In this document: positions 1 to 54,098 of the stretch, piece after piece
Layout: every line of letters starts with the position of its first letter
How positions within the stretch are numbered: position 1 is the stretch's first letter
NCBI GenBank assembly: GCA_020832345.1
Contig: JAFIEY010000246.1
Coordinates: 1-54,098, forward strand
DNA: 54,098 nt
Source: Cryomorphaceae bacterium
GTDB lineage: Bacteria; Bacteroidota; Bacteroidia; Flavobacteriales; Schleiferiaceae
Direction: 5' to 3'
Notes under the pieces: generated by a model
Seen by the model: only the letters and a program-made list of their open reading frames with translations
What the model was told of the DNA's origin: nothing
Databases searched by the model: none
Program-made: the position numbers and the translations under genes

Positions 1-139
1 TCCACTCTAAAAAGGATGATTTCAATCAAAATCGACGCGGAGGGGATTTTTGAACCGCAGCTAACCAGCTGTTAGTGAGGATTCAAAAATCTACCGACAA
101 GGAAGATTTTGGCAGAAAGGGACTTTTTAGAGCAGACTC
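1..139 (+). repeat. MITE-1 copy 1 (left end cut by window)
   Basis: Non-coding repeat of the MITE-1 family, missing its first three bases (GAG) because the window starts inside it. It has the left arm with CTCTAAAAAG, a central imperfect palindrome around CAGCTG, and the right arm with CTTTTTAGAG ending in GACTC. The arms are inverted repeats, so the element can fold into one long hairpin. The right flank is ATTTAT; the left flank is outside the window, so a target duplication cannot be tested. Confidence 0.85.
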
Positions 140-166
140 ATTTATTTTTAACCATAATAAAATGTA

Positions 167-880
167 ATGAGGAGAGTTTTTACAATTATTACTTTTTTTT
201 CTGTTTCATTTATAACTGCCCAAACGTATGATTTGGATTTGGAATTAATTATGAATGAACCTAGCACTGGGGATACAGTCATTGAAAACCAGCAAATTGA
301 TTTGGTTTTTTCGTTAATCAATCACGGGCCTGACACATTGGAAAATGGTTTTGTGTTTTCTTTTGCTGAGTTGTATAATGGAAATTATGGTCAGCCAAAT
401 TTTATATCAGGTAGCCCTGAGTTAAAGCCCGGAGATACTTTAAACTACACCATGAACAAAACTTTTAGTGGTGGTTATTCAAGTTATTTTGAGTATTGTA
501 TTGAATTTAGCAGCATTTCAGGTGCAGCCTTTTTCCCTCCACCTGATCAGTCTAAATGGCGCTCTTGTGATTCTATTCATTATATAATTCTTGCAGATTT
601 AAGTTTTGATAATAATGAAGTTACAAGTTTTCAAGACTTTTCATTTTTTGATGGGCAAAGTCTTGTAATTCGGCAGGAAGGTTTATTGCCAGATCAGTCA
701 GTAGAAATAAAATTACTGGATATGTCCGGGCGACAAATAGAGCGAATTGATATTGAATTAAATGGAGGTAATTCGCATGAAACGGTACTGCCTTGGCCTC
801 ATCATGCCAAAGGAGTTTTTTTATTGGTTACAGAGCAACGAGGTGCTTCACCGCAAGTAAAAAAGCTAATGATATACTAG
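167..880 (+). CDS. Secreted protein with T9SS C-terminal sorting domain
   Basis: 237 residues. The N-terminus is a signal peptide (basic MRR, hydrophobic stretch, cleavage likely after FITAQ). Residues ~25-120 look like an Ig-like domain of the CARDB/DUF11 type, with phrases such as LINHGPDTLENG. The last ~75 residues have the form of a type IX secretion type A sorting domain: VEIKLLDMSGRQIERI followed by a GVFLLVTE strand and a basic end, KKLMIY. The protein is therefore expected to cross the outer membrane through T9SS and be anchored or released at the cell surface. The ATG lies 27 bases after MITE-1 copy 1, so that element may supply or disturb its upstream signals. Specific function is unknown. 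Confidence 0.75.
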   Translation: MRRVFTIITFFSVSFITAQTYDLDLELIMNEPSTGDTVIENQQIDLVFSLINHGPDTLENGFVFSFAELYNGNYGQPNFISGSPELKPGDTLNYTMNKTFSGGYSSYFEYCIEFSSISGAAFFPPPDQSKWRSCDSIHYIILADLSFDNNEVTSFQDFSFFDGQSLVIRQEGLLPDQSVEIKLLDMSGRQIERIDIELNGGNSHETVLPWPHHAKGVFLLVTEQRGASPQVKKLMIY

Positions 881-898
881 GTCAATTTCTTAAATACC

Positions 899-978
899 CT
901 CCTCAAGCTAACGCTTGGTTCAGAGTACGCCATAAAAAAAGCGCCCACTAACGTGTGCGCCTTTTTTTCTTTGTGGAG
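899..978. repeat. Direct repeat DR1: copy of the ssrA 3' end and terminator
   Basis: About 80 bp nearly identical to the sequence at 3640-3720, which holds the ssrA terminator and the last bases of ssrA. This copy keeps a small CAAGC/GCTTG hairpin, AATACGCCAT-like sequence, a GCGC(C/A)CAC/GTGTGCGC terminator stem and the ssrA-derived TGGAG, then diverges. Only the last five or six bases of ssrA remain. The arrangement matches an attachment-site remnant left by an element that inserted at the ssrA 3' end. See DR2 (3465-3557) and the real gene (3716-4110). Confidence 0.75.
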
Positions 979-981
979 TAA

Positions 982-1209
982 TCCATCAAAATATCGAACC
1001 GCCTTTCAGAAGATGTTCACAAGTTACACGCCCTATGTCAGGAGATTGAATCGAAATTGGTGAATGCCCAGAATGTAGGAAATGGGGAGAGTTTGGTGAC
1101 TGATAATGCATTTTCCGATAACAAAGAGGTTGTTGAAAAAAATCTTCAAATAGAGGAATTAAAGTATAAGAAAAAAAGGAAGGTAACAACAAAAAAGAAG
1201 CCGTGGTGA
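982..1209 (+). pseudogene. C-terminal gene remnant next to DR1
   Basis: An open frame with no start codon runs from just after an in-frame TAA at 979-981 to TGA at 1207-1209. It encodes ~75 residues including SNRLSEDVHKLHALCQEIE and a lysine-rich tail ending KKKPW. The charged, helical composition looks like the C-terminal end of a real protein rather than random sequence. It begins directly at the DR1 junction, so it is probably the surviving tail of a gene cut by integration or excision at ssrA. The family is not recognised. Confidence 0.4.
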
Positions 1210-1306
1210 GATTGATTTTTTTTTACACTAAGTAGCTCATATCCACTTGATCCTTTTTTCGATAAATTTGCTATAATTGAACATGACCTATTTCGCAGTA
1301 ATTTTT

Positions 1307-1343
1307 ATAGTGAAATTATGCATACATGCCCATTTTTCACTAT
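1307..1343 (+). promoter_or_regulatory. Inverted repeat upstream of AbiEi, candidate operator
   Basis: A perfect 9-bp inverted repeat, ATAGTGAAA at 1307-1315 and TTTCACTAT at 1335-1343, lies 23 bp upstream of the abiEi ATG at 1367. The right arm overlaps a -7-like TATCTTTC. AbiEi-family antitoxins are known to repress their own operon by binding inverted repeats upstream of it, so this is the natural operator candidate. Binding here is an inference. Confidence 0.55.
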
Positions 1344-1366
1344 CTTTCGCATAAATTTACTAAGAC

Positions 1367-2161
1367 ATGATGCGTATTGTTGATTTTGTAGAAAATTGTT
1401 TGACGTATGAACAGTACGCATTTACCTGGGATGAATTAAAAGCAACAATCCCCAAGACAGACATCGCATTACGACACGAGTTAATGCGTCTTGCCGAAAA
1501 AAAAGAGATTCTTACACTTCGTCAAGGATTTTATCTGATACTTCCTCCCAGATACAAAGCATTTGGTAAGCTTCCTTTGGAGCTCTATGTTGAAAAGCTA
1601 TTTAAATTTTTAGATAAGCCTTATTACGTCGCATTTTTCTCGGCAGCAGCATTTCACGGTGCGAGCCACCAGCAGGTACAGCAAAGTTACCTCATGACAA
1701 AAGTTCCCAACCTTAGAAACATTAAAAAAGGGAATATCTATCTGAATATTTCTACCTCCAGTAATTGGCCTGTCAAAAATATACAACAAAAAAAGTCTGA
1801 TGCCGGCTTATTTAATATTTCATCACCGGCTTTAACGGCTATTGACTTAATCCACTATCAATCTAAAATGGGTGGTTTGAATAGAGTTCTCGCTATTCTG
1901 GAAGAACTAGCTGAATCTATAACTCCTGGTGATATTAAAGACTTGCTTCAATGGTATCCGCACATAAGCTCTATTCAAAGGCTTGGATTTCTCTTTGAAG
2001 AATTACAAACTGATAAAATTCTGTTGGCTCCATTCCAAGTGTACCTCAGTGAAAAGAAGTTCTTCCCGGTACTGCTAAGCCCCGATAAAGATAAAAAACC
2101 AGGCAAAGCAAATAACCTCTGGAAAATAGATAAGAATATAGAATTAGAAAGCGATTTATGA
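1367..2161 (+). CDS. abiEi: AbiEi-type antitoxin / transcriptional regulator (type IV TA)
   Basis: 264 residues. Residues ~1-65 form a winged-helix DNA-binding region (TWDELKATIP, then LRHELMRLAEKKEILTLRQG and the FYLILPP wing) typical of AbiEi proteins. The C-terminal part carries the AbiEi core (YYVAFFSAAAFHGASHQQ, later SPALTAIDLIHY). In this family the protein represses its operon and neutralises AbiEii without a stable protein complex (type IV). The frame overlaps abiEii by ATGA, a classic translational coupling. Two start codons are adjacent (ATGATG). An inverted repeat suited to autoregulation lies just upstream. The cassette sits between duplicated ssrA 3' ends and has no mobility gene of its own. 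Confidence 0.85.
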   Translation: MMRIVDFVENCLTYEQYAFTWDELKATIPKTDIALRHELMRLAEKKEILTLRQGFYLILPPRYKAFGKLPLELYVEKLFKFLDKPYYVAFFSAAAFHGASHQQVQQSYLMTKVPNLRNIKKGNIYLNISTSSNWPVKNIQQKKSDAGLFNISSPALTAIDLIHYQSKMGGLNRVLAILEELAESITPGDIKDLLQWYPHISSIQRLGFLFEELQTDKILLAPFQVYLSEKKFFPVLLSPDKDKKPGKANNLWKIDKNIELESDL

Positions 2162-2952
2162 TTCCCAAGCCCTATATAGCAAAATGGAAAGATCAGGCTC
2201 CATGGACTACCAATGAGCAGATAGAGCAAGATCTGATAATATCCAGAGCATTGGCAGTACTTTTCTCTGATGAATTCCTAAGCGAAAACATGGCATTCCG
2301 TGGAGGTACCGCACTACACAAACTTTACCTGAACCCAGCTCCCAGATACTCAGAAGACATTGACCTGGTTCAGATCAAAGAAGGTCCAATCAAGCCTATC
2401 CTAAAGAGAATAGATGAGGTCATTACCTTTTTTGAGGAAGATAGAGTGGTTAAACCCAAAGCCAATAATAACACTTTGCTTTATCGATTCAATTCGGAAT
2501 ATTCACCGGATACACGGCTCAGACTGAAAATAGAAATCAATTGCCGCGAACATTTCAATTTACTAGGATGGAATTCGTTCCCTTTCTCTGTAAAAAGTGA
2601 GTGGTTTTCTGGTCAATGTGGTATTACCACCTATCACTTAGATGAACTCCTGGAGACCAAGCTTAGAGCACTCTACCAACGCAAAAAGGGGCGAGACTTA
2701 TTTGATCTTCATTATGCTGACCAACACGGAGTGCTGGATTATGACAAGATTATTCATTGCTACTATGAGTACATGAAATTCGTAGTAGGCAAGCCACCTA
2801 CCCGAAAGGAATTCATGCTAAACATGGAGCAAAAAAAGAAATCCGCCCTTTTTTCAGGCGATATGGAAGGACTTCTGAACCCGAACCTGGAGTACAATCA
2901 GGAAAGCGCTTTTGAGTGGTTGGAGGAGACACTAATAAACAAAATGGTTTAG
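2158..2952 (+). CDS. abiEii: AbiEii-type nucleotidyltransferase toxin
   Basis: 264 residues, the usual size for the AbiEii/DUF1814 nucleotidyltransferase family. The catalytic signature is visible: RGGTALHKLYL at ~48-58, then SEDIDLV at ~67-73 with the two metal-binding acidic residues. The conserved ETKLRALYQRKKGRDLFDL follows at ~166-184, with the conserved Lys and the RDxFDL motif. AbiEii enzymes transfer nucleotides, and characterised relatives such as MenT act on tRNA. They cause abortive infection or growth arrest unless the cognate antitoxin is present. Its start overlaps the abiEi stop by 4 bp, and three bases separate it from the next gene. The active site looks intact, so the module is probably functional. 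Confidence 0.87.
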   Translation: MIPKPYIAKWKDQAPWTTNEQIEQDLIISRALAVLFSDEFLSENMAFRGGTALHKLYLNPAPRYSEDIDLVQIKEGPIKPILKRIDEVITFFEEDRVVKPKANNNTLLYRFNSEYSPDTRLRLKIEINCREHFNLLGWNSFPFSVKSEWFSGQCGITTYHLDELLETKLRALYQRKKGRDLFDLHYADQHGVLDYDKIIHCYYEYMKFVVGKPPTRKEFMLNMEQKKKSALFSGDMEGLLNPNLEYNQESAFEWLEETLINKMV

Positions 2953-2955
2953 AAT

Positions 2956-3342
2956 ATGACTTACGATCAGCAAGTGAAATTCGAGGAGCTATTAAGTTTT
3001 ATATCAACGCATACCATTGATAGAAGAAGGCCTCATATCGACAAGAAAGCCTTTGAAGAAAATATCAAATGGAATGCTTCTTTGTTCTTTGCAAAGGTTA
3101 TACAATTGGCAAAGCCAAGTAAACGGGAGCTTACCCTAGAAGAATTTTACGAGTTTAAAAGGAAATACGAAATACAAAAAGGAACTAAAATTAATGCGGA
3201 TAAATTATTTCAAAAGCACTGGCTGAGAAATATCTTAGACACCATAAAAATCGCAGGAACAGTATCGTCAGCATGTCATAGCTTTAAGGAATTTGCCCAT
3301 TACTACCAAGAATTAACCTTGAGTCCACTCCAACAAGGATGA
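2956..3342 (+). CDS. Third gene of the AbiE operon, unknown function
   Basis: 128 residues, starting 4 bp after the abiEii stop and on the same strand, so almost certainly co-transcribed. It is predicted soluble and rich in aromatic and charged residues, with no recognised motif and no signal peptide. The last seven codons (SPLQQG plus stop) are read from inside MITE-1 copy 2, which begins at 3321. The original C-terminus has therefore been replaced or extended by the mobile element. It could be an accessory to the AbiE pair or an unrelated cargo gene. Confidence 0.6.
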   Translation: MTYDQQVKFEELLSFISTHTIDRRRPHIDKKAFEENIKWNASLFFAKVIQLAKPSKRELTLEEFYEFKRKYEIQKGTKINADKLFQKHWLRNILDTIKIAGTVSSACHSFKEFAHYYQELTLSPLQQG

Positions 3343-3456
3343 TTTCAATCAAAATCGAGGGGATTCTTGAATCGGAGCTAACTAAATGTTATTGAAAATT
3401 AAAAAATCTACCGATAAGGAAGATTTTGGCAGAAAGGGACTTTTTGGAGCAGACTC
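3321..3456 (+). repeat. MITE-1 copy 2
   Basis: 136 bp from GAGTCCACTC to GCAGACTC, same orientation as copy 1. The left flank is AACCTT and the right flank ATTTAT, so no target duplication is seen. The right flank equals that of copy 1, which suggests exchange between copies rather than a clean insertion. It supplies the stop codon of the upstream gene, and its hairpin may also act as a terminator. Confidence 0.85.
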
Positions 3457-3464
3457 ATTTATTC

Positions 3465-3557
3465 CTCACTCAAGCTAATGCTTGGCTCAGAATACGCCAT
3501 AAAAAAAGCGCCCACTAACGTGTGCGCCTTTTTTTCTTTGTGGAGTTGGCGGGGTTA
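3465..3557. repeat. Direct repeat DR2: second copy of the ssrA 3' end and terminator
   Basis: Nearly identical to 3640-3736. It contains the terminator stem (GCGCCCAC/GTGTGCGC, one arm with a mismatch) and the last ~16 bases of ssrA read on the minus strand (TGGAGTTGGCGGGGTT). It then diverges at ACTATCG. It lies between MITE-1 copy 2 and ssrA and bounds the AbiE cassette on the right, as DR1 does on the left. Confidence 0.8.
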
Positions 3558-3639
3558 CTATCGTGAGCCCGATCGGGAGGGCGCATCAATGAAAAAAAGG
3601 TTACATCCCTCCGGGCTGTACTTTTTTTATGGCGTATTC
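3558..3639. other. Short spacer between DR2 and ssrA terminator
   Basis: About 80 bp with no gene. It holds a possible hairpin in which AGCCCG and GGAGGG pair with CCCTCC and CGGGCT downstream. Its right end, ATGGCGTATTC at ~3617-3640, is the inverse of GAATACGCCAT at ~3665-3675, so the DR3 copy is part of a larger palindrome flanked by T and A tracts. This may be the remnant of a third insertion. Confidence 0.4.
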
Positions 3640-3675
3640 CTCACTCAAGCTAACGCTTGGCTCAGAATACGCCAT

Positions 3676-3709
3676 AAAAAAAGCGCACACTAACGTGTGC
3701 GCCTTTTTT
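3676..3709 (-). terminator. Rho-independent terminator of ssrA
   Basis: The minus strand reads a perfect 8-bp stem, GCGCACAC with loop GTTA and GTGTGCGC, followed by a run of T (the A run at 3676-3682). It lies directly downstream of the ssrA 3' end. The A/T tracts on both sides would let it work in either direction. Confidence 0.85.
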
Positions 3710-3715
3710 TCTTTG

Positions 3716-4110
3716 TGGAGTTGGCGGGGTTCGAACCCGCGTCCAAACAAACGTGAAAAGTGTTTTCTACATGCTTATCTCACCATTAATTTTCGTCAAT
3801 TGGCCGGCGATGAGCAGCCTAACAATTGCTTATTTGCTAAATTTCGAAAGTATGTCGCAACGCCATACAATCTATACCTACTTTTCTGGCACCTCGTGAT
3901 CGGACTCCACAGGTAAGGGATTCCGCGAGATGGCTCGCTCCCACACCTCGTGTGAGATTAGCTCTAATCTGCTATCGCATGATTAGGCGGCAAGCGCGTA
4001 GTTATCTTCGCCAGTTAAAAAATGTGAAACGAATGTTTTGCGAGAATTCCTTTCGATACTCGACATGCTTACACGATCCATCGACTTGCTGTCAATACCA
4101 AGTCAACCCC
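3716..4110 (-). ncRNA. ssrA: tmRNA (transfer-messenger RNA)
   Basis: 395 nt on the minus strand. The 5' end GGGGTTGAC pairs with CAACTCC at the 3' end to form the acceptor stem. The T-arm reads GGGTTCGAACCC. The tag frame at 4012-3983 is GGC GAA GAT AAC TAC GCG CTT GCC GCC TAA, giving (A)GEDNYALAA, a typical Bacteroidota degradation tag. The CCA end is not encoded after the discriminator A. tmRNA with SmpB rescues stalled ribosomes and tags the unfinished protein for proteolysis. A perfect Bacteroidota promoter lies just upstream and a strong terminator downstream. The 3' end is a classic integration site, and two partial copies lie to the left. Confidence 0.96.
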
Positions 4111-4123
4111 AAAGAACTTGCTG

Positions 4124-4153
4124 CAAAGATACGATATTTTCGCCTTTTAGCAA
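4124..4153 (-). promoter_or_regulatory. Promoter of ssrA (Bacteroidota -33/-7 type)
   Basis: On the minus strand TTG (4153-4151) and TATCTTTG (4131-4124) are separated by 19 bases. This matches the Bacteroidota housekeeping sigma consensus TTG...TAnnTTTG. The mature tmRNA starts 13 bases after the -7 box. Confidence 0.85.
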
Positions 4154-4216
4154 TTACCTTTGCCTAAATATCTTTGAGGCTTTACAAAGCTTTAGCCCAC
4201 CTTAAAATATTTTAGA

Positions 4217-5425
4217 ATGACCATTGGAATTATTAGAGAAGGAAAAACGCCCCCCGATAAACGCGTGCCGTTTACACCCGAACAACTCGTGGAATTTAAA
4301 GATAAATTTGATGTCGATATAATCGTCGAACCCAGTCCAATCCGGGCTTATCCCGATGATGAATATCGAAAACTCGGCATCGAGGTTTCTGCGGATTTGA
4401 GCAACTGTGATGTCTTAATGGGTGTGAAGGAAGTGCCAATGGATCAGCTCATCCCAGATAAAACCTATTTCTTCTTTTCACATACCATCAAAGAGCAACC
4501 GTATAATCGGGAACTGCTTCGTAAAATTTTGCAGAAAAATATTCGCTTGATTGATTACGAGGTGTTGACTAAACCCAGTGGTGTACGCCTGGTGGGATTT
4601 GGCCGATACGCCGGAATTGTAGGTGCATACAACGGTATATTGGCCTGGGGAAAATACAGTAAGACCTATGATTTGAAACCCGCAAATCAATGTTACGATC
4701 GGACAGAACTCAATGAACAGTTGAAATCCGTTCGCTTACCGCCATCTTTTAAAATTGTACTCACAGGTACGGGTAGAGTTTCTAAAGGCGCACAGGAAGT
4801 CCTCGATGATCTAGGGATTGAAAAGGTTAGCCCCTTGGAATTTTTAGATAGAGATTATAACGCTCCGGTTTATACAGTGCTTGAGGTTAATCACTACTTT
4901 TTTCGGGCAGACAACAAGCCATTTGATAAAGCTGCTTTTTACCAAAATCCCGTCGGTCATCTGGCCCGGTTTAAACCTTTTGCCAATTCATCCGACATGT
5001 ATATTCCTTGTCATTTTTGGGACAGTCGCTCTCCTTTTATCTTCACCAACGACGATGCCAGGCATGCTAAAAACCGAATTAAAATTGTCGCCGATGTGAG
5101 CTGTGATATCGATGGGCCTATTTGCTCCACCAAGCGACCCAGCACCATCGACAAACCGCTTTACGGCTATGACCCGATTACCCATAGTGAAGTGCCTTTT
5201 GGACAACCAGGGTCCATTGGAGTGATGGCGGTGGACAATCTGCCCTGTGAATTACCACGTGATGCATCGAGAGATTTTGGGGCGGAACTTATGGAGAACG
5301 TAATGCCCGCACTTTTGGGAGATGATCCCACAGAAATTATTTCAAGGGCTTCAATAACCGATGGAGCCGGAAAACTCGGACCACATTTTACACACTTAAA
5401 AAATTATGTCGAACATGAAGATTAA
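4217..5425 (+). CDS. Saccharopine dehydrogenase-like NAD(P)-dependent oxidoreductase
   Basis: 402 residues. The N-terminus (MTIGIIREGKTPPDKRVPFTPEQ) is the start of the alanine dehydrogenase/transhydrogenase N-terminal family, shared with lysine-forming saccharopine dehydrogenase (LYS1). The nucleotide-binding segment IVLTGTGRVSKGAQEVL at ~185-201 fits a Rossmann turn. The conserved ADVSCDIDGPICST at ~290-304 and YGYDPITHSEVPFGQ are typical of the Bacteroidota LYS1-like group. The probable reaction is NAD-linked oxidative cleavage or formation of saccharopine, but the substrate cannot be proven from sequence. The next gene overlaps its 3' end by 20 bp, so the two may be translationally coupled although their functions look unrelated. 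Confidence 0.75.
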   Translation: MTIGIIREGKTPPDKRVPFTPEQLVEFKDKFDVDIIVEPSPIRAYPDDEYRKLGIEVSADLSNCDVLMGVKEVPMDQLIPDKTYFFFSHTIKEQPYNRELLRKILQKNIRLIDYEVLTKPSGVRLVGFGRYAGIVGAYNGILAWGKYSKTYDLKPANQCYDRTELNEQLKSVRLPPSFKIVLTGTGRVSKGAQEVLDDLGIEKVSPLEFLDRDYNAPVYTVLEVNHYFFRADNKPFDKAAFYQNPVGHLARFKPFANSSDMYIPCHFWDSRSPFIFTNDDARHAKNRIKIVADVSCDIDGPICSTKRPSTIDKPLYGYDPITHSEVPFGQPGSIGVMAVDNLPCELPRDASRDFGAELMENVMPALLGDDPTEIISRASITDGAGKLGPHFTHLKNYVEHED

Positions 5426-7400
5426 ATTACTTTTTTGCCTGATTTTTTCTGGCTTTTTCTTTTTTGAAGCTATAGCTGGTGATACTATTGTAGTGAAAGC
5501 CCAGCAGGACAGGGATTTGGTTTGGTATCAACGTTACAGGGACTGGGCTGATTTTCCCGCAAATAAAGAGTTTCACCATGTCAATATGCAATTTACCATG
5601 GGATGTGCATCTGGTGGTTGCTCGGATTGGGATTATACGGTATTGGTTTTTCTTTTAAAACCAACCGGCAAAATGGACTCTACCATTGCTTCCATTGATA
5701 CCGTTTCTATATCCCCACTGGTGATTGATACGGTTTGGAATGTTACCCCAAACAAAGAGCGGTTTGAACTCGGACGAATGATAACACCCTATGGAGGCTA
5801 CATGGCGCGAAATCAGCATGGATATAACAACGGCTGGAAACATCGCTTTGATTTTGATGTGACTGATTTTCAAATATTGATGGAGGATTCTGTAGAAATT
5901 GAGGTCTTTTATCAGGGTTGGTCTGCGGGCTTCAGTGCCACCATTGATTTTCAAATGGTAGAGGGAACACCACCACGAAGGGTGCGCCGTATAGAAAACA
6001 TTTACACACCGGGTGGATATAATTACTTTACACCTCAGCAATTTGAAACGGATGTTTTGCCACCCAAAAAACTGTATTTTGAACCCGGGGATCACAGTGC
6101 TGTTCTGCGGTTTATTCCTTCCGGTCACGGTTTTATAAATGCCGTAAATTGTGCGGAGTTTTGCCAAAGAAACTACGAAGTTCACATCAATGGCACCAAG
6201 ACTTTTGAGCAACTTATGTGGCGCGACGATTGCGGATTAAACCCCATTCATCCGCAAGGTGGTACATGGCTGTACGATCGTGCCAATTGGTGTCCCGGTA
6301 GCGAGGTGATAACTTATACCCACGAGTTGAGTAACTATTTTTCACCCGGTGATTCCATGGATTTTGATATTGATATCGAACCCATCATTTACACCGTACC
6401 CCCTGGAGAAACCCCGGCAAATTATAATTTATCGGCCCAGTTAATTACTTATGAAGCTCCCCTCCGTCAACGCGATGCTGCCATTACACGGATTATAACG
6501 CCGAGTGATCACGAACAAAATAGCCGAATGAATCCGAGTTGTGGAAAAGCCATTGTGGAGATCATCAACAAGGGAAGTGAGCCGCTTACTTCCGTGAGCA
6601 TCCACTACGGAATTAATTCTGCACCGCAATTAAAATACAAATGGACAGGCAACCTGGCGATGATGGAAAAGGAAATTGTAGAGCTGCCTTTTGATCAGGC
6701 GGAAAATTGGTATAGCTTTTATGGCATCAATCAGTTTCAAGCCTGGACTGTGGCGCCAAATGGAGCGTATGATCAATACCCCGAAAATGATGCGCAAGTC
6801 ACCTTCTTTGAGGCGCCAAGGGTTTTACCTGCTGACATTCGCGTTTTTTTTCGCACAAACAATCGGGGAGATGAAACCTTCTGGCACCTTAAAGACGCCT
6901 CGGGTGTAGTAATTGATAGTGGGGATAACCTCGCCAATAATACGCTTTACGATATACCAATCTCACTGGCTACGGGATGTTATGAATTTGTACTTGGTGA
7001 TAGAGGTAAAAATGGTTTGAGTTTTTGGGCCAATAATGACGGTGGCGGATTTGCCCGATTAATGTCGCCCAATAGCACGCTTCAAATCTTTAATCCTGAT
7101 TTTGGCACCGAAATCCGGTATTACTTTACCGTAGGTTTTGGTCTTTCTTCGGATGCGTATCAGGTATCTCAACGCTTTGCGGTTTTCCCAAACCCAACGG
7201 ATGGTCGGGTCAATATCGCAACGGAAGGGCAGGAGGTGAAAGTCACGGTTAAAGATCAAATGGGGCGCTCGGTGAAAAAGGTCACTTTTAAATCCGACGA
7301 AATACCCCGTATGGATTTGTCGAATTTGGCCTCGGGCGTTTATTTGGTGCGTATTGAAGACGAACGCGGTCACGAAGTTTACAAAATTGTGCTACGATAA
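5406..7400 (+). CDS. PNGase F-like secreted glycosidase with T9SS sorting domain
   Basis: 664 residues. It has a signal peptide (hydrophobic LLFCLIFSGFFFFEAIAGD). The body resembles peptide-N-glycosidase F: an N-terminal segment HHVNMQFTMGCASGGCSDWDY and a second region around VEIEVFYQGWSAGFSATIDFQ with NIYTPGGYNYFTP. PNGase F cleaves asparagine-linked glycans from glycoproteins. The final ~80 residues (FAVFPNPTDGRVNIATEGQ ... GVYLVRIED ... YKIVLR) are a T9SS type A sorting domain. It is therefore an exported, probably surface-attached or secreted enzyme for using host or environmental glycoproteins. The start could be M1 (5406) or M4 (5415); both overlap the upstream gene. The 3' end overlaps the convergent gene by 9 bp. 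Confidence 0.78.
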   Translation: MSNMKIKLLFCLIFSGFFFFEAIAGDTIVVKAQQDRDLVWYQRYRDWADFPANKEFHHVNMQFTMGCASGGCSDWDYTVLVFLLKPTGKMDSTIASIDTVSISPLVIDTVWNVTPNKERFELGRMITPYGGYMARNQHGYNNGWKHRFDFDVTDFQILMEDSVEIEVFYQGWSAGFSATIDFQMVEGTPPRRVRRIENIYTPGGYNYFTPQQFETDVLPPKKLYFEPGDHSAVLRFIPSGHGFINAVNCAEFCQRNYEVHINGTKTFEQLMWRDDCGLNPIHPQGGTWLYDRANWCPGSEVITYTHELSNYFSPGDSMDFDIDIEPIIYTVPPGETPANYNLSAQLITYEAPLRQRDAAITRIITPSDHEQNSRMNPSCGKAIVEIINKGSEPLTSVSIHYGINSAPQLKYKWTGNLAMMEKEIVELPFDQAENWYSFYGINQFQAWTVAPNGAYDQYPENDAQVTFFEAPRVLPADIRVFFRTNNRGDETFWHLKDASGVVIDSGDNLANNTLYDIPISLATGCYEFVLGDRGKNGLSFWANNDGGGFARLMSPNSTLQIFNPDFGTEIRYYFTVGFGLSSDAYQVSQRFAVFPNPTDGRVNIATEGQEVKVTVKDQMGRSVKKVTFKSDEIPRMDLSNLASGVYLVRIEDERGHEVYKIVLR

Positions 7401-8828
7401 ACTTTCTTTTTTTCTGGGCATAAAGTAGGTATCCATAACCGCAAGAATGGCCGTAAATCCAAATACCGGTAATGCGGCCTTGTCAATGTCGAGGAAATTG
7501 TTTACCAATCCGTGAGAAAAATAGGTGACCAATGCCAAAAAGGCGATGGCTGCCGTTGCCCTTAGCGAATCGGTAGGAAGGTGGAGACTTAGACGAAAAC
7601 CGAAATAAAATATCATCACCACCCAGATGAGTATAATGAGCGCTGCCGGCCACCCAGAATCTGCAAGTGGCCCAATGTATTCGCTATGGGCATTTCCCAC
7701 ATCTCCCTGATTGGTGGAGATGATGGTTTTTTCATTGGGATTTTGATAGGGGGCATACAAAAACATATACGTTCCGGGGCCAAAACCCGTATGTGGCCTT
7801 TCTTTGAACATTCGCCAGGCAGATTTCCATCGATTTAATCTTTCCGTATTTGACGCATCTGTGGTTACATTCGTGACGGAGGACAAATGCTCCGAAGTGT
7901 CATCCGAAGAAACGGCCCGGGTTTTTTCTAATCTTTCTGATATTGAACCCCAACTCAAAGCGAGAATCACCAAACCTCCCAAACTGAGTTGAAGGAATCT
8001 CTTAAAACCCCAATTAAAATACAACATGGCCGCAATTCCCATCATAATCATCACACTCAACCAAGCTGCACGGGTATAGGAAAAATACAGACCCACCGAA
8101 ATAATAATCGCCAGTACGAGCAAACCTATTTTTGCCAATGGACGATCGACGTATTTGAAAAACATACCCCAGGCAACCGTGAAATACATGGCCAGTACCG
8201 CACCATAAGAAGTGTGCTCTTTGAAAAAGGGCTGCATAACCCATGTTCCACTTTTTTTGGTAAACCCGTATTCTGAATGGTGAATTATGGTGTAAATTAC
8301 CGCTATGCACAGGGGAATTAAGTACAACAAATAATAGGGCTTGTGGTTTTTTTCGTCTTTTAACAATAATGACATGAGATAGAAAAATACCACAATAAAC
8401 CACAGCCTGGAAACAAAGTATTTGAATGAAACAAGTGGTATTTCACTGAGTAATGCGGTGAAAAACATCCATGTAAGGTGCGCAATGAGAATTAATGATA
8501 AGGGGTGTTTTAAAAGCTTGGGGAGGAAATTCCCGTAGTACAACAATCGGACAAAAAACAAGCCCGTAAGCGCAATGAGAAATGGCTCGTTGGGAAAATT
8601 CATCGTCGAGCCCAAATCCTCAAACTCAACATTGATGGACAAAGGCGTGGTGAAAACGATAAACCACAATACATTGTCCATCGCCAATAAAACACTGGCG
8701 ACCAGAGCTAACCCAAAGGGAATGAGTAAGCCCCAATACCATTCATAAGCTAAAAATACAGCGATGAGCGCAACGAAAACCAAGCCGCCACCAATAATCA
8801 TCCACTGTAGTCGGGATATTGGCTGCAT
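7392..8828 (-). CDS. O-antigen ligase / polymerase-like membrane protein (Wzy_C family)
   Basis: 478 residues with about 11-12 hydrophobic segments. The large periplasmic loop has the Wzy/WaaL signature WRMFKERPHTGFGPGTYMF and HSEYIGPLADSGWPAALII at ~340-395. Members polymerise surface polysaccharide units or ligate the finished chain to lipid A. It starts one base before the stop of the Wzz-like gene upstream (8829), so the two form a tight pair for long-chain polysaccharide assembly. The sequence does not separate polymerase from ligase. Confidence 0.8.
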   Translation of the reverse strand: MQPISRLQWMIIGGGLVFVALIAVFLAYEWYWGLLIPFGLALVASVLLAMDNVLWFIVFTTPLSINVEFEDLGSTMNFPNEPFLIALTGLFFVRLLYYGNFLPKLLKHPLSLILIAHLTWMFFTALLSEIPLVSFKYFVSRLWFIVVFFYLMSLLLKDEKNHKPYYLLYLIPLCIAVIYTIIHHSEYGFTKKSGTWVMQPFFKEHTSYGAVLAMYFTVAWGMFFKYVDRPLAKIGLLVLAIIISVGLYFSYTRAAWLSVMIMMGIAAMLYFNWGFKRFLQLSLGGLVILALSWGSISERLEKTRAVSSDDTSEHLSSVTNVTTDASNTERLNRWKSAWRMFKERPHTGFGPGTYMFLYAPYQNPNEKTIISTNQGDVGNAHSEYIGPLADSGWPAALIILIWVVMIFYFGFRLSLHLPTDSLRATAAIAFLALVTYFSHGLVNNFLDIDKAALPVFGFTAILAVMDTYFMPRKKESLS

Positions 8829-9854
8829 TTACATGTTTTTCCGAATGGTTTCTACAACAATGATAATGATAAGGGTGAAAAGCAATGCGGAGAAAAAGCT
8901 GACCACCACAATCAAACTGCGCAATGGATAGGTTTTTCGTTCTGCAGGGAAGGCGGTGTTTACGGTAAATACAGTGGGTAATGAGGTGTTCACATCCACT
9001 TTTGCCTGGGCAAATTTGGTTTTGACCCGCACAAACTCTTCCTGAAGTAATTTGGCTTCATCGCGAAGAGAAACATATAGTCCGCCGTATTTAGCCAATG
9101 TATCGAGCTGGTTTTGAATGGCAAGTGTTCTGTCGCTTTTTGCACCTGTGGTAATGATAGCCTGCCCCAACTGCTCGGTAAGTGCCGCTGCTTGGGTCTC
9201 GTAGTCATGTACCCCGCGATAACGCAAGTTGGTGAGTTCGTCCTCCATTTGCTTGAGTTCGGTCTTCAGTGCAATGTATTCGTCTTCTACAATTTTTAAC
9301 GCTTTTTCCGCACGCTCTCGTTGAATTCTGGTTTTCACTTCATCCAAAAGCGCAGCGATGTCATTGGCGATGGCCGCAGCGGTATCCGGCGAGGTGTCGA
9401 GTACTTTTATTTCAACCGATATGAATTCAGTCCTGCGAAAACTGATGTTGCTTTCGTATTTTTTGTAGAGCTGCGTTACCCGATACGGATGGTTCTCCTT
9501 GATTTGATAGTGGTTCATCAAATCGTATTTGTCAATTATGCGTTGACGAATTTCATCCGAATGAAGGATTTGCAAAAGTTGGTCGGCTTGTTGCTCCTCG
9601 CCAAACTCCAATACATCCTGCGATTTGGTCACGTTCTGCTGGGGCAAAAGGGCTTTGGAAACCGAATATGTGGTAGATGGAAAAACAACCACCGTTGATT
9701 TAAATCGGGGTTTTATAAAATAAGGACTGGAAAAAATGATGGCCACTACGGCTGCGGTAATGGAGACTATTGCGAGTGGCTTTCTCCATTTCCAGGCAAA
9801 CATTACGATGTTGCTGGAATCAAATTCGTTGGTCTTGGTTTTCGGATCCGTCAT
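8829..9854 (-). CDS. Wzz-like polysaccharide chain-length determinant protein
   Basis: 341 residues from the chosen ATG at 9854. A longer frame would start at 9875, but a perfect -7 box (9880-9873) lies across that codon, so 9854 is preferred. There are two membrane segments, near residues ~25-45 (VSITAAVVAIIFSS) and at the C-terminus (SLIVVVSFFSALLFTLIIIIV). Between them is a long coiled-coil periplasmic domain, the standard Wzz topology with short cytoplasmic ends. Such proteins set the chain length of surface polysaccharide made by a Wzy polymerase, which fits the adjoining gene. There is no C-terminal tyrosine kinase domain. Confidence 0.82.
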   Translation of the reverse strand: MTDPKTKTNEFDSSNIVMFAWKWRKPLAIVSITAAVVAIIFSSPYFIKPRFKSTVVVFPSTTYSVSKALLPQQNVTKSQDVLEFGEEQQADQLLQILHSDEIRQRIIDKYDLMNHYQIKENHPYRVTQLYKKYESNISFRRTEFISVEIKVLDTSPDTAAAIANDIAALLDEVKTRIQRERAEKALKIVEDEYIALKTELKQMEDELTNLRYRGVHDYETQAAALTEQLGQAIITTGAKSDRTLAIQNQLDTLAKYGGLYVSLRDEAKLLQEEFVRVKTKFAQAKVDVNTSLPTVFTVNTAFPAERKTYPLRSLIVVVSFFSALLFTLIIIIVVETIRKNM

Positions 9855-9872
9855 TTTTGAAAAAAATTTTGG

Positions 9873-9880
9873 CAAAAGTA
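9873..9880 (-). promoter_or_regulatory. -7 box upstream of the wzz-like gene
   Basis: The minus strand reads TACTTTTG, a perfect TAnnTTTG. Transcription would begin a few bases downstream, after codon 9875, which is why the ATG at 9854 is taken as the true start. No clear -33 TTG was found. Confidence 0.6.
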
Positions 9881-9907
9881 ATACATGTATAGGGGTTGGA
9901 AGGGATT

Positions 9908-11101
9908 TTATTTGCGAATGGCGTCCAATGCCTCCCGGATTATTTTACACGACCAATCGATTTCATCCTCTGTGATGATTAGGGGAGGGGCTACCCTCAA
10001 GGCATTTTGCTCGAATAAAAACCAGTCGGTCACCAATCCTTTTTCCAAACATAAGTGCATGGTCTTTTGAACTTTTTCAAATGACGACAAGCGAAAGGAT
10101 AACATGAGCCCTTTTCCCTGAACCTCCAAAATCTCAGGGTGCTGTAATCCTTTGCGAAAGCGAATTTCCTTTTCGGGAACCTTGCAAACCATGTTGGTTT
10201 TTAACAGCTCTTCCAGCACGGCCATTGATGCAGCACAACTTACGGGATTTCCCCCAAATGTGGTGATGTGCCCCAAAATGGGATTTTCTTTTAATGCCGC
10301 CATAATTTTCCTTGGCGCGATAAAAGCTCCGATGGGAAGACCACCGCCCATGCCTTTCGCCAATACGATGATGTCCGGTACAAAATCTTTTATACCGTGA
10401 AAGGCAAATAACTGTCCCGTTCGACCAAAACCGGTTTGGACTTCATCGAGGATAAGCAGTGCGCCGTATTTTGTGCATCGCGACCGCGCTTCCAACAGAA
10501 AGTCTTCATCCGCAACGATATAGCCGCTTTCCGACTGGACACATTCAACCACTATGGCCGCGGTATTTGGCCCAATGGCGTCCAGTGCCGATATGTCGTT
10601 AAAGGGGATGTGGGTTATTCCGGGAAGTAGTGGTCGGTAATTTTGGCGAAAGGATTCGTCACCAATGATGGAAAGCGCTCCGTGACTACTGCCGTGGTAA
10701 CTTCTTTCGCAGGCCACAATGTCTGTTTTTCCGGTATATCGCTTGGCCAGTTTTAATGCGCCCTCGATGGCTTCCGATCCGGAATTGACAAAGTAAACGT
10801 TGTCCAGGGTTGGGTGTAGCACCTTGTGTAGTGCCTGCGCGAGTTTTACCTGTGGACTTTGAATGTATTCGCCGTAAACCATTAGGTGCATGTACTTGTC
10901 CATTTGCGCACTGATGGCACGCAGTACACTGGGGTGTCGATGACCAATGTTACATACACTAATCCCGGCAATGAGGTCAAGAATTTTTTTTCCCTCCGGT
11001 GTATAAAGGTACATGCCCTCCGCTTTGTCCACCTCCAATCCCAAAGGAAAATTGGTGGTTTGCGCTTGGCGGGCAAGAAAAAGTTGACGGATTGAGGTCA
11101 T
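9908..11101 (-). CDS. Class III PLP-dependent aminotransferase (acetylornithine/ornithine-type)
   Basis: 397 residues from ATG at 11101 (MTSIRQLFLARQAQT); the frame extends further upstream but that part reads like non-coding sequence. Motifs include NSGSEAIEGALKLAKRYTGK near ~100, the ILDEVQTGFGRTG segment with the PLP-contacting Asp near ~220, and VLAKGMGGGLPIGAF with the Schiff-base Lys near ~250. Class III enzymes move an omega-amino group to 2-oxoglutarate or a similar acceptor. No arginine or proline genes are adjacent, so the substrate is uncertain. Acetylornithine, ornithine and 4-aminobutyrate are all possible. Confidence 0.82.
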   Translation of the reverse strand: MTSIRQLFLARQAQTTNFPLGLEVDKAEGMYLYTPEGKKILDLIAGISVCNIGHRHPSVLRAISAQMDKYMHLMVYGEYIQSPQVKLAQALHKVLHPTLDNVYFVNSGSEAIEGALKLAKRYTGKTDIVACERSYHGSSHGALSIIGDESFRQNYRPLLPGITHIPFNDISALDAIGPNTAAIVVECVQSESGYIVADEDFLLEARSRCTKYGALLILDEVQTGFGRTGQLFAFHGIKDFVPDIIVLAKGMGGGLPIGAFIAPRKIMAALKENPILGHITTFGGNPVSCAASMAVLEELLKTNMVCKVPEKEIRFRKGLQHPEILEVQGKGLMLSFRLSSFEKVQKTMHLCLEKGLVTDWFLFEQNALRVAPPLIITEDEIDWSCKIIREALDAIRK

Positions 11102-11148
11102 GGAATGAGTTTGCCGCGAAGGTACAATCAGAATATGGAGTAGGTGCC

Positions 11149-11988
11149 TCAACTGAACCGACGAAGTGCAGCCCGAACGGCACCAACATATCCACTTCCA
11201 AAAAGGTTCAGATGCACCAAATTTGGATAAAGATTGTGGAGGTTTACACGCTCGCGCCAACCGGGTTCAAGCGGATAATTCGCATCGTAAGCCTCGTAAA
11301 AATCGTCGGCAAATCCGCCGAATAATTGCGTCATCGAAAGCTCCATTTCCCGATGACCAATATATACAGCCGGATCGATAAAGTACGCTTTTCCGTCGGC
11401 GCCACAATGCACGTTCCCTCCCCATAAATCGCCGTGAAGCAATGAATTGGGTTCGTTCGGTAGCCATTTGGGTAATTTTGCATACAGCCGTTCAAATGAT
11501 TTTTCGTCATCGGCGTTCAGCAACCCGGCGCGGGTGGCGAGATTTACCTGAGGCTGCAATCGATGACGAATAAAAAAACTAACCCAATGGTCTTCCCAGT
11601 CGTTTTTTTGATGCAACGTCCCGATAAAATTGTCGTGATCTAAACCGCATTTTTGCTGTGGAATTCTGTGCATGCAGGCAAGTTGTTCGCCCAAACTTTG
11701 CTGAAAAGTTTTGGTTTCGCTCCCCCCACCTAAATCTTGTAAAACAAGATAGGCACCCTTATCGGTTTTTCCCTGTGAAATGACCTCCGGTACCTGAATG
11801 TGTGGTTTCAGCAGCTGTAAACCTTTTTCTTCTGCGAGAAATATTCCGGATAATTTATTGTTGATTTTAACCACCACCGATTGTCCGTCGGTTGTATTGG
11901 TTCTAAATACTGAGTTTATAGATCCGCCCGATAGCGGTGTCCATCGGGCAGATTTTGATATTATGGGTATGTCGATTGGCGCGTGCAT
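11149..11988 (-). CDS. Fructosamine kinase family protein
   Basis: 279 residues, normal length for the family. Kinase-like features are WTPLSGGSINSVFR (phosphate loop region, ~17-30), VVVKIN with the ATP-binding Lys, LLHGDLWGGNVHCG (catalytic loop, ~190) and AYFIDPAVYIGHREMELSM (metal-binding Asp). Fructosamine-3-kinases phosphorylate sugars attached to lysines so that the adduct falls off, a protein deglycation role; bacterial members can also act on ribulosamines. It abuts the next gene (stop/start at 11988) in a minus-strand run with a thioredoxin. Confidence 0.85.
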   Translation of the reverse strand: MHAPIDIPIISKSARWTPLSGGSINSVFRTNTTDGQSVVVKINNKLSGIFLAEEKGLQLLKPHIQVPEVISQGKTDKGAYLVLQDLGGGSETKTFQQSLGEQLACMHRIPQQKCGLDHDNFIGTLHQKNDWEDHWVSFFIRHRLQPQVNLATRAGLLNADDEKSFERLYAKLPKWLPNEPNSLLHGDLWGGNVHCGADGKAYFIDPAVYIGHREMELSMTQLFGGFADDFYEAYDANYPLEPGWRERVNLHNLYPNLVHLNLFGSGYVGAVRAALRRFS

Positions 11989-12245
11989 TAACTGCTAATG
12001 GCGCCGGTTACTCGTTTCATAAAAGCATTTAAAGCTTCCTTTTCCGGTGTTCCGGATTTTATTTCTCGGTGGACTTCAATGGCGCCGGAAAGGTTGGACA
12101 AAAGCTCCCCGATGACTTCGAGTTCTTCGTCCTTAATGCCTCTGGCATCGGCCAGGTGTTCTAAAACTTCCATGGTTTCATTCAGGTAGTCCTCATCGTT
12201 TTCCTTTATGAACTCCACCATTTTTTTAATGATTGGTAATCTCAT
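11988..12245 (-). CDS. Small helical protein, DUF6952-like
   Basis: 85 residues, acidic and helical, with no signal peptide. The pattern (IIKKMVEFIKENDEDYLNET, then a hydrophobic GELLSNLSGAIEVHREIKSG and EALNAFMKRVTG end) resembles a small protein family (DUF6952, from memory) that sits next to a thioredoxin-like gene in many flavobacteria. Its start overlaps the 3' end of the thioredoxin gene by 20 bp and its stop touches the fructosamine kinase start, so the three are probably one operon. Function is unknown. Confidence 0.65.
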   Translation of the reverse strand: MRLPIIKKMVEFIKENDEDYLNETMEVLEHLADARGIKDEELEVIGELLSNLSGAIEVHREIKSGTPEKEALNAFMKRVTGAISS

Positions 12246-12537
12246 CGATTATTTGGGTTAAAATTTCACTTTTACTTCCGGCCACTTCTTTGATGATATT
12301 TCCATTTGCAAATGCGGCAAAAGTCGGGAGGTTGTTGACATTCGCTAGGCCCCTGGAATTTGGAAACTTTTCAGCATCCACATACACAAAGGTAATGCCT
12401 TCGTTCTCACCGGCCAATCGCTTAAATTTTGGTTTAATCAAGCGGCAGTTTCCGCACCAGGTTGCGCCATACTGAACCAATACCTTGGGGTTTTCACGGA
12501 TAATATCACGCAAGTTGTCTGTTGTCAATTCTATCAT
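12226..12537 (-). CDS. Thioredoxin family protein
   Basis: 103 residues, a single thioredoxin fold. The active site is WCGNC (Cys-Gly-Asn-Cys) near residues 27-31, differing from the usual WCGPC, followed by the conserved cis-Pro region NNLPTFAAFANG near 68-79. There is no signal peptide, so it acts in the cytoplasm. The Pro-to-Asn change in the active site can shift redox potential, so its partner may be specific. It is the first gene of a run with the DUF6952-like protein and fructosamine kinase, and a -7 box lies just upstream. Confidence 0.85.
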   Translation of the reverse strand: MIELTTDNLRDIIRENPKVLVQYGATWCGNCRLIKPKFKRLAGENEGITFVYVDAEKFPNSRGLANVNNLPTFAAFANGNIIKEVAGSKSEILTQIIDEITNH

Positions 12538-12561
12538 TTTTTTTCATTTTTTAATTCACTG

Positions 12562-12569
12562 CAAAATTA
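12562..12569 (-). promoter_or_regulatory. -7 box upstream of the thioredoxin operon
   Basis: The minus strand reads TAATTTTG, a perfect TAnnTTTG, 25 bases before the ATG at 12537. The -33 element is weak. Confidence 0.55.
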
Positions 12570-12668
12570 AGTCAATGTGCCGCCGGGAAAAAGGACTTTA
12601 GGTATTTACCGCGTTTTGATAGATTTTTTCTATGAAGGAAATGGTTGTTTGCTGAGATTTTTAAGTTT

Positions 12669-12724
12669 GAGTCCACACTAATAAAGGAAGATTTTGACAG
12701 AAAGGGACTTTTTAGAGCAGACTC
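12669..12724 (+). repeat. MITE-1 copy 3 (internally deleted, 56 bp)
   Basis: Both ends are present (GAGTCCAC and AGAGCAGACTC) but the centre is gone. It is flanked by AAGTTT (left) and AAGTTC (right), a 6-bp duplication with one change. Its right end provides the TGA stop of the flippase gene. Removing the element and one duplication restores an in-frame TAA at the same place, so the insertion hit a stop codon and rebuilt one. Confidence 0.8.
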
Positions 12725-14147
12725 AAGTTCTAATTTGTTTTAATTGTGCCGGCGAAACCAACCTCAGCGCAAAAGGTGTCGCCATGGAAATAAGTCCGCC
12801 AACAATAACAGCCACGCCCCACGGCGCCACTGTTTTAATGCTCATATACACGACAAATTGTATGATCACCATCCACATCAATGCGATAAACTGCTTTCGG
12901 GCAATGGTAATTTTAAATACCTTTTTGGCCGCCCACATTTGCAAAGCAGCAGCAAGCCATTGGGTAATCAATGTGGTAAGAGCTGCGCCAATTTCTCCGT
13001 ATTTGGGAATGAAAAGCAAATTGAGGGTAAAATTCATCAATAGTCCACCCACGGCAATTCGGTTGAGGATTTTGGTTTTTCCGCCTGCGGTTAGTGCGCT
13101 TCCAAACAAATAACCCAAATAAAAAGCGGGTAAACTCGCCATGAGGACAGCCAAAGTGAGCCCCATTTTTGTCGTCGCGTGCAGGTAAAACAAATGGACC
13201 AATTCCTGATTGAACACGGTAACCAAAACCGTTGCGCTAAGGGAAATGCTCAGCAGCAAATTAAATGAGGCACGGATTAAAGTACCGTGAAAGGCCCTGC
13301 TTTGAAGTTTTTTGGTGAAAACCGGAATCAACACAAAACTGTACAAAACGCCCATTTGAATGGCAATATCCAAAAGCCTGAATGCACCGGCATACATGCC
13401 ACTTTCGTTTGAACCCCGCAAGCGCTCTATCATTACGCCATCGAGACGGGTATAGAGCCCCATGACCAAAATAAGGGTCGCATACGGTAGTGCTTCCCGG
13501 AGCTTTTGTTTTATGAGGGTGCTGTCAAATTTCCAAGAGAGCTCCGGTAATTTTTTTCTAATGACCAATACGCCGGTAATAATGGCGATGGAATAGGCTG
13601 CCGTTTGTCCACCAATGAGATATTCAATTCGGAAATCTCCTTTTATGAAGGGCGTATAAAGTGCAAACCCGAGAATGATGACCATCAAAAGTTTGTCAGC
13701 CACCGAAAGAAATGCATCCCAATTGAACCACTGTAATCCGCCCACATAAGATCGAATGAACATCAAAAACGAAAAAAGGAATTGATTAAAAATCATCCAA
13801 GCCAACCATTTTATCATCAATGCTTCATACCCTAGAGCAATACCCACTGCACCTACGACCAGAGAAAATAAAATCAGCAAAATGATTCTCAAAAAAAACA
13901 GGGATGGAAAAAAGTCCCGAATACTGTTTTCATTTCCGGCAACATTCCTTGTGTTGGACATGTTGATGCCCAAATCCAGTAAAATGGCAAACATCAGGGT
14001 TAGATTGAGCAATGCAAAGTATGAACCGTAAACATCTGCACCTACGCGGTTTTGCACGGCCATGTCGATCCCGAAAACCCAAAGCGGTTTGATGAGGATA
14101 TTGAGGACGAAAAAAAATGTGATGCCGCTGAGAAACTTGCGCTGCAT
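12723..14147 (-). CDS. Polysaccharide flippase (Wzx / MATE-like, oligosaccharide flippase family)
   Basis: 474 residues from ATG at 14147 (MQRKFLSGITFFF); the frame runs 13 codons further upstream with a non-hydrophobic leader that is unlikely to be translated. About 12-14 hydrophobic segments follow, with the family's RVGADVYGSYFALLNLTLMF start and a paired-bundle layout. These proteins flip lipid-linked sugar units across the inner membrane. The divergent neighbour is a glycosyltransferase, and a Wzy/Wzz pair lies 3 kb away, so all probably serve one surface polysaccharide. The stop codon is made by MITE-1 copy 3. Confidence 0.82.
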   Translation of the reverse strand: MQRKFLSGITFFFVLNILIKPLWVFGIDMAVQNRVGADVYGSYFALLNLTLMFAILLDLGINMSNTRNVAGNENSIRDFFPSLFFLRIILLILFSLVVGAVGIALGYEALMIKWLAWMIFNQFLFSFLMFIRSYVGGLQWFNWDAFLSVADKLLMVIILGFALYTPFIKGDFRIEYLIGGQTAAYSIAIITGVLVIRKKLPELSWKFDSTLIKQKLREALPYATLILVMGLYTRLDGVMIERLRGSNESGMYAGAFRLLDIAIQMGVLYSFVLIPVFTKKLQSRAFHGTLIRASFNLLLSISLSATVLVTVFNQELVHLFYLHATTKMGLTLAVLMASLPAFYLGYLFGSALTAGGKTKILNRIAVGGLLMNFTLNLLFIPKYGEIGAALTTLITQWLAAALQMWAAKKVFKITIARKQFIALMWMVIIQFVVYMSIKTVAPWGVAVIVGGLISMATPFALRLVSPAQLKQIRT

Positions 14148-14226
14148 TTGACAGTGTTTGTGAACCGACAAAACTACGCATCGCAAAACAATGTCGATTG
14201 GTGTTTTTAATGGCGTTTGTATAACC

Positions 14227-14234
14227 TATATTTG
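14227..14234 (+). promoter_or_regulatory. -7 box upstream of the glycosyltransferase
   Basis: TATATTTG, a perfect TAnnTTTG, ends only 4 bases before the ATG at 14239. If used, the message would be nearly leaderless, or translation would begin at the ATG at 14248. Confidence 0.45.
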
Positions 14235-14238
14235 TCAA

Positions 14239-15363
14239 ATGAACATAATGGTTAATACGCGTCTATTAATCCCTGGCAAACTCACAGGGGTTGAGTGGTT
14301 TACAGTTGAAACCCTCAAGCGTTTGGTTGCCCGTCATCCAGAAGTTACGTTTACTTTTTTATTTGATAGAAAGTACGACCCCCAGTTTATTTTTGGTGAA
14401 AATGTGGTTCCCGTGGTACTCTCTCCACAAGCCAGACATCCTTTTTTATGGTACACTTGGTTTGAATATTCGGTCAAAAAAGCCATTGACCAATATCAAC
14501 CGGATGTCTTTCTCTCTCCCGACGGTTTTTTATCACTCCGCGCTGATGTTCCGCAAATTGCCGTTATTCACGATTTGAATTTTGTGCATAATCCCGAGCG
14601 ATTGCCCAAATTGACGGGATCGTATTACCGACATTTTTTTGAACGATACGCTAAAAAGGCCACGAGGATTGCCACTGTTTCTGAATATTCTAAAAGGGAT
14701 ATCGTTGAAACTTACGGGGTTCAGGAAGATTTGGTTGATGTGGTTGGTAATGGGGCAAGTGAGGTGTTTTTTTTCATGGAAAATAAACCAAGTCCGGAAG
14801 TCACAGGTGGTGCGCCCTATTTCTTATTTGTGGGATCGCTAAACCCAAGAAAAAATATACTGGGGATGTTTAAATCTTTTGAGCTTTTTAAGGAAAATGA
14901 TACGAGAAACCACAAGCTTGTAATTGTGGGCGAACGAATGTTTAGTCTGCCCAAAACAAAAGCTTTTTACGCGGAAATGAAGTTTAAAGACGATGTTGTT
15001 TTTGCCGGTCGGCGCGATGGTTCAGATCTAAACGAATTGTATAACGGCGCTTCTGCGCTTTGGTTTGTCTCGCATTTTGAGGGATTTGGTATTCCCATTA
15101 TCGAGGCATTTCGCGCGGGTTGCCCGGTGTTGACCAGCACCACCACCTCTATGCCAGAGGTTGCAGGAGATGGAGCCTTGTTGTTTGACCCCGAAGATAT
15201 TGAGGGAATTGCCAAGGGAATGGAACGCTTGGTCAGTGATGAGGCGCTGAGGGAAAACCTGATCAAACTCGGGTTTAAACGAGCAGATTACTATACCTGG
15301 GAGCGAGCCGCTGACCGCCTATGGGATTGCATTAATAATACCCTTTATCCAGCCCATGCTTAG
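14239..15363 (+). CDS. Glycosyltransferase family 4-type (GT-B)
   Basis: 374 residues from ATG at 14239 ([10 protein letters not shown]); a start at 14248 is also possible given the position of the -7 box. The C-terminal half has the GT4 layout: [21 protein letters not shown] near ~205, then [21 protein letters not shown] near ~290 with the E(x7)E-type donor-sugar motif, and the DPEDIEGIA tail. It adds a sugar from a nucleotide donor to a growing glycan in the cytoplasm. It overlaps rnhB by 8 bp. Donor and acceptor are not predictable. Confidence 0.85.
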
Positions 15364-15958
15364 TCGTTTTTCTAGCGAAGAAATTCTGGAAGCCGGATGT
15401 GATGAAGCCGGAAGAGGGTGTTTGGCCGGCCCGGTGGTTGCCGCTGCAGTAATATTGCCCCCGGATTTCCATCATCCGTTATTAGACGATTCAAAAAAAC
15501 TATCCGAAAAAAACAGGGAGATGTTGCGCCCAATAATTGAAAGCGAAGCCATTGCATGGGAGGTTGCCTTGTGTACGCCTGCGGAGGTCGATCGGCTCAA
15601 TATACTGTGGGCGTCGGTGGAGGCCATGCATCGCGCAGTCAGAGGACTGGTCGTTCGTCCGGATGTGTTGCTCATCGATGGAAATCGGTTCAAACCCTAT
15701 GACGATATTCCACATCATTGTATGGTAAAAGGCGATGGACGATTTTTAGCCATTGCCGCCGCTTCGATTCTGGCAAAAACCCATCGGGATGAAATGATGC
15801 GTTCACTTCACGATGAATTTCCCCAATACGGATGGTTGAAAAATAAGGGTTATCCAACCAAAAAACACAGATCGGCAATTTATGAAATAGGGGCTTGCAA
15901 ACATCATCGTAAAAGCTTTACTTTGTTGCAACTTCAAATTGATTTTCCCGCTTCATGA
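15356..15958 (+). CDS. rnhB: Ribonuclease HII
   Basis: 200 residues. The N-terminal [20 protein letters not shown] (~13-32) holds the catalytic Asp-Glu pair and the GRG motif that recognises the ribonucleotide junction. The third acidic residue is in LLIDGNRF near ~105, and the conserved ILAKTHRD follows near ~138. It removes single ribonucleotides and RNA from DNA. It overlaps the genes on both sides (8 bp and ATGA), so the three are read as one unit. Confidence 0.93.
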
Positions 15959-18567
15959 GGCAAATTTCCCAGGTTCCCGTCCTTGCTTGCATAGCGATAT
16001 TTTTTGTCGCTTTTTTCACCGCTTGTGAATCGGATGAAACACCTCGCGTTTCACCCTTAAAAGCGTTGAGTACGCATTCTGCCCTCGTGGTGGAAACTGG
16101 ACATTACCCTGCGCTTCAATCTGCATTGTACCAAAATGAGTGGATGCAAACCGTAAAGGATGACCCAGTTTGGAAATCTTTTCTCAAAGATCTCTCGCCA
16201 CTTACCAATCATTTGGATTCACTGGAACCTCTTTTGGGCAATAGAAGATTGTTTTTTGGCGTAGAACTTACCGGAAAAGGAAAATACGGGGTTTTGGCCA
16301 GTGTGGAACTCATCGAAAATGTTTGGAATCGCATCAAACCCAAAGGGGAAATTTCGGATTACGCCGGACATGAGGTGATTCACGTTAAACAAAATGAATC
16401 TAGCTTATTTTTCGCCCAACATAAAAATGTGCTTTTGTGTAGCCCCCAACGTGTTTTGGTGGAAGATGGGTTGCGCAGGTTGAACTCTGACCATAGTTTG
16501 GACGTTCATCGTGGATTTTCGCAAATTCGCAAAAAGGCCAATCCAAAAGATCACCTTAATATTTACGTGCAATACGCAGAATGGCCGGCTTTTATTCGCG
16601 GATTACTCGAAGAGGAACAAACTGATTTCTTTGAAGAAATTTCCTCCTGGACGGCACTGGATGTGCATATCTCCAATAGGGATATTTTACTCAATGGCCT
16701 GAGTGATCTGGGCGATTCCTTGCCGAGTTTTCTGGATGTGTTTTCCGGTCAGCGAAACCAAAAAATATTCTCCGATCGGGTAGTGCCCATTTCCGCAACC
16801 ATGTGGCTGAATTTCTCGGTCAGTAATTTTCTCAAACAGCATCGTCAGTTTGAGGTATATCGTGCACAAAAAGGTCTCTCCCGACGCTACGACGAATTAT
16901 TGGGTCAGTATAATGTTGATTTTGAGGAGGTGTTTTTGCGGTGGATTGACCGGGAATACGGTGTGATTTGGATGCGTTCGGCACAACTTCCACGGCACAA
17001 GCGGGTGGCCTACTTTGAAGTTCGTGACGACCGTGCATTTCTGGAAGCCTTTCAGCCCCTTTCTGATTCTGCCTATCTCGAGGTTTTTCGCGGTGAAAAA
17101 ATATTTAAGACCAAATCATCCGGTTGGTTGAGGCCACTTTTAGGCAAGGCATTCGCGGGGGTCGAATCGAGGTTTTACTGGATGCACGACAACTATATTT
17201 TCTTTGCCGGCAATAAAGATGTTTTATCGGATTTTATTAATGACATACTCGATGAACGGACACTTGGAAACTCTCTGCAATACCGCAAGTTTTCTGCAAA
17301 AATTCCGGATAGGGCCAATATCCAACTCACCCTGCTGCTCAAGGAAAGCACGCCCTTACTACTGGATGTGTTGCCCAAATCCTATGCGCCATTTATCAAG
17401 AGAAATGACAAACTGCTTGAACACACACCGTTTGTAAATCTCCAGTTTCAATTGCAGGATAAAATGGCTTACACCGGTATTTACACACGTCATCAGGAAG
17501 ATGTGGAGCAAATTGTAAAGCCGGTATGGAGTGCTGATGTCGCGGGCAAGGTTGTGGCCGGACCGTTTTTGTTGGTCAACCATTACAGCAAGCAGAAGGA
17601 AATTGCCATTCAGGATGATAAAAATGTTTTATATCTCTACGGTACCGGAGGAAATCTCCTTTGGCGAAAAAATTTACCCGAGAAAATATTAGGGCAAATT
17701 CGTCAGGTGGATTTGTACAGAAATGGCAAAATGCAAATGGTTTTCGCCACACCTCGTAAATTGTATGTTTTGGATCGAAATGGTGACCCGGTTGCGCCAT
17801 TCCCAGTGGATGCGCCAGATTCCGTAACCGCACCATTAGGCGTATTTGATTACGATAAAAGTCGGAACTATCGATTTATGTTGCCCTGTGGAGATCGGGT
17901 TTATAATTACGATAAAGATGGTAAGCAGGTTAAGGGATGGCAGCTTGGAAAAATGGAGGGTAAGGTAAGACGAATGCCCGAACATTGGGTTGCCGGAAGC
18001 AAAGACTATCTCGTGTTTGTCACCGATGCAAACAAAGCATATATCACCGATAGACGAGGGGATATTAGGGTAAAAACCGTACTCGATTTGCCGGCCAATA
18101 ACACATCGCCATACAGCGTGCAGGTAAATCAGGAGGAAAAAACCATTCAACTTACTGCGCTTTCGTATGACGGGAAACTGATAAGTGTGCTCAGCAGCGG
18201 GAAAATTGACGAAGTCCATCCGGGTCGTTTGCCCGAACGCGCCGGCTTGTCTGTTCTGGGCGATCAAATGTTGATTTATGGAGAAACCAGGGTGATGCTT
18301 AAGGATCCCATAAATCCGATTGAGGTAAATATTGACCAGCAAGTTCGCGGCGTACCGAAGTTGTTTTCTCAGGGCAAAAACAATTACTTGGCCGTGGCCG
18401 GAAGTGAAAATCAGATTTTTGTATATGACACAAAAGGAAAACTTGTAGCGGGTTTTCCGGTTTACGGTACCGATAGAATGGTGATGGGGCAATTGTATCC
18501 CTCGCCGTCCAATTACTTGATTACCGTCACACCGGAGGAAAAGCTGGTTGTGTACTTAATTCAGTAA
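15955..18567 (+). CDS. Large lipoprotein, DUF3352-like with C-terminal propeller-like region
   Basis: 870 residues with a lipoprotein signal ([10 protein letters not shown], lipid Cys ~24). Residues ~40-500 resemble DUF3352-type proteins ([24 protein letters not shown]). From ~520 a series of strands with DxDKN, DRNGDPV and [12 protein letters not shown] phrases suggests beta-propeller repeats. It is expected in the periplasm, anchored to a membrane. The ATG overlaps the rnhB stop. Function is unknown; the overlap with rnhB is a common compact arrangement and does not imply a shared role. Confidence 0.65.
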
Positions 18568-18704
18568 ATTTGGTAGTGCAGTGTAAATTAAATAACTGTA
18601 ATTGTTGAATTAAATAATTTTTAGCAAGAAAATTATTTGTAAGCGTAATTTGTATTTTTTAAAATTTTTTTGTTTATTTGTCGAGAATTTAAAACCTAAG
18701 TATT

Positions 18705-19694
18705 ATGAGTAGCGAAAAAGATGCGAAGTTAAAAGCCCTGAAACTTACCATGGATAAAATGGACAAGGCCTATGGTAAAGGCGCGGTCATGCGTATGGGT
18801 GATTCACCGGTTGTCAATATTGGATGTATTTCATCGGGTTCAATTGCGCTCGATGCCGCTTTGGGCATTGGCGGATATCCCCGCGGTCGGGTTGTGGAAA
18901 TCTACGGTCCCGAATCCTCCGGAAAAACAACCCTGACCTTACACGCCATTGCGGAGGTACAAAAGGCCGGCGGAATTGCCGCTTTTATCGATGCAGAACA
19001 CGCCTTTGATCGCTTTTATGCCGAAAGGCTGGGGATTGTTACCGAGGATTTGATCATTTCCCAACCGGACAATGGCGAGCAAGCATTGGAAATTACCGAC
19101 AACCTAATTCGATCCGGTGCCATCGACCTGATTGTTATTGACTCGGTTGCGGCACTTACCCCCAAAAGTGAAATTGAAGGGGAAATGGGCGATAGCAAAA
19201 TGGGACTTCACGCCCGTTTGATGTCGCAAGCCCTTCGGAAGTTGACAGCCAGTATCAGTAAAACCAATTGCTGCTGTATTTTTATTAATCAGCTACGCGA
19301 TAAAATTGGTGTGATGTTTGGCAATCCGGAAACCACCACCGGAGGAAATGCACTTAAATTTTACGCCTCGGTACGAATAGACATTCGTCGTTCTACCCAA
19401 ATTAAAGACGGCGACACCGTAATGGGAAATCACGTGCGCGTGAAGGTTGTGAAAAACAAAGTTGCACCTCCATTTCGTTCCGCTGAATTTGACATTATGT
19501 ACGGTGAAGGTATCTCTAAATTGGGAGAAATCATCGACCTTGGTGTGGAGAAAGAGGTGGTGAAGAAAAGTGGAAGTTGGTATAGTTACGAGGATTCAAA
19601 ACTCGGACAAGGAAGGGATGCCGTGAGAAATATGTTGGCGGATAATCCGGAGCTGGCAGAGGAGATTGAGAAGAAGATTAGGGAGCTGCTATAA
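18705..19694 (+). CDS. recA: RecA recombinase
   Basis: 329 residues. Walker [15 protein letters not shown] near ~65, Walker [14 protein letters not shown] near ~140, then the L1/L2 DNA-binding region [30 protein letters not shown] near ~195-225. RecA forms filaments on single-stranded DNA, drives strand exchange and activates the SOS repressor. It lacks the long acidic tail of E. coli RecA, which is usual in Bacteroidota. The 137-bp upstream region is very AT-rich with no exact TAnnTTTG and no recognised LexA box. MITE-1 copy 4 starts 20 bp after the stop. Confidence 0.97.
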
Positions 19695-19714
19695 CCCGTT
19701 GCAATAAAAACTTT

Positions 19715-19878
19715 GAGTCTGCTCCAAAAAGTACCTTTCCGCCAAAATCTTCTTGTCGGTAGATTTTTAATCCGTACTAACAGTAAGTTAGCTCCGGTAT
19801 AAAAATACTTTCCGCATCAATTTTGATTGAAATCATCCTTTTTGGAGTGGACTCAATCATTCTTTTTGGAGTGGGCTC
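19715..19878 (-). repeat. MITE-1 copy 4 with a duplicated end
   Basis: 164 bp in reverse orientation (GAGTCTGCTC at the left). It is flanked by an exact 6-bp duplication AACTTT (19709-19714 and 19879-19884). The right end appears twice: one end finishes at 19854 (TGGACTC) and a second copy of the last ~24 bp finishes at 19878 (GGGCTC). Only the outer end is bounded by the target duplication. Confidence 0.85.
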
Positions 19879-19953
19879 AACTTTGAAGCCTTTGTGTGAA
19901 TTTCAAATTAAAATCCTCACGAAGGTTTCCATAGTGTTTGATATTTGAAAAAT

Positions 19954-20574
19954 CTATAGATGGCTGTCGATAATTGAAATGATTTTTTTCGAAACGGAGG
20001 AGATGCTTTTGTTGCCGTTTATCCTGACGATTTTTTCTTCATCGGAAATTCTGTTGATGGCTTCCTCGTATTTGTCTCTTACCTCAATAAGGTTTTCTAA
20101 TGTTTCATAAAGCTCTGTGCTCGGTCGGGTTTTGTTTATCCTGTCCATGCTCTCTTTCGGATCCATGTCGATATATAGATGTAAGTCAGGTTTCAAAATC
20201 GATTTACTGAGGGCATTGCTTTCTATCACCCAATCCATGGAGGTGTGTACAGCATGATATGCATAGGAGGAAAGGTAATGCCGATCGCAGATGATGGTAT
20301 AGCCATCGGTATATAATTTGAGTAATCCATCTTTTTTATTGAGGAGGTGATCCAGTCTGTCCGCCGCAAATAAAGCGGCAATTACCCTGTGGTCTGCGTC
20401 TAATTTTCCGCTAAAAATATCCCGAATCATCCGACCAATTCTGTTTTTAGTCGGCTCACACGTCAGGTGAACCTTGTGGCCCTTTGCCTTTAGGTAATCG
20501 GCTAGTTTTTCAGCTTGTGTCGTTTTTCCACTGCCGTCAATGCCTTCTAACGCTATAAAGAGGTTTTTTTGCAT
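19954..20574 (-). CDS. tmk: Thymidylate kinase
   Basis: 206 residues. The P-loop FIALEGIDGSGKTTQAEKLA is at ~6-25, the DRH motif (ICDRHYLSSYAYH) near ~95, and the lid region follows DMDPKESMDRI. It phosphorylates dTMP to dTDP for DNA synthesis. A -7 box TATATTTG lies upstream on the same strand. It is divergent from radC with MITE-1 copy 5 between them. Confidence 0.94.
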   Translation of the reverse strand: MQKNLFIALEGIDGSGKTTQAEKLADYLKAKGHKVHLTCEPTKNRIGRMIRDIFSGKLDADHRVIAALFAADRLDHLLNKKDGLLKLYTDGYTIICDRHYLSSYAYHAVHTSMDWVIESNALSKSILKPDLHLYIDMDPKESMDRINKTRPSTELYETLENLIEVRDKYEEAINRISDEEKIVRINGNKSISSVSKKIISIIDSHL

Positions 20575-20591
20575 GGTGTAATTCTTTGCTG

Positions 20592-20599
20592 CAAATATA
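20592..20599 (-). promoter_or_regulatory. -7 box upstream of tmk
   Basis: The minus strand reads TATATTTG, a perfect TAnnTTTG, 17 bases before the tmk ATG. The -33 position shows no clear TTG. Confidence 0.55.
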
Positions 20600-20677
20600 G
20601 CAAGGGTTTTGCCTTTAGCCTATCGTTTTTACACATACGCGGGTTCGACTTGCCCATATAATCATTTCTCCAATCAA

Positions 20678-20802
20678 GAGTCTGCTCTAGAAAGTTCCTT
20701 TCTGCCAAAATCTTCCTTGTCGGCAGACTTTTGAATCCTCACTTGCTCCGGTTCAAAAATCCCCTCGATTTTGATTGAAATCATACTTTTAAGAGTGGAC
20801 TC
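20678..20802 (-). repeat. MITE-1 copy 5
   Basis: 125 bp, reverse orientation, with both ends intact and flanked by an exact 6-bp duplication AATCAA (20672-20677 and 20803-20808). It lies between the divergent tmk and radC genes. The rest of this 326-bp gap holds the tmk -7 box and AT-rich sequence upstream of radC. Confidence 0.9.
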
Positions 20803-20900
20803 AATCAATGATTCCTTTAATGTTTTTGGTTCAGATATAAATTACATTTTTGATTTGCATTTATGTAAGATTGTTCTTAGTTTTGTCGAAAAATTTGAAA

Positions 20901-21593
20901 ATGGAAAGCACAACCGGAACAATTAAACACTGGGCGGAAGATGACCGTCCCCGAGAAAAACTTATGCTCAAGGGCAGATCTGTGCTGTCGGATGCAGAAT
21001 TACTGGCCATTTTAATTGGAAGTGGCACCAAGGGTTGCTCTGCACTAGATGTAGCCAAAATGATGCTCTCAGATGTTGATTTTGATCTTAATGCATTGGG
21101 GAAATTTCATATCGAAGACTTCTGCAAGTTTCGAGGAATGGGCCCGGCCAGGGCAGTCACACTTATTGCCGCATTGGAACTCGGCAGACGAAGGTTGAAA
21201 TCGGAAATCCCAAAACTCCACAAAATCACTTCGAGCAAGGAAGCGTACAACGTACTTCAACCCCATTTAATAGACTTGGATTGCGAAGAGTTTTGGGTGT
21301 TGTATTTGTCAAACTCCAACCACGTAATTCACAAGTCATGCATCAGCAAAGGCGGAATTACCGGAACAGTGGTAGATGTGCGGTCGATTTATGCCGAAGC
21401 CATTCGCAAAGGCGCGACCGGAATAATCGTGTCCCATAATCACCCCAGTGGAAATTTAAAACCGAGTAATCAGGATTTGAATTTGACCAAAAAGATTAGA
21501 GATGCCGGCTTTATATTGGATATCAAATTATTAGACCATCTGATTATTGCCAACTCCGGTTATTTGAGCTTTGCCGATGATGGAAGATTGTAG
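20901..21593 (+). CDS. radC: RadC/YsxA-family JAMM protein
   Basis: 230 residues from ATG at 20901 (MESTTGTIKHWAEDDRPREK); the longer frame has a hydrophobic leader that does not fit the family. A helix-hairpin-helix region (KFRGMGPARAVTLIAALELGRRRL) is at ~75-98, and the MPN/JAMM metal site SHNHPSGNLKPSNQDL is at ~175-190. The family was once thought to act in DNA repair; its real role is unsettled. No toxin or phage gene is adjacent, so this looks like the chromosomal copy. Confidence 0.92.
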   Translation: MESTTGTIKHWAEDDRPREKLMLKGRSVLSDAELLAILIGSGTKGCSALDVAKMMLSDVDFDLNALGKFHIEDFCKFRGMGPARAVTLIAALELGRRRLKSEIPKLHKITSSKEAYNVLQPHLIDLDCEEFWVLYLSNSNHVIHKSCISKGGITGTVVDVRSIYAEAIRKGATGIIVSHNHPSGNLKPSNQDLNLTKKIRDAGFILDIKLLDHLIIANSGYLSFADDGRL

Positions 21594-21663
21594 TTGGTGG
21601 CACTTGAAAATTTATAACGTTTTTGAGCGAAAATATTTGGCGTTTTCTGGCAAAGGCTAATTA

Positions 21664-21820
21664 GAGCTTGTCCATAAAGTGTCAGTGGCTGAACTAGAAT
21701 GTTCGAGGACAAGGCTTGCGACCCCGATCGCTATCGGGGGAAATTCAAGGAGTTTACTAAGGTAAATGACTTTAATTTCAGGTGAGCAAAACGCCGTCAT
21801 CGGACTTTATAGACAGCCAC
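21664..21820 (+). repeat. Second small repeat family (MITE-2), copy A
   Basis: 157 bp non-coding repeat beginning GAGCTTGTCCATAAAGT and ending ACTTTATAGACAGCCAC, imperfect terminal inverted repeats of about 18 bp. An internal CCCCGAT/ATCGGGG hairpin is present. It is flanked on both sides by TAATTA. The right TAATTA contains the TAA stop of the minus-strand SNF2 gene. Related copies are at 29350 and 29513. Confidence 0.82.
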
Positions 21821-21823
21821 TAA

Positions 21824-24412
21824 TTATAGTTTAAATCGCATAACAACTTCCCCCGTCTCCTCATCCACGGAAATATTTTGCCCTGCTCCCTCAAGCTCTT
21901 TCCCCGTACTCATTTTATACATGCTGGCCAGAAATTGCATACCTTGCTGCATTACACTTTCCAGTTCTCGCAAACGTTGCTTCTGATTGCGTGCTTCCGC
22001 TTCAACTTCCACACGTTTCTTTTCAATCTCTTCCGGCAACATTTCCTCAAAGACCGACTCGGACTCTGCAACTTCAGTTGAAGGGAGGTCTGCTTGACTA
22101 AATTCGGCCATGGACTCCTCGAGTTGCTGTAAAAACTGCGCTCTTCCCTGTCTGGAAAAATCAACAACATCCTCTTGATTATCCGGACTTAAAACGCTTT
22201 CAAATAAGTTTTGCTTCACCAGCAATCCGGATGCAATAGTCATTTCGATGGAATTTTTACATATCAGATTGATGACTGTAAGATTCTTGTTTTGTTGTCC
22301 CAAACGATCAATTCGTCCAATTCGCTGATTTTTCTTGGCGGGATTCCAGGGCAGCTCAAAGTTTATCACCGTGTCAGCTACTTGCAGATTTAATCCCGAA
22401 CCCCCGGCTTCTGTGGATAGAAATACCTGGCAATTTTCGTTAGATTCAAATTCCACGATAATGTGTTTTCGCTTTTTAACCGGCACCGAACCATTCAGTT
22501 CAGCAAAACCTATCTGGTTGTCTCTAAGCATTTTTCCAATAATGCCGTTCATTCGTTTCCACTCAGAAAAAATAATGACTTTTCGATTGTTGTTGTGGAG
22601 GTCGAGTTTTTCCAAAAGGATTTCTTTGAGTTCGTCCAGTTTAGGAGAATGATGGGTTTCCTGATCTACCAAGTAGCTCGAATCGCAAGCCATTCGCATT
22701 ATCTGCAAATGTCGGGTAAGCTTTTGCATATCGTAGGGTGTTTTATGTCGCTTGGCCAGAATCTGTGCCACAGAACGCGCATTGCTCGCGTGATAATCCT
22801 TCTGCAAATCATGCATTTCCAATGGTACATCTATCTGGGTGACTGTATTGAGTTGGTCAATAACGTCTTGTTTTTCCCTGCGGATTAACACCGATTTTAA
22901 TCTGTCTTTTAGCGATTGTAGATTGTAATATCCCGTAATTTTATTTTTGATGTTTTTGTCGAAATAACAATGCTGATAGGAAAATTCCCAAAGTGGCGCA
23001 AGCATGCCGGGTTTGATAAACTCTACGATGGAATACAAATCTATCAGTTTGTTTTCAATTGGGGTTCCGGTGATGACCAAGGCGTGTTTTTTCCGAATCG
23101 ACTTCACCACGTTGGCCGTTCGCGTTTCGTAATTTTTAATCCGTTGGGCTTCATCTAAAATAATAAAATCAATGCCGCCGTGTTTGTTGAGGTTATACCA
23201 ATCCCTCAGTAAGGCCTCGTAATTGGTGATTTTAAAATAAGCGTTTTGGTCTTGATAAGCCGCCTCACGTTCGTGCGCTAAACCTTCAACTATAATGGCT
23301 GTCTCATCAGAAAAGCGCTCAATTTCTTTTTTCCACTGCGATTTTAACGAAGCAGGACACACAACCAATGCCGAGGTGAAACCAAAAATTTCCTTTTTGA
23401 AAACGGCGGTTGCAATGGCTTGTAACGTTTTCCCCAGTCCCATTTCGTCGGCAATGATGGCGCCCTGACGGAAAACAGCAAATTCAACACCCTCTTTTTG
23501 GTAAGGGTATAGGTCTGCTTTAATTTTGGCAAAATCGAGTTTTGTGTTTTCCTGTAAATTTAATATCAATTGGTGTTCAAACGCATTTTCCAATTTATCC
23601 AAAACTTCTTTGCGAATATGAATCTGCTTAAAGACTTCCGCTCTGTTGATAAACTCCAAAAATCGCCGTTCTTCATTGGATTCAATCCAGGTTTTATCAC
23701 CAAAAAATTTGTGAATTAAGGGTTGAATTTCTTCGGGAAAATCATGGGGATAAAAAAGCGAAATTCGATATTCATTGTGCGGATCAAGATGAATATCGAT
23801 AAAGGGATATCGCTGGCTTTTGCTCAATTTTAATTTGTGTTTGGGCAAATGCTTAAATGCGTACATAAGGTGTTTGCAAGTTCCCAGTTTATTGGTTTGG
23901 TAATCACTGCACGAACAGTGACCATCTTCTTTTTCAAAATTGCGAAATGCGATGGTATATTTTTTTTCTGTCTCATTGGTCAATTCGTGTGGACCATACA
24001 CATTTTCCGAAAATTGAATTCGATATTTGGCGGCATCTGCCCGTTCTTGTCTTTCTTTCAAAACCCGTTTAACCATCCCTTTTCTGGTATAGGCCTTGCC
24101 CTCTGGCATTTGGTTGAAATCCATTAATCCCAATATTTCTACCGCATGCATCATCCCGGCAATACTGTGTTTGCAATGGGTGATGGATTTGCAGCTACAC
24201 TCTTTTGTAACCTCTTCGTTTTCTAATTGAAGTTTCACCCGGAAATCGTCAAAGACATCCTCAACATCCAATTCAAAGTAATGGCCACTTTGCGACATTA
24301 CATGTACCTGACCGTTTAAATACAGTAAATTGGCCTGACGAAATAGGGCGGAAGCCTCGTCAGAACTCGAGATTTTCGATAAGGTGCTTTTCAAAATTGT
24401 ATAACCATTCAT
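21824..24412 (-). CDS. SNF2-family helicase with SWIM zinc-finger region
   Basis: 862 residues. The N-terminal ~200 residues contain two CxC...CxH clusters (ECSCKSITHCKH near ~85 and HCSCSDYQTNKLGTCKH near ~160), SWIM-type zinc sites. The SNF2 ATPase follows: IIADEMGLGKTLQAIA (Walker A, ~320), LDEAQRIKN (motif II, ~425), VITGTPIENKL (motif III, ~448), and the C-terminal RecA fold with LSTEAGGSGLNLQ and QRIGRIDRLGQ (motifs V/VI). Such proteins are ATP-driven DNA translocases that move or displace bound proteins. No methylase or nuclease gene is adjacent, so a DISARM-like or other defence role is not supported here. Confidence 0.85.
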   Translation of the reverse strand: MNGYTILKSTLSKISSSDEASALFRQANLLYLNGQVHVMSQSGHYFELDVEDVFDDFRVKLQLENEEVTKECSCKSITHCKHSIAGMMHAVEILGLMDFNQMPEGKAYTRKGMVKRVLKERQERADAAKYRIQFSENVYGPHELTNETEKKYTIAFRNFEKEDGHCSCSDYQTNKLGTCKHLMYAFKHLPKHKLKLSKSQRYPFIDIHLDPHNEYRISLFYPHDFPEEIQPLIHKFFGDKTWIESNEERRFLEFINRAEVFKQIHIRKEVLDKLENAFEHQLILNLQENTKLDFAKIKADLYPYQKEGVEFAVFRQGAIIADEMGLGKTLQAIATAVFKKEIFGFTSALVVCPASLKSQWKKEIERFSDETAIIVEGLAHEREAAYQDQNAYFKITNYEALLRDWYNLNKHGGIDFIILDEAQRIKNYETRTANVVKSIRKKHALVITGTPIENKLIDLYSIVEFIKPGMLAPLWEFSYQHCYFDKNIKNKITGYYNLQSLKDRLKSVLIRREKQDVIDQLNTVTQIDVPLEMHDLQKDYHASNARSVAQILAKRHKTPYDMQKLTRHLQIMRMACDSSYLVDQETHHSPKLDELKEILLEKLDLHNNNRKVIIFSEWKRMNGIIGKMLRDNQIGFAELNGSVPVKKRKHIIVEFESNENCQVFLSTEAGGSGLNLQVADTVINFELPWNPAKKNQRIGRIDRLGQQNKNLTVINLICKNSIEMTIASGLLVKQNLFESVLSPDNQEDVVDFSRQGRAQFLQQLEESMAEFSQADLPSTEVAESESVFEEMLPEEIEKKRVEVEAEARNQKQRLRELESVMQQGMQFLASMYKMSTGKELEGAGQNISVDEETGEVVMRFKL

Positions 24413-24640
24413 CGTATTATCGTTAAACGTGTTTATCTCTAAATTTTAATTTAATTCTGCGCAAAATGCCCAAAAAAAAACCTTGTCTTAGGCCTTTTCT
24501 TTCAAAGACTAAATGGGTGGTAAAGGTATAAAAGCCCCGCAATAATTCAAGTTTCAATTAGGAATTTTTCAAATGATAATCACTACTATTTTACCTATCC
24601 ACAAATTTTCACTCAATCGTAAGGTTAATTTTTTGTCCTG

Positions 24641-24648
24641 TACTTTTG
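24641..24648 (+). promoter_or_regulatory. -7 box upstream of the FISUMP lipoprotein
   Basis: TACTTTTG, a perfect TAnnTTTG, lies 28 bases before the ATG at 24676. It covers an earlier in-frame ATG at 24646 and so argues against that start. Confidence 0.55.
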
Positions 24649-24675
24649 AGGATTCCAACGAAAAAAAATATACCC

Positions 24676-25368
24676 ATGAAGCATTTTCCTTTTATCATCG
24701 CATTGACCATTATTATTGGAAGTTGTGCCAAAGAAGATCCACTGGAAAAACTCTACAAACCCGGTCATGGCGTGACCGACGCTTCCGGAAACCAATACCA
24801 GACGGTCATCATCGGTGAATATGAGTGGATGGCCGAAGACTTAAAGTCAACCCGATTTTGTGACGGAGACCAAATCGAATTGGCATCCAATAATTGGTCA
24901 ACTACCAATTCTGCCGCGTTCAGACCATACAATGTCAATGACCAGACCGTCCTATACTACAACCATTTCGCTGTGACAAGCGGAAAGAATATCTGTCCAT
25001 GTAATTGGCGTGTACCCTCCGTTGATATTTGGAACTACACCATTAATATGCTGGGGGGTAAAAATATTGCAGCATTTGAAATGGGAAACGGAGAGGATAT
25101 AGATAGATTTGTAGCCAGTGACTTTTCTGCACGCGGTGAAGAACCCTTTGGAAGAAGCGGACTGAATTTTCAGGATAACGGAAGAATTAGAGCATCAGGA
25201 AATTATAATGGAAATAACGCAACCCTGTATTGGACCCCAAATTTTGATTCCAACGATGAAGGCATTGCATTTCTGGTATTCACATACTATAATATGCTGG
25301 AGTTTACGAGTTACCACCGAAGAACGGGATTTCCCATTCGATGTGTTCGAAATGTACCCAATAATTAA
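24676..25368 (+). CDS. FISUMP-domain lipoprotein
   Basis: 230 residues from ATG at 24676, preceded by a good -7 box. Lipoprotein signal: IALTIIIGSC with the lipid Cys near 17. The rest follows the Fibrobacter succinogenes major paralogous domain: DASGNQYQTVIIGEYEWMAE, then CPCNWRVPS, and a FPIRCVRN end. These domains are common in Bacteroidota surface lipoproteins; no enzyme activity is established. It is convergent with the gene at 25514, with MITE-1 copy 6 in between. Confidence 0.8.
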   Translation: MKHFPFIIALTIIIGSCAKEDPLEKLYKPGHGVTDASGNQYQTVIIGEYEWMAEDLKSTRFCDGDQIELASNNWSTTNSAAFRPYNVNDQTVLYYNHFAVTSGKNICPCNWRVPSVDIWNYTINMLGGKNIAAFEMGNGEDIDRFVASDFSARGEEPFGRSGLNFQDNGRIRASGNYNGNNATLYWTPNFDSNDEGIAFLVFTYYNMLEFTSYHRRTGFPIRCVRNVPNN

Positions 25369-25384
25369 TACAAACAGAAAAATT

Positions 25385-25509
25385 GAGTCCACTCTAAAAA
25401 GGATGATTTCAATCAAAATCTAGGGAGTTTTTGAACCGCAGCAAGTGAGGATTCAAAAGTCTATCGACAAGGAAGATTTTGGCAGAAAGGGACTTTTTAG
25501 AGCAGACTC
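25385..25509 (+). repeat. MITE-1 copy 6
   Basis: 125 bp with both ends intact, flanked by an exact 6-bp duplication AAAATT (25379-25384 and 25510-25515). It fills the gap between two convergent genes, and the right-hand TSD overlaps the TAA stop of the minus-strand gene (25516-25514). Confidence 0.9.
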
Positions 25510-25513
25510 AAAA

Positions 25514-26239
25514 TTAAAAACTCAATCCGTACCCAAGTAGGAAAAATATAGGCCTTTGAGTAATCCTTGGGCCATCATCAATTGGCGTTCTAAAACTGCG
25601 CCATGGGTCAATCCCCTTCGTTCTAGGCAACACAAAACGCATTCCAAGGGTCAAAAACTGATCGAAGTTCTTTTTCTGACTTGGGAAATAATAATATCCC
25701 TTAACCCCCGGTGTAATTGCTTCAAAATGTGAGAAAAAAATAGCCGTATTCGAGTTGTTTAAAACGCCGTGGAAATTGTTGTTTACAAAATTTGCGGGCC
25801 CGTCCTGCACCATAAATCTATTAGTCATTATCGAATATGCAAGGGAAAACCGAATGGCAAAACTATGGTTTAAGTCCAGATCATAAGCCAAATTAAAATC
25901 AACCCCGGAAAGCCGATATTGCCCTATCCTATTGTGGGTATTGATGTCGGATTGGTGAATGCCAAAGCCAAAACGAACGCCGGGAATGGACTTTAGCGCC
26001 GCCATCAAATCAAAACCTCTTGAAAAAGAAGTGCTATTAAATCGATCCTGATGATTGCCAAATGCCTCCATGGCCATATTAAAATCCCGCATCAAAAAAT
26101 TTCCCGCCACGCCGCCATTCACTTCCAGCCATAAAGTATTCGGTTCCCGTCGTTCTTTTTCAAACAATGATTGTCCGGACAAAGCCGGGGACAGGGCAGA
26201 ATGGGTAATTAAAATCAAAAGGAAAAAAAATAGCCTCAT
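25514..26239 (-). CDS. Probable outer-membrane beta-barrel protein, unknown function
   Basis: 241 residues from ATG at 26239, where a clean signal peptide begins (MRLFFFLLILITHSALS ... LSGQS); the longer frame adds 12 unlikely residues. The mature part alternates hydrophobic and polar residues with many aromatic strand ends (FGFGIHQSDINTHNRIGQY, FAIRFSLAYSIM) and ends in GYGLSF, a terminal aromatic typical of barrel proteins. No named family was recognised. Its stop codon lies inside the target duplication of MITE-1 copy 6. Confidence 0.6.
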   Translation of the reverse strand: MRLFFFLLILITHSALSPALSGQSLFEKERREPNTLWLEVNGGVAGNFLMRDFNMAMEAFGNHQDRFNSTSFSRGFDLMAALKSIPGVRFGFGIHQSDINTHNRIGQYRLSGVDFNLAYDLDLNHSFAIRFSLAYSIMTNRFMVQDGPANFVNNNFHGVLNNSNTAIFFSHFEAITPGVKGYYYFPSQKKNFDQFLTLGMRFVLPRTKGIDPWRSFRTPIDDGPRITQRPIFFLLGYGLSF

Positions 26240-26333
26240 AGAAATATAAAATCCGGATTGACGACAAAAAGTCAAATATACGGATTAGCAGCGATAAATA
26301 AAACGCGATTTAAGCTAGGATTTTATATGGGTA

Positions 26334-26489
26334 AGGGCGCCATTTCGGGCTGTCCACTTCAAATCCTCGTCCACGGCCCTGCCGGGTCAGCGGCGTGCGG
26401 GGTCTGCTCGTCACTCACAGCCTCCGCCGCTCGCGTCCCTGCAAAGTGCCGTGGCCTGCGGGTTTTCCGTTTCCATCCCGGGCGCGGGT
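26334..26489 (-). repeat. GC-rich structured element, probable dispersed Bacteroidota repeat
   Basis: About 155 bp of markedly higher G+C than its surroundings. Nested inverted pairs are visible: CCACGGC with GCCGTGG, and AGCGGCG with CGCCGCT. GGGCGC occurs at both ends, though as a direct repeat rather than an inverted one. On the minus strand it contains short phrases like GGATGGAAACGGAAAACCCG and GGATTTGAAGTGGACAGCCC. From memory, similar GC-rich palindromic elements recur in many flavobacterial genomes. It fills most of the gap between the genes at 25514 and 26546. Confidence 0.5.
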
Positions 26490-26545
26490 GATTGCGCAAA
26501 ATTTTTTAATTGGTTGAGGAGAATGAAATTGCCCGAAAGATGTAT

Positions 26546-27358
26546 TTACTTTTTCTTCGATTTTCTCGGTAACTTTCCCTTCTTTTCTCCTGTGTTTGGA
26601 ATCTTCGCATTGATGGGTAAATTGAAGCTCATTCTTACGGGTTCACCCCTTTGCGTGGCTGGCTCAAATGGCGGAAGCAACGAAACTACCCGAATGGCCT
26701 CTGCATCCAGAGCCGGATGAACGGAACGTCGGATTTCAATATGTTCAATTGAACCGTCTTTTTCAATAATAAAAGAGACTATGATTTTTCCTCCGGCCTC
26801 ATCTTTTTTTGCCTCTTCAGGGAATTTGAAATTTTCCGCTATATGTTTAATGATGGACTGATTAAAACAGTTGTTTCTTTGCTCCTCATTTGAATAGACT
26901 TCACAACCTTTAAAAACCGCTCTTCTTTCAAGTTTGGCAAAAAACAATATTTTGTCGTCACCTTTTTTAAAGTGTACTGGAATAATAAAGCTAATGGCCG
27001 TGGCTTTTTTCCCCTTTTTTGCCGGCAAAAATTCTGGAAATTTTTCTAGCAACCGCAACACTTCCCTCTCTACATCTGAATTTGTACTGTTTATTACACT
27101 TAGAGAATCTCGCTTTCCGCTTGCATTGTACCAAACCTTGATCTTGATTTCTCCATCCTCCAAAGAATCCATAAGTTCTATGGGTAAATCCATTTCATCA
27201 CTGATGAAAGCATCAAGTTTGTTGAAAAAACAATCCTTTTTGTCGTTTGAATCTTCACATCCCGGCCAAATCAAAAAATCATCGTAATTCATCTGTGCAC
27301 GAAGAAAAATGGAGAACAACAAAAAAGGCAAAATTTGAAAAAAACTACTCTTTAACAT
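26546..27358 (-). CDS. TonB C-terminal domain protein
   Basis: 270 residues with a signal peptide (IFLRAQ cleavage). The region at ~180-255 (NFKFPEEAKKDEAGGKIIVSF, EKDGSIEHIEIRRSVHPALD, AEAIRVVSLLPPFEPATQRG) is the TonB C-terminal fold used to contact outer-membrane receptors. An earlier, similar stretch (GEIKIKVWYNASGKRDSLSV and EREVLRLLEKFPEFLPAKK) suggests a degenerate second copy of the same domain at ~85-125. Classical TonB has an uncleaved N-terminal anchor; the AQ motif suggests cleavage, so this is more likely a periplasmic relative. It ends in a lysine-rich tail. Confidence 0.7.
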   Translation of the reverse strand: MLKSSFFQILPFLLFSIFLRAQMNYDDFLIWPGCEDSNDKKDCFFNKLDAFISDEMDLPIELMDSLEDGEIKIKVWYNASGKRDSLSVINSTNSDVEREVLRLLEKFPEFLPAKKGKKATAISFIIPVHFKKGDDKILFFAKLERRAVFKGCEVYSNEEQRNNCFNQSIIKHIAENFKFPEEAKKDEAGGKIIVSFIIEKDGSIEHIEIRRSVHPALDAEAIRVVSLLPPFEPATQRGEPVRMSFNLPINAKIPNTGEKKGKLPRKSKKK

Positions 27359-27464
27359 GAAATATATTTTTCGGTAAATTTATAAACCCAAAGTGGGCCT
27401 TCGGGTAAATAAAATCATTTTTTTTCGATTATTTCGTTTCTTATCTGGGTTTTCTTGCAAAGAC

Positions 27465-27506
27465 AAAACAAAAAAGCCCTGCAAGCATTACACTTACAAG
27501 GCTTTA
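27465..27506 (-). terminator. Terminator after tRNA-Leu
   Basis: The minus strand forms a hairpin from AAGCC...CTT and AAG...GGCTT arms with two mismatches and a seven-base loop, followed by a run of six T. It closes the tRNA-Leu transcript. Confidence 0.65.
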
Positions 27507-27520
27507 ATTTTTTTTACTTG

Positions 27521-27603
27521 GGCCCAGGACAGTACTTGAACCTGCACGACCGTAGGTCACCACCCCCTCAAGATGGCGTGTCTACCAATTTCACCACCTG
27601 GGC
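27521..27603 (-). tRNA. tRNA-Leu(GAG), with unusual T-arm and 3' end
   Basis: 83 nt. Acceptor GCCCAGG pairs with CCTGGGC. The D-arm is normal, the anticodon loop TTGAGGG gives GAG, and a long variable arm (GACC/GGTC) confirms a class II leucine tRNA. Two points are odd. The T-stem pair 53-61 is G-A instead of the near-universal G-C (GCAGG TTCAAGT ACTGT). The base after the acceptor is C followed by CA, so position 73 is C rather than A, or the discriminator is lost before CCA. A terminator separates it from tRNA-Lys. It may be impaired or a degenerating copy. Confidence 0.8.
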
Positions 27604-27639
27604 AAAAAAAAGAGGGCCTTTAAAAAAAAACCCTCTTTC
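27604..27639 (-). terminator. Terminator between tRNA-Lys and tRNA-Leu
   Basis: The minus strand has AAAGAGGG and CCCTCTTT as an 8-bp stem around an A/T-rich loop, followed by T-rich sequence. It suggests the two tRNAs are not simply one transcript, or that processing occurs here. Confidence 0.65.
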
Positions 27640-27641
27640 AG

Positions 27642-27714
27642 TGACTCGACTGGGGCTCGAACCCAGGACCCTAACATTAAAAGTGTTATGCTCTACCAGC
27701 TGAGCTATCGAGTC
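27642..27714 (-). tRNA. tRNA-Lys(TTT)
   Basis: 73 nt. The acceptor GACTCGA pairs with TCGAGTC, the discriminator is A, and the T-arm is GGGTTCGAGCCCC. The anticodon loop CTTTTAA gives TTT. CCA is not encoded. All arms are regular. A perfect promoter lies upstream. Confidence 0.95.
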
Positions 27715-27741
27715 GTGTTAAACGTTTCCGCTAACGGGGTG

Positions 27742-27771
27742 CAAATATACACTGCTTTTATTTTCTCGCAA
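27742..27771 (-). promoter_or_regulatory. Promoter of tRNA-Lys
   Basis: The minus strand has TTG (27771-27769) and TATATTTG (27749-27742), 19 bases apart, an exact Bacteroidota housekeeping promoter. Confidence 0.85.
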
Positions 27772-28027
27772 ATGCTTTTTTGAAAAAATATTAAAAAAAA
27801 TTGACCACCCGTTTTACGCCATATTTAAACGCTTTATTTTAAATTATTTGATGAAAAAAACACCTTGATTTTTTTGCGATTTTTTTTACGCAACACTTTT
27901 TTTATCCCAAATCTTCTCCCATCCACAAATAAATGTGCAAACTATTCATGATCCTTTTCTGCAAAAATGAGATTCGTAGAAATTTTTTATGTGACCCAAA
28001 TTATTCGGCGTGAAACCAATGTGTCAC

Positions 28028-28058
28028 TTGATAAGTTGCCAAAATTGCCGTACTTTTG
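28028..28058 (+). promoter_or_regulatory. Promoter of aroK
   Basis: TTG at 28028-28030 and TACTTTTG at 28051-28058 with a 20-base spacer, matching the Bacteroidota consensus. It gives a ~90-base leader before the aroK ATG. The rest of the 437-base gap (27715-28151) is AT-rich and holds only the tRNA-Lys promoter. Confidence 0.8.
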
Positions 28059-28151
28059 CACTAGCGAACGCGATTGACCCAAATGGTTTTGCCCTATCCG
28101 GCGCCGGTCAGAGTTGCGATTTCTAGGCTTTGCCTTAACTGAAAACCTTTA

Positions 28152-28682
28152 ATGAATATGGAGAAGATATACCCGCAGAAAATTGCCCTTGTTGGATACA
28201 TGGGCGCTGGAAAAACATGCATGGGAAGGAGTTTGTCGCTGGCCCTGGATTTACCTTTCTATGATTTAGATGAAGTAATCGGTCAGCTTTTTGGCTGTAA
28301 TCAGGTCGATCTGATGAAACGGAAAGGAGAGTTGGCCTTTCGTGAAGCTGAACGTAAAGCACTGCATGTGGTTTTGAAAAAGAAGAAATTTGTACTGGCT
28401 TGTGGTGGAGGCACCCCGGCGTATTACGACAATATGGACGCCCTTACCAAATCCGCGAATGTCGTTTTTCTCGACTGTCAAATACCTACCCTGGTTGCCC
28501 GTTTGACACCCGAAAAAAACCAACGCCCCCTTATCGAATCCGTTCCCGATGAGGAACTCGAAACTTTTATTGGCAAACATCTCTTCGAAAGACGGTCGTT
28601 TTACGAAAAAGCAGCACTAAAGGTTCCGGCAGATATGTTGACCGTGGATCAACTTAAAGATGCCTTATCTGTATCGGCCTGA
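28152..28682 (+). CDS. aroK: Shikimate kinase
   Basis: 176 residues, the usual size. P-loop VGYMGAGKTCMGRSL at ~13-27 and YDLDEVIGQLFG near ~38 (shikimate-binding Asp). The motif ACGGGTPAYYDN near ~81 contacts substrate, and TPEKNQRPLI near ~117 is the lid arginine region. It phosphorylates shikimate in aromatic amino acid synthesis. Start could be M1 or M3 (28158). It is convergent with the phosphoribosyltransferase gene. Confidence 0.93.
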   Translation: MNMEKIYPQKIALVGYMGAGKTCMGRSLSLALDLPFYDLDEVIGQLFGCNQVDLMKRKGELAFREAERKALHVVLKKKKFVLACGGGTPAYYDNMDALTKSANVVFLDCQIPTLVARLTPEKNQRPLIESVPDEELETFIGKHLFERRSFYEKAALKVPADMLTVDQLKDALSVSA

Positions 28683-28749
28683 GATTATCCCACTTGCATG
28701 AATATTCCTAATTTGTTTGCCTTCAAGGTTTATTTCAAAGGTAAATTAT

Positions 28750-28832
28750 GAGCCTGCTCCAAAAAGTCCCTTTCTGCCAATTCTGCATTTTCGGCAGATT
28801 TTGATTGAAATCATTCTTTTTGGAGGGGAATC
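28750..28832 (-). repeat. MITE-1 copy 7 (degenerate, 83 bp)
   Basis: Reverse orientation, with ends GAGCCTGCTCC and GGGGAATC and the middle deleted. Both ends carry substitutions and no target duplication is visible. It lies between the 3' ends of two convergent genes, 2 bp from the stop of the phosphoribosyltransferase gene. Confidence 0.75.
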
Positions 28833-28834
28833 AC

Positions 28835-29344
28835 CTATTCTAAATATACTTTCTCTTTTCCGGGAAGCAACTGAACACGCACATGCTCGTGTGAACTCGT
28901 GGACAATTTTAACCCAACGACATCCGCCAAAATGGGATACCGTTTGTGGCTGCGATCTATAAGCACTACAGCAGTCAGTTTTTTTACCTCAAATGGCAAA
29001 ACGGGTGAAAGTGCGTAGAGCATGGTTTTACCTGAGTTTAATACATCGTCGATGACGACCAAAGGCACATCCAAAACATGGTCGAAAGGCGAAGGGTTAA
29101 AAACGATGGGCTTGGTCCAAGGGGCGTTTTTATCAATGGAGATTTCGCAGGTGTCCACCGAAAGCGGCGAAATATCCCGTAAGGTAGCCGCCATCCGAAT
29201 CATTAAATCCACACCACGGCCTTTGATGCCCGCCAACATAATGCGCTTGCTGTCGTGGTGCTTTTCGTAAATTTCCCAAGCCATTCGGGTGATGGTGCGC
29301 TCAATTTGCACACGATCCATGATAACAGTTGATTTCTTTTCCAT
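28835..29344 (-). CDS. PyrR-like phosphoribosyltransferase
   Basis: 169 residues. The PRPP-binding loop VVIDDVLNSGKTMLYAL lies near ~96-112, and GIKGRGVDLMIRMA near ~44 is the PPi loop. The fold and length match PyrR, the uracil phosphoribosyltransferase / pyr-operon attenuation regulator. No pyrimidine genes are adjacent, and Bacteroidota homologues often stand beside shikimate kinase as here. Enzymatic salvage is more likely than attenuation. The start region is abutted by a MITE-2 copy. Confidence 0.8.
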   Translation of the reverse strand: MEKKSTVIMDRVQIERTITRMAWEIYEKHHDSKRIMLAGIKGRGVDLMIRMAATLRDISPLSVDTCEISIDKNAPWTKPIVFNPSPFDHVLDVPLVVIDDVLNSGKTMLYALSPVLPFEVKKLTAVVLIDRSHKRYPILADVVGLKLSTSSHEHVRVQLLPGKEKVYLE

Positions 29345-29349
29345 AATTA

Positions 29350-29506
29350 AAACTAGTCAATAAAGTGTAAGTGACGGTAATATAAAATTCGAGCGCGAGG
29401 CTTGCGACCCCGATATCTATCGGGGGAAATTCAGTGATTTTACTAAAGTAAATGACCTTAATTTCAGGTAAGCATAACGCCGTCATCGGACTTTATAGAC
29501 AGCCAC
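29350..29506 (+). repeat. MITE-2 copy B
   Basis: 157 bp, with a degraded left end (ACTAGTCAATAAAGTG) and a good right end (ACTTTATAGACAGCCAC). It contains the CCCCGAT/ATCGGGG hairpin. It is bounded by TAATTA at 29344-29349 and 29507-29512. It lies directly upstream of the phosphoribosyltransferase start. Confidence 0.75.
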
Positions 29507-29512
29507 TAATTA

Positions 29513-29656
29513 GAGCCTGTCCATAAAGTGTCAGTGGCTGAACTAGAAAGTTCGAGAGCAAGGCTTGCGAAGGTTGAAAAACAGTAAGTTTACATTAGTA
29601 AATGACCTTTTTTTCAACCGAGCATAACGCAGCTATCGGACTTTATAGACAGCCAC
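29513..29656 (+). repeat. MITE-2 copy C
   Basis: 144 bp, directly next to copy B and sharing TAATTA at 29507-29512; the second TAATTA is at 29657-29662. Its ends match copy A, but the internal CCCCGAT hairpin is replaced by a GGTTGAAAAA/TTTTTCAACC pair. The right TAATTA contains the TAA stop of the neighbouring lipoprotein gene. Confidence 0.78.
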
Positions 29657-29659
29657 TAA

Positions 29660-30136
29660 TTAGTTTTTACTAAAATCAAATCGCACCACATAACCATCCT
29701 CCACCATAGGTATCGCGACCAAATTGTAATTGACGTTTTCCGTGCCGCACCTGCCGCAGTCAGTTTGCCTGATGGAATAGGTTATTACACTGGTTTGTGG
29801 TTCTATCCGAACTTCACGCTCGAGTTTGGTATTGCATATTCCTTTGGTGACATAAGCCAACAAGTCATATTGGGAAAAGTTGACGTCCAAACTATCTCCA
29901 ATGGCACAGGCAGCCGTGCGTTTTGGAAATAAACTCAAAAACTGATCCCGGTTTCGAATATGCATTCCACCATCTTGACCTCTGGCCACTGCCGTTCCGT
30001 AGCATCGACTGAGTTGTATGTCAAAAACGATCATGCCATCATTGGTGATCTCGCCGTTTTCAAAGTCGTTGCAGCGTTCGCATCCCGCCAACAAAAGCGG
30101 GATGAAAACGGCTAATAATTTTAGATTTTTAATCAT
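29660..30136 (-). CDS. Small cysteine-containing lipoprotein, unknown function
   Basis: 158 residues. Lipoprotein signal with lipobox LLAGC (lipid Cys ~19), followed by further cysteines (CERCND) and a C-terminal TDCGRCGTENVNY motif that could form disulfides. No family was recognised. The start overlaps the 3' end of the fumarylacetoacetase gene by 8 bp, so it may be read from the same transcript. The stop lies in the TAATTA beside MITE-2 copy C. Confidence 0.65.
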   Translation of the reverse strand: MIKNLKLLAVFIPLLLAGCERCNDFENGEITNDGMIVFDIQLSRCYGTAVARGQDGGMHIRNRDQFLSLFPKRTAACAIGDSLDVNFSQYDLLAYVTKGICNTKLEREVRIEPQTSVITYSIRQTDCGRCGTENVNYNLVAIPMVEDGYVVRFDFSKN

Positions 30137-31406
30137 TTATTGCGGGTATAATGGTTGATCTTACTTCGCCAAAACCAAGTCTAAAACCTTCTTTTTCACA
30201 ATGGGCTTTCATTATAACGGTGTCGTGGTCTTGCAAAAATTTCCGTTCACTACCGTCTTTCATTGGAATGGGCTTGGTGCCTTTCCAGCATAATTCCAAC
30301 ATCGAACCAAAGGAATCCTCCGTCGGCCCACTGATGGTGCCCGAGGCCATCATGTCCCCTGCATTGATGTTACAGCCATTTACTGTGTGGTGGGCAAGTT
30401 GCTGTGCCATGTTCCAATACAGGTATTTGAAATTGGATCGACAAACGGTTGTGTCGTTTTCACCTTTGGGGGCAATGGTCACTTCCAAATTGATGTCGAA
30501 GGTGTGCTCCCCGGCAGTTTGCAGGTAGGGCAGGGGCTTGGGATTTTGCTCCGGACTTGCGCAACGGAAAATATCCAGGGCATCGAGGGTGACGATCCAG
30601 GGGGAAATGGAAGAACCAAAATTCTTTCCCAAAAATGGCCCCAAAGGCACGTATTCCCATTTTTGAATATCACGCGCCGACCAGTCGTTGAATACCACCA
30701 TCCCGAAAATATAATCTTCAGCTTCCTCTGCGGTAATTCTATGCCCCATGGGTTTTCCATCGGTGGTAATAAATGCCATTTCCAATTCAAAGTCCATCAT
30801 TTTACTGGGGCCAAAAACAGGCGTTTCGGCATCAGCAGGGAGTTGTTGTCCCTTCGGACGGTGGATGTCAACACCGGAAACCACGATGGATGAAGACCGT
30901 CCGTGGTACCCAACGGGAATGTGAAGCCAATTGGGCATTAATGCGTTTTCTTTTCCGCGGAACATGATGCCTACATTCGTGGCGTGTTCGCGAGAACTGT
31001 AAAAGTCTGTGTAATCTTGAACAAAAACGGGCATCATCATTTGTATTTCGGAAACCGGGTGAAGAACCTCCTGCCGATGTGCGGCATTGTTGCGAAGACT
31101 GCCATTGTCTTTGTCAAAAATCTCCATCATGCGTTTTCTCCAGTTCCGATGGGTGTTTTTGCCCAAACTGATAAAGTCATTGAGGGTTTCCTGAACAAAT
31201 ATATCATCGGGTAAATCCAAATCAGAAAAATACCCCAATTGTTGCATGCCACCCAAATCAATAGCCGTATCTCCTATCCTAGTGCCGCAACGTGCGGTTT
31301 CATCATCGATGGAAAAAACGCCGAGGGGCAGGTTAAATAAAGGGAAATCACTTTCGTTGGTAACTTCAATCCAAGAACGTAAATCTTTCGCTTGCTGTAT
31401 TGTCAT
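30129..31406 (-). CDS. fahA: Fumarylacetoacetase
   Basis: 425 residues, the full two-domain size. The N-terminal domain (NLPLGVFS, FISLGKNTHRNWR) precedes the catalytic domain with VQDYTDFYSSREHATNVG (metal Asp and catalytic His, ~125), FELEMAFI near ~210 and VFNDWSARDIQKWEYVPLGP near ~240. It splits fumarylacetoacetate to fumarate and acetoacetate, the last step of tyrosine breakdown. No other tyrosine catabolic genes are in the window. A good promoter lies upstream. Confidence 0.93.
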   Translation of the reverse strand: MTIQQAKDLRSWIEVTNESDFPLFNLPLGVFSIDDETARCGTRIGDTAIDLGGMQQLGYFSDLDLPDDIFVQETLNDFISLGKNTHRNWRKRMMEIFDKDNGSLRNNAAHRQEVLHPVSEIQMMMPVFVQDYTDFYSSREHATNVGIMFRGKENALMPNWLHIPVGYHGRSSSIVVSGVDIHRPKGQQLPADAETPVFGPSKMMDFELEMAFITTDGKPMGHRITAEEAEDYIFGMVVFNDWSARDIQKWEYVPLGPFLGKNFGSSISPWIVTLDALDIFRCASPEQNPKPLPYLQTAGEHTFDINLEVTIAPKGENDTTVCRSNFKYLYWNMAQQLAHHTVNGCNINAGDMMASGTISGPTEDSFGSMLELCWKGTKPIPMKDGSERKFLQDHDTVIMKAHCEKEGFRLGFGEVRSTIIPAIND

Positions 31407-31423
31407 TGCTTTCTATTTTTGAG

Positions 31424-31456
31424 CAAAATTAGCAAACAGAACGCAGGCTTCGTCAA
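31424..31456 (-). promoter_or_regulatory. Promoter of fahA
   Basis: The minus strand has TTG (31456-31454) and TAATTTTG (31431-31424), with a 22-base spacer, slightly longer than the 19-20 seen elsewhere here. Transcription would start ~10 bases before the ATG. Confidence 0.65.
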
Positions 31457-31480
31457 GAACTTGTAAAAGACTTTTATAAC

Positions 31481-32758
31481 ATGGAAAGAGACTACGAAAT
31501 TTTCGATTTAATCGAACGAGAAAAAGAACGTCAAACCATTGGTATTGAGCTTATCGCCTCAGAAAACTACACCAGTAACCAAGTGCTGGAAGCCATGGGT
31601 TCGGTTTTGACAAATAAATATGCAGAAGGGTTTCCTGGCAAACGATATTACGGCGGTTGTGAGGTGGTAGATGAAGTTGAACAGCTGGCCATTGATCGCG
31701 CCAAGGCACTTTTTGGTGCCGCTTATGCCAATGTTCAACCCCATAGTGGCTCCCAGGCAAACGCTGCAGTTTACCTCGCTTTACTTCAGCCTGGGGACAA
31801 AATTATGGGTTTTGACTTATCACATGGTGGCCACTTAACCCACGGCTCGCCGGTGAGTTTTAGCGGAAAAACCTATCGTCCCAGTTTTTACGGAGTGGAA
31901 AAAGAAGATGGACGAATTAATTACGACAAGGTAAGGGAAAGGGCGCTTGCGGAAAAACCCAAACTTTTGATTTGTGGTGCTTCGGCGTATTCCCGTGACA
32001 TTGATTATAAAAAATTCCGCGAAATTGCGGATGAAATTGGCGCTTTTCTCATGGCGGACATTTCGCATCCCGCAGGACTAATCGCCAAAGGATTGCTCAA
32101 CGATCCCATTCCCCACTGTCATGTGGTTACCAGTACAACGCACAAAACCCTTCGCGGGCCCCGGGGGGGAATTATCCTGATGGGTGAGGATATGGAAAAT
32201 CCAATGGGCATTAAAACCCCAAAGGGTCAATTGAAAATGATGTCCGCGATTTTTGATGGCGCCGTATTTCCCGGAACGCAAGGCGGACCGCTTGAACACG
32301 TCATTGCCGGTAAGGCAGTAGCTTTTGGACAAGCCCTCACCGATTCGTTTTTTGAATACCAAATTCAAGTGGTGAAAAATGCCCGTAGGTTGGGCGAAAA
32401 ACTCGTCGAAAAAGGTTACGATATTATTTCAGGTGGAACGGACAACCACTGTTTACTCATTGACTTAAGAAATAAGGACATCACCGGTAAAGCTGCCGAA
32501 GCTGCGTTGGGCCTTACCGACATCACCGTAAATAAAAACATGGTGCCCTTCGACGACAAAAGTCCGTTTGTAACATCCGGGATTCGCATTGGCACCCCGG
32601 CAGTTACAACCCGTGGCCTAAAAGAATCCGATATGGATAAAATTGCCGACTTTATCGACCGAACCTTGATGCACCGCGAAGATGTTCAAAAGTTGGATGT
32701 CATTCGCGAAGAAATCAATAATTATATGAAGGACTATCCTTTGTTTGCAGGAGAGTAA
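31481..32758 (+). CDS. glyA: Serine hydroxymethyltransferase
   Basis: 425 residues. [19 protein letters not shown] near ~25 and [18 protein letters not shown] near ~85 are family hallmarks. [15 protein letters not shown] near ~220 carries the PLP-binding Lys. It converts serine and tetrahydrofolate to glycine and methylene-tetrahydrofolate in the cytoplasm. It is followed after 18 bp by mpl on the same strand. Confidence 0.96.
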
Positions 32759-32776
32759 CCCGAAAATATAGATATT

Positions 32777-34132
32777 TTGAAAATACACCTCATCGCTATT
32801 GGGGGAAGTGCCATGCACAATTTGGCGTTGGCACTGCACCATCAAGGTCACCAGGTGACCGGGTCAGACGACGAAATTTTTGAACCTTCCAAATCCCGAC
32901 TGGAAGAACAAGGTCTTTTGCCAAGGGAAATTGGATGGTATCCAGAAAACATTACGCGTGATTTGGATTTTGTTATTTTGGGTATGCATGCCCGGGAGAA
33001 TAATCCGGAACTGATTCGCGCCGGGGAACTGGGACTAAAAGTCCTGTCGTATCCCGAGTATATTTACGAAGCCTCTCGAAATAAAACCCGAGTCGTAATT
33101 GGCGGAAGTCACGGTAAAACCACCATAACTTCCATGATACTGCACGTCTGTCATTATCACGGAGTGGAAATTGATTATTTGGTGGGGGCTCAATTGCAAG
33201 GTTTTGAGCGCATGGTACACATCACCGATGAAAATGAATTCATCCTTATTGAAGGCGACGAATACTTATCGTCACCCATCGACCGCAGACCGAAATTCCA
33301 TTTGTATAAACCCAACATTGCCTTGCTCAGCGGAATAGCCTGGGATCATATTAATGTATTTCCGACCCAGGAAAATTACGATGCACAGTTTTCTGCCTTT
33401 TTAGAAACCATTGAGCCCGGAGGCGCACTCGTGTATTATTCACCGGATCAAAGGTTGTCGGAAATTGTCGCATCTTCAAATAATTTTTTCAAAACTTTTC
33501 CATACGAAACACCAGAATGGCGCACAGAAAACGATCAAGTTATTGTATCGTTTCCCGAATTTGAAGTGCCGGTAAAGGTATTTGGTACACACAATGTGGC
33601 CAATATAGAAGGAGCGCGGTTGATTTGTAATCAAATGGGGATTGTCAATGAACAATTTTACGAAGCTATTTCGGAGTTTTCGGGCGCACAAAAAAGGCTG
33701 GAATTGCTTTATGAAACCGAAGATGATCAGGTGTTTTTAGACTTTGCCCACGCACCGAGTAAGGTTCGGGCAACGACAGAAGCTGTAAAAGGTCGATTTC
33801 CCAATCACGAGGTCATGATTTGTTTGGAGCTCCACACCTTTAGTTCCCTCAATCCTGAATTTCTGCCACAATATAACGGAGCTTTGGATGCTGCTGATGA
33901 AGCCTGGGTTTTTTACAGTCCGAAAGCTGTTGCCCATAAAAAGTTACCCCCACTTTCCCCAACGGATGTACGAGAAGCCTTTGGCCGGGAAGTTCGTGTG
34001 TTTACCCAAACCGAATTATTACAGTCAGATTTGAAGCATCACAGCGAATCAGTTAAAAAGCCCATTGTAATGGTTTTCATGAGCAGCGGAAATTTCGGGG
34101 GCTTAGATTTCGCGACTTTTAGGTTGCGCTAG
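32777..34132 (+). CDS. mpl: UDP-N-acetylmuramate:tripeptide ligase (Mpl)
   Basis: 451 residues, starting at TTG. The N-terminal Rossmann domain (MKIHLIAIGGSAMHNLALAL) precedes the ATP-binding VVIGGSHGKTTITSMIL near ~108 and a C-terminal domain with HAPSKVRATTEAV. It follows the MurC/Mpl layout. Mpl attaches the recovered tripeptide to UDP-MurNAc during cell-wall recycling, and anmK in this window fits the same recycling theme. MurC is the alternative, but the IGGSAMHNLA motif favours Mpl. The 3' end overlaps the convergent SDR gene by 14 bp. Confidence 0.85.
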   Translation: MKIHLIAIGGSAMHNLALALHHQGHQVTGSDDEIFEPSKSRLEEQGLLPREIGWYPENITRDLDFVILGMHARENNPELIRAGELGLKVLSYPEYIYEASRNKTRVVIGGSHGKTTITSMILHVCHYHGVEIDYLVGAQLQGFERMVHITDENEFILIEGDEYLSSPIDRRPKFHLYKPNIALLSGIAWDHINVFPTQENYDAQFSAFLETIEPGGALVYYSPDQRLSEIVASSNNFFKTFPYETPEWRTENDQVIVSFPEFEVPVKVFGTHNVANIEGARLICNQMGIVNEQFYEAISEFSGAQKRLELLYETEDDQVFLDFAHAPSKVRATTEAVKGRFPNHEVMICLELHTFSSLNPEFLPQYNGALDAADEAWVFYSPKAVAHKKLPPLSPTDVREAFGREVRVFTQTELLQSDLKHHSESVKKPIVMVFMSSGNFGGLDFATFRLR

Positions 34133-34832
34133 GCGGCATGGTCGGTCTAATTTCTATTTTGGAAGGAAGCGCACGTGGATGCATGTCCATTAGGTGTACA
34201 ATCATTTGACCGATATCCTCGGGTTGAATTTTCCAGGCATCCTTTTCCGCATCTGGAGTATGCTGGTTGAAATGTGAGGTAACGGAACCCGGCATGATGG
34301 TACTGACTCGAATGCCTCTTTTGCGCAAATCCAGCATAATGCTCTGGGTAAATCCCACCACACCAAATTTTGATGCGTTGTACGCACTGCCTTTGGCGAA
34401 AAAGTTGGTGCCGGCCAAACTCGCAATGCTGATAAAGTACCCCTTGGTTTTTTCCAGCGCCTCCCAACTGGCTTTGACACTGTTAAATACACCGGTAAGG
34501 TTGGTGTCAATGGTTTCTTTCCATTTTTCCGGATCCATTTCTTCGATGGGCGCAAAATATCCCACACCGGCATTGGCTACAAATAAATTCAATTGACCAA
34601 ATCGTTCGATGCAATTTTTAACGGAAGAAATTTGCGACTGCAACTTACGGACATCAGATTCAAATCCGTAGGCAGCTCCGTCGCGTATGCTATTGAGTTT
34701 TTCCGCAGCTCTTTCTGCATCCGACTGTTTCCGTCCGGTGATACAAACATTGTAACCTGCTTTGATAAGAACTTCGGCTATACCAAGTCCAATGCCCTTG
34801 GTGCCGCCGGTAATTAGTGCTGTTTTTTTCAT
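34119..34832 (-). CDS. Short-chain dehydrogenase/reductase
   Basis: 237 residues from ATG at 34832 (MKKTALITGGTKGIGLG). A longer frame exists, but its leader comes from MITE-1 copy 8 sequence. NAD(P) motif TGGTKGIG at ~8-15, NAG (VANAG) near ~88, catalytic Ser (SIASLAG, ~136) and YNASK (Tyr/Lys, ~150). A cytoplasmic oxidoreductase of the classical SDR type with unknown substrate. Confidence 0.88.
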   Translation of the reverse strand: MKKTALITGGTKGIGLGIAEVLIKAGYNVCITGRKQSDAERAAEKLNSIRDGAAYGFESDVRKLQSQISSVKNCIERFGQLNLFVANAGVGYFAPIEEMDPEKWKETIDTNLTGVFNSVKASWEALEKTKGYFISIASLAGTNFFAKGSAYNASKFGVVGFTQSIMLDLRKRGIRVSTIMPGSVTSHFNQHTPDAEKDAWKIQPEDIGQMIVHLMDMHPRALPSKIEIRPTMPPSAT

Positions 34833-34846
34833 GTTGATGAATGTTT

Positions 34847-34977
34847 TAGTCTGCTCCAAAAAGTCCCTTTCTGCCAAAATCTTCCTTGCTGATAGACTTT
34901 TGAATCCTCACTTGCTCCGGTTGAAAAATTCCCTTCGCGTCGATTTTGACTGAAGTCATCCTTTTTGGGGTGGACTC
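34847..34977 (-). repeat. MITE-1 copy 8
   Basis: 131 bp, reverse orientation, with the first base changed (TAGTC for GAGTC). Exact 6-bp duplication ATGTTT (34841-34846 and 34978-34983). It sits 14 bp upstream of the SDR ATG, so it provides most of that gene's upstream region. Confidence 0.88.
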
Positions 34978-35043
34978 ATGTTTTATTTCTAAATGACAAT
35001 ATTATAGCGCAAAGGTTTAAATATGTGAAAAACTAAAACCGAT

Positions 35044-35168
35044 GAGTCTGCTTCAAAAAGTCCCTTTCTGCCAAAATCTTCCTTGTCGATAGACTTTTGA
35101 ATCCTCACTTGCTCCGGTTCAAAAATCCCCTCGGTTTTGATTGAAGTCATCTTTTTTAGAGTGGACTC
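35044..35168 (-). repeat. MITE-1 copy 9
   Basis: 125 bp, reverse orientation, with a clean exact 6-bp duplication ACCGAT (35038-35043 and 35169-35174). It lies 66 bp from copy 8 in the same orientation. Its right duplication overlaps the first base of the TAA stop of the M48 protease gene (35176-35174). Confidence 0.9.
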
Positions 35169-35173
35169 ACCGA

Positions 35174-36130
35174 TTAAAAATTTTCCAATACGGAAATGCG
35201 CTTCTCAATAGGCGGGTGTGTAGCAAAAACCCGGTCGATTCCGCCCAAAAATCCCAATCCTTCATTTTTCTTATCTGCGTAATTGTCGATAAACATCTCC
35301 TTGATGTCTTCGGTATCGAGATTGTTCAAATGGCTATTGCCGGAAATTTTGCGCAGGGCAGAAGCGAGTGCACGGGGATTTTTTGTGAGGTCAGCAGCTC
35401 CGGCATCGGCCATGTATTCTCGCTTCCGGCTAAGTGCAAAACGAAATACCAGCGAAAGTAGGTAAGCGAGCACCACCAGCACCAAAATGATTACGATGCC
35501 ACCACCTCCTTTGCTGTTTCTGCTGCGTCCGCCTCCATAGAGAATGCCGCGAAATGCCATTTGCGCGAGCAGGGAAAAAATCCCCACAAAAACCACGGAG
35601 ATAACCAGCAATCGTACATCACGGTTTCTAATGTGCATCAGTTCATGGGCGATAACGCCTTCCAGTTCTTCGTCGTTTAACTTTTCGATAATTCCCCGAG
35701 TTAGGGTAACGCAAAATGACTTTTCATTGAGTCCGCTGGCAAATGCGTTTAGCGCCTGATCTTCGATGATGCGCAACTGGGGCATTGGCATACCCAATTG
35801 CATACATAGGTTTTCGGTGAGGTTATAGATTTTCTTATCATCCTTTCTCGATAAACTATGCGAGTGAACCGCTTTGTTGATTAAAGTGGTGTGAATCTTA
35901 AAGGCGATGAGAAACCAAATGGCGGTAATGGCAATGGAAATGGGAGCTGAAACCAGAAAGGCTTCGTAAACTTCTTCCCAATTGATTTCCTTATACTCCG
36001 GATCGTAAAAAACCACCGCAGTAATGGCAAACACCAATGCGAGTACCAGAAGCGGAAAGGCGATAAGGAGTAGTACCGACTTGCGATTGTTTTTTTGTAT
36101 TTGGGTATGAATACCGACGTATGCGGCCAT
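35174..36130 (-). CDS. M48-family membrane zinc metalloprotease (HtpX-like)
   Basis: 318 residues with two N-terminal and two central hydrophobic segments. Zinc site VIAHELMHIRNRD near ~160 (HExxH) and the downstream ligand in SRKREYMADAGAADLT near ~237. HtpX-type proteases degrade misfolded membrane proteins from the cytoplasmic face. It starts 3 bp after the LemA gene, a frequent LemA-M48 partnership, so they are likely co-transcribed. Confidence 0.88.
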   Translation of the reverse strand: MAAYVGIHTQIQKNNRKSVLLLIAFPLLVLALVFAITAVVFYDPEYKEINWEEVYEAFLVSAPISIAITAIWFLIAFKIHTTLINKAVHSHSLSRKDDKKIYNLTENLCMQLGMPMPQLRIIEDQALNAFASGLNEKSFCVTLTRGIIEKLNDEELEGVIAHELMHIRNRDVRLLVISVVFVGIFSLLAQMAFRGILYGGGRSRNSKGGGGIVIILVLVVLAYLLSLVFRFALSRKREYMADAGAADLTKNPRALASALRKISGNSHLNNLDTEDIKEMFIDNYADKKNEGLGFLGGIDRVFATHPPIEKRISVLENF

Positions 36131-36133
36131 AGT

Positions 36134-36694
36134 TTAAAACTTAATTTCCGGGGCTTTTTCCATATCCGGACGATCAAAGCCTAAATCAAAGCTGTTTTGT
36201 CTGCGGAAACCAAACATACCTGCAAGTAGGTTGTTGGGGAACTTTTCGATGGCGGTGTTCAATTCTCGTGTAGCGCCGTTAAAGAAACGACGTACGGCAG
36301 CTAGCTTATTTTCTATGTCGGAAAGTTCCTCTTGAAGCTGAAGAAAATTGGTGTTGGCCTTGAGGTCTGGATAGGCTTCCACCTGCACCTGTAATCCGGA
36401 AATGGCACGTGTAAGTTCATTTTCAGCCACGATTTTGCCGTCGATACTGCCGGCAGACATGGCCTTGGTGCGTGCTTCGGTGATTTTGGTCAATACGCCC
36501 TCTTCGTGTTTCATGTAGCCTTTTACAGCGTTTACAAGTTGCGGAATGAGATCGTGACGTTGCTTGAGCTGAACGTCGATATCGGCAAATGCATTTTCTC
36601 GCCTGTTTCGCAGTTTCACAAGGTTGTTGTAAATGCTGATGATGAAAATAACCAATAAGGCGAGGACGATAATAACAATGGTTGAGGTACTCAT
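36134..36694 (-). CDS. lemA: LemA family protein
   Basis: 186 residues. One N-terminal membrane helix (TIVIIVLALLVIFIISIYN), then the helical LemA domain: LVKLRNRRENAFADIDVQLK, RHDLIPQLVNAVKGYMKHE, FLQLQEELSDIENKLAAVRR. The function of LemA is not settled; it is often linked to membrane stress and here pairs with an M48 protease. Confidence 0.92.
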   Translation of the reverse strand: MSTSTIVIIVLALLVIFIISIYNNLVKLRNRRENAFADIDVQLKQRHDLIPQLVNAVKGYMKHEEGVLTKITEARTKAMSAGSIDGKIVAENELTRAISGLQVQVEAYPDLKANTNFLQLQEELSDIENKLAAVRRFFNGATRELNTAIEKFPNNLLAGMFGFRRQNSFDLGFDRPDMEKAPEIKF

Positions 36695-36796
36695 GTTTTT
36701 TGATGTTTTAAATGACGTTATACTGCAATGCGATTTTTCACTACTTTCTCATTCGGTTTAGGTTTTGAATCAAACCAAAAAATGGTCGAGCTTGTA

Positions 36797-37324
36797 TTAG
36801 GGTAACAGTTCTCTGGCGATTTCATTTTTTAAATAGGCAATGGCTTTTCTGCTGGGTTCCAAATCCATTTCCATAAAGTGGTTTAGCACCTTTTTTCCCA
36901 ATTCAATTCCGGGTTCGCCGGGTTCCAATTCCCCGGCCAGTTGATTAATTATACCCACTATGGCAGATTTGGAAGTAACGACATACCGCCATGCGTGCTC
37001 AGAAATATAGATTTGCTGGGAAACATTATGTTCAAATTCGTTGCGAATGGCTTTGACCAATACCCCTTGATATTGCCGAACGTTTAACCCTTTGGAAGAT
37101 TCTCTTACAATGAGCTGCGAAGGTGTAATGCGCTCCAAGAACAACGCCAATCGTTCATAGGCGGCAAGCCTAGCGGGTAAAGCACTTTTCTGGGTCTCTT
37201 TCCGAATGAAGTAGGCCCTGCGTTTTTCCTCATTTTCCATAAAATTACTCAACATCATATACGCCAAGATAAGTAAAAAAATTGAGGGGAGCGCGTATTT
37301 AAGTATTTCGAGAATTACATCCAT
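36797..37324 (-). CDS. Membrane-anchored protein, unknown function
   Basis: 175 residues. One N-terminal membrane helix (ALPSIFLLILAYMMLSNFM), then a soluble, mainly helical region with conserved-looking EHNVSQQIYISEHAWRYVV and a KKVLNHFME end. It is upstream of lemA on the same strand with a 102-bp gap. No family was recognised, although related proteins are common in flavobacterial genomes. Confidence 0.6.
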   Translation of the reverse strand: MDVILEILKYALPSIFLLILAYMMLSNFMENEEKRRAYFIRKETQKSALPARLAAYERLALFLERITPSQLIVRESSKGLNVRQYQGVLVKAIRNEFEHNVSQQIYISEHAWRYVVTSKSAIVGIINQLAGELEPGEPGIELGKKVLNHFMEMDLEPSRKAIAYLKNEIARELLP

Positions 37325-37421
37325 ATAACGTCTTTCTATCTATTTTTTTCGTAGGGTCAAATATCGGATAAAATAATCATACCCTCCAAAGATTATTTTT
37401 TTTTTCGGTATAAAAGGTTTC

Positions 37422-37429
37422 TACCTTTG
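37422..37429 (+). promoter_or_regulatory. -7 box upstream of anmK
   Basis: TACCTTTG, a perfect TAnnTTTG, about 120 bases before the anmK ATG. No clear -33 TTG is present. Confidence 0.4.
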
Positions 37430-37549
37430 TCAAACGCAGATTCACGCCCTGAGATTGTTGTGCCTCAATGGGAAAAGGTAATTGAGTGGTTAATGATGTA
37501 TTCGGTTTTTTCCGGCACTTGGCCGAAATGTTTCGTAATATAATCTTTT

Positions 37550-38620
37550 ATGCAAAAAAAATACATTCAAAAGACCTTAAATGTGTTGGGATTGATGTCG
37601 GGAACTTCCCTTGATGGACTGGATATGGCCTTGGTGCGTTTTTCAACCAATACAGGTAAGTATGAACTTATTCACGCCAAATCCATTAAATATCATGAAT
37701 CTGTTGTAAAAAAACTAGAAAATGCCCACCTTTTAAACGGCGAGTTGCTCACCAAACTCGATCATTGGTTTGGGCAATTTATGGGCATGCATGTACGAGA
37801 CTTTATTCACGAGGGTCAGCATGTTGATCTTGTTGCTTCCCACGGTCACACTGTTTTTCACCGACCGGAATTGGGTTTTACCCGGCAAATTGGCAATGGT
37901 TTTGAACTTTCCAAGGCTTGTGGAAGACCGGTGGTTTGTGATTTTAGAACGAAGGACGTAGTGCTTGGCGGTCAAGGTGCTCCGCTTGTGCCCCGTGGTG
38001 ATTTAGATCTTTTTCCCCACTTTGATGCATGGATGAATTTGGGCGGTATGGCCAATATTACCGTCAAAACAGATGTAAGCGTTTTGGCTTGGGATTTGGC
38101 TCCGTGTAATGTTGTTTTTAATTATTTAAGTAAACGTTTGGGGTCTTCGTACGATCGCGGCGGTCGTTTTGCCGCCTCGGGAAGTTTGATTCCCGAACTA
38201 TACAACAAGTTAATTCATTTGCCCTACTTTTCTGCACCGCCACCTAAATCCCTCGGGCGGGAGTGGGTTGAGGCACAAGTGTTTCCATTGTTGTTGAATG
38301 AAAATGCACCAGAGGATTTGCTTCACACCTGTGCAGTGGCTTTTGCGAAGGTCATACACAATCAAATACCGAACGAGGTAAAATCCGTTTTGGTCAGTGG
38401 GGGAGGTGCGTACAACGATTTTTTCATCCAAATTTTAGAGCAGCACCGTCCGGTGGTATTTCAGTTGGCAAGTGCGGAAATCATCGAGTTTAAGGAAGCT
38501 GTCGTTTTTGCCTATTTGGGGTATTTATTTGTCAACAATAAACCCAATGTGTTGGCTTCTGTAACGGGAGCATCACACGACCACGTGGGGGGTGTATGGT
38601 ATGACGCTACAGCGGTATAA
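37550..38620 (+). CDS. anmK: Anhydro-N-acetylmuramic acid kinase
   Basis: 356 residues. LGLMSGTSLDGLDMALVRF at ~13-31 is the hallmark ATP-binding start, SHGHTVFHRP near ~98 and MNLGGMANITV near ~162 follow, and LVSGGGAYNDFFI is near ~283. It phosphorylates anhydro-MurNAc from cell-wall turnover. With mpl in the same window it supports peptidoglycan recycling. Its 3' end overlaps the convergent gene by 14 bp. Confidence 0.93.
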   Translation: MQKKYIQKTLNVLGLMSGTSLDGLDMALVRFSTNTGKYELIHAKSIKYHESVVKKLENAHLLNGELLTKLDHWFGQFMGMHVRDFIHEGQHVDLVASHGHTVFHRPELGFTRQIGNGFELSKACGRPVVCDFRTKDVVLGGQGAPLVPRGDLDLFPHFDAWMNLGGMANITVKTDVSVLAWDLAPCNVVFNYLSKRLGSSYDRGGRFAASGSLIPELYNKLIHLPYFSAPPPKSLGREWVEAQVFPLLLNENAPEDLLHTCAVAFAKVIHNQIPNEVKSVLVSGGGAYNDFFIQILEQHRPVVFQLASAEIIEFKEAVVFAYLGYLFVNNKPNVLASVTGASHDHVGGVWYDATAV

Positions 38621-39362
38621 ACTCAAATACGAAATTGAAAATAGCTTCAAAGTCCTTGTCTGTGGCTTTTTGCGTAGGGAAATAAAAGTGGATGTCGCCC
38701 TCGGAGCGTTGGCTTTTGGTGGGGATATCCAGTTGGAATTCATTGGTGACAATGCCGTAAAAGGTTCCGCCTTTTTTGTAAACCAGAATCATTTTGAAAG
38801 CGTTCTTGTTGTCCAAGCTATAATGTTCCCGATAAATGGGGAAAAAAGTAAAATCTCCTAAATCATTATAGGGTAGATCCCAGCCGGCTAAAAGCTGATC
38901 GACTTCTTTGGAAATCATACCACGTTTGACAGAATTGAAAAGATTGCTCAGGGCTTCTTCGGGGATAGTATTTCGTTCGAATTGCGTTTTAAAAGCTTGT
39001 CCCTCGATAATGACTTCCCACTTATCGCGATTTTTTCTGCTAGCGGCTTTTCCTTTTTCTAAATAGGGTACATCCATCATCAATTCACCGATTTTTTCAC
39101 CCTCCAGATTATAGACTTCGGCATCTTTTCCAATTGTTTCTTCCTCTTCATCCAAATGAGATTTTTTCACCATAACGTGAATGCGAACCATAAACCAACC
39201 TTCAGGGGAGGCTTTGGGTTGGGTGAAAACCTCTATCGGTTTTTCCGCAACAAAAATGGTTTTTTCGTAATTGGTTGCACTTTTTAATGCGCTCTTTTGT
39301 TTGAAGGTTTGCCCGTGAACTGCAACCGCGCTGATCAACAGGATAAAGATATGTTTTAACAT
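38607..39362 (-). CDS. Exported protein, unknown function
   Basis: 251 residues with a signal peptide (MLKHIFILLISAVAVHGQ). The mature part is charged with no recognised domain; phrases such as EVIIEGQAFKTQFERNTI are uninformative. Likely periplasmic or surface-exposed. It runs convergent with anmK and 24 bp from the end of the LuxE-like gene. Confidence 0.6.
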   Translation of the reverse strand: MLKHIFILLISAVAVHGQTFKQKSALKSATNYEKTIFVAEKPIEVFTQPKASPEGWFMVRIHVMVKKSHLDEEEETIGKDAEVYNLEGEKIGELMMDVPYLEKGKAASRKNRDKWEVIIEGQAFKTQFERNTIPEEALSNLFNSVKRGMISKEVDQLLAGWDLPYNDLGDFTFFPIYREHYSLDNKNAFKMILVYKKGGTFYGIVTNEFQLDIPTKSQRSEGDIHFYFPTQKATDKDFEAIFNFVFEFIPL

Positions 39363-39386
39363 GGGAGTGATTGTTATTAGTAACGT

Positions 39387-40367
39387 TTATACCACCATTA
39401 GATTACATCCGCGAATGTCCGCCTGATCGTATCGGCCTAAGACCTCAAACCTTCCATTATCATAAACTTTGCCAATATCGTCAACAGCGATAAATGGCAT
39501 GCTATTTTTATTGGCCAGATCGATGATGTTGAGCAAACCCGTGCTGCCTTCCGGAAGTCTGCTCAGTGGATCAGCTGGGTTGCGGGTATAAAGCCGCATC
39601 CATGGCGGAGGAATGAATACGCCATCGGACGGAGCGTAGGCCTGGCTGAGCAATTCTGTCATGCCGTATTCCGAAGCAATGTGATTTTTGCCAAATACAG
39701 TTTTTAGAGTTTGATGAAGTTCCAAACGCGTAATTTCCTTTCTTCGCCCTTTCATCCCACCGGTTTCTACGATGGTTGCGTTTTGGAATATTTCCGGATC
39801 GGGATTTTTTTCTGCCAAATCGAGTAGGGCAAAACTCACCCCAAAAAGCATGACTGGTGTATTGGTTTTTTGAAAACTTTTTAAATCTGCAAACATCTCA
39901 TCGTAGTTATCGAGGTAAAATCCGCCTTTCCCGCTTTTTTCGATAAAGTACTTACACATTTCAATTAATGAAGAGCCACTTCTTTCCAGATAGGAGGGGA
40001 GCAGGCAAACGAAAGCGTAGTTTTCAATTTGCCCAAAAACGCGTTGGAAAGCTTCTGAACAAACTTTGTGGTACCAACTCAGTGAATCGAGGTGGTGACG
40101 GGAATCTCCGAGACCGGAAGTACCGGAGCTGGTAAAAATGGTTTCGGGTTGGGATTGCCCCTTGTAAAGCGTATGAGATTTGAAAAAAGATATCGGCAAA
40201 CAGGGAATTTCTTTCCAGTGTTGGGGCTGCTTAAAGTCTTTGCCGTGAAGTAAAGAAATAAAGGTGTGGTAAACTTCGTTGTTTCTGTAGTGGAATTGAA
40301 AATATTTTAGCGCCACCTCATTAAATGATGTGTCGTTGTTGATGTGAAATATTGTATCTTTGTGCAT
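39387..40367 (-). CDS. LuxE-like acyl-protein synthetase
   Basis: 326 residues. It fits the LuxE/PaaK adenylating family: IFTSSGTSGLGDSRHHLDSL near ~80-99 (ATP-binding P-loop type), GVSFALLDL near ~175 and SEYGMTELLSQAYA near ~238. LuxE makes an acyl-adenylate and hands the acyl group to a protein in bacterial luminescence. There is no luxCDAB here, so another acyl-activation role is likely. It is divergent from a lipoprotein gene with overlapping promoter sequence. Confidence 0.78.
   Translation of the reverse strand: MHKDTIFHINNDTSFNEVALKYFQFHYRNNEVYHTFISLLHGKDFKQPQHWKEIPCLPISFFKSHTLYKGQSQPETIFTSSGTSGLGDSRHHLDSLSWYHKVCSEAFQRVFGQIENYAFVCLLPSYLERSGSSLIEMCKYFIEKSGKGGFYLDNYDEMFADLKSFQKTNTPVMLFGVSFALLDLAEKNPDPEIFQNATIVETGGMKGRRKEITRLELHQTLKTVFGKNHIASEYGMTELLSQAYAPSDGVFIPPPWMRLYTRNPADPLSRLPEGSTGLLNIIDLANKNSMPFIAVDDIGKVYDNGRFEVLGRYDQADIRGCNLMVV
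40355..40362 (+). promoter_or_regulatory. -7 box upstream of lipoprotein gene at 40390
   Basis: TATCTTTG, a perfect TAnnTTTG, 27 bases before the ATG. It lies inside the 5' end of the divergent LuxE-like gene. A TTG occurs 16 bases upstream, shorter than the usual spacing. Confidence 0.5.
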
Positions 40368-40389
40368 AAGATTTTAATTTAAAGCCATC

Positions 40390-40875
40390 ATGCTGCGTAA
40401 TAGATTGCCATTGTTGTTTTTTCTCTTTTTGATGAGCGCCAGTTGTGAAAAGGATAACGACTTTTCCATCATTCCGTACCTCGAGTACCGAGGGCACGAA
40501 TTTAAGATAAAAGATGAACAACGGTTCATTGAAGTTGAACTTTACTTTAACGACCGCGATGGAAATATAGGATTGGAACCCGGTGATACTTTTCCGCCGT
40601 TTAATCCAGGGAGCATTTATTACAACAACCTATGGGTCACCGGCTATTTGATCCGCGATGGAGAAACAGCCGATACAATTACCGGCTTTGGTGGTCGAAT
40701 TCCCGATCTAACACCGCAAGGGCAGAATAAATCACTCGAAGGTACAATTTATTACGACATGTTTGTGGAGGGGTTTGCCAGCGGAGACAGTGTGGAATAT
40801 GAATTTATACTCGTTGACCGGGACACCAACCGATCTGAACCGGCGCGATCGCCTAGGATCAAAATAGAAATTTAG
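40390..40875 (+). CDS. Lipoprotein, unknown function
   Basis: 161 residues. Lipoprotein signal (LLFFLFLMSASC, lipid Cys ~19). The mature part has beta-strand character (FIEVELYFNDRDGNIGLEPG) with acidic loops that could bind calcium (DRDGNIG). No named family. It is first of three small exported lipoproteins on this strand (40390-42279), each separately spaced, so probably not one operon. Confidence 0.65.
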   Translation: MLRNRLPLLFFLFLMSASCEKDNDFSIIPYLEYRGHEFKIKDEQRFIEVELYFNDRDGNIGLEPGDTFPPFNPGSIYYNNLWVTGYLIRDGETADTITGFGGRIPDLTPQGQNKSLEGTIYYDMFVEGFASGDSVEYEFILVDRDTNRSEPARSPRIKIEI

Positions 40876-40963
40876 TTGTTTTTCAAATTCTAAATCTTGT
40901 GGATTAAGGCGCGCAAAGTGTCTTTTTTTATTTGGCCAAAAAAACAAACACCAAATTTTATAA

Positions 40964-41554
40964 ATGCATCATTCTAAAGTAATATTTCAAAAAGGGATTC
41001 AGTTTTTTGTTCAGGTGTTTTTTGTGATAAGCTTAGTCGCTTCCTGTGGAGAAAATCAAATGGATTCGGATTTGAATTCTACATCGAAAAAGGGGGTGCA
41101 AATTAAGGAGTCGGATAGTCCAATGAGAGCGGTGGCAAAGCAGATACTTTTGGACGGCAAAATCTACGGGGAGCGGGAGGCGTTTTTGTTTCCAATAATG
41201 GACAGCATTTTGGATGAAAATAAAAGCGTACGAAGTTTTTATTTTCCGGTACTTTTGGAGATTATAGAACACGCCGATGGATATGTTGCAGAGGGTGTTG
41301 GGGCGTATTTGCTCGCTTATATGGAAAAGTATTCAGATGATTTTTTTACCCTCGAAATTGACGACTTACTCAATATATCTCGATTTGTAGCATTTGAAGT
41401 TTATGTTTCAAACGAAAATCCGATTCAATCGTTACATACTTTGCGAATGGAAACATCTGCGAACTGCGATGTTTGTCGGGAGCAGCAGGCAGATGCCTTT
41501 GCCTTATTTTTCATGAACTTAGAGTTGTTGATGGAGGAACTAGAAAGTCATTAA
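40964..41554 (+). CDS. Lipoprotein, unknown function
   Basis: 196 residues. Membrane-type signal with VASC lipobox (Cys ~28). The mature protein is acidic and helical, with one CDVCREQQADAF pair of cysteines near the C-terminus. No family was recognised. Confidence 0.6.
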   Translation: MHHSKVIFQKGIQFFVQVFFVISLVASCGENQMDSDLNSTSKKGVQIKESDSPMRAVAKQILLDGKIYGEREAFLFPIMDSILDENKSVRSFYFPVLLEIIEHADGYVAEGVGAYLLAYMEKYSDDFFTLEIDDLLNISRFVAFEVYVSNENPIQSLHTLRMETSANCDVCREQQADAFALFFMNLELLMEELESH

Positions 41555-41614
41555 TTTTTGGTGAACTTTTACAAATTAAGGAGGTTAAACAATTTAAGAT
41601 TATTTGTTCAAAAT

Positions 41615-41622
41615 TATATTTG
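41615..41622 (+). promoter_or_regulatory. -7 box upstream of lipoprotein gene at 41641
   Basis: TATATTTG, a perfect TAnnTTTG, 18 bases before the ATG. The -33 region has TTT rather than TTG. Confidence 0.5.
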
Positions 41623-41640
41623 TGCCCACATTCAAATTAA

Positions 41641-42279
41641 ATGGATTACATTTTACCCAAGGTTAGATTTTTATTGGTTTTTTCGCTGACGGTTTTAATG
41701 CTGTTTAGTTGTTCACAAAAATCAGATAACGTTTTCCGTATTGCTATTGAAGAAAGTGATTTGGTCTTTGAAATAACATTACCTAAAAACCTCGACACGC
41801 TTTTTTCTTGGGAGCATAACTCTGATTTTTATTGCGGCGCTATGCAGTATCACCGTATGCAAAACTCGGAATATGAAGTGGCAAAGCAAGAAGACTTTTT
41901 GCCCAAAAACAGAAAAACGCAACTTCGCCAATTAACCTTGTCGCATTTTTTACATCCGGAATGTGAATCCGATGAACCATTTCGAATCAAACCATATTTA
42001 AAAAACCGGAAAATGGCTGTCCTTTTGGAGAATCCCTCCAATACCATTTTGCAAATTGATTCAATTGAAGTGGCTGGTTACCGCTTTGCGATGTTTGGTT
42101 ATGAAGAGATGCCACCGAGAACGGAGCACATTGCCCGGCGATATCTGGTTTTCACTTCCAAAATAGAAGGTAGAACGGTTTATTTTGAGTTTTCTTCCAA
42201 TATAGTTTCCGACGAATATTTTTATAAAAATATGAAGAGCGCGTTTAAAACATTGCGCATACAAAGAACATTGGAATAA
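41641..42279 (+). CDS. Lipoprotein, unknown function
   Basis: 212 residues. Signal sequence with LFSC lipobox (Cys ~24). The mature part is a mixed alpha/beta protein with a single CGAMQYHRMQ and a CESDEPFRIK segment. No family was recognised. MITE-1 copy 10 begins 22 bp after its stop. Confidence 0.6.
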   Translation: MDYILPKVRFLLVFSLTVLMLFSCSQKSDNVFRIAIEESDLVFEITLPKNLDTLFSWEHNSDFYCGAMQYHRMQNSEYEVAKQEDFLPKNRKTQLRQLTLSHFLHPECESDEPFRIKPYLKNRKMAVLLENPSNTILQIDSIEVAGYRFAMFGYEEMPPRTEHIARRYLVFTSKIEGRTVYFEFSSNIVSDEYFYKNMKSAFKTLRIQRTLE

Positions 42280-42301
42280 TCATTTGGATTTTTCTAAAAT
42301 T

Positions 42302-42428
42302 GAGTCCACTCCAAAAAGGATGATTTTAATAACAATCGACGCGGGGGAGCTAACTAGCTGTTAGTAAGGATTCGGTGATTTACCGACAAGGAAGATTTTG
42401 GCAGAGAGGGACTTTTTGGAGCAGATTC
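42302..42428 (+). repeat. MITE-1 copy 10
   Basis: 127 bp with an exact 6-bp duplication AAAATT (42296-42301 and 42429-42434). It fills the gap between two convergent genes, and the right duplication overlaps the first base of the TAA stop of the Lgt-like gene. Confidence 0.9.
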
Positions 42429-42433
42429 AAAAT

Positions 42434-44278
42434 TTAAAATCCCTGCCTTACCTTCAAAGCAAATTGAAATAGTTGGTAATCATTATTATCATTGGATGAA
42501 GATATAGTGCCAAAGGATGGAGCGATGGTAAGCCGGTGATTTATAAACTCAATTTCCGGCCTTATACCCGTGTAGATTTGGGATGGTTTTCCAGCAGCGA
42601 GATCAAACCCGAACCTCAGAAAAATGGACTCAGTTATGGGGTAATTGATGCTAAAGCCTGTGTTAAAAGCAGAGAGAGAAACCCCGATTGGCACATATTG
42701 ATCAAAAAGACCGAATCTAAATTGTGCAATTCCATAAGGATTACCAGCCCTAAAACTAAACATAGGCAAATTATGGAAAAAGTTGTAAGTAGCCAAGTTG
42801 TCAAATTTGTATATCTCGCCAGATCTAATTCCAATCATTAACGCAATATCCGGATTAAAATAATATCCGAAGTACGGGGCTATATTATAAAAACGATGGT
42901 TATAAGATCTGGCAGGGTTTTGGAATTCTTCCATCACACCATCTATACCTATAAAAAAATGTCCCTTCTTTTTTGGGATTTTATCAAAATGATATTCAAC
43001 ACCAAAAGAATAAGTGTTAAATCGGGGGCCGAGCCCGTTAATGGAATCTCCAAGCACACAGGTAGGACCACCACAACCTGTATTGTCAATGACTGCACAG
43101 GGATAAAAAGGTTCACCGAAATGATTATGCGTAAAATTTCCGGTGAAAAAAGTTCGACCGTTGATGTTTTCTCGGAACATTTTCTCTTCGTCTTCTTTTC
43201 TGGAGTTTTGCGCTACCACCGAAAGGGAAATAAGCCCCATAATGGCAGCGGTAAATTTCGGTTTTAGCTGGTGTTGTGTTTGCCAAATGAATTTAAAATT
43301 AAGGGCAACAGCCAATGTGATTTGTAAATACGCAACGGTTCTTTCATAAGGTGTAAACCAATTGTGTAACATCATCATGGCAATTGATAAAATCAGTAAT
43401 GCCATGAGATTTCGAAATGGATAAACCTCTGGCAAAATTTCTTTAGACTTTGTTCTTTCGGACTTCCAGAGAAAGTAAATCATTATTATTATGACCAGAA
43501 GAATGGACCATTGAAGGGTTTTTAAACCAAAAACAATTTGGTGCGCGTTGTGGTGTGAATTTATATCCCGGAAGAATTCAATAAAAAACCGACCGGTGGA
43601 CATGCATAGCAGTGAAATGACCACTAAAGTTTGATCGTTGCGAAGGTGTTTTTTTACGATGAGTAATATACCAATTGTAATGACTGCAACAATTAGAAAG
43701 TATAGCGGCACATTGTGAACCGGCAGGGTCTCCATATTTTTTATGGATAGATGTCCACCATAAATCTGTTGGTCACGAAGAATGCCTGGGCCAAAATATT
43801 TCACACCCATTGGTTTGGCTGTAGGTGTGCCATAGCAACATCCGGCCATCATGCATCCAACACGCTGAACGAGCATAACTGCCGGCAGAAAAAAGGCGAA
43901 AGCGCCCCAAACCGGGGGTTTAAACTTGAGGGCTTTGACGATAAGGATTAAACCAAAAACACTCAGAATTAAAGCACCAATTCCGGTTTTGCCACCGGTA
44001 GAAATTAAATCTCCCGTCGTGAAAAAGTGCTTCCAATCCTCCGGACGAAAGGCACCTAATTTACTGCCAAGGATAAGAAAGAAAGTAGTGTAGGCGCTGA
44101 TAATGAGCCACGAAGATAATGGGAAATTTTTTTTGTAACCCTGAAAAATAAATATGCACAACCCGATCGTAAAAGCAATTTGGTACAAAGTGGGATACCA
44201 TTTAGCGGCGGAGGTCAGATCGACCAATAAGTGGCCTTCTTTTATGTCAATAGATTGAAATAAAGTAAAGATTTCCAT
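42434..44278 (-). CDS. Lgt-like membrane domain fused to a beta-barrel-like C-terminus
   Basis: 614 residues. Residues ~1-275 have about seven hydrophobic segments and the prolipoprotein diacylglyceryl transferase pattern, with RVGCMMAGCCYGTPTAKPMG near ~145 and FFRDINSHHNAHQIVFGL near ~232. This GCxxxGCC version differs from classical Lgt (RxGNFxNGE), so the activity may differ. Two or three further helices follow at ~290-350, then TAAIMGLISLSVVAQNS, which looks like a signal peptide. The last ~250 residues are strand-rich and barrel-like (YSFGVEYHFDKIPKKKGHFFIG ... FQFALKVRQGF). Its stop abuts MITE-1 copy 10. Confidence 0.7.
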   Translation of the reverse strand: MEIFTLFQSIDIKEGHLLVDLTSAAKWYPTLYQIAFTIGLCIFIFQGYKKNFPLSSWLIISAYTTFFLILGSKLGAFRPEDWKHFFTTGDLISTGGKTGIGALILSVFGLILIVKALKFKPPVWGAFAFFLPAVMLVQRVGCMMAGCCYGTPTAKPMGVKYFGPGILRDQQIYGGHLSIKNMETLPVHNVPLYFLIVAVITIGILLIVKKHLRNDQTLVVISLLCMSTGRFFIEFFRDINSHHNAHQIVFGLKTLQWSILLVIIIMIYFLWKSERTKSKEILPEVYPFRNLMALLILSIAMMMLHNWFTPYERTVAYLQITLAVALNFKFIWQTQHQLKPKFTAAIMGLISLSVVAQNSRKEDEEKMFRENINGRTFFTGNFTHNHFGEPFYPCAVIDNTGCGGPTCVLGDSINGLGPRFNTYSFGVEYHFDKIPKKKGHFFIGIDGVMEEFQNPARSYNHRFYNIAPYFGYYFNPDIALMIGIRSGEIYKFDNLATYNFFHNLPMFSFRAGNPYGIAQFRFGLFDQYVPIGVSLSAFNTGFSINYPITESIFLRFGFDLAAGKPSQIYTGIRPEIEFINHRLTIAPSFGTISSSNDNNDYQLFQFALKVRQGF

Positions 44279-44380
44279 TTTTCATTGCTTTGAAAATACA
44301 AATGTAATGAAAAAATTACGTTTGAAATTTTTTTATTTATTGGAGCTTTTAAAAGTAGATGAAATCGAAATTTTTTATAT

Positions 44381-44522
44381 GAGTCCACTCTAAAAAGGAT
44401 GATTTCAATCAAAATCGACGCGGAGGGGATTTTTGAACCGGAGCTAACCATTTGTTAGTGAGGATTCAAAAATCTGCCGACAAGGAAGATTTTGGCAGAA
44501 AGGGACTTTTTTGAGCAGACTC
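44381..44522 (+). repeat. MITE-1 copy 11
   Basis: 142 bp, the longest complete copy apart from those with duplicated ends. Flanks are TATAT (44376-44380) and TATAT (44523-44527), five bases rather than six. It lies in the 432-bp gap between the Lgt-like and DEAD helicase genes; the rest of that gap is AT-rich and holds the DEAD helicase -7 box. Confidence 0.85.
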
Positions 44523-44685
44523 TATATTTATAATCAAGGAAGGGTATTGTCAATTTTTTTTATACAAAAGGCTAAGAGTTTCGTATTCGCTACTCATTTT
44601 GTGATGTTTGTTTTTTTTATAAGGCGCCATTGGAACACAGAAATTCCGGGTTGATAAACCTTATTTTTGTACCCTTGGATTTCAT

Positions 44686-44693
44686 TACCTTTG
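44686..44693 (+). promoter_or_regulatory. -7 box upstream of the DEAD helicase
   Basis: TACCTTTG, a perfect TAnnTTTG, 17 bases before the ATG at 44711. A TTG lies 16 bases upstream within a T-rich run. Confidence 0.55.
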
Positions 44694-44710
44694 CACCATA
44701 ATAATACTTA

Positions 44711-45955
44711 ATGACATTTAAAGATTTAGCAATCGCGGCACCGATACTGTCCGCGCTCGAGAAAAAGGGGTACACTTCGCCTACCCCCATACAAGAACAG
44801 GCGATTCCCATACTATTAGCGGGAAAAGATTTGATGGGTTGTGCGCAAACAGGTACCGGGAAAACCGCTGCTTTTGCAATACCCATTATTCAGCATTTGC
44901 ACAACGATCCACATCGGAGCAAACAAAAGCGCGTCATTAAAGCCCTTGTCGTGACACCTACTCGGGAATTGGCGATACAGATTCAAGAAAACTTTACGGA
45001 GTATGGCGCCTTTGCCAATATTCGCACTGCTGTTGTTTTCGGTGGTGTGAAACAAAACGCGCAAGTAAACACCCTTCAAAATGGGATCGACGTTCTCATT
45101 GCAACACCTGGCCGACTTTTAGATTTAATGAATCAGGGGTATATTTCGCTGCGCGAGGTGGCGTATTTTGTGTTGGATGAGGCCGATCAAATGCTCGATA
45201 TGGGCTTTATCAACGACATCAAAAAACTACTGACCAAACTGCCGAAACAGCGACAATCACTTTTTTTCTCGGCCACCATGCCTGCCACAATTGTCAAGTT
45301 GTCTAATGAAATTTTGGGAGACTATGAGCGCGTGACCATCCAACCCCAACAAACTACTGCAGAACGGGTGGGACAGGGTTTGTTTTTCGTCAATAAATCG
45401 GATAAACAAGAACTGCTTTCACACCTTATAAAGACCAGAAAACCTTCATCTGTGTTGGTTTTTACAAGAACCAAACACGGCGCAGATAAGGTGGTTAAAT
45501 ACCTAAGCAGTGTGCATATAACGGCGGCTGCCATCCACGGAAACAAAAGCCAAAACAATCGTCAAGTGGCATTATCCGCTTTTAAGGATGGTAAAATTAA
45601 AGTGCTGATTGCGACCGATATTGCTGCCCGTGGGATTGATGTTTCAGAATTGGAGTTGGTCATCAATTACGATTTACCCAATGTGCCGGAGACTTATGTC
45701 CACCGAATAGGACGCACAGGAAGGGCAAGCGCCAGTGGCACTTCGCTTTCATTTTGTGATGGTGAAGAAAAACCGTATTTGAAAGACATAGAGAAACTGA
45801 TCCAACAAAAAATCCCCGTACTCGAACACCCCTTTGCAGATGCATTCGTGGAAAAACCTGCCATTCCAGCAAAAAAAACGCGCCATGCACCCCGCAAAGG
45901 AGAAAAACCTAAAAACCCAAAATGGCGCGGTGGACGCAGAGATTCGAGAAAGTAG
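44711..45955 (+). CDS. DEAD-box RNA helicase (RhlE-like)
   Basis: 414 residues. Q motif (YTSPTPIQEQAIP, ~20), Walker A AQTGTGKTAAFA (~45), PTRELAIQI, VLDEADQMLDMGF (~155), SATMP, VFTRTKHGADKVV, ATDIAARGIDV and HRIGRTGRA (~330) complete all DEAD motifs. A basic tail (KKTRHAPRKGEKPKNP ... RRDSRK) probably binds RNA. A cytoplasmic RNA helicase for ribosome or mRNA remodelling. Confidence 0.93.
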   Translation: MTFKDLAIAAPILSALEKKGYTSPTPIQEQAIPILLAGKDLMGCAQTGTGKTAAFAIPIIQHLHNDPHRSKQKRVIKALVVTPTRELAIQIQENFTEYGAFANIRTAVVFGGVKQNAQVNTLQNGIDVLIATPGRLLDLMNQGYISLREVAYFVLDEADQMLDMGFINDIKKLLTKLPKQRQSLFFSATMPATIVKLSNEILGDYERVTIQPQQTTAERVGQGLFFVNKSDKQELLSHLIKTRKPSSVLVFTRTKHGADKVVKYLSSVHITAAAIHGNKSQNNRQVALSAFKDGKIKVLIATDIAARGIDVSELELVINYDLPNVPETYVHRIGRTGRASASGTSLSFCDGEEKPYLKDIEKLIQQKIPVLEHPFADAFVEKPAIPAKKTRHAPRKGEKPKNPKWRGGRRDSRK

Positions 45956-46112
45956 GGTTGGGTTAGATTTGGGTGATGCCCAGGGACATTATTTAGGTTG
46001 CTTTTCCCCAGGGTAAAGTTTAGGACAAACATTTTAGTTTGATTTGAGCCACGAGGGAGGGAGGAAGTATTTTTTGATTAGGATTTGGTGGGTACTTGAT
46101 TGCCATGCTTTT

Positions 46113-46628
46113 TTATTCATCAAATACTGATTCTAATGGTTCTCTATAGGTATTGAAATGTAAGCTTGCGATAAAATCATCCAAATTTTTTCTTGTCGAT
46201 TTAGAGAACCCTGTTAATGGTCTTTCGTATTCAGTTCCTTCATCCATTATGTTTTGATGCATGGCAGGGATTTTTAAGGACGAAATCAAATAGTTGCACA
46301 ATAGACATACATCTACTTGAGCTACAATAGAATCTTTTAAGTAATATATGACTGCAAAATGAGGGTCAAAGCAAGCTGCGGTTGAATGTCCGTAAGCATC
46401 TTTCATAGAAATGATTTTTTCAAATCTCTTTATTTGAAGAGAGTCTAAGATTACTTGGTTATCTAACCGGCTGCGTTCTCCAGTTAGAACTTTGTCGATT
46501 GTTCTCATTCCATTTCCGTTGAATTCAAAAGCAACTACTTTGTCGTAATTCAATCCATTAAAAGGATTCTCCTGGGCAAAAATGCTTAAGCTGCATGATA
46601 ATATTATTGTGATGAATGCATTTTTCAT
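46113..46628 (-). CDS. Exported protein, unknown function
   Basis: 171 residues with a signal peptide (FITIILSCSLSIFAQ). The mature part has two cysteines in a VDVCLLCNYLI segment and a basic C-terminal helix (TRKNLDDFIASLHF). No family was recognised. Likely periplasmic. It lies 104 bp from the end of another exported protein on the same strand. Confidence 0.6.
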   Translation of the reverse strand: MKNAFITIILSCSLSIFAQENPFNGLNYDKVVAFEFNGNGMRTIDKVLTGERSRLDNQVILDSLQIKRFEKIISMKDAYGHSTAACFDPHFAVIYYLKDSIVAQVDVCLLCNYLISSLKIPAMHQNIMDEGTEYERPLTGFSKSTRKNLDDFIASLHFNTYREPLESVFDE

Positions 46629-46731
46629 TTATTCAAGATTGTTTTTAGTTGTCGAATTTAACCCAAACGTCGTTTGTTCTCCTGCGTGCCAAACAACGTT
46701 AAACAAGAAATTCTGACGGGTATTGGACTTC

Positions 46732-47547
46732 TTATCGGTCAATAAACGTAAACCTGTCAATGTCAAATTTACCATCAAAATGCCAAACGTCCAATCGTAT
46801 AGTAAAGGGCTCTTTTGGTAATGCCAAATGGGATAGTTGGAAGCCTTTCACTGCCTTTTTCAAAATTGCTAAACACTTTTCATCTTCATAATCAGTCTCT
46901 TCCATATCTTCAATTGAAACTTTTTTTAATCTCCCTTTTCTGTTATAGTGGAAAATGTAGGTCCAATCACAATCCAAATTCAACCATGCTGATGAATCGA
47001 CTACAACATCTAAATATTCCCCCAATGAATCTACAATAAATTCTTTTACTTTTTTGATTTTGTCTTGATTTTCGTAGTATTCTAACTGATCTACATTTGG
47101 CTGAATTATTTCTGAGATGACTACACCATTTTTGTAATCAATGACCCAATATTTTTCATAAAGCGGGTAATAGCATGAGTAGCAATAGCGACTTTCGCCA
47201 ATTGGAAGTGACATTTTTTTTGAATACCATGAAGCAAACATCCTTCCTTCAAAAACTGTATGCTTGGCTAGATGATCGGCATTTGAACAGAAGAAAGATC
47301 CATTGATTACCTTGATTAGGAACAAGCTGTCATTTTCCAATTTCCAATGGGCCCAATATCCTCTGTGTAGCGCCGAACTAATACAGGTTTTGTCTTGATA
47401 CTGTTTTTCTAGCCCAGAATCATACAAAGGAGAAAATCTCAGAAAAAAGGTGTCGGATTCAATTATTATTATATCCTTAATTTGTTCTGTTGCTTTGAGG
47501 TTATAGACGCAAAACAGGGTGAGAAGAATTAGCGCAGTTTTCTTCAT
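46732..47547 (-). CDS. Exported protein, possible TonB-C-like C-terminus
   Basis: 271 residues from ATG at 47547 (MKKTALILLTLFCVYNLKA, signal peptide); the longer frame adds a 12-residue leader that is unlikely. Several cysteines lie near SRYCYSCYYPLYEKYWVIDY. The C-terminal stretch (YIFHYNRKGRLKKVSIEDMEE, DEKCLAILKKAVKGFQLSHL) resembles the TonB C-terminal strand-helix-strand order weakly. Function unknown. Confidence 0.55.
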   Translation of the reverse strand: MKKTALILLTLFCVYNLKATEQIKDIIIIESDTFFLRFSPLYDSGLEKQYQDKTCISSALHRGYWAHWKLENDSLFLIKVINGSFFCSNADHLAKHTVFEGRMFASWYSKKMSLPIGESRYCYSCYYPLYEKYWVIDYKNGVVISEIIQPNVDQLEYYENQDKIKKVKEFIVDSLGEYLDVVVDSSAWLNLDCDWTYIFHYNRKGRLKKVSIEDMEETDYEDEKCLAILKKAVKGFQLSHLALPKEPFTIRLDVWHFDGKFDIDRFTFIDR

Positions 47548-47610
47548 TTTTATTATTGTCAATGGCTGTTTACATAAAACCACAAATTTAATACATATCC
47601 ATCTTTATTT

Positions 47611-47626
47611 AGTGGCTGTCTATATA
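47611..47626 (-). repeat. MITE-2 end fragment
   Basis: AGTGGCTGTCTATATA matches the terminal inverted repeat of the MITE-2 family in reverse. No partner end is nearby, so it is a decayed remnant. Confidence 0.4.
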
Positions 47627-47669
47627 GGGGTCGACAACTGGGGTGTGATCGGTTGAAAATCAGGTCACA

Positions 47670-48248
47670 TCATTTGTTCATTTGTCCTAATTTTTCAATT
47701 TTCCTCAACCATTTTATTCTAAAAGCTTCTTTTGAAAGGCGTATGGGGCCGATTGTGGTAATGCTCACTTTTTTTACACCAATGAAATGCAACGTTCCTT
47801 TTTTTATTGCATTGTGACTAGGGTTTCCATAAATCCATTTGTAATACCAAGCAGGTTGGTCTAGTGTGCAAATTATTCTTGCAGTTTTCCCGGTAAATAA
47901 TTTGTCGCTAAATAATGAATTTTCTCTTTTATTAAAAGCAAATCCGGGAAGTAAAACACGGTCTAAAAATCCTTTCATTATTGCTGGCACAGAACTCCAC
48001 CAAACAGGATAAATCCAAACGAAATGGTCAGCCCATTTTAATTTGGCTTGAGCGTCTAATAAATCTGGTTCTAGTTCTGTTCGCTTTCGATATCCAAATT
48101 GTAGGTTTGGGTTAAAATTCAATTCTCGGATATTAATTTCTTTTACTTCAGCATGCGATTTTTCAACACCTTTTTTATACGCTTCCGAAAGTCCAAAACA
48201 GAAACTTTCCAGGTCAGGATGACCATTTATTATTAGTACCTTTTTCAT
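47670..48248 (-). CDS. NAD(P)H-dependent oxidoreductase (flavodoxin fold)
   Basis: 192 residues. The start MKKVLIINGHPDLESFC binds FMN/FAD phosphate, and the family signature HFVWIYPVWWSSVPAIMKGFLDRVLLPGFAF is at ~74-104. It is like NQO/KefF-type quinone reductases, which reduce quinones using NAD(P)H. It ends a three-gene minus-strand run started by a Crp/Fnr regulator: 4 bp separate it from the small membrane protein gene. Confidence 0.85.
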   Translation of the reverse strand: MKKVLIINGHPDLESFCFGLSEAYKKGVEKSHAEVKEINIRELNFNPNLQFGYRKRTELEPDLLDAQAKLKWADHFVWIYPVWWSSVPAIMKGFLDRVLLPGFAFNKRENSLFSDKLFTGKTARIICTLDQPAWYYKWIYGNPSHNAIKKGTLHFIGVKKVSITTIGPIRLSKEAFRIKWLRKIEKLGQMNK

Positions 48249-48252
48249 ATAG

Positions 48253-48591
48253 TTAAAAATATTTTTTGATTTTTATTTCAAATTGGTTGGATGTTAAATT
48301 TTGGGTTTTGAAGAATTTGTAAAAAACAAAACAAGTGGGAGTTGTTAAATAGACTGTGCATATTATGAAAGTGGCTACACCACTAAAAATAGCTGCGGTT
48401 TGAATGCCTATTTCTCCTACAAATGAAGTGAAATTTTCAAGATGCTCGATAAAATAAATTTGAACTTGCATTGCGTATTCGTAAAAACGAATTGAAAGTT
48501 CATAGAGTAACCAAGTTGGATAAAACCATTTCCTTACTGGTTCCCATCTTTGCCCAAAAATAGATTTTAGTTGTTTGTCTTTTTCTTCCAT
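48253..48591 (-). CDS. Small membrane protein, unknown function
   Basis: 112 residues with two hydrophobic segments (WLLYELSIRFYEYAMQV and IFSGVATFIICTVYLTTPTC). It has a basic C-terminus ending KIKKYF. It lies between the Crp/Fnr regulator and the oxidoreductase and is probably co-transcribed with them. No family was recognised. Confidence 0.55.
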   Translation of the reverse strand: MEEKDKQLKSIFGQRWEPVRKWFYPTWLLYELSIRFYEYAMQVQIYFIEHLENFTSFVGEIGIQTAAIFSGVATFIICTVYLTTPTCFVFYKFFKTQNLTSNQFEIKIKKYF

Positions 48592-48647
48592 ATTTTAAAA
48601 TTTTATGCAAAACTCTAATAAATGGAAGTGTTATCATTTGATATAGA

Positions 48648-49229
48648 TCAAATTCGTCTTTTGGGATTTCTTATTCTACTCAAGGTTTCTAGCGTAATTC
48701 CTAAATATGAAGCAATATGGGTAAGGGGAATACGATTGGTGATATCGGGATATACGCTTAATAGATGTAGATATCTTTCCTCGGCTTTGTTAAATTGAAT
48801 TGTGAACAATCTTTCACAGAGCCCCAGCATGGTTTCAGTTACTACTTTACTTATAAAACGTTCAAAGTCATGGTGTTTGTTGGCAAGTTTATCCACCGTT
48901 TCTTTTGAAAATTCAATAACTATTGAATCTTCAATAAACTCAACATAATGGTGACTTGGTTTTTCACTAAAAAAGCTTACAATAGGTGCCATAAACTGAT
49001 TTTCAAAAGTAAACCAATCTGATATGTCTTTTCCGTCTTTCAAATAATATGCTCTTGAACAACCTTCTATAATTAAAAAAGCCTTTTTGGCGAATTGTCC
49101 TTCACGAACGAAAATATCCCCTTTCATGTAAGTTTGAACTTTTGAATGGTTAATGAATTCTGCTTGACATTCAAAGGATAATGGCGAATAAATTTCTCCT
49201 ATTTCATTTAATATTTTTTCCGCATTCAT
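48648..49229 (-). CDS. Crp/Fnr-family transcriptional regulator
   Basis: 193 residues. The N-terminal cyclic-nucleotide-binding-type beta barrel is visible (YMKGDIFVREGQFAKKAFLI near ~32-51), then a long dimer helix and a C-terminal helix-turn-helix (IPLTHIASYLGITLETLSRIR). It probably controls the downstream small membrane protein and oxidoreductase (56-bp and 4-bp gaps). The effector is unknown; no Fe-S cysteine cluster of Fnr type is seen. Confidence 0.85.
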   Translation of the reverse strand: MNAEKILNEIGEIYSPLSFECQAEFINHSKVQTYMKGDIFVREGQFAKKAFLIIEGCSRAYYLKDGKDISDWFTFENQFMAPIVSFFSEKPSHHYVEFIEDSIVIEFSKETVDKLANKHHDFERFISKVVTETMLGLCERLFTIQFNKAEERYLHLLSVYPDITNRIPLTHIASYLGITLETLSRIRNPKRRI

Positions 49230-49422
49230 TTTTTAATAGACTGATATTTATTAGTTTTATTCACTTTTGTTTTCGCCAACCTAAAGCAAAAGAGATTTTG
49301 TTGCACTTTTAAGGATACGAGTTCCGTTTTTATCCGCACTAACACCTAATTTTCCAATTTTGTTTTGGGGGTATTGAGGGTTGAGAAAAGATTTTAAATG
49401 GGATGATCATTTTTTTAATCTT

Positions 49423-52400
49423 TTATTTAACCACGATCTTTCGCTTCTCCTCCCTATTTTTATCATTGATGAGCTTCAAAACATACACTCCGGATGGCAG
49501 TTGGCCTACGCCGATGTTTAAACCGTTTTCGCCTGGTGAAAAGGTATGTGTTTGGTGGTAAACTGTGCGACCGTCCATGGAGACTAAGCTAATTTCTGTT
49601 GTGAAGGTGTGATCGGCCTGATAACTCATTTTGAATACATCGGAACAAGGATTGGGATGCACAGTGAACCGCTCTTCACTTTGGGTTTTTTCATCTAAGC
49701 CCAATTTTGTCCAGGGGCTTGAAACAATGGTGAAATATTCCCCTCTGTTGTTGTATTGATTGTGGTACAATAAAAACCCTGCTCTTTTTGTGTCTCCCCA
49801 TACATGTCGCCAAAACCCATCGAAATGGTGTTGAAGTGAAGCATCATAAATCACGCTATTCTCGCGACTTTTATTCCAGCGAAATATCATATTGAGGTGG
49901 TGGTCTTCTATAGAACCGTTTGGTTTGATTTGCCAGCTCATATTCAGGTAGTGACCTTCTATGTCGTTTTGAGAAACGTTATATACTGAATCGAGTACAC
50001 GAACAGAAAAGGTGTCCCCAAGATATGTGGTTAAATCAACGCTGTTTAATGCCTCTATTCCCACTGGAAAAGTGGTTTCAACGTTTTCTGGTACACTGAG
50101 TTTTAAAAAACCATTTCCGGATGTTCGAACAAAACTCTCTCGGTTATACAGATGGATTTGTTCGCTTGTCAAATTATATCCATTTAGATTCAACAGTTTT
50201 TTGCTGTGATTGAAGTTTATAAATTCTACAGAAGTGTTTTGATTTAAATGCAAGTTATTTTCGGCACTTGGAGAAAATAAAATCCGTGCATGCTGCGGTG
50301 GCACTTGATTGTTTGACCAGTTTGAGGCCACATTCCAATTGGAGTTGTTTGTGCCCTCCCAAACGAATTGATTGGAGTAAACCCTAAAGTTACGTCTTGG
50401 TTCGTTCGAAAATATATTGTTAGTAATACTACCTCCAATAAATATGCGATCATACCCAAACGCAAAGTCAAAAACTGTGTTTTTTACCTCAAACCAAGGA
50501 ACCAAATTGCCGGTGGAAGTATCTAATCTTGCAACACCGCGATCATCAGAAGAAAGCGTTGACAACATGCTGCCACAAACCACTAAATCGCCTTCGTAAT
50601 AATCAACTTTATGACCATGCCCCATGTCGTAATCAATAATCCGAATTGGACTTAGCTGCATACTTCCGAGCGAAAAAACGGCCAGCATATTTCGAATTTC
50701 ACTCCCAAATGACACATTAAAGTGTCCAGTTACATACAACTTATTGTCAATCACTTTTGCATCAAATAGACAGTAAAATGAATTGGGGTTGTCCAATGGA
50801 TTAGCCGTACTGATGGATTTACTCGACTTGTCAAAAATGGCCAAACCCGTTCGGTTTTGATTATCGATTTGTGTAAAACACCCAGCTACCATAATCTCAA
50901 CATCACTAGACGTGATGGCATGTATCTCATCATTGGGTTCGGGATTCCATGAACTCAATGATTGTGTTGCAAGGTCAAATGCAGCTAAATTTTTATGAGG
51001 CACTCCATTGATGGTGTCAAAAGCACCGCCTACATACAAGGTATCGTCAACTACGTGAAGCGCATGTATTTCCCCATTAATTATGGGTTGCCAACTCAAT
51101 ACCGAGTCGTTTTGAGGATCGTATATTAACAAATTGTGCTGCGCAGCGCCGTTGACATTGTTGAATTGGCCACCTACATAAAGTAAATCATTATGTTCAA
51201 GAATGGTATTAACCCTTACATGAACCCCGGTAATAGATACATTAAGGTCAATGGGCAGCTTTGTTTCCAAATCAAATGCTGAAAAGTATGGTGTTCCTAA
51301 TTGTGGTTTAAAAGGTAGTGGAATTGTATTGGAAATGCCAATTTTATCTTCATAAACATCAAACCTTGCGGGAAACATTCTGTTGTCAAAATGCCCTTCT
51401 GCCTGAAAATCATTTAAATACAAACAGCCTATACCTGAAGTTTGCTGACCGTTTATCGAATTGAAATTCCCCATGAAGTATATTTTGTTGTTGCTATACT
51501 TCATGAGTCCAACCCCTGCAAAGGTATTTCCAGAAACTGTAACGCCCATTGGCACAACCGTTTCAGTAGAGAGGTTTATACAGGCTATATGACCGGCTGG
51601 TATGTTGTTCACTTCTGTGAAATTACCGGCTATAAAAAGGCTGTCACCAACAACCAACATGTGAAATACATCGTCCCCTCCGGTAAATGAAGGATTAAAG
51701 GAATTTACCACAGTGTCTCCTTTATCAAATGATGCAAAGTTGCTTCGTTGTTGCCCACCAACTGAACTAAAATTACCGGCAATAAAAAAGCGTTCATGTA
51801 CATCACAGTATTCCATATTGGTAACAAAACCCTCAACGTCTATCTTCCACGGCAGCAATGCCCCTGTAACTTTATCAACCGCTGCGATTGAAGTTCTCTT
51901 CTGACCCTCTACGTAATTAAACGTTCCATTAATATAAATCTCATCATCGGTAAAGGTCATATCCCAGATACTATCACCGGCAACATCGATGCTGAAGTTT
52001 GTAAGTGTATGGGTTGTCAAATCTACAGCGGCAATTCCATTTCTAGGCTGACCATCTGCTTCTGTAAACACGCCGACGATATACAATTTATCATCGTTTT
52101 TAAACAATCGATTTACAATAGAAAATCTTGGACTAGATAAATTTAGAGTCCAATTACTCAACTTACCATTTTTATCAATTTTCGTAACACCGTATCGAGT
52201 TTCGTTATTCACTAAAACAAGACCAGAACCAACATACCAGCCACCTTCACCATCGGAAACGATATCTACTGAACTATTTCGGGTTTTTGGGAAGTCATCA
52301 ATTAATCGTTTTCCTTTAAAATCAAAAGCATGCATAATCCCGGCTGAGTCATTTACATCAACAAATGGACCATGACTTCCCCCAATAAAAAGCATGCTCT

Positions 52401-52593
52401 GACTGGAATCTATATGAAGTGCATTGATGCGACTAGTGGTAGAATGCCATTGGGTTTCTAATGTAAGTGTCTGTGCGTGCCCTTGAGAACATAAGAGAAA
52501 TGAAAAAACAAGCGTAAACAATTCTACCTTCAAAGACAACAAAGCAGGAAAAACATTGAATTGATGCATTTCTATAATATCATTTTTTTTCAT
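49423..52593 (-). CDS. Large T9SS surface protein with delta-60/DUF5122-type propeller repeats
   Basis: 1056 residues. A signal peptide follows a short leader (start could be M1 or the Met at residue 9), with cleavage after GHAQ. Between ~50 and ~720, at least eight repeats of the type (G/V)xFxxVxGxxRxxIAAxD occur, for example INGTFNYVEGQKRTSIAAVD and IAGNFSSVGGQQRSNFASFD. These match beta-propeller repeats of the DUF5122/delta-60 type. A strand-rich region follows, then a T9SS type A sorting domain (FTVHPNPCSDVFKMSY ... GVYVLKLINDKN ... KIVVK). It is expected on the outer surface; ligand unknown. Confidence 0.78.
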   Translation of the reverse strand: MKKNDIIEMHQFNVFPALLSLKVELFTLVFSFLLCSQGHAQTLTLETQWHSTTSRINALHIDSSQSMLFIGGSHGPFVDVNDSAGIMHAFDFKGKRLIDDFPKTRNSSVDIVSDGEGGWYVGSGLVLVNNETRYGVTKIDKNGKLSNWTLNLSSPRFSIVNRLFKNDDKLYIVGVFTEADGQPRNGIAAVDLTTHTLTNFSIDVAGDSIWDMTFTDDEIYINGTFNYVEGQKRTSIAAVDKVTGALLPWKIDVEGFVTNMEYCDVHERFFIAGNFSSVGGQQRSNFASFDKGDTVVNSFNPSFTGGDDVFHMLVVGDSLFIAGNFTEVNNIPAGHIACINLSTETVVPMGVTVSGNTFAGVGLMKYSNNKIYFMGNFNSINGQQTSGIGCLYLNDFQAEGHFDNRMFPARFDVYEDKIGISNTIPLPFKPQLGTPYFSAFDLETKLPIDLNVSITGVHVRVNTILEHNDLLYVGGQFNNVNGAAQHNLLIYDPQNDSVLSWQPIINGEIHALHVVDDTLYVGGAFDTINGVPHKNLAAFDLATQSLSSWNPEPNDEIHAITSSDVEIMVAGCFTQIDNQNRTGLAIFDKSSKSISTANPLDNPNSFYCLFDAKVIDNKLYVTGHFNVSFGSEIRNMLAVFSLGSMQLSPIRIIDYDMGHGHKVDYYEGDLVVCGSMLSTLSSDDRGVARLDTSTGNLVPWFEVKNTVFDFAFGYDRIFIGGSITNNIFSNEPRRNFRVYSNQFVWEGTNNSNWNVASNWSNNQVPPQHARILFSPSAENNLHLNQNTSVEFINFNHSKKLLNLNGYNLTSEQIHLYNRESFVRTSGNGFLKLSVPENVETTFPVGIEALNSVDLTTYLGDTFSVRVLDSVYNVSQNDIEGHYLNMSWQIKPNGSIEDHHLNMIFRWNKSRENSVIYDASLQHHFDGFWRHVWGDTKRAGFLLYHNQYNNRGEYFTIVSSPWTKLGLDEKTQSEERFTVHPNPCSDVFKMSYQADHTFTTEISLVSMDGRTVYHQTHTFSPGENGLNIGVGQLPSGVYVLKLINDKNREEKRKIVVK

Positions 52594-52802
52594 TTTCAGT
52601 GTGTTTTTTTTAGTTCACTTTTTAAAGCACCCTTAGCGAAAAGCATTTTCGGACTTTTTTGCGACTACATATAAAAACGCAATACGCTTATTAAAAAAGA
52701 TGTGCCTTTATTTGACTGTGTAAATGTATGAAATAAATTTTAATCAAAATCGATTAATATTAAATCTTAAAACCAAGATGCACATTCTTTTAAATAATTG
52801 TT

Positions 52803-52991
52803 GAGTCTGCTCAAAAATGCAACATCCAACCAAGATCATGGATTTTATCAAAATGGAATTTTCGCAAATACATGGACGCGGAATTTGCTCAACTACTTTC
52901 CAAAATTGAGTCCACTCTAAAAAGGATAATTTCAATCAAAATCTACCGACAAGGAAGATTTTGGCAGAAAGGGGCTTTTTAGAGCAGACTC
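52803..52991 (+). repeat. MITE-1 copy 12, composite element
   Basis: The outer boundary runs from GAGTCTGCTC at 52803 to GAGCAGACTC at 52991 and has a 6-bp duplication ATTGTT (52797-52802 and 52992-52997). Inside it, at 52908, a second left end (GAGTCCACTC) begins after AAAATT. The inner unit 52908-52991 is an internally deleted 84-bp MITE-1. The ~105 bp between the two left ends is unlike other copies, and part of it (52873-52907) is repeated at 54029-54064. The 500-bp gap around it is otherwise AT-rich without genes. Confidence 0.7.
52873..52907 (+). repeat. Direct repeat, MITE-occupied copy
   Basis: 35 bp (TGGACGCGGAATTTGCTCAA to CAAAATT) nearly identical to 54029-54064. The repeat ends exactly where a MITE-1 left end begins here, whereas the right copy continues into unrelated sequence. 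Confidence 0.75.
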
Positions 52992-53058
52992 ATTGTTTAT
53001 TTCCTGATATTCTTTGTTAGTGAGTCTGCCTTTCTTTTCACATTCAAAACCTTTACTT
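52992..53058 (-). pseudogene. Gene remnant interrupted by MITE-1
   Basis: The minus strand encodes GFECEKKGRLTNKEYQEINN in an open stretch that runs into the MITE-1 end. GRLTNKEYQEIN is typical of the C-terminal winged-helix region of Fic-like or AlbA_2/RecG-like ATP-binding proteins. The element appears to have cut the reading frame. Confidence 0.4.
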
Positions 53059-53099
53059 ACCGCTCGATAGGTCAGAAACCTATCGGAAAAATTCATCCT

Positions 53100-53276
53100 T
53101 TATCGGAAATTTATCGGAAAAACATACTTTGTAGATTTTTTATCCCCCTGCTTTATAAGTAAATTCTTTTGGACCAGTTCTGACAAATCATACCGGGTAG
53201 TTCGGTCTGTTACAGCATATTTTTTCATATATTCTGAACGGTTTCTATTTTCTTTTTGCAGGATCTTGTTTCGTTC
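53100..53276 (-). pseudogene. C-terminal winged-helix fragment (Fic or RecG-like type)
   Basis: A 58-codon open stretch ending at TAA (53102-53100), with ILQKENRNRSEYMKKYAV and then DRTTRYDLSELVQKNLL and a KSTKYVF wing. This is the usual last domain of Fic-like or ATP-binding helicase-like proteins. The upstream part is absent and the 5' end overlaps the 3' end of the toxin gene. Three TATCGGAAA repeats near the stop suggest slippage or repeat decay. Confidence 0.5.
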
Positions 53277-53544
53277 CAAAAACAGAGAGAATCTGTATTG
53301 AGTCCACTACAATCCTGTAGTACATTGTATTGTTTTTAATCACCACCGCTTTCCGAATCTTTTTAACCTTGTTGTAAACCGGAAAAATTTCGGGATGTCG
53401 TGATATAATCTCAACAGTATGATCTACGGCATTAGCGAATTGAATCAATTCATTCTCTGTCCAGTTTTCTTCTAAGTGCTTAACCGTGTCCGATAATTCA
53501 GATAGCGCATGGTCTGTCCACCGAATTTTATAGCCACTTGCCAT
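53245..53544 (-). CDS. RelE/ParE-family toxin
   Basis: 99 residues from ATG at 53544 (MASGYKIRWTDHALSELSDT); an upstream ATG at 53571 is also in frame. The ParE/RelE fold pattern is visible: WTDHALSELSD, IISRHPEIFPVYNKVKKIRKAVV, MYYRIVVDSIQILSVFGTKQDP. Toxins of this family poison gyrase (ParE) or cut mRNA on ribosomes (RelE). It overlaps the antitoxin gene by 17 bp, so they are translationally coupled. Confidence 0.85.
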   Translation of the reverse strand: MASGYKIRWTDHALSELSDTVKHLEENWTENELIQFANAVDHTVEIISRHPEIFPVYNKVKKIRKAVVIKNNTMYYRIVVDSIQILSVFGTKQDPAKRK

Positions 53545-53761
53545 ATATCTTTCTGGCTTGATCGTGATCATTTAGCTTACCAGCATCAGCATCTTCGATG
53601 CCCTTATTGATTGATTCTTTTTCAAGAGCAGATAAACGCTCCCAGTGATCTTCCTTTTCATTGTTCCGAATGGCCAGTACTTTCTTTAGGATACTTGGGT
53701 TATCAATGGTCGAAAGCCATTGAATCAATTCAAGTTTTGTCGTATGTAGGTTCATTTCCAT
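53528..53761 (-). CDS. Antitoxin of the RelE/ParE module
   Basis: 77 residues, acidic, starting MEMNLHTTKLELIQWLSTI and ending in KIYGKWL. It looks like the small antitoxins paired with RelE/ParE toxins in Bacteroidota; the N-terminal helices (ELIQWLSTIDNPSILKKVLAI) may dimerise. It precedes the toxin by the usual antitoxin-first order. A -7 box with a palindrome at 53841-53858 fits autoregulation. Confidence 0.8.
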   Translation of the reverse strand: MEMNLHTTKLELIQWLSTIDNPSILKKVLAIRNNEKEDHWERLSALEKESINKGIEDADAGKLNDHDQARKIYGKWL

Positions 53762-53840
53762 AGATCTAAATTATGAATCTTATCGGATTCTATGTTCAAT
53801 TGTTGCCCAACTTAAAGCGATTTACCTTAAGTTTTCCATG

Positions 53841-53858
53841 CAAATATACCCTTCAGGG
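53841..53858 (-). promoter_or_regulatory. TA-module promoter with overlapping palindrome
   Basis: The minus strand has TATATTTG (53848-53841), a perfect -7 box, directly preceded by the near-palindrome CCCTGAAGGG (53858-53849). TA operators usually overlap the promoter, so this is a reasonable operator. Leader length to the antitoxin ATG is ~75 bases. No -33 TTG at the usual spacing. Confidence 0.5.
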
Positions 53859-54028
53859 AATAAATCTCCGTTTGGTTTAAAGAATTTAATTCAATGATGG
53901 AGGAAAACTAAAGATAAATCGGAGCTTTTCTAAGCCTTCGGACGGCATAATGGGTAAAGTATTCTCGCAGGCCTTTCCTTTTTTCTTGCACAATGCTTTT
54001 GGTTGTGTGTAAACAAGCCTGTTTTGAC

Positions 54029-54064
54029 TGGACGTGGAATTTGCTCCAACTACTTTCCAAAATT
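54029..54064 (+). repeat. Direct repeat, MITE-free copy
   Basis: 36 bp nearly identical to 52873-52907, with one extra base. It ends in AAAATT followed by TAGGTG, with no MITE-1. It looks like an unoccupied version of the site in which a MITE-1 sits at 52908. The rest of the 337-bp gap from 53762 holds the TA-module promoter and no other recognised feature. Confidence 0.7.
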
Positions 54065-54098
54065 TAGGTGTTGACTTACAAATGCCTTTGCCGTTGAG

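Follow-up and report, generated by a model that had tools for sequence, protein, structure and literature searches.

A conserved gene fusion in Bacteroidota joins an Lgt-like membrane domain, an internal signal-peptide-like segment and a predicted outer-membrane beta-barrel

The fusion gene and its occurrence

The analysed window (54,098 nucleotides of contig JAFIEY010000246.1 from a Cryomorphaceae bacterium) carries one long frame on its minus strand at 42434..44278 (-), which starts with the ATG at 44278, ends with the stop codon at 42434-42436 and holds 614 codons with no internal stop. In the 614-aa protein an Lgt-fold domain comes first, followed by two additional helices, a segment resembling a signal peptide and a beta-barrel of 12 strands. 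A preliminary description made from the letters of this DNA had noted the fusion of Lgt-like, signal and barrel parts, and our analysis confirmed this observation. The same whole layout recurs uninterrupted in 46 other fusion genes, and the architecture is therefore more than chance. The full-length AlphaFold model had a mean pLDDT of 61, with residues 144-188, around the active site, below 50.

In total 47 intact and distinct fusion genes were collected from four Bacteroidota families (f1, f3, f23 and f58), besides one copy split by a stop codon (G816) and one cut by a contig end (G002). Whole-genome searches found the fusion in the genus and family of the window itself (f1: G003, G004 and two tandem copies in G009), in f3 (G322 and G770) and in f58 (G610). 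Among 110 genomes of f23 there were 34 places with an uninterrupted full-length fusion. The fusion was rare, at about 1%, in random samples of the phylum. The named records among the nearest relatives were metagenome-assembled genomes of Flavobacteriales, Cryomorphaceae and Schleiferiaceae. No match for the fusion was obtained in a plasmid search, and searches of open-access papers turned up no description of it. Conservation was scored on the first 27 aligned fusions and then on 20 held-out fusions fetched afterwards, and these counts take in near relatives. The trees were quick ones with SH-aLRT support only, in which long branches are placed with little certainty.

The preliminary description had left room for a frameshift joining two genes at this place. 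The fusion proved to be conserved in relatives, and no relative was found in which two separate genes are explained by a frameshift here; the uninterrupted genes of the four families contradict a frameshift or assembly artefact. One relative does have the two halves apart: in G816 (L126 1737-3686, +) a single in-frame TAA lies between the Lgt-like core and the helices, signal and barrel, with an ATG about 12 codons further on. The split copy may represent a genuine arrangement of two genes, or it may be erroneous. In the trees it is placed inside the fusion clade, beside G899, which indicates that the split form is derived. Given the 47 intact fusions and this nested position, it is extremely improbable that a frameshift, a stop-loss or an assembly error joined two genes in the window.

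The Lgt-like half and its altered active site

Residues 13-278 (43445..44242, -) form the Lgt-like domain. Its Pfam LGT match (PF01790) covers residues 24-271 with 68.5 bits against a gathering cut-off of 24.9, and this part of the AlphaFold model aligned to E. coli Lgt (5azb) with a Z score of 13.3 and an rmsd of 4.8 over 242 residues at 15% identity, with modest model confidence. The seven-helix Lgt-like domain proposed earlier was recovered in this way. The window protein shares with Lgt the seven-helix fold, the position of the signature loop and the stretch Arg239/Glu243/Arg246, kept here as R230, E234 and R237. Unlike Lgt, it has His103, Asn146 and Glu151 replaced, three signature cysteines, two extra helices and a fused barrel.

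The altered motif GCMMAGCCYG, which had been pointed out before, corresponds to residues 141-150 (G141-C142-MMA-G146-C147-C148-Y-G150; 43829..43858, -). All fusions have C-x3-G-C-C-x-G where Lgt has the signature GRxGNFxNxExxG, and the three cysteines stand where E. coli Lgt has N146, E151 and L152. C142, G146, C147, C148 and G150 were invariant in 27/27 fusions, with Cys at the equivalents of both Asn146 and Glu151 in every one of them, and the C...GCC.G form was found in 20/20 held-out fusions. The equivalent of His103, in the HGG motif, is Leu, Ile, Pro or Phe across all fusions. The equivalents of Arg143 and Arg239 are both Arg in the window protein; across the fusions the former is R, K, C or G and the latter is lost in one clade, while R237, the equivalent of Arg246, is kept.

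E. coli Lgt needs His103, Glu151, Arg143, Arg239, Glu243 and Arg246, and changes of H103 as well as E151A/Q inactivate it (PMC4728403). With the equivalents of His103, Asn146 and Glu151 gone, the window protein has the Lgt fold but is not Lgt by the defining residues. The Pfam match and the fold could be taken to indicate a second, ordinary lipoprotein diacylglyceryl transferase to which the barrel is incidental. We consider this highly improbable, since both the H103 and the E151 equivalents are absent, the NCBIfam lgt equivalog cut-offs were missed by far (52.7 vs 334 and 33.4 vs 118.9), as they were by the relatives, and the same genome encodes a canonical Lgt of 379 aa (G000 C170) with HG and GN..NSEIYG motifs and the signature RMGNMANSEIYG. 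Annotation of these genes as lipoprotein diacylglyceryl transferase on the basis of Pfam LGT is probably wrong.

The absent or variable key residues would also fit a non-catalytic Lgt-like half dedicated to chaperoning or tethering the barrel at the membrane while it is exported. Against this, the three cysteines, Gly150, Arg237, Gln256 and Glu312 do not vary among fusions that are very divergent, which is the pattern of an active site and not of a scaffold, and we regard such a chaperone or tether as quite unlikely.

In other families, Lgt relatives that are shorter and unfused carry the signatures AGDGDYG/DGCYG and fall into a separate clade; separate barrel partners were not found near them in the short loci examined. 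Another type of frame, seen in L099 (4735-6627, +) and in similar form in L100-L105, encodes multidomain membrane proteins that combine an N-terminal phospholipid-methyltransferase match with a C-terminal LGT domain having C-x3-GCC-x-G. Long Lgt frames in G444, G497, G536, G680, G490, G513 and G621 were considered as fusions and rejected for having this other architecture (N-terminal phospholipid methyltransferase, C-terminal LGT). Since Lgt-like proteins that lack a barrel have C...GCC.G as well, the motif did not evolve for this barrel substrate alone.

The internal signal-peptide-like segment and the barrel

The Lgt-like core is followed by two extra transmembrane helices at residues 287-335 (43274..43420, -), modelled at 287-303 and 310-335, with loop charges that fit the positive-inside rule. 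E312, in the predicted periplasmic turn, was invariant in 27/27 fusions. The internal signal-peptide-like segment (residues 336-356; 43211..43273, -) has a hydrophobic core after a K/R-rich linker, and the model gives a hydrophobic helix at 340-358 with ...SLSVVAQNS. Both the additional helices and the signal-like stretch with VVAQNS of the preliminary description were thereby borne out. Per protein, 2.2 K/R were counted in the cytoplasmic linker before the segment vs 0.4 in the preceding periplasmic loop, and this charge difference suggests that the segment runs from the cytoplasm to the periplasm. It aligns where homologous stand-alone barrels carry their N-terminal signal peptide.

Conservation of Gln together with the Q-rule places a predicted signal peptidase I site at A356|Q357 (43208..43213, -). 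Gln357 was present in 27/27 fusions and was the sole invariant column among 42 aligned positions around the internal segment. In the held-out fusions an alignment-free scan found a hydrophobic core, a small or polar residue at -1 and Gln in 20/20. The -1 residue in the first 27 fusions was Ala or Ser in 20, Asn in six and Phe in one, Asn and Phe being uncommon at this place for signal peptidase I. In Bacteroidetes, most substrates of this peptidase expose an N-terminal Gln that is then cyclised (PMC5837995), and in P. gingivalis Gln was found in 77% of these substrates and in 88% of the outer-membrane-protein-related ones (PMC10653852). The fusions resemble the Q-rule substrates (PMC5837995) in having a hydrophobic segment, a mostly small residue and then Gln, and differ from them in the position of the signal, which follows nine helices within a polytopic membrane protein and is not N-terminal. 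The fusion also offers a clean example from nature on which internal Q-rule cleavage of a polytopic protein can be studied.

The preliminary description had proposed a polyprotein cleaved at the internal signal. The conserved fusion, the invariant Gln, the topology, the short linker and the stand-alone barrels strongly support this part of the proposal on the level of sequence, from which we infer the cleavage itself, and the protein is very probably a cleaved polyprotein. The continuous frame would equally allow one uncleaved molecule spanning the envelope, but the distance from the cut site to strand 1, and hence from the last inner-membrane helix, is only 8-18 residues, at most about 6 nm when fully stretched, so that an uncut chain could hardly put the barrel in the outer membrane. 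Together with the invariant Gln at the cut site this makes the uncleaved form very unlikely. Separate internal initiation is also unlikely as a general route, since a Met occurs in the linker before the segment in only 3/27 fusions. The cytochrome b/c1 precursor FbcH of Bradyrhizobium is a polyprotein cut at an internal signal peptide. As in FbcH, one chain holds an inner-membrane and an exported part with a signal peptidase cut, here a predicted one; unlike in FbcH, the exported product is an outer-membrane barrel and its partner is an Lgt-like enzyme.

The barrel occupies residues 375-614 (42437..43156, -). Residues 371-614 were modelled as 12 antiparallel strands in a closed barrel, the strands spanning 375-613 in the full-length model, with a pLDDT of 73 and a pTM of 0.69 when folded alone, and in this way the strand-rich part with an aromatic end that had been read from the sequence did model as a barrel. 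The final residue is Phe614 in the window protein, and the last residue varies among relatives. In VIA-align comparisons the barrel model matched BrkA (3qq2) with Z scores of 16.2-16.3, NalP with 15.4, EspP with 15.1 and a designed 12-strand barrel with 11.5. LpxR was matched with a Z score of 11.9-12.4, for which we claim no lipid A deacylase role. As the best matches are 12-strand barrels of unrelated functions, the fold says nothing on the function of the barrel. The barrel is like the BrkA, NalP and EspP translocators and LpxR in its 12 antiparallel strands, its C-terminal aromatic residue (in the window protein) and its predicted outer-membrane location; it differs from them in having no passenger, no recognised catalytic residues and a conserved cysteine in loop 1. 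The barrel sequence had no Pfam, NCBIfam or PHROGs family match. A sequence search of solved structures gave no match.

Homologous stand-alone barrels (L127-L132, L146, L160 and L161) have ordinary N-terminal signal peptides ending before Gln. Stand-alone barrel genes directly adjoin a fusion gene in L125, L130, L131 and L146. In L146 of G864 a fusion, a stand-alone barrel and a second fusion are clustered on one strand (565-2472, 2484-3452 and 3571-5490, -); in this stand-alone barrel loop 1 is present and its cysteine is absent.

The loop-1 cysteine, a proposed mechanism and the genomic surroundings

Loop 1 of the barrel (residues 387-418; 43025..43120, -), predicted to be extracellular, bears the cysteine Cys402 (codon 43073..43075, -), which is present in all fusions. 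In the 27 fusions 37/38 barrel cysteines lie in loop 1, a stretch of roughly one tenth of the barrel's length (Fisher p 2.5e-36; the underlying counts lack phylogenetic independence). Cys402 was aligned in 27/27 fusions, a cysteine stood at the same column in 20/20 held-out fusions, and most fused barrels have a single Cys. The stand-alone barrels form four separate lineages in the barrel tree, a quick tree with few separations. The cysteine is lost in three of these lineages, one of which is also without most of the loop and two of which keep the loop; the fourth lineage, located 10 bases behind the fusion in L125, has two loop-1 cysteines. That the cysteine is lost with the link to the enzyme, and was never lost in the fusions among the sequences compared, is our main reason to think that Cys402 is the partner of the enzyme. 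From these sequence patterns we regard the chances as evenly balanced that the barrel cysteine is the substrate or partner of the enzyme. The preliminary description as a whole was supported in part. Against its suggestion that the polyprotein links lipid modification to an outer-membrane product stands the absence of residues essential in E. coli Lgt; the invariant Cys, which most barrels unlinked from the enzyme have lost, gives plausibility to a link between enzyme and substrate.

The mechanism that we tentatively favour, at close to even weight, is a polyprotein cleaved by signal peptidase, in which the Lgt-like half acts on the cysteine of its own barrel before release. We infer the following order of events. 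Sec would insert the chain with its seven Lgt-like helices and the two further helices, and the tenth hydrophobic segment would act as an internal signal peptide that directs the barrel at the C terminus into the periplasm. Before the barrel is cut free, the Lgt-like half may use its three-cysteine site to modify or engage Cys402 in loop 1; the most likely chemistry would be transfer of a phospholipid-derived group to the Cys402 thiol, the same type of reaction as Lgt carries out on the cysteines of lipoproteins. A cut by signal peptidase I at A356|Q357 would follow, and the barrel would pass to the outer membrane with Gln as its first residue, which should turn into pyroglutamate, while the Lgt-like enzyme would remain in the inner membrane.

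The fusion could also be a polyprotein that is cleaved in the same manner to give equal dosage of its two products, with the Lgt-like half acting elsewhere, on a phospholipid or another exported thiol, and Cys402 serving the barrel, for example in an intermolecular disulfide or in metal binding. The three-Cys motif in Lgt-like proteins without a barrel is consistent with this, as is the single Cys of most fused barrels, which would permit a dimer disulfide. Such action elsewhere gives no explanation for the loss of the Cys in three lineages of freed barrels and never in fusions, and we find it somewhat unlikely.

As to the chemistry of the favoured cis modification, the reaction of Lgt is a thiol alkylation, and a metal-activated thiol alkylation at a putative (Cys)3 metal site would therefore be chemically sensible. 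MetH and BHMT use (Cys)3Zn sites to activate a thiol that is then alkylated (PMC539065). By analogy only, the fusions are like these enzymes in having three cysteines, two of them adjacent, and a possible thiolate-activating metal site, and are unlike them in that MetH and BHMT are soluble TIM barrels with no homology to the Lgt-like half. A CDP-alcohol phosphatidyltransferase gene (PF01066) directly downstream of both f3 fusions (L048 38-634, -; L095 5052-5648, -) hints at phospholipid chemistry. In its most specific form, an Lgt-fold membrane enzyme with a (Cys)3-metal site would lipidate an internal loop Cys of the barrel, not a lipobox, and signal peptidase I would then separate enzyme and product; we consider this form unlikely.

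The fusions add to Bacteroidota a wide set of genes in which a three-cysteine Lgt relative and a conserved-Cys barrel are parted at a predicted signal peptidase site. To our knowledge, the one reaction known for enzymes of the Lgt fold takes place on the cysteine of a lipobox. If the barrel Cys is modified, the Lgt fold would gain a second class of substrates, and an integral outer-membrane protein would receive a lipid or other modification. If the lipidation reading is true, this would be a new kind of protein-modification system, with a beta-barrel that carries lipid and an enzyme synthesised in one chain with its substrate.

The gene neighbourhoods in f1 shared no operon around the fusion. 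In f23 a topoisomerase gene and a gene like those of short-chain dehydrogenases flank the fusion; neither pointed to a function. The tandem fusion duplicate of G009 (L042 7622-9466 and 9723-11603, +) lies beside two tandem sigma-factor-like genes. Dispersed intergenic copies of a repeat of roughly 139 nt were found in the window, on the plus strand at 1-139, 3318-3456, 25371-25509, 42290-42428 and 44384-44522, and on the minus strand at 20678-20803, 34847-34972 and 35044-35169. The repeat had at least 46 matches in the same genome (570 candidates at first look, 40 scored); many copies lie exactly at contig ends, so that the repeat breaks the assembly. The fusion gene stands between two direct copies; a mobile origin was considered, and since the repeat is found all over the genome this bracketing means little. 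Rfam matches in the window were a tmRNA at 3713-4110 (-) and tRNA genes at 27521-27603 (-) and 27642-27714 (-).
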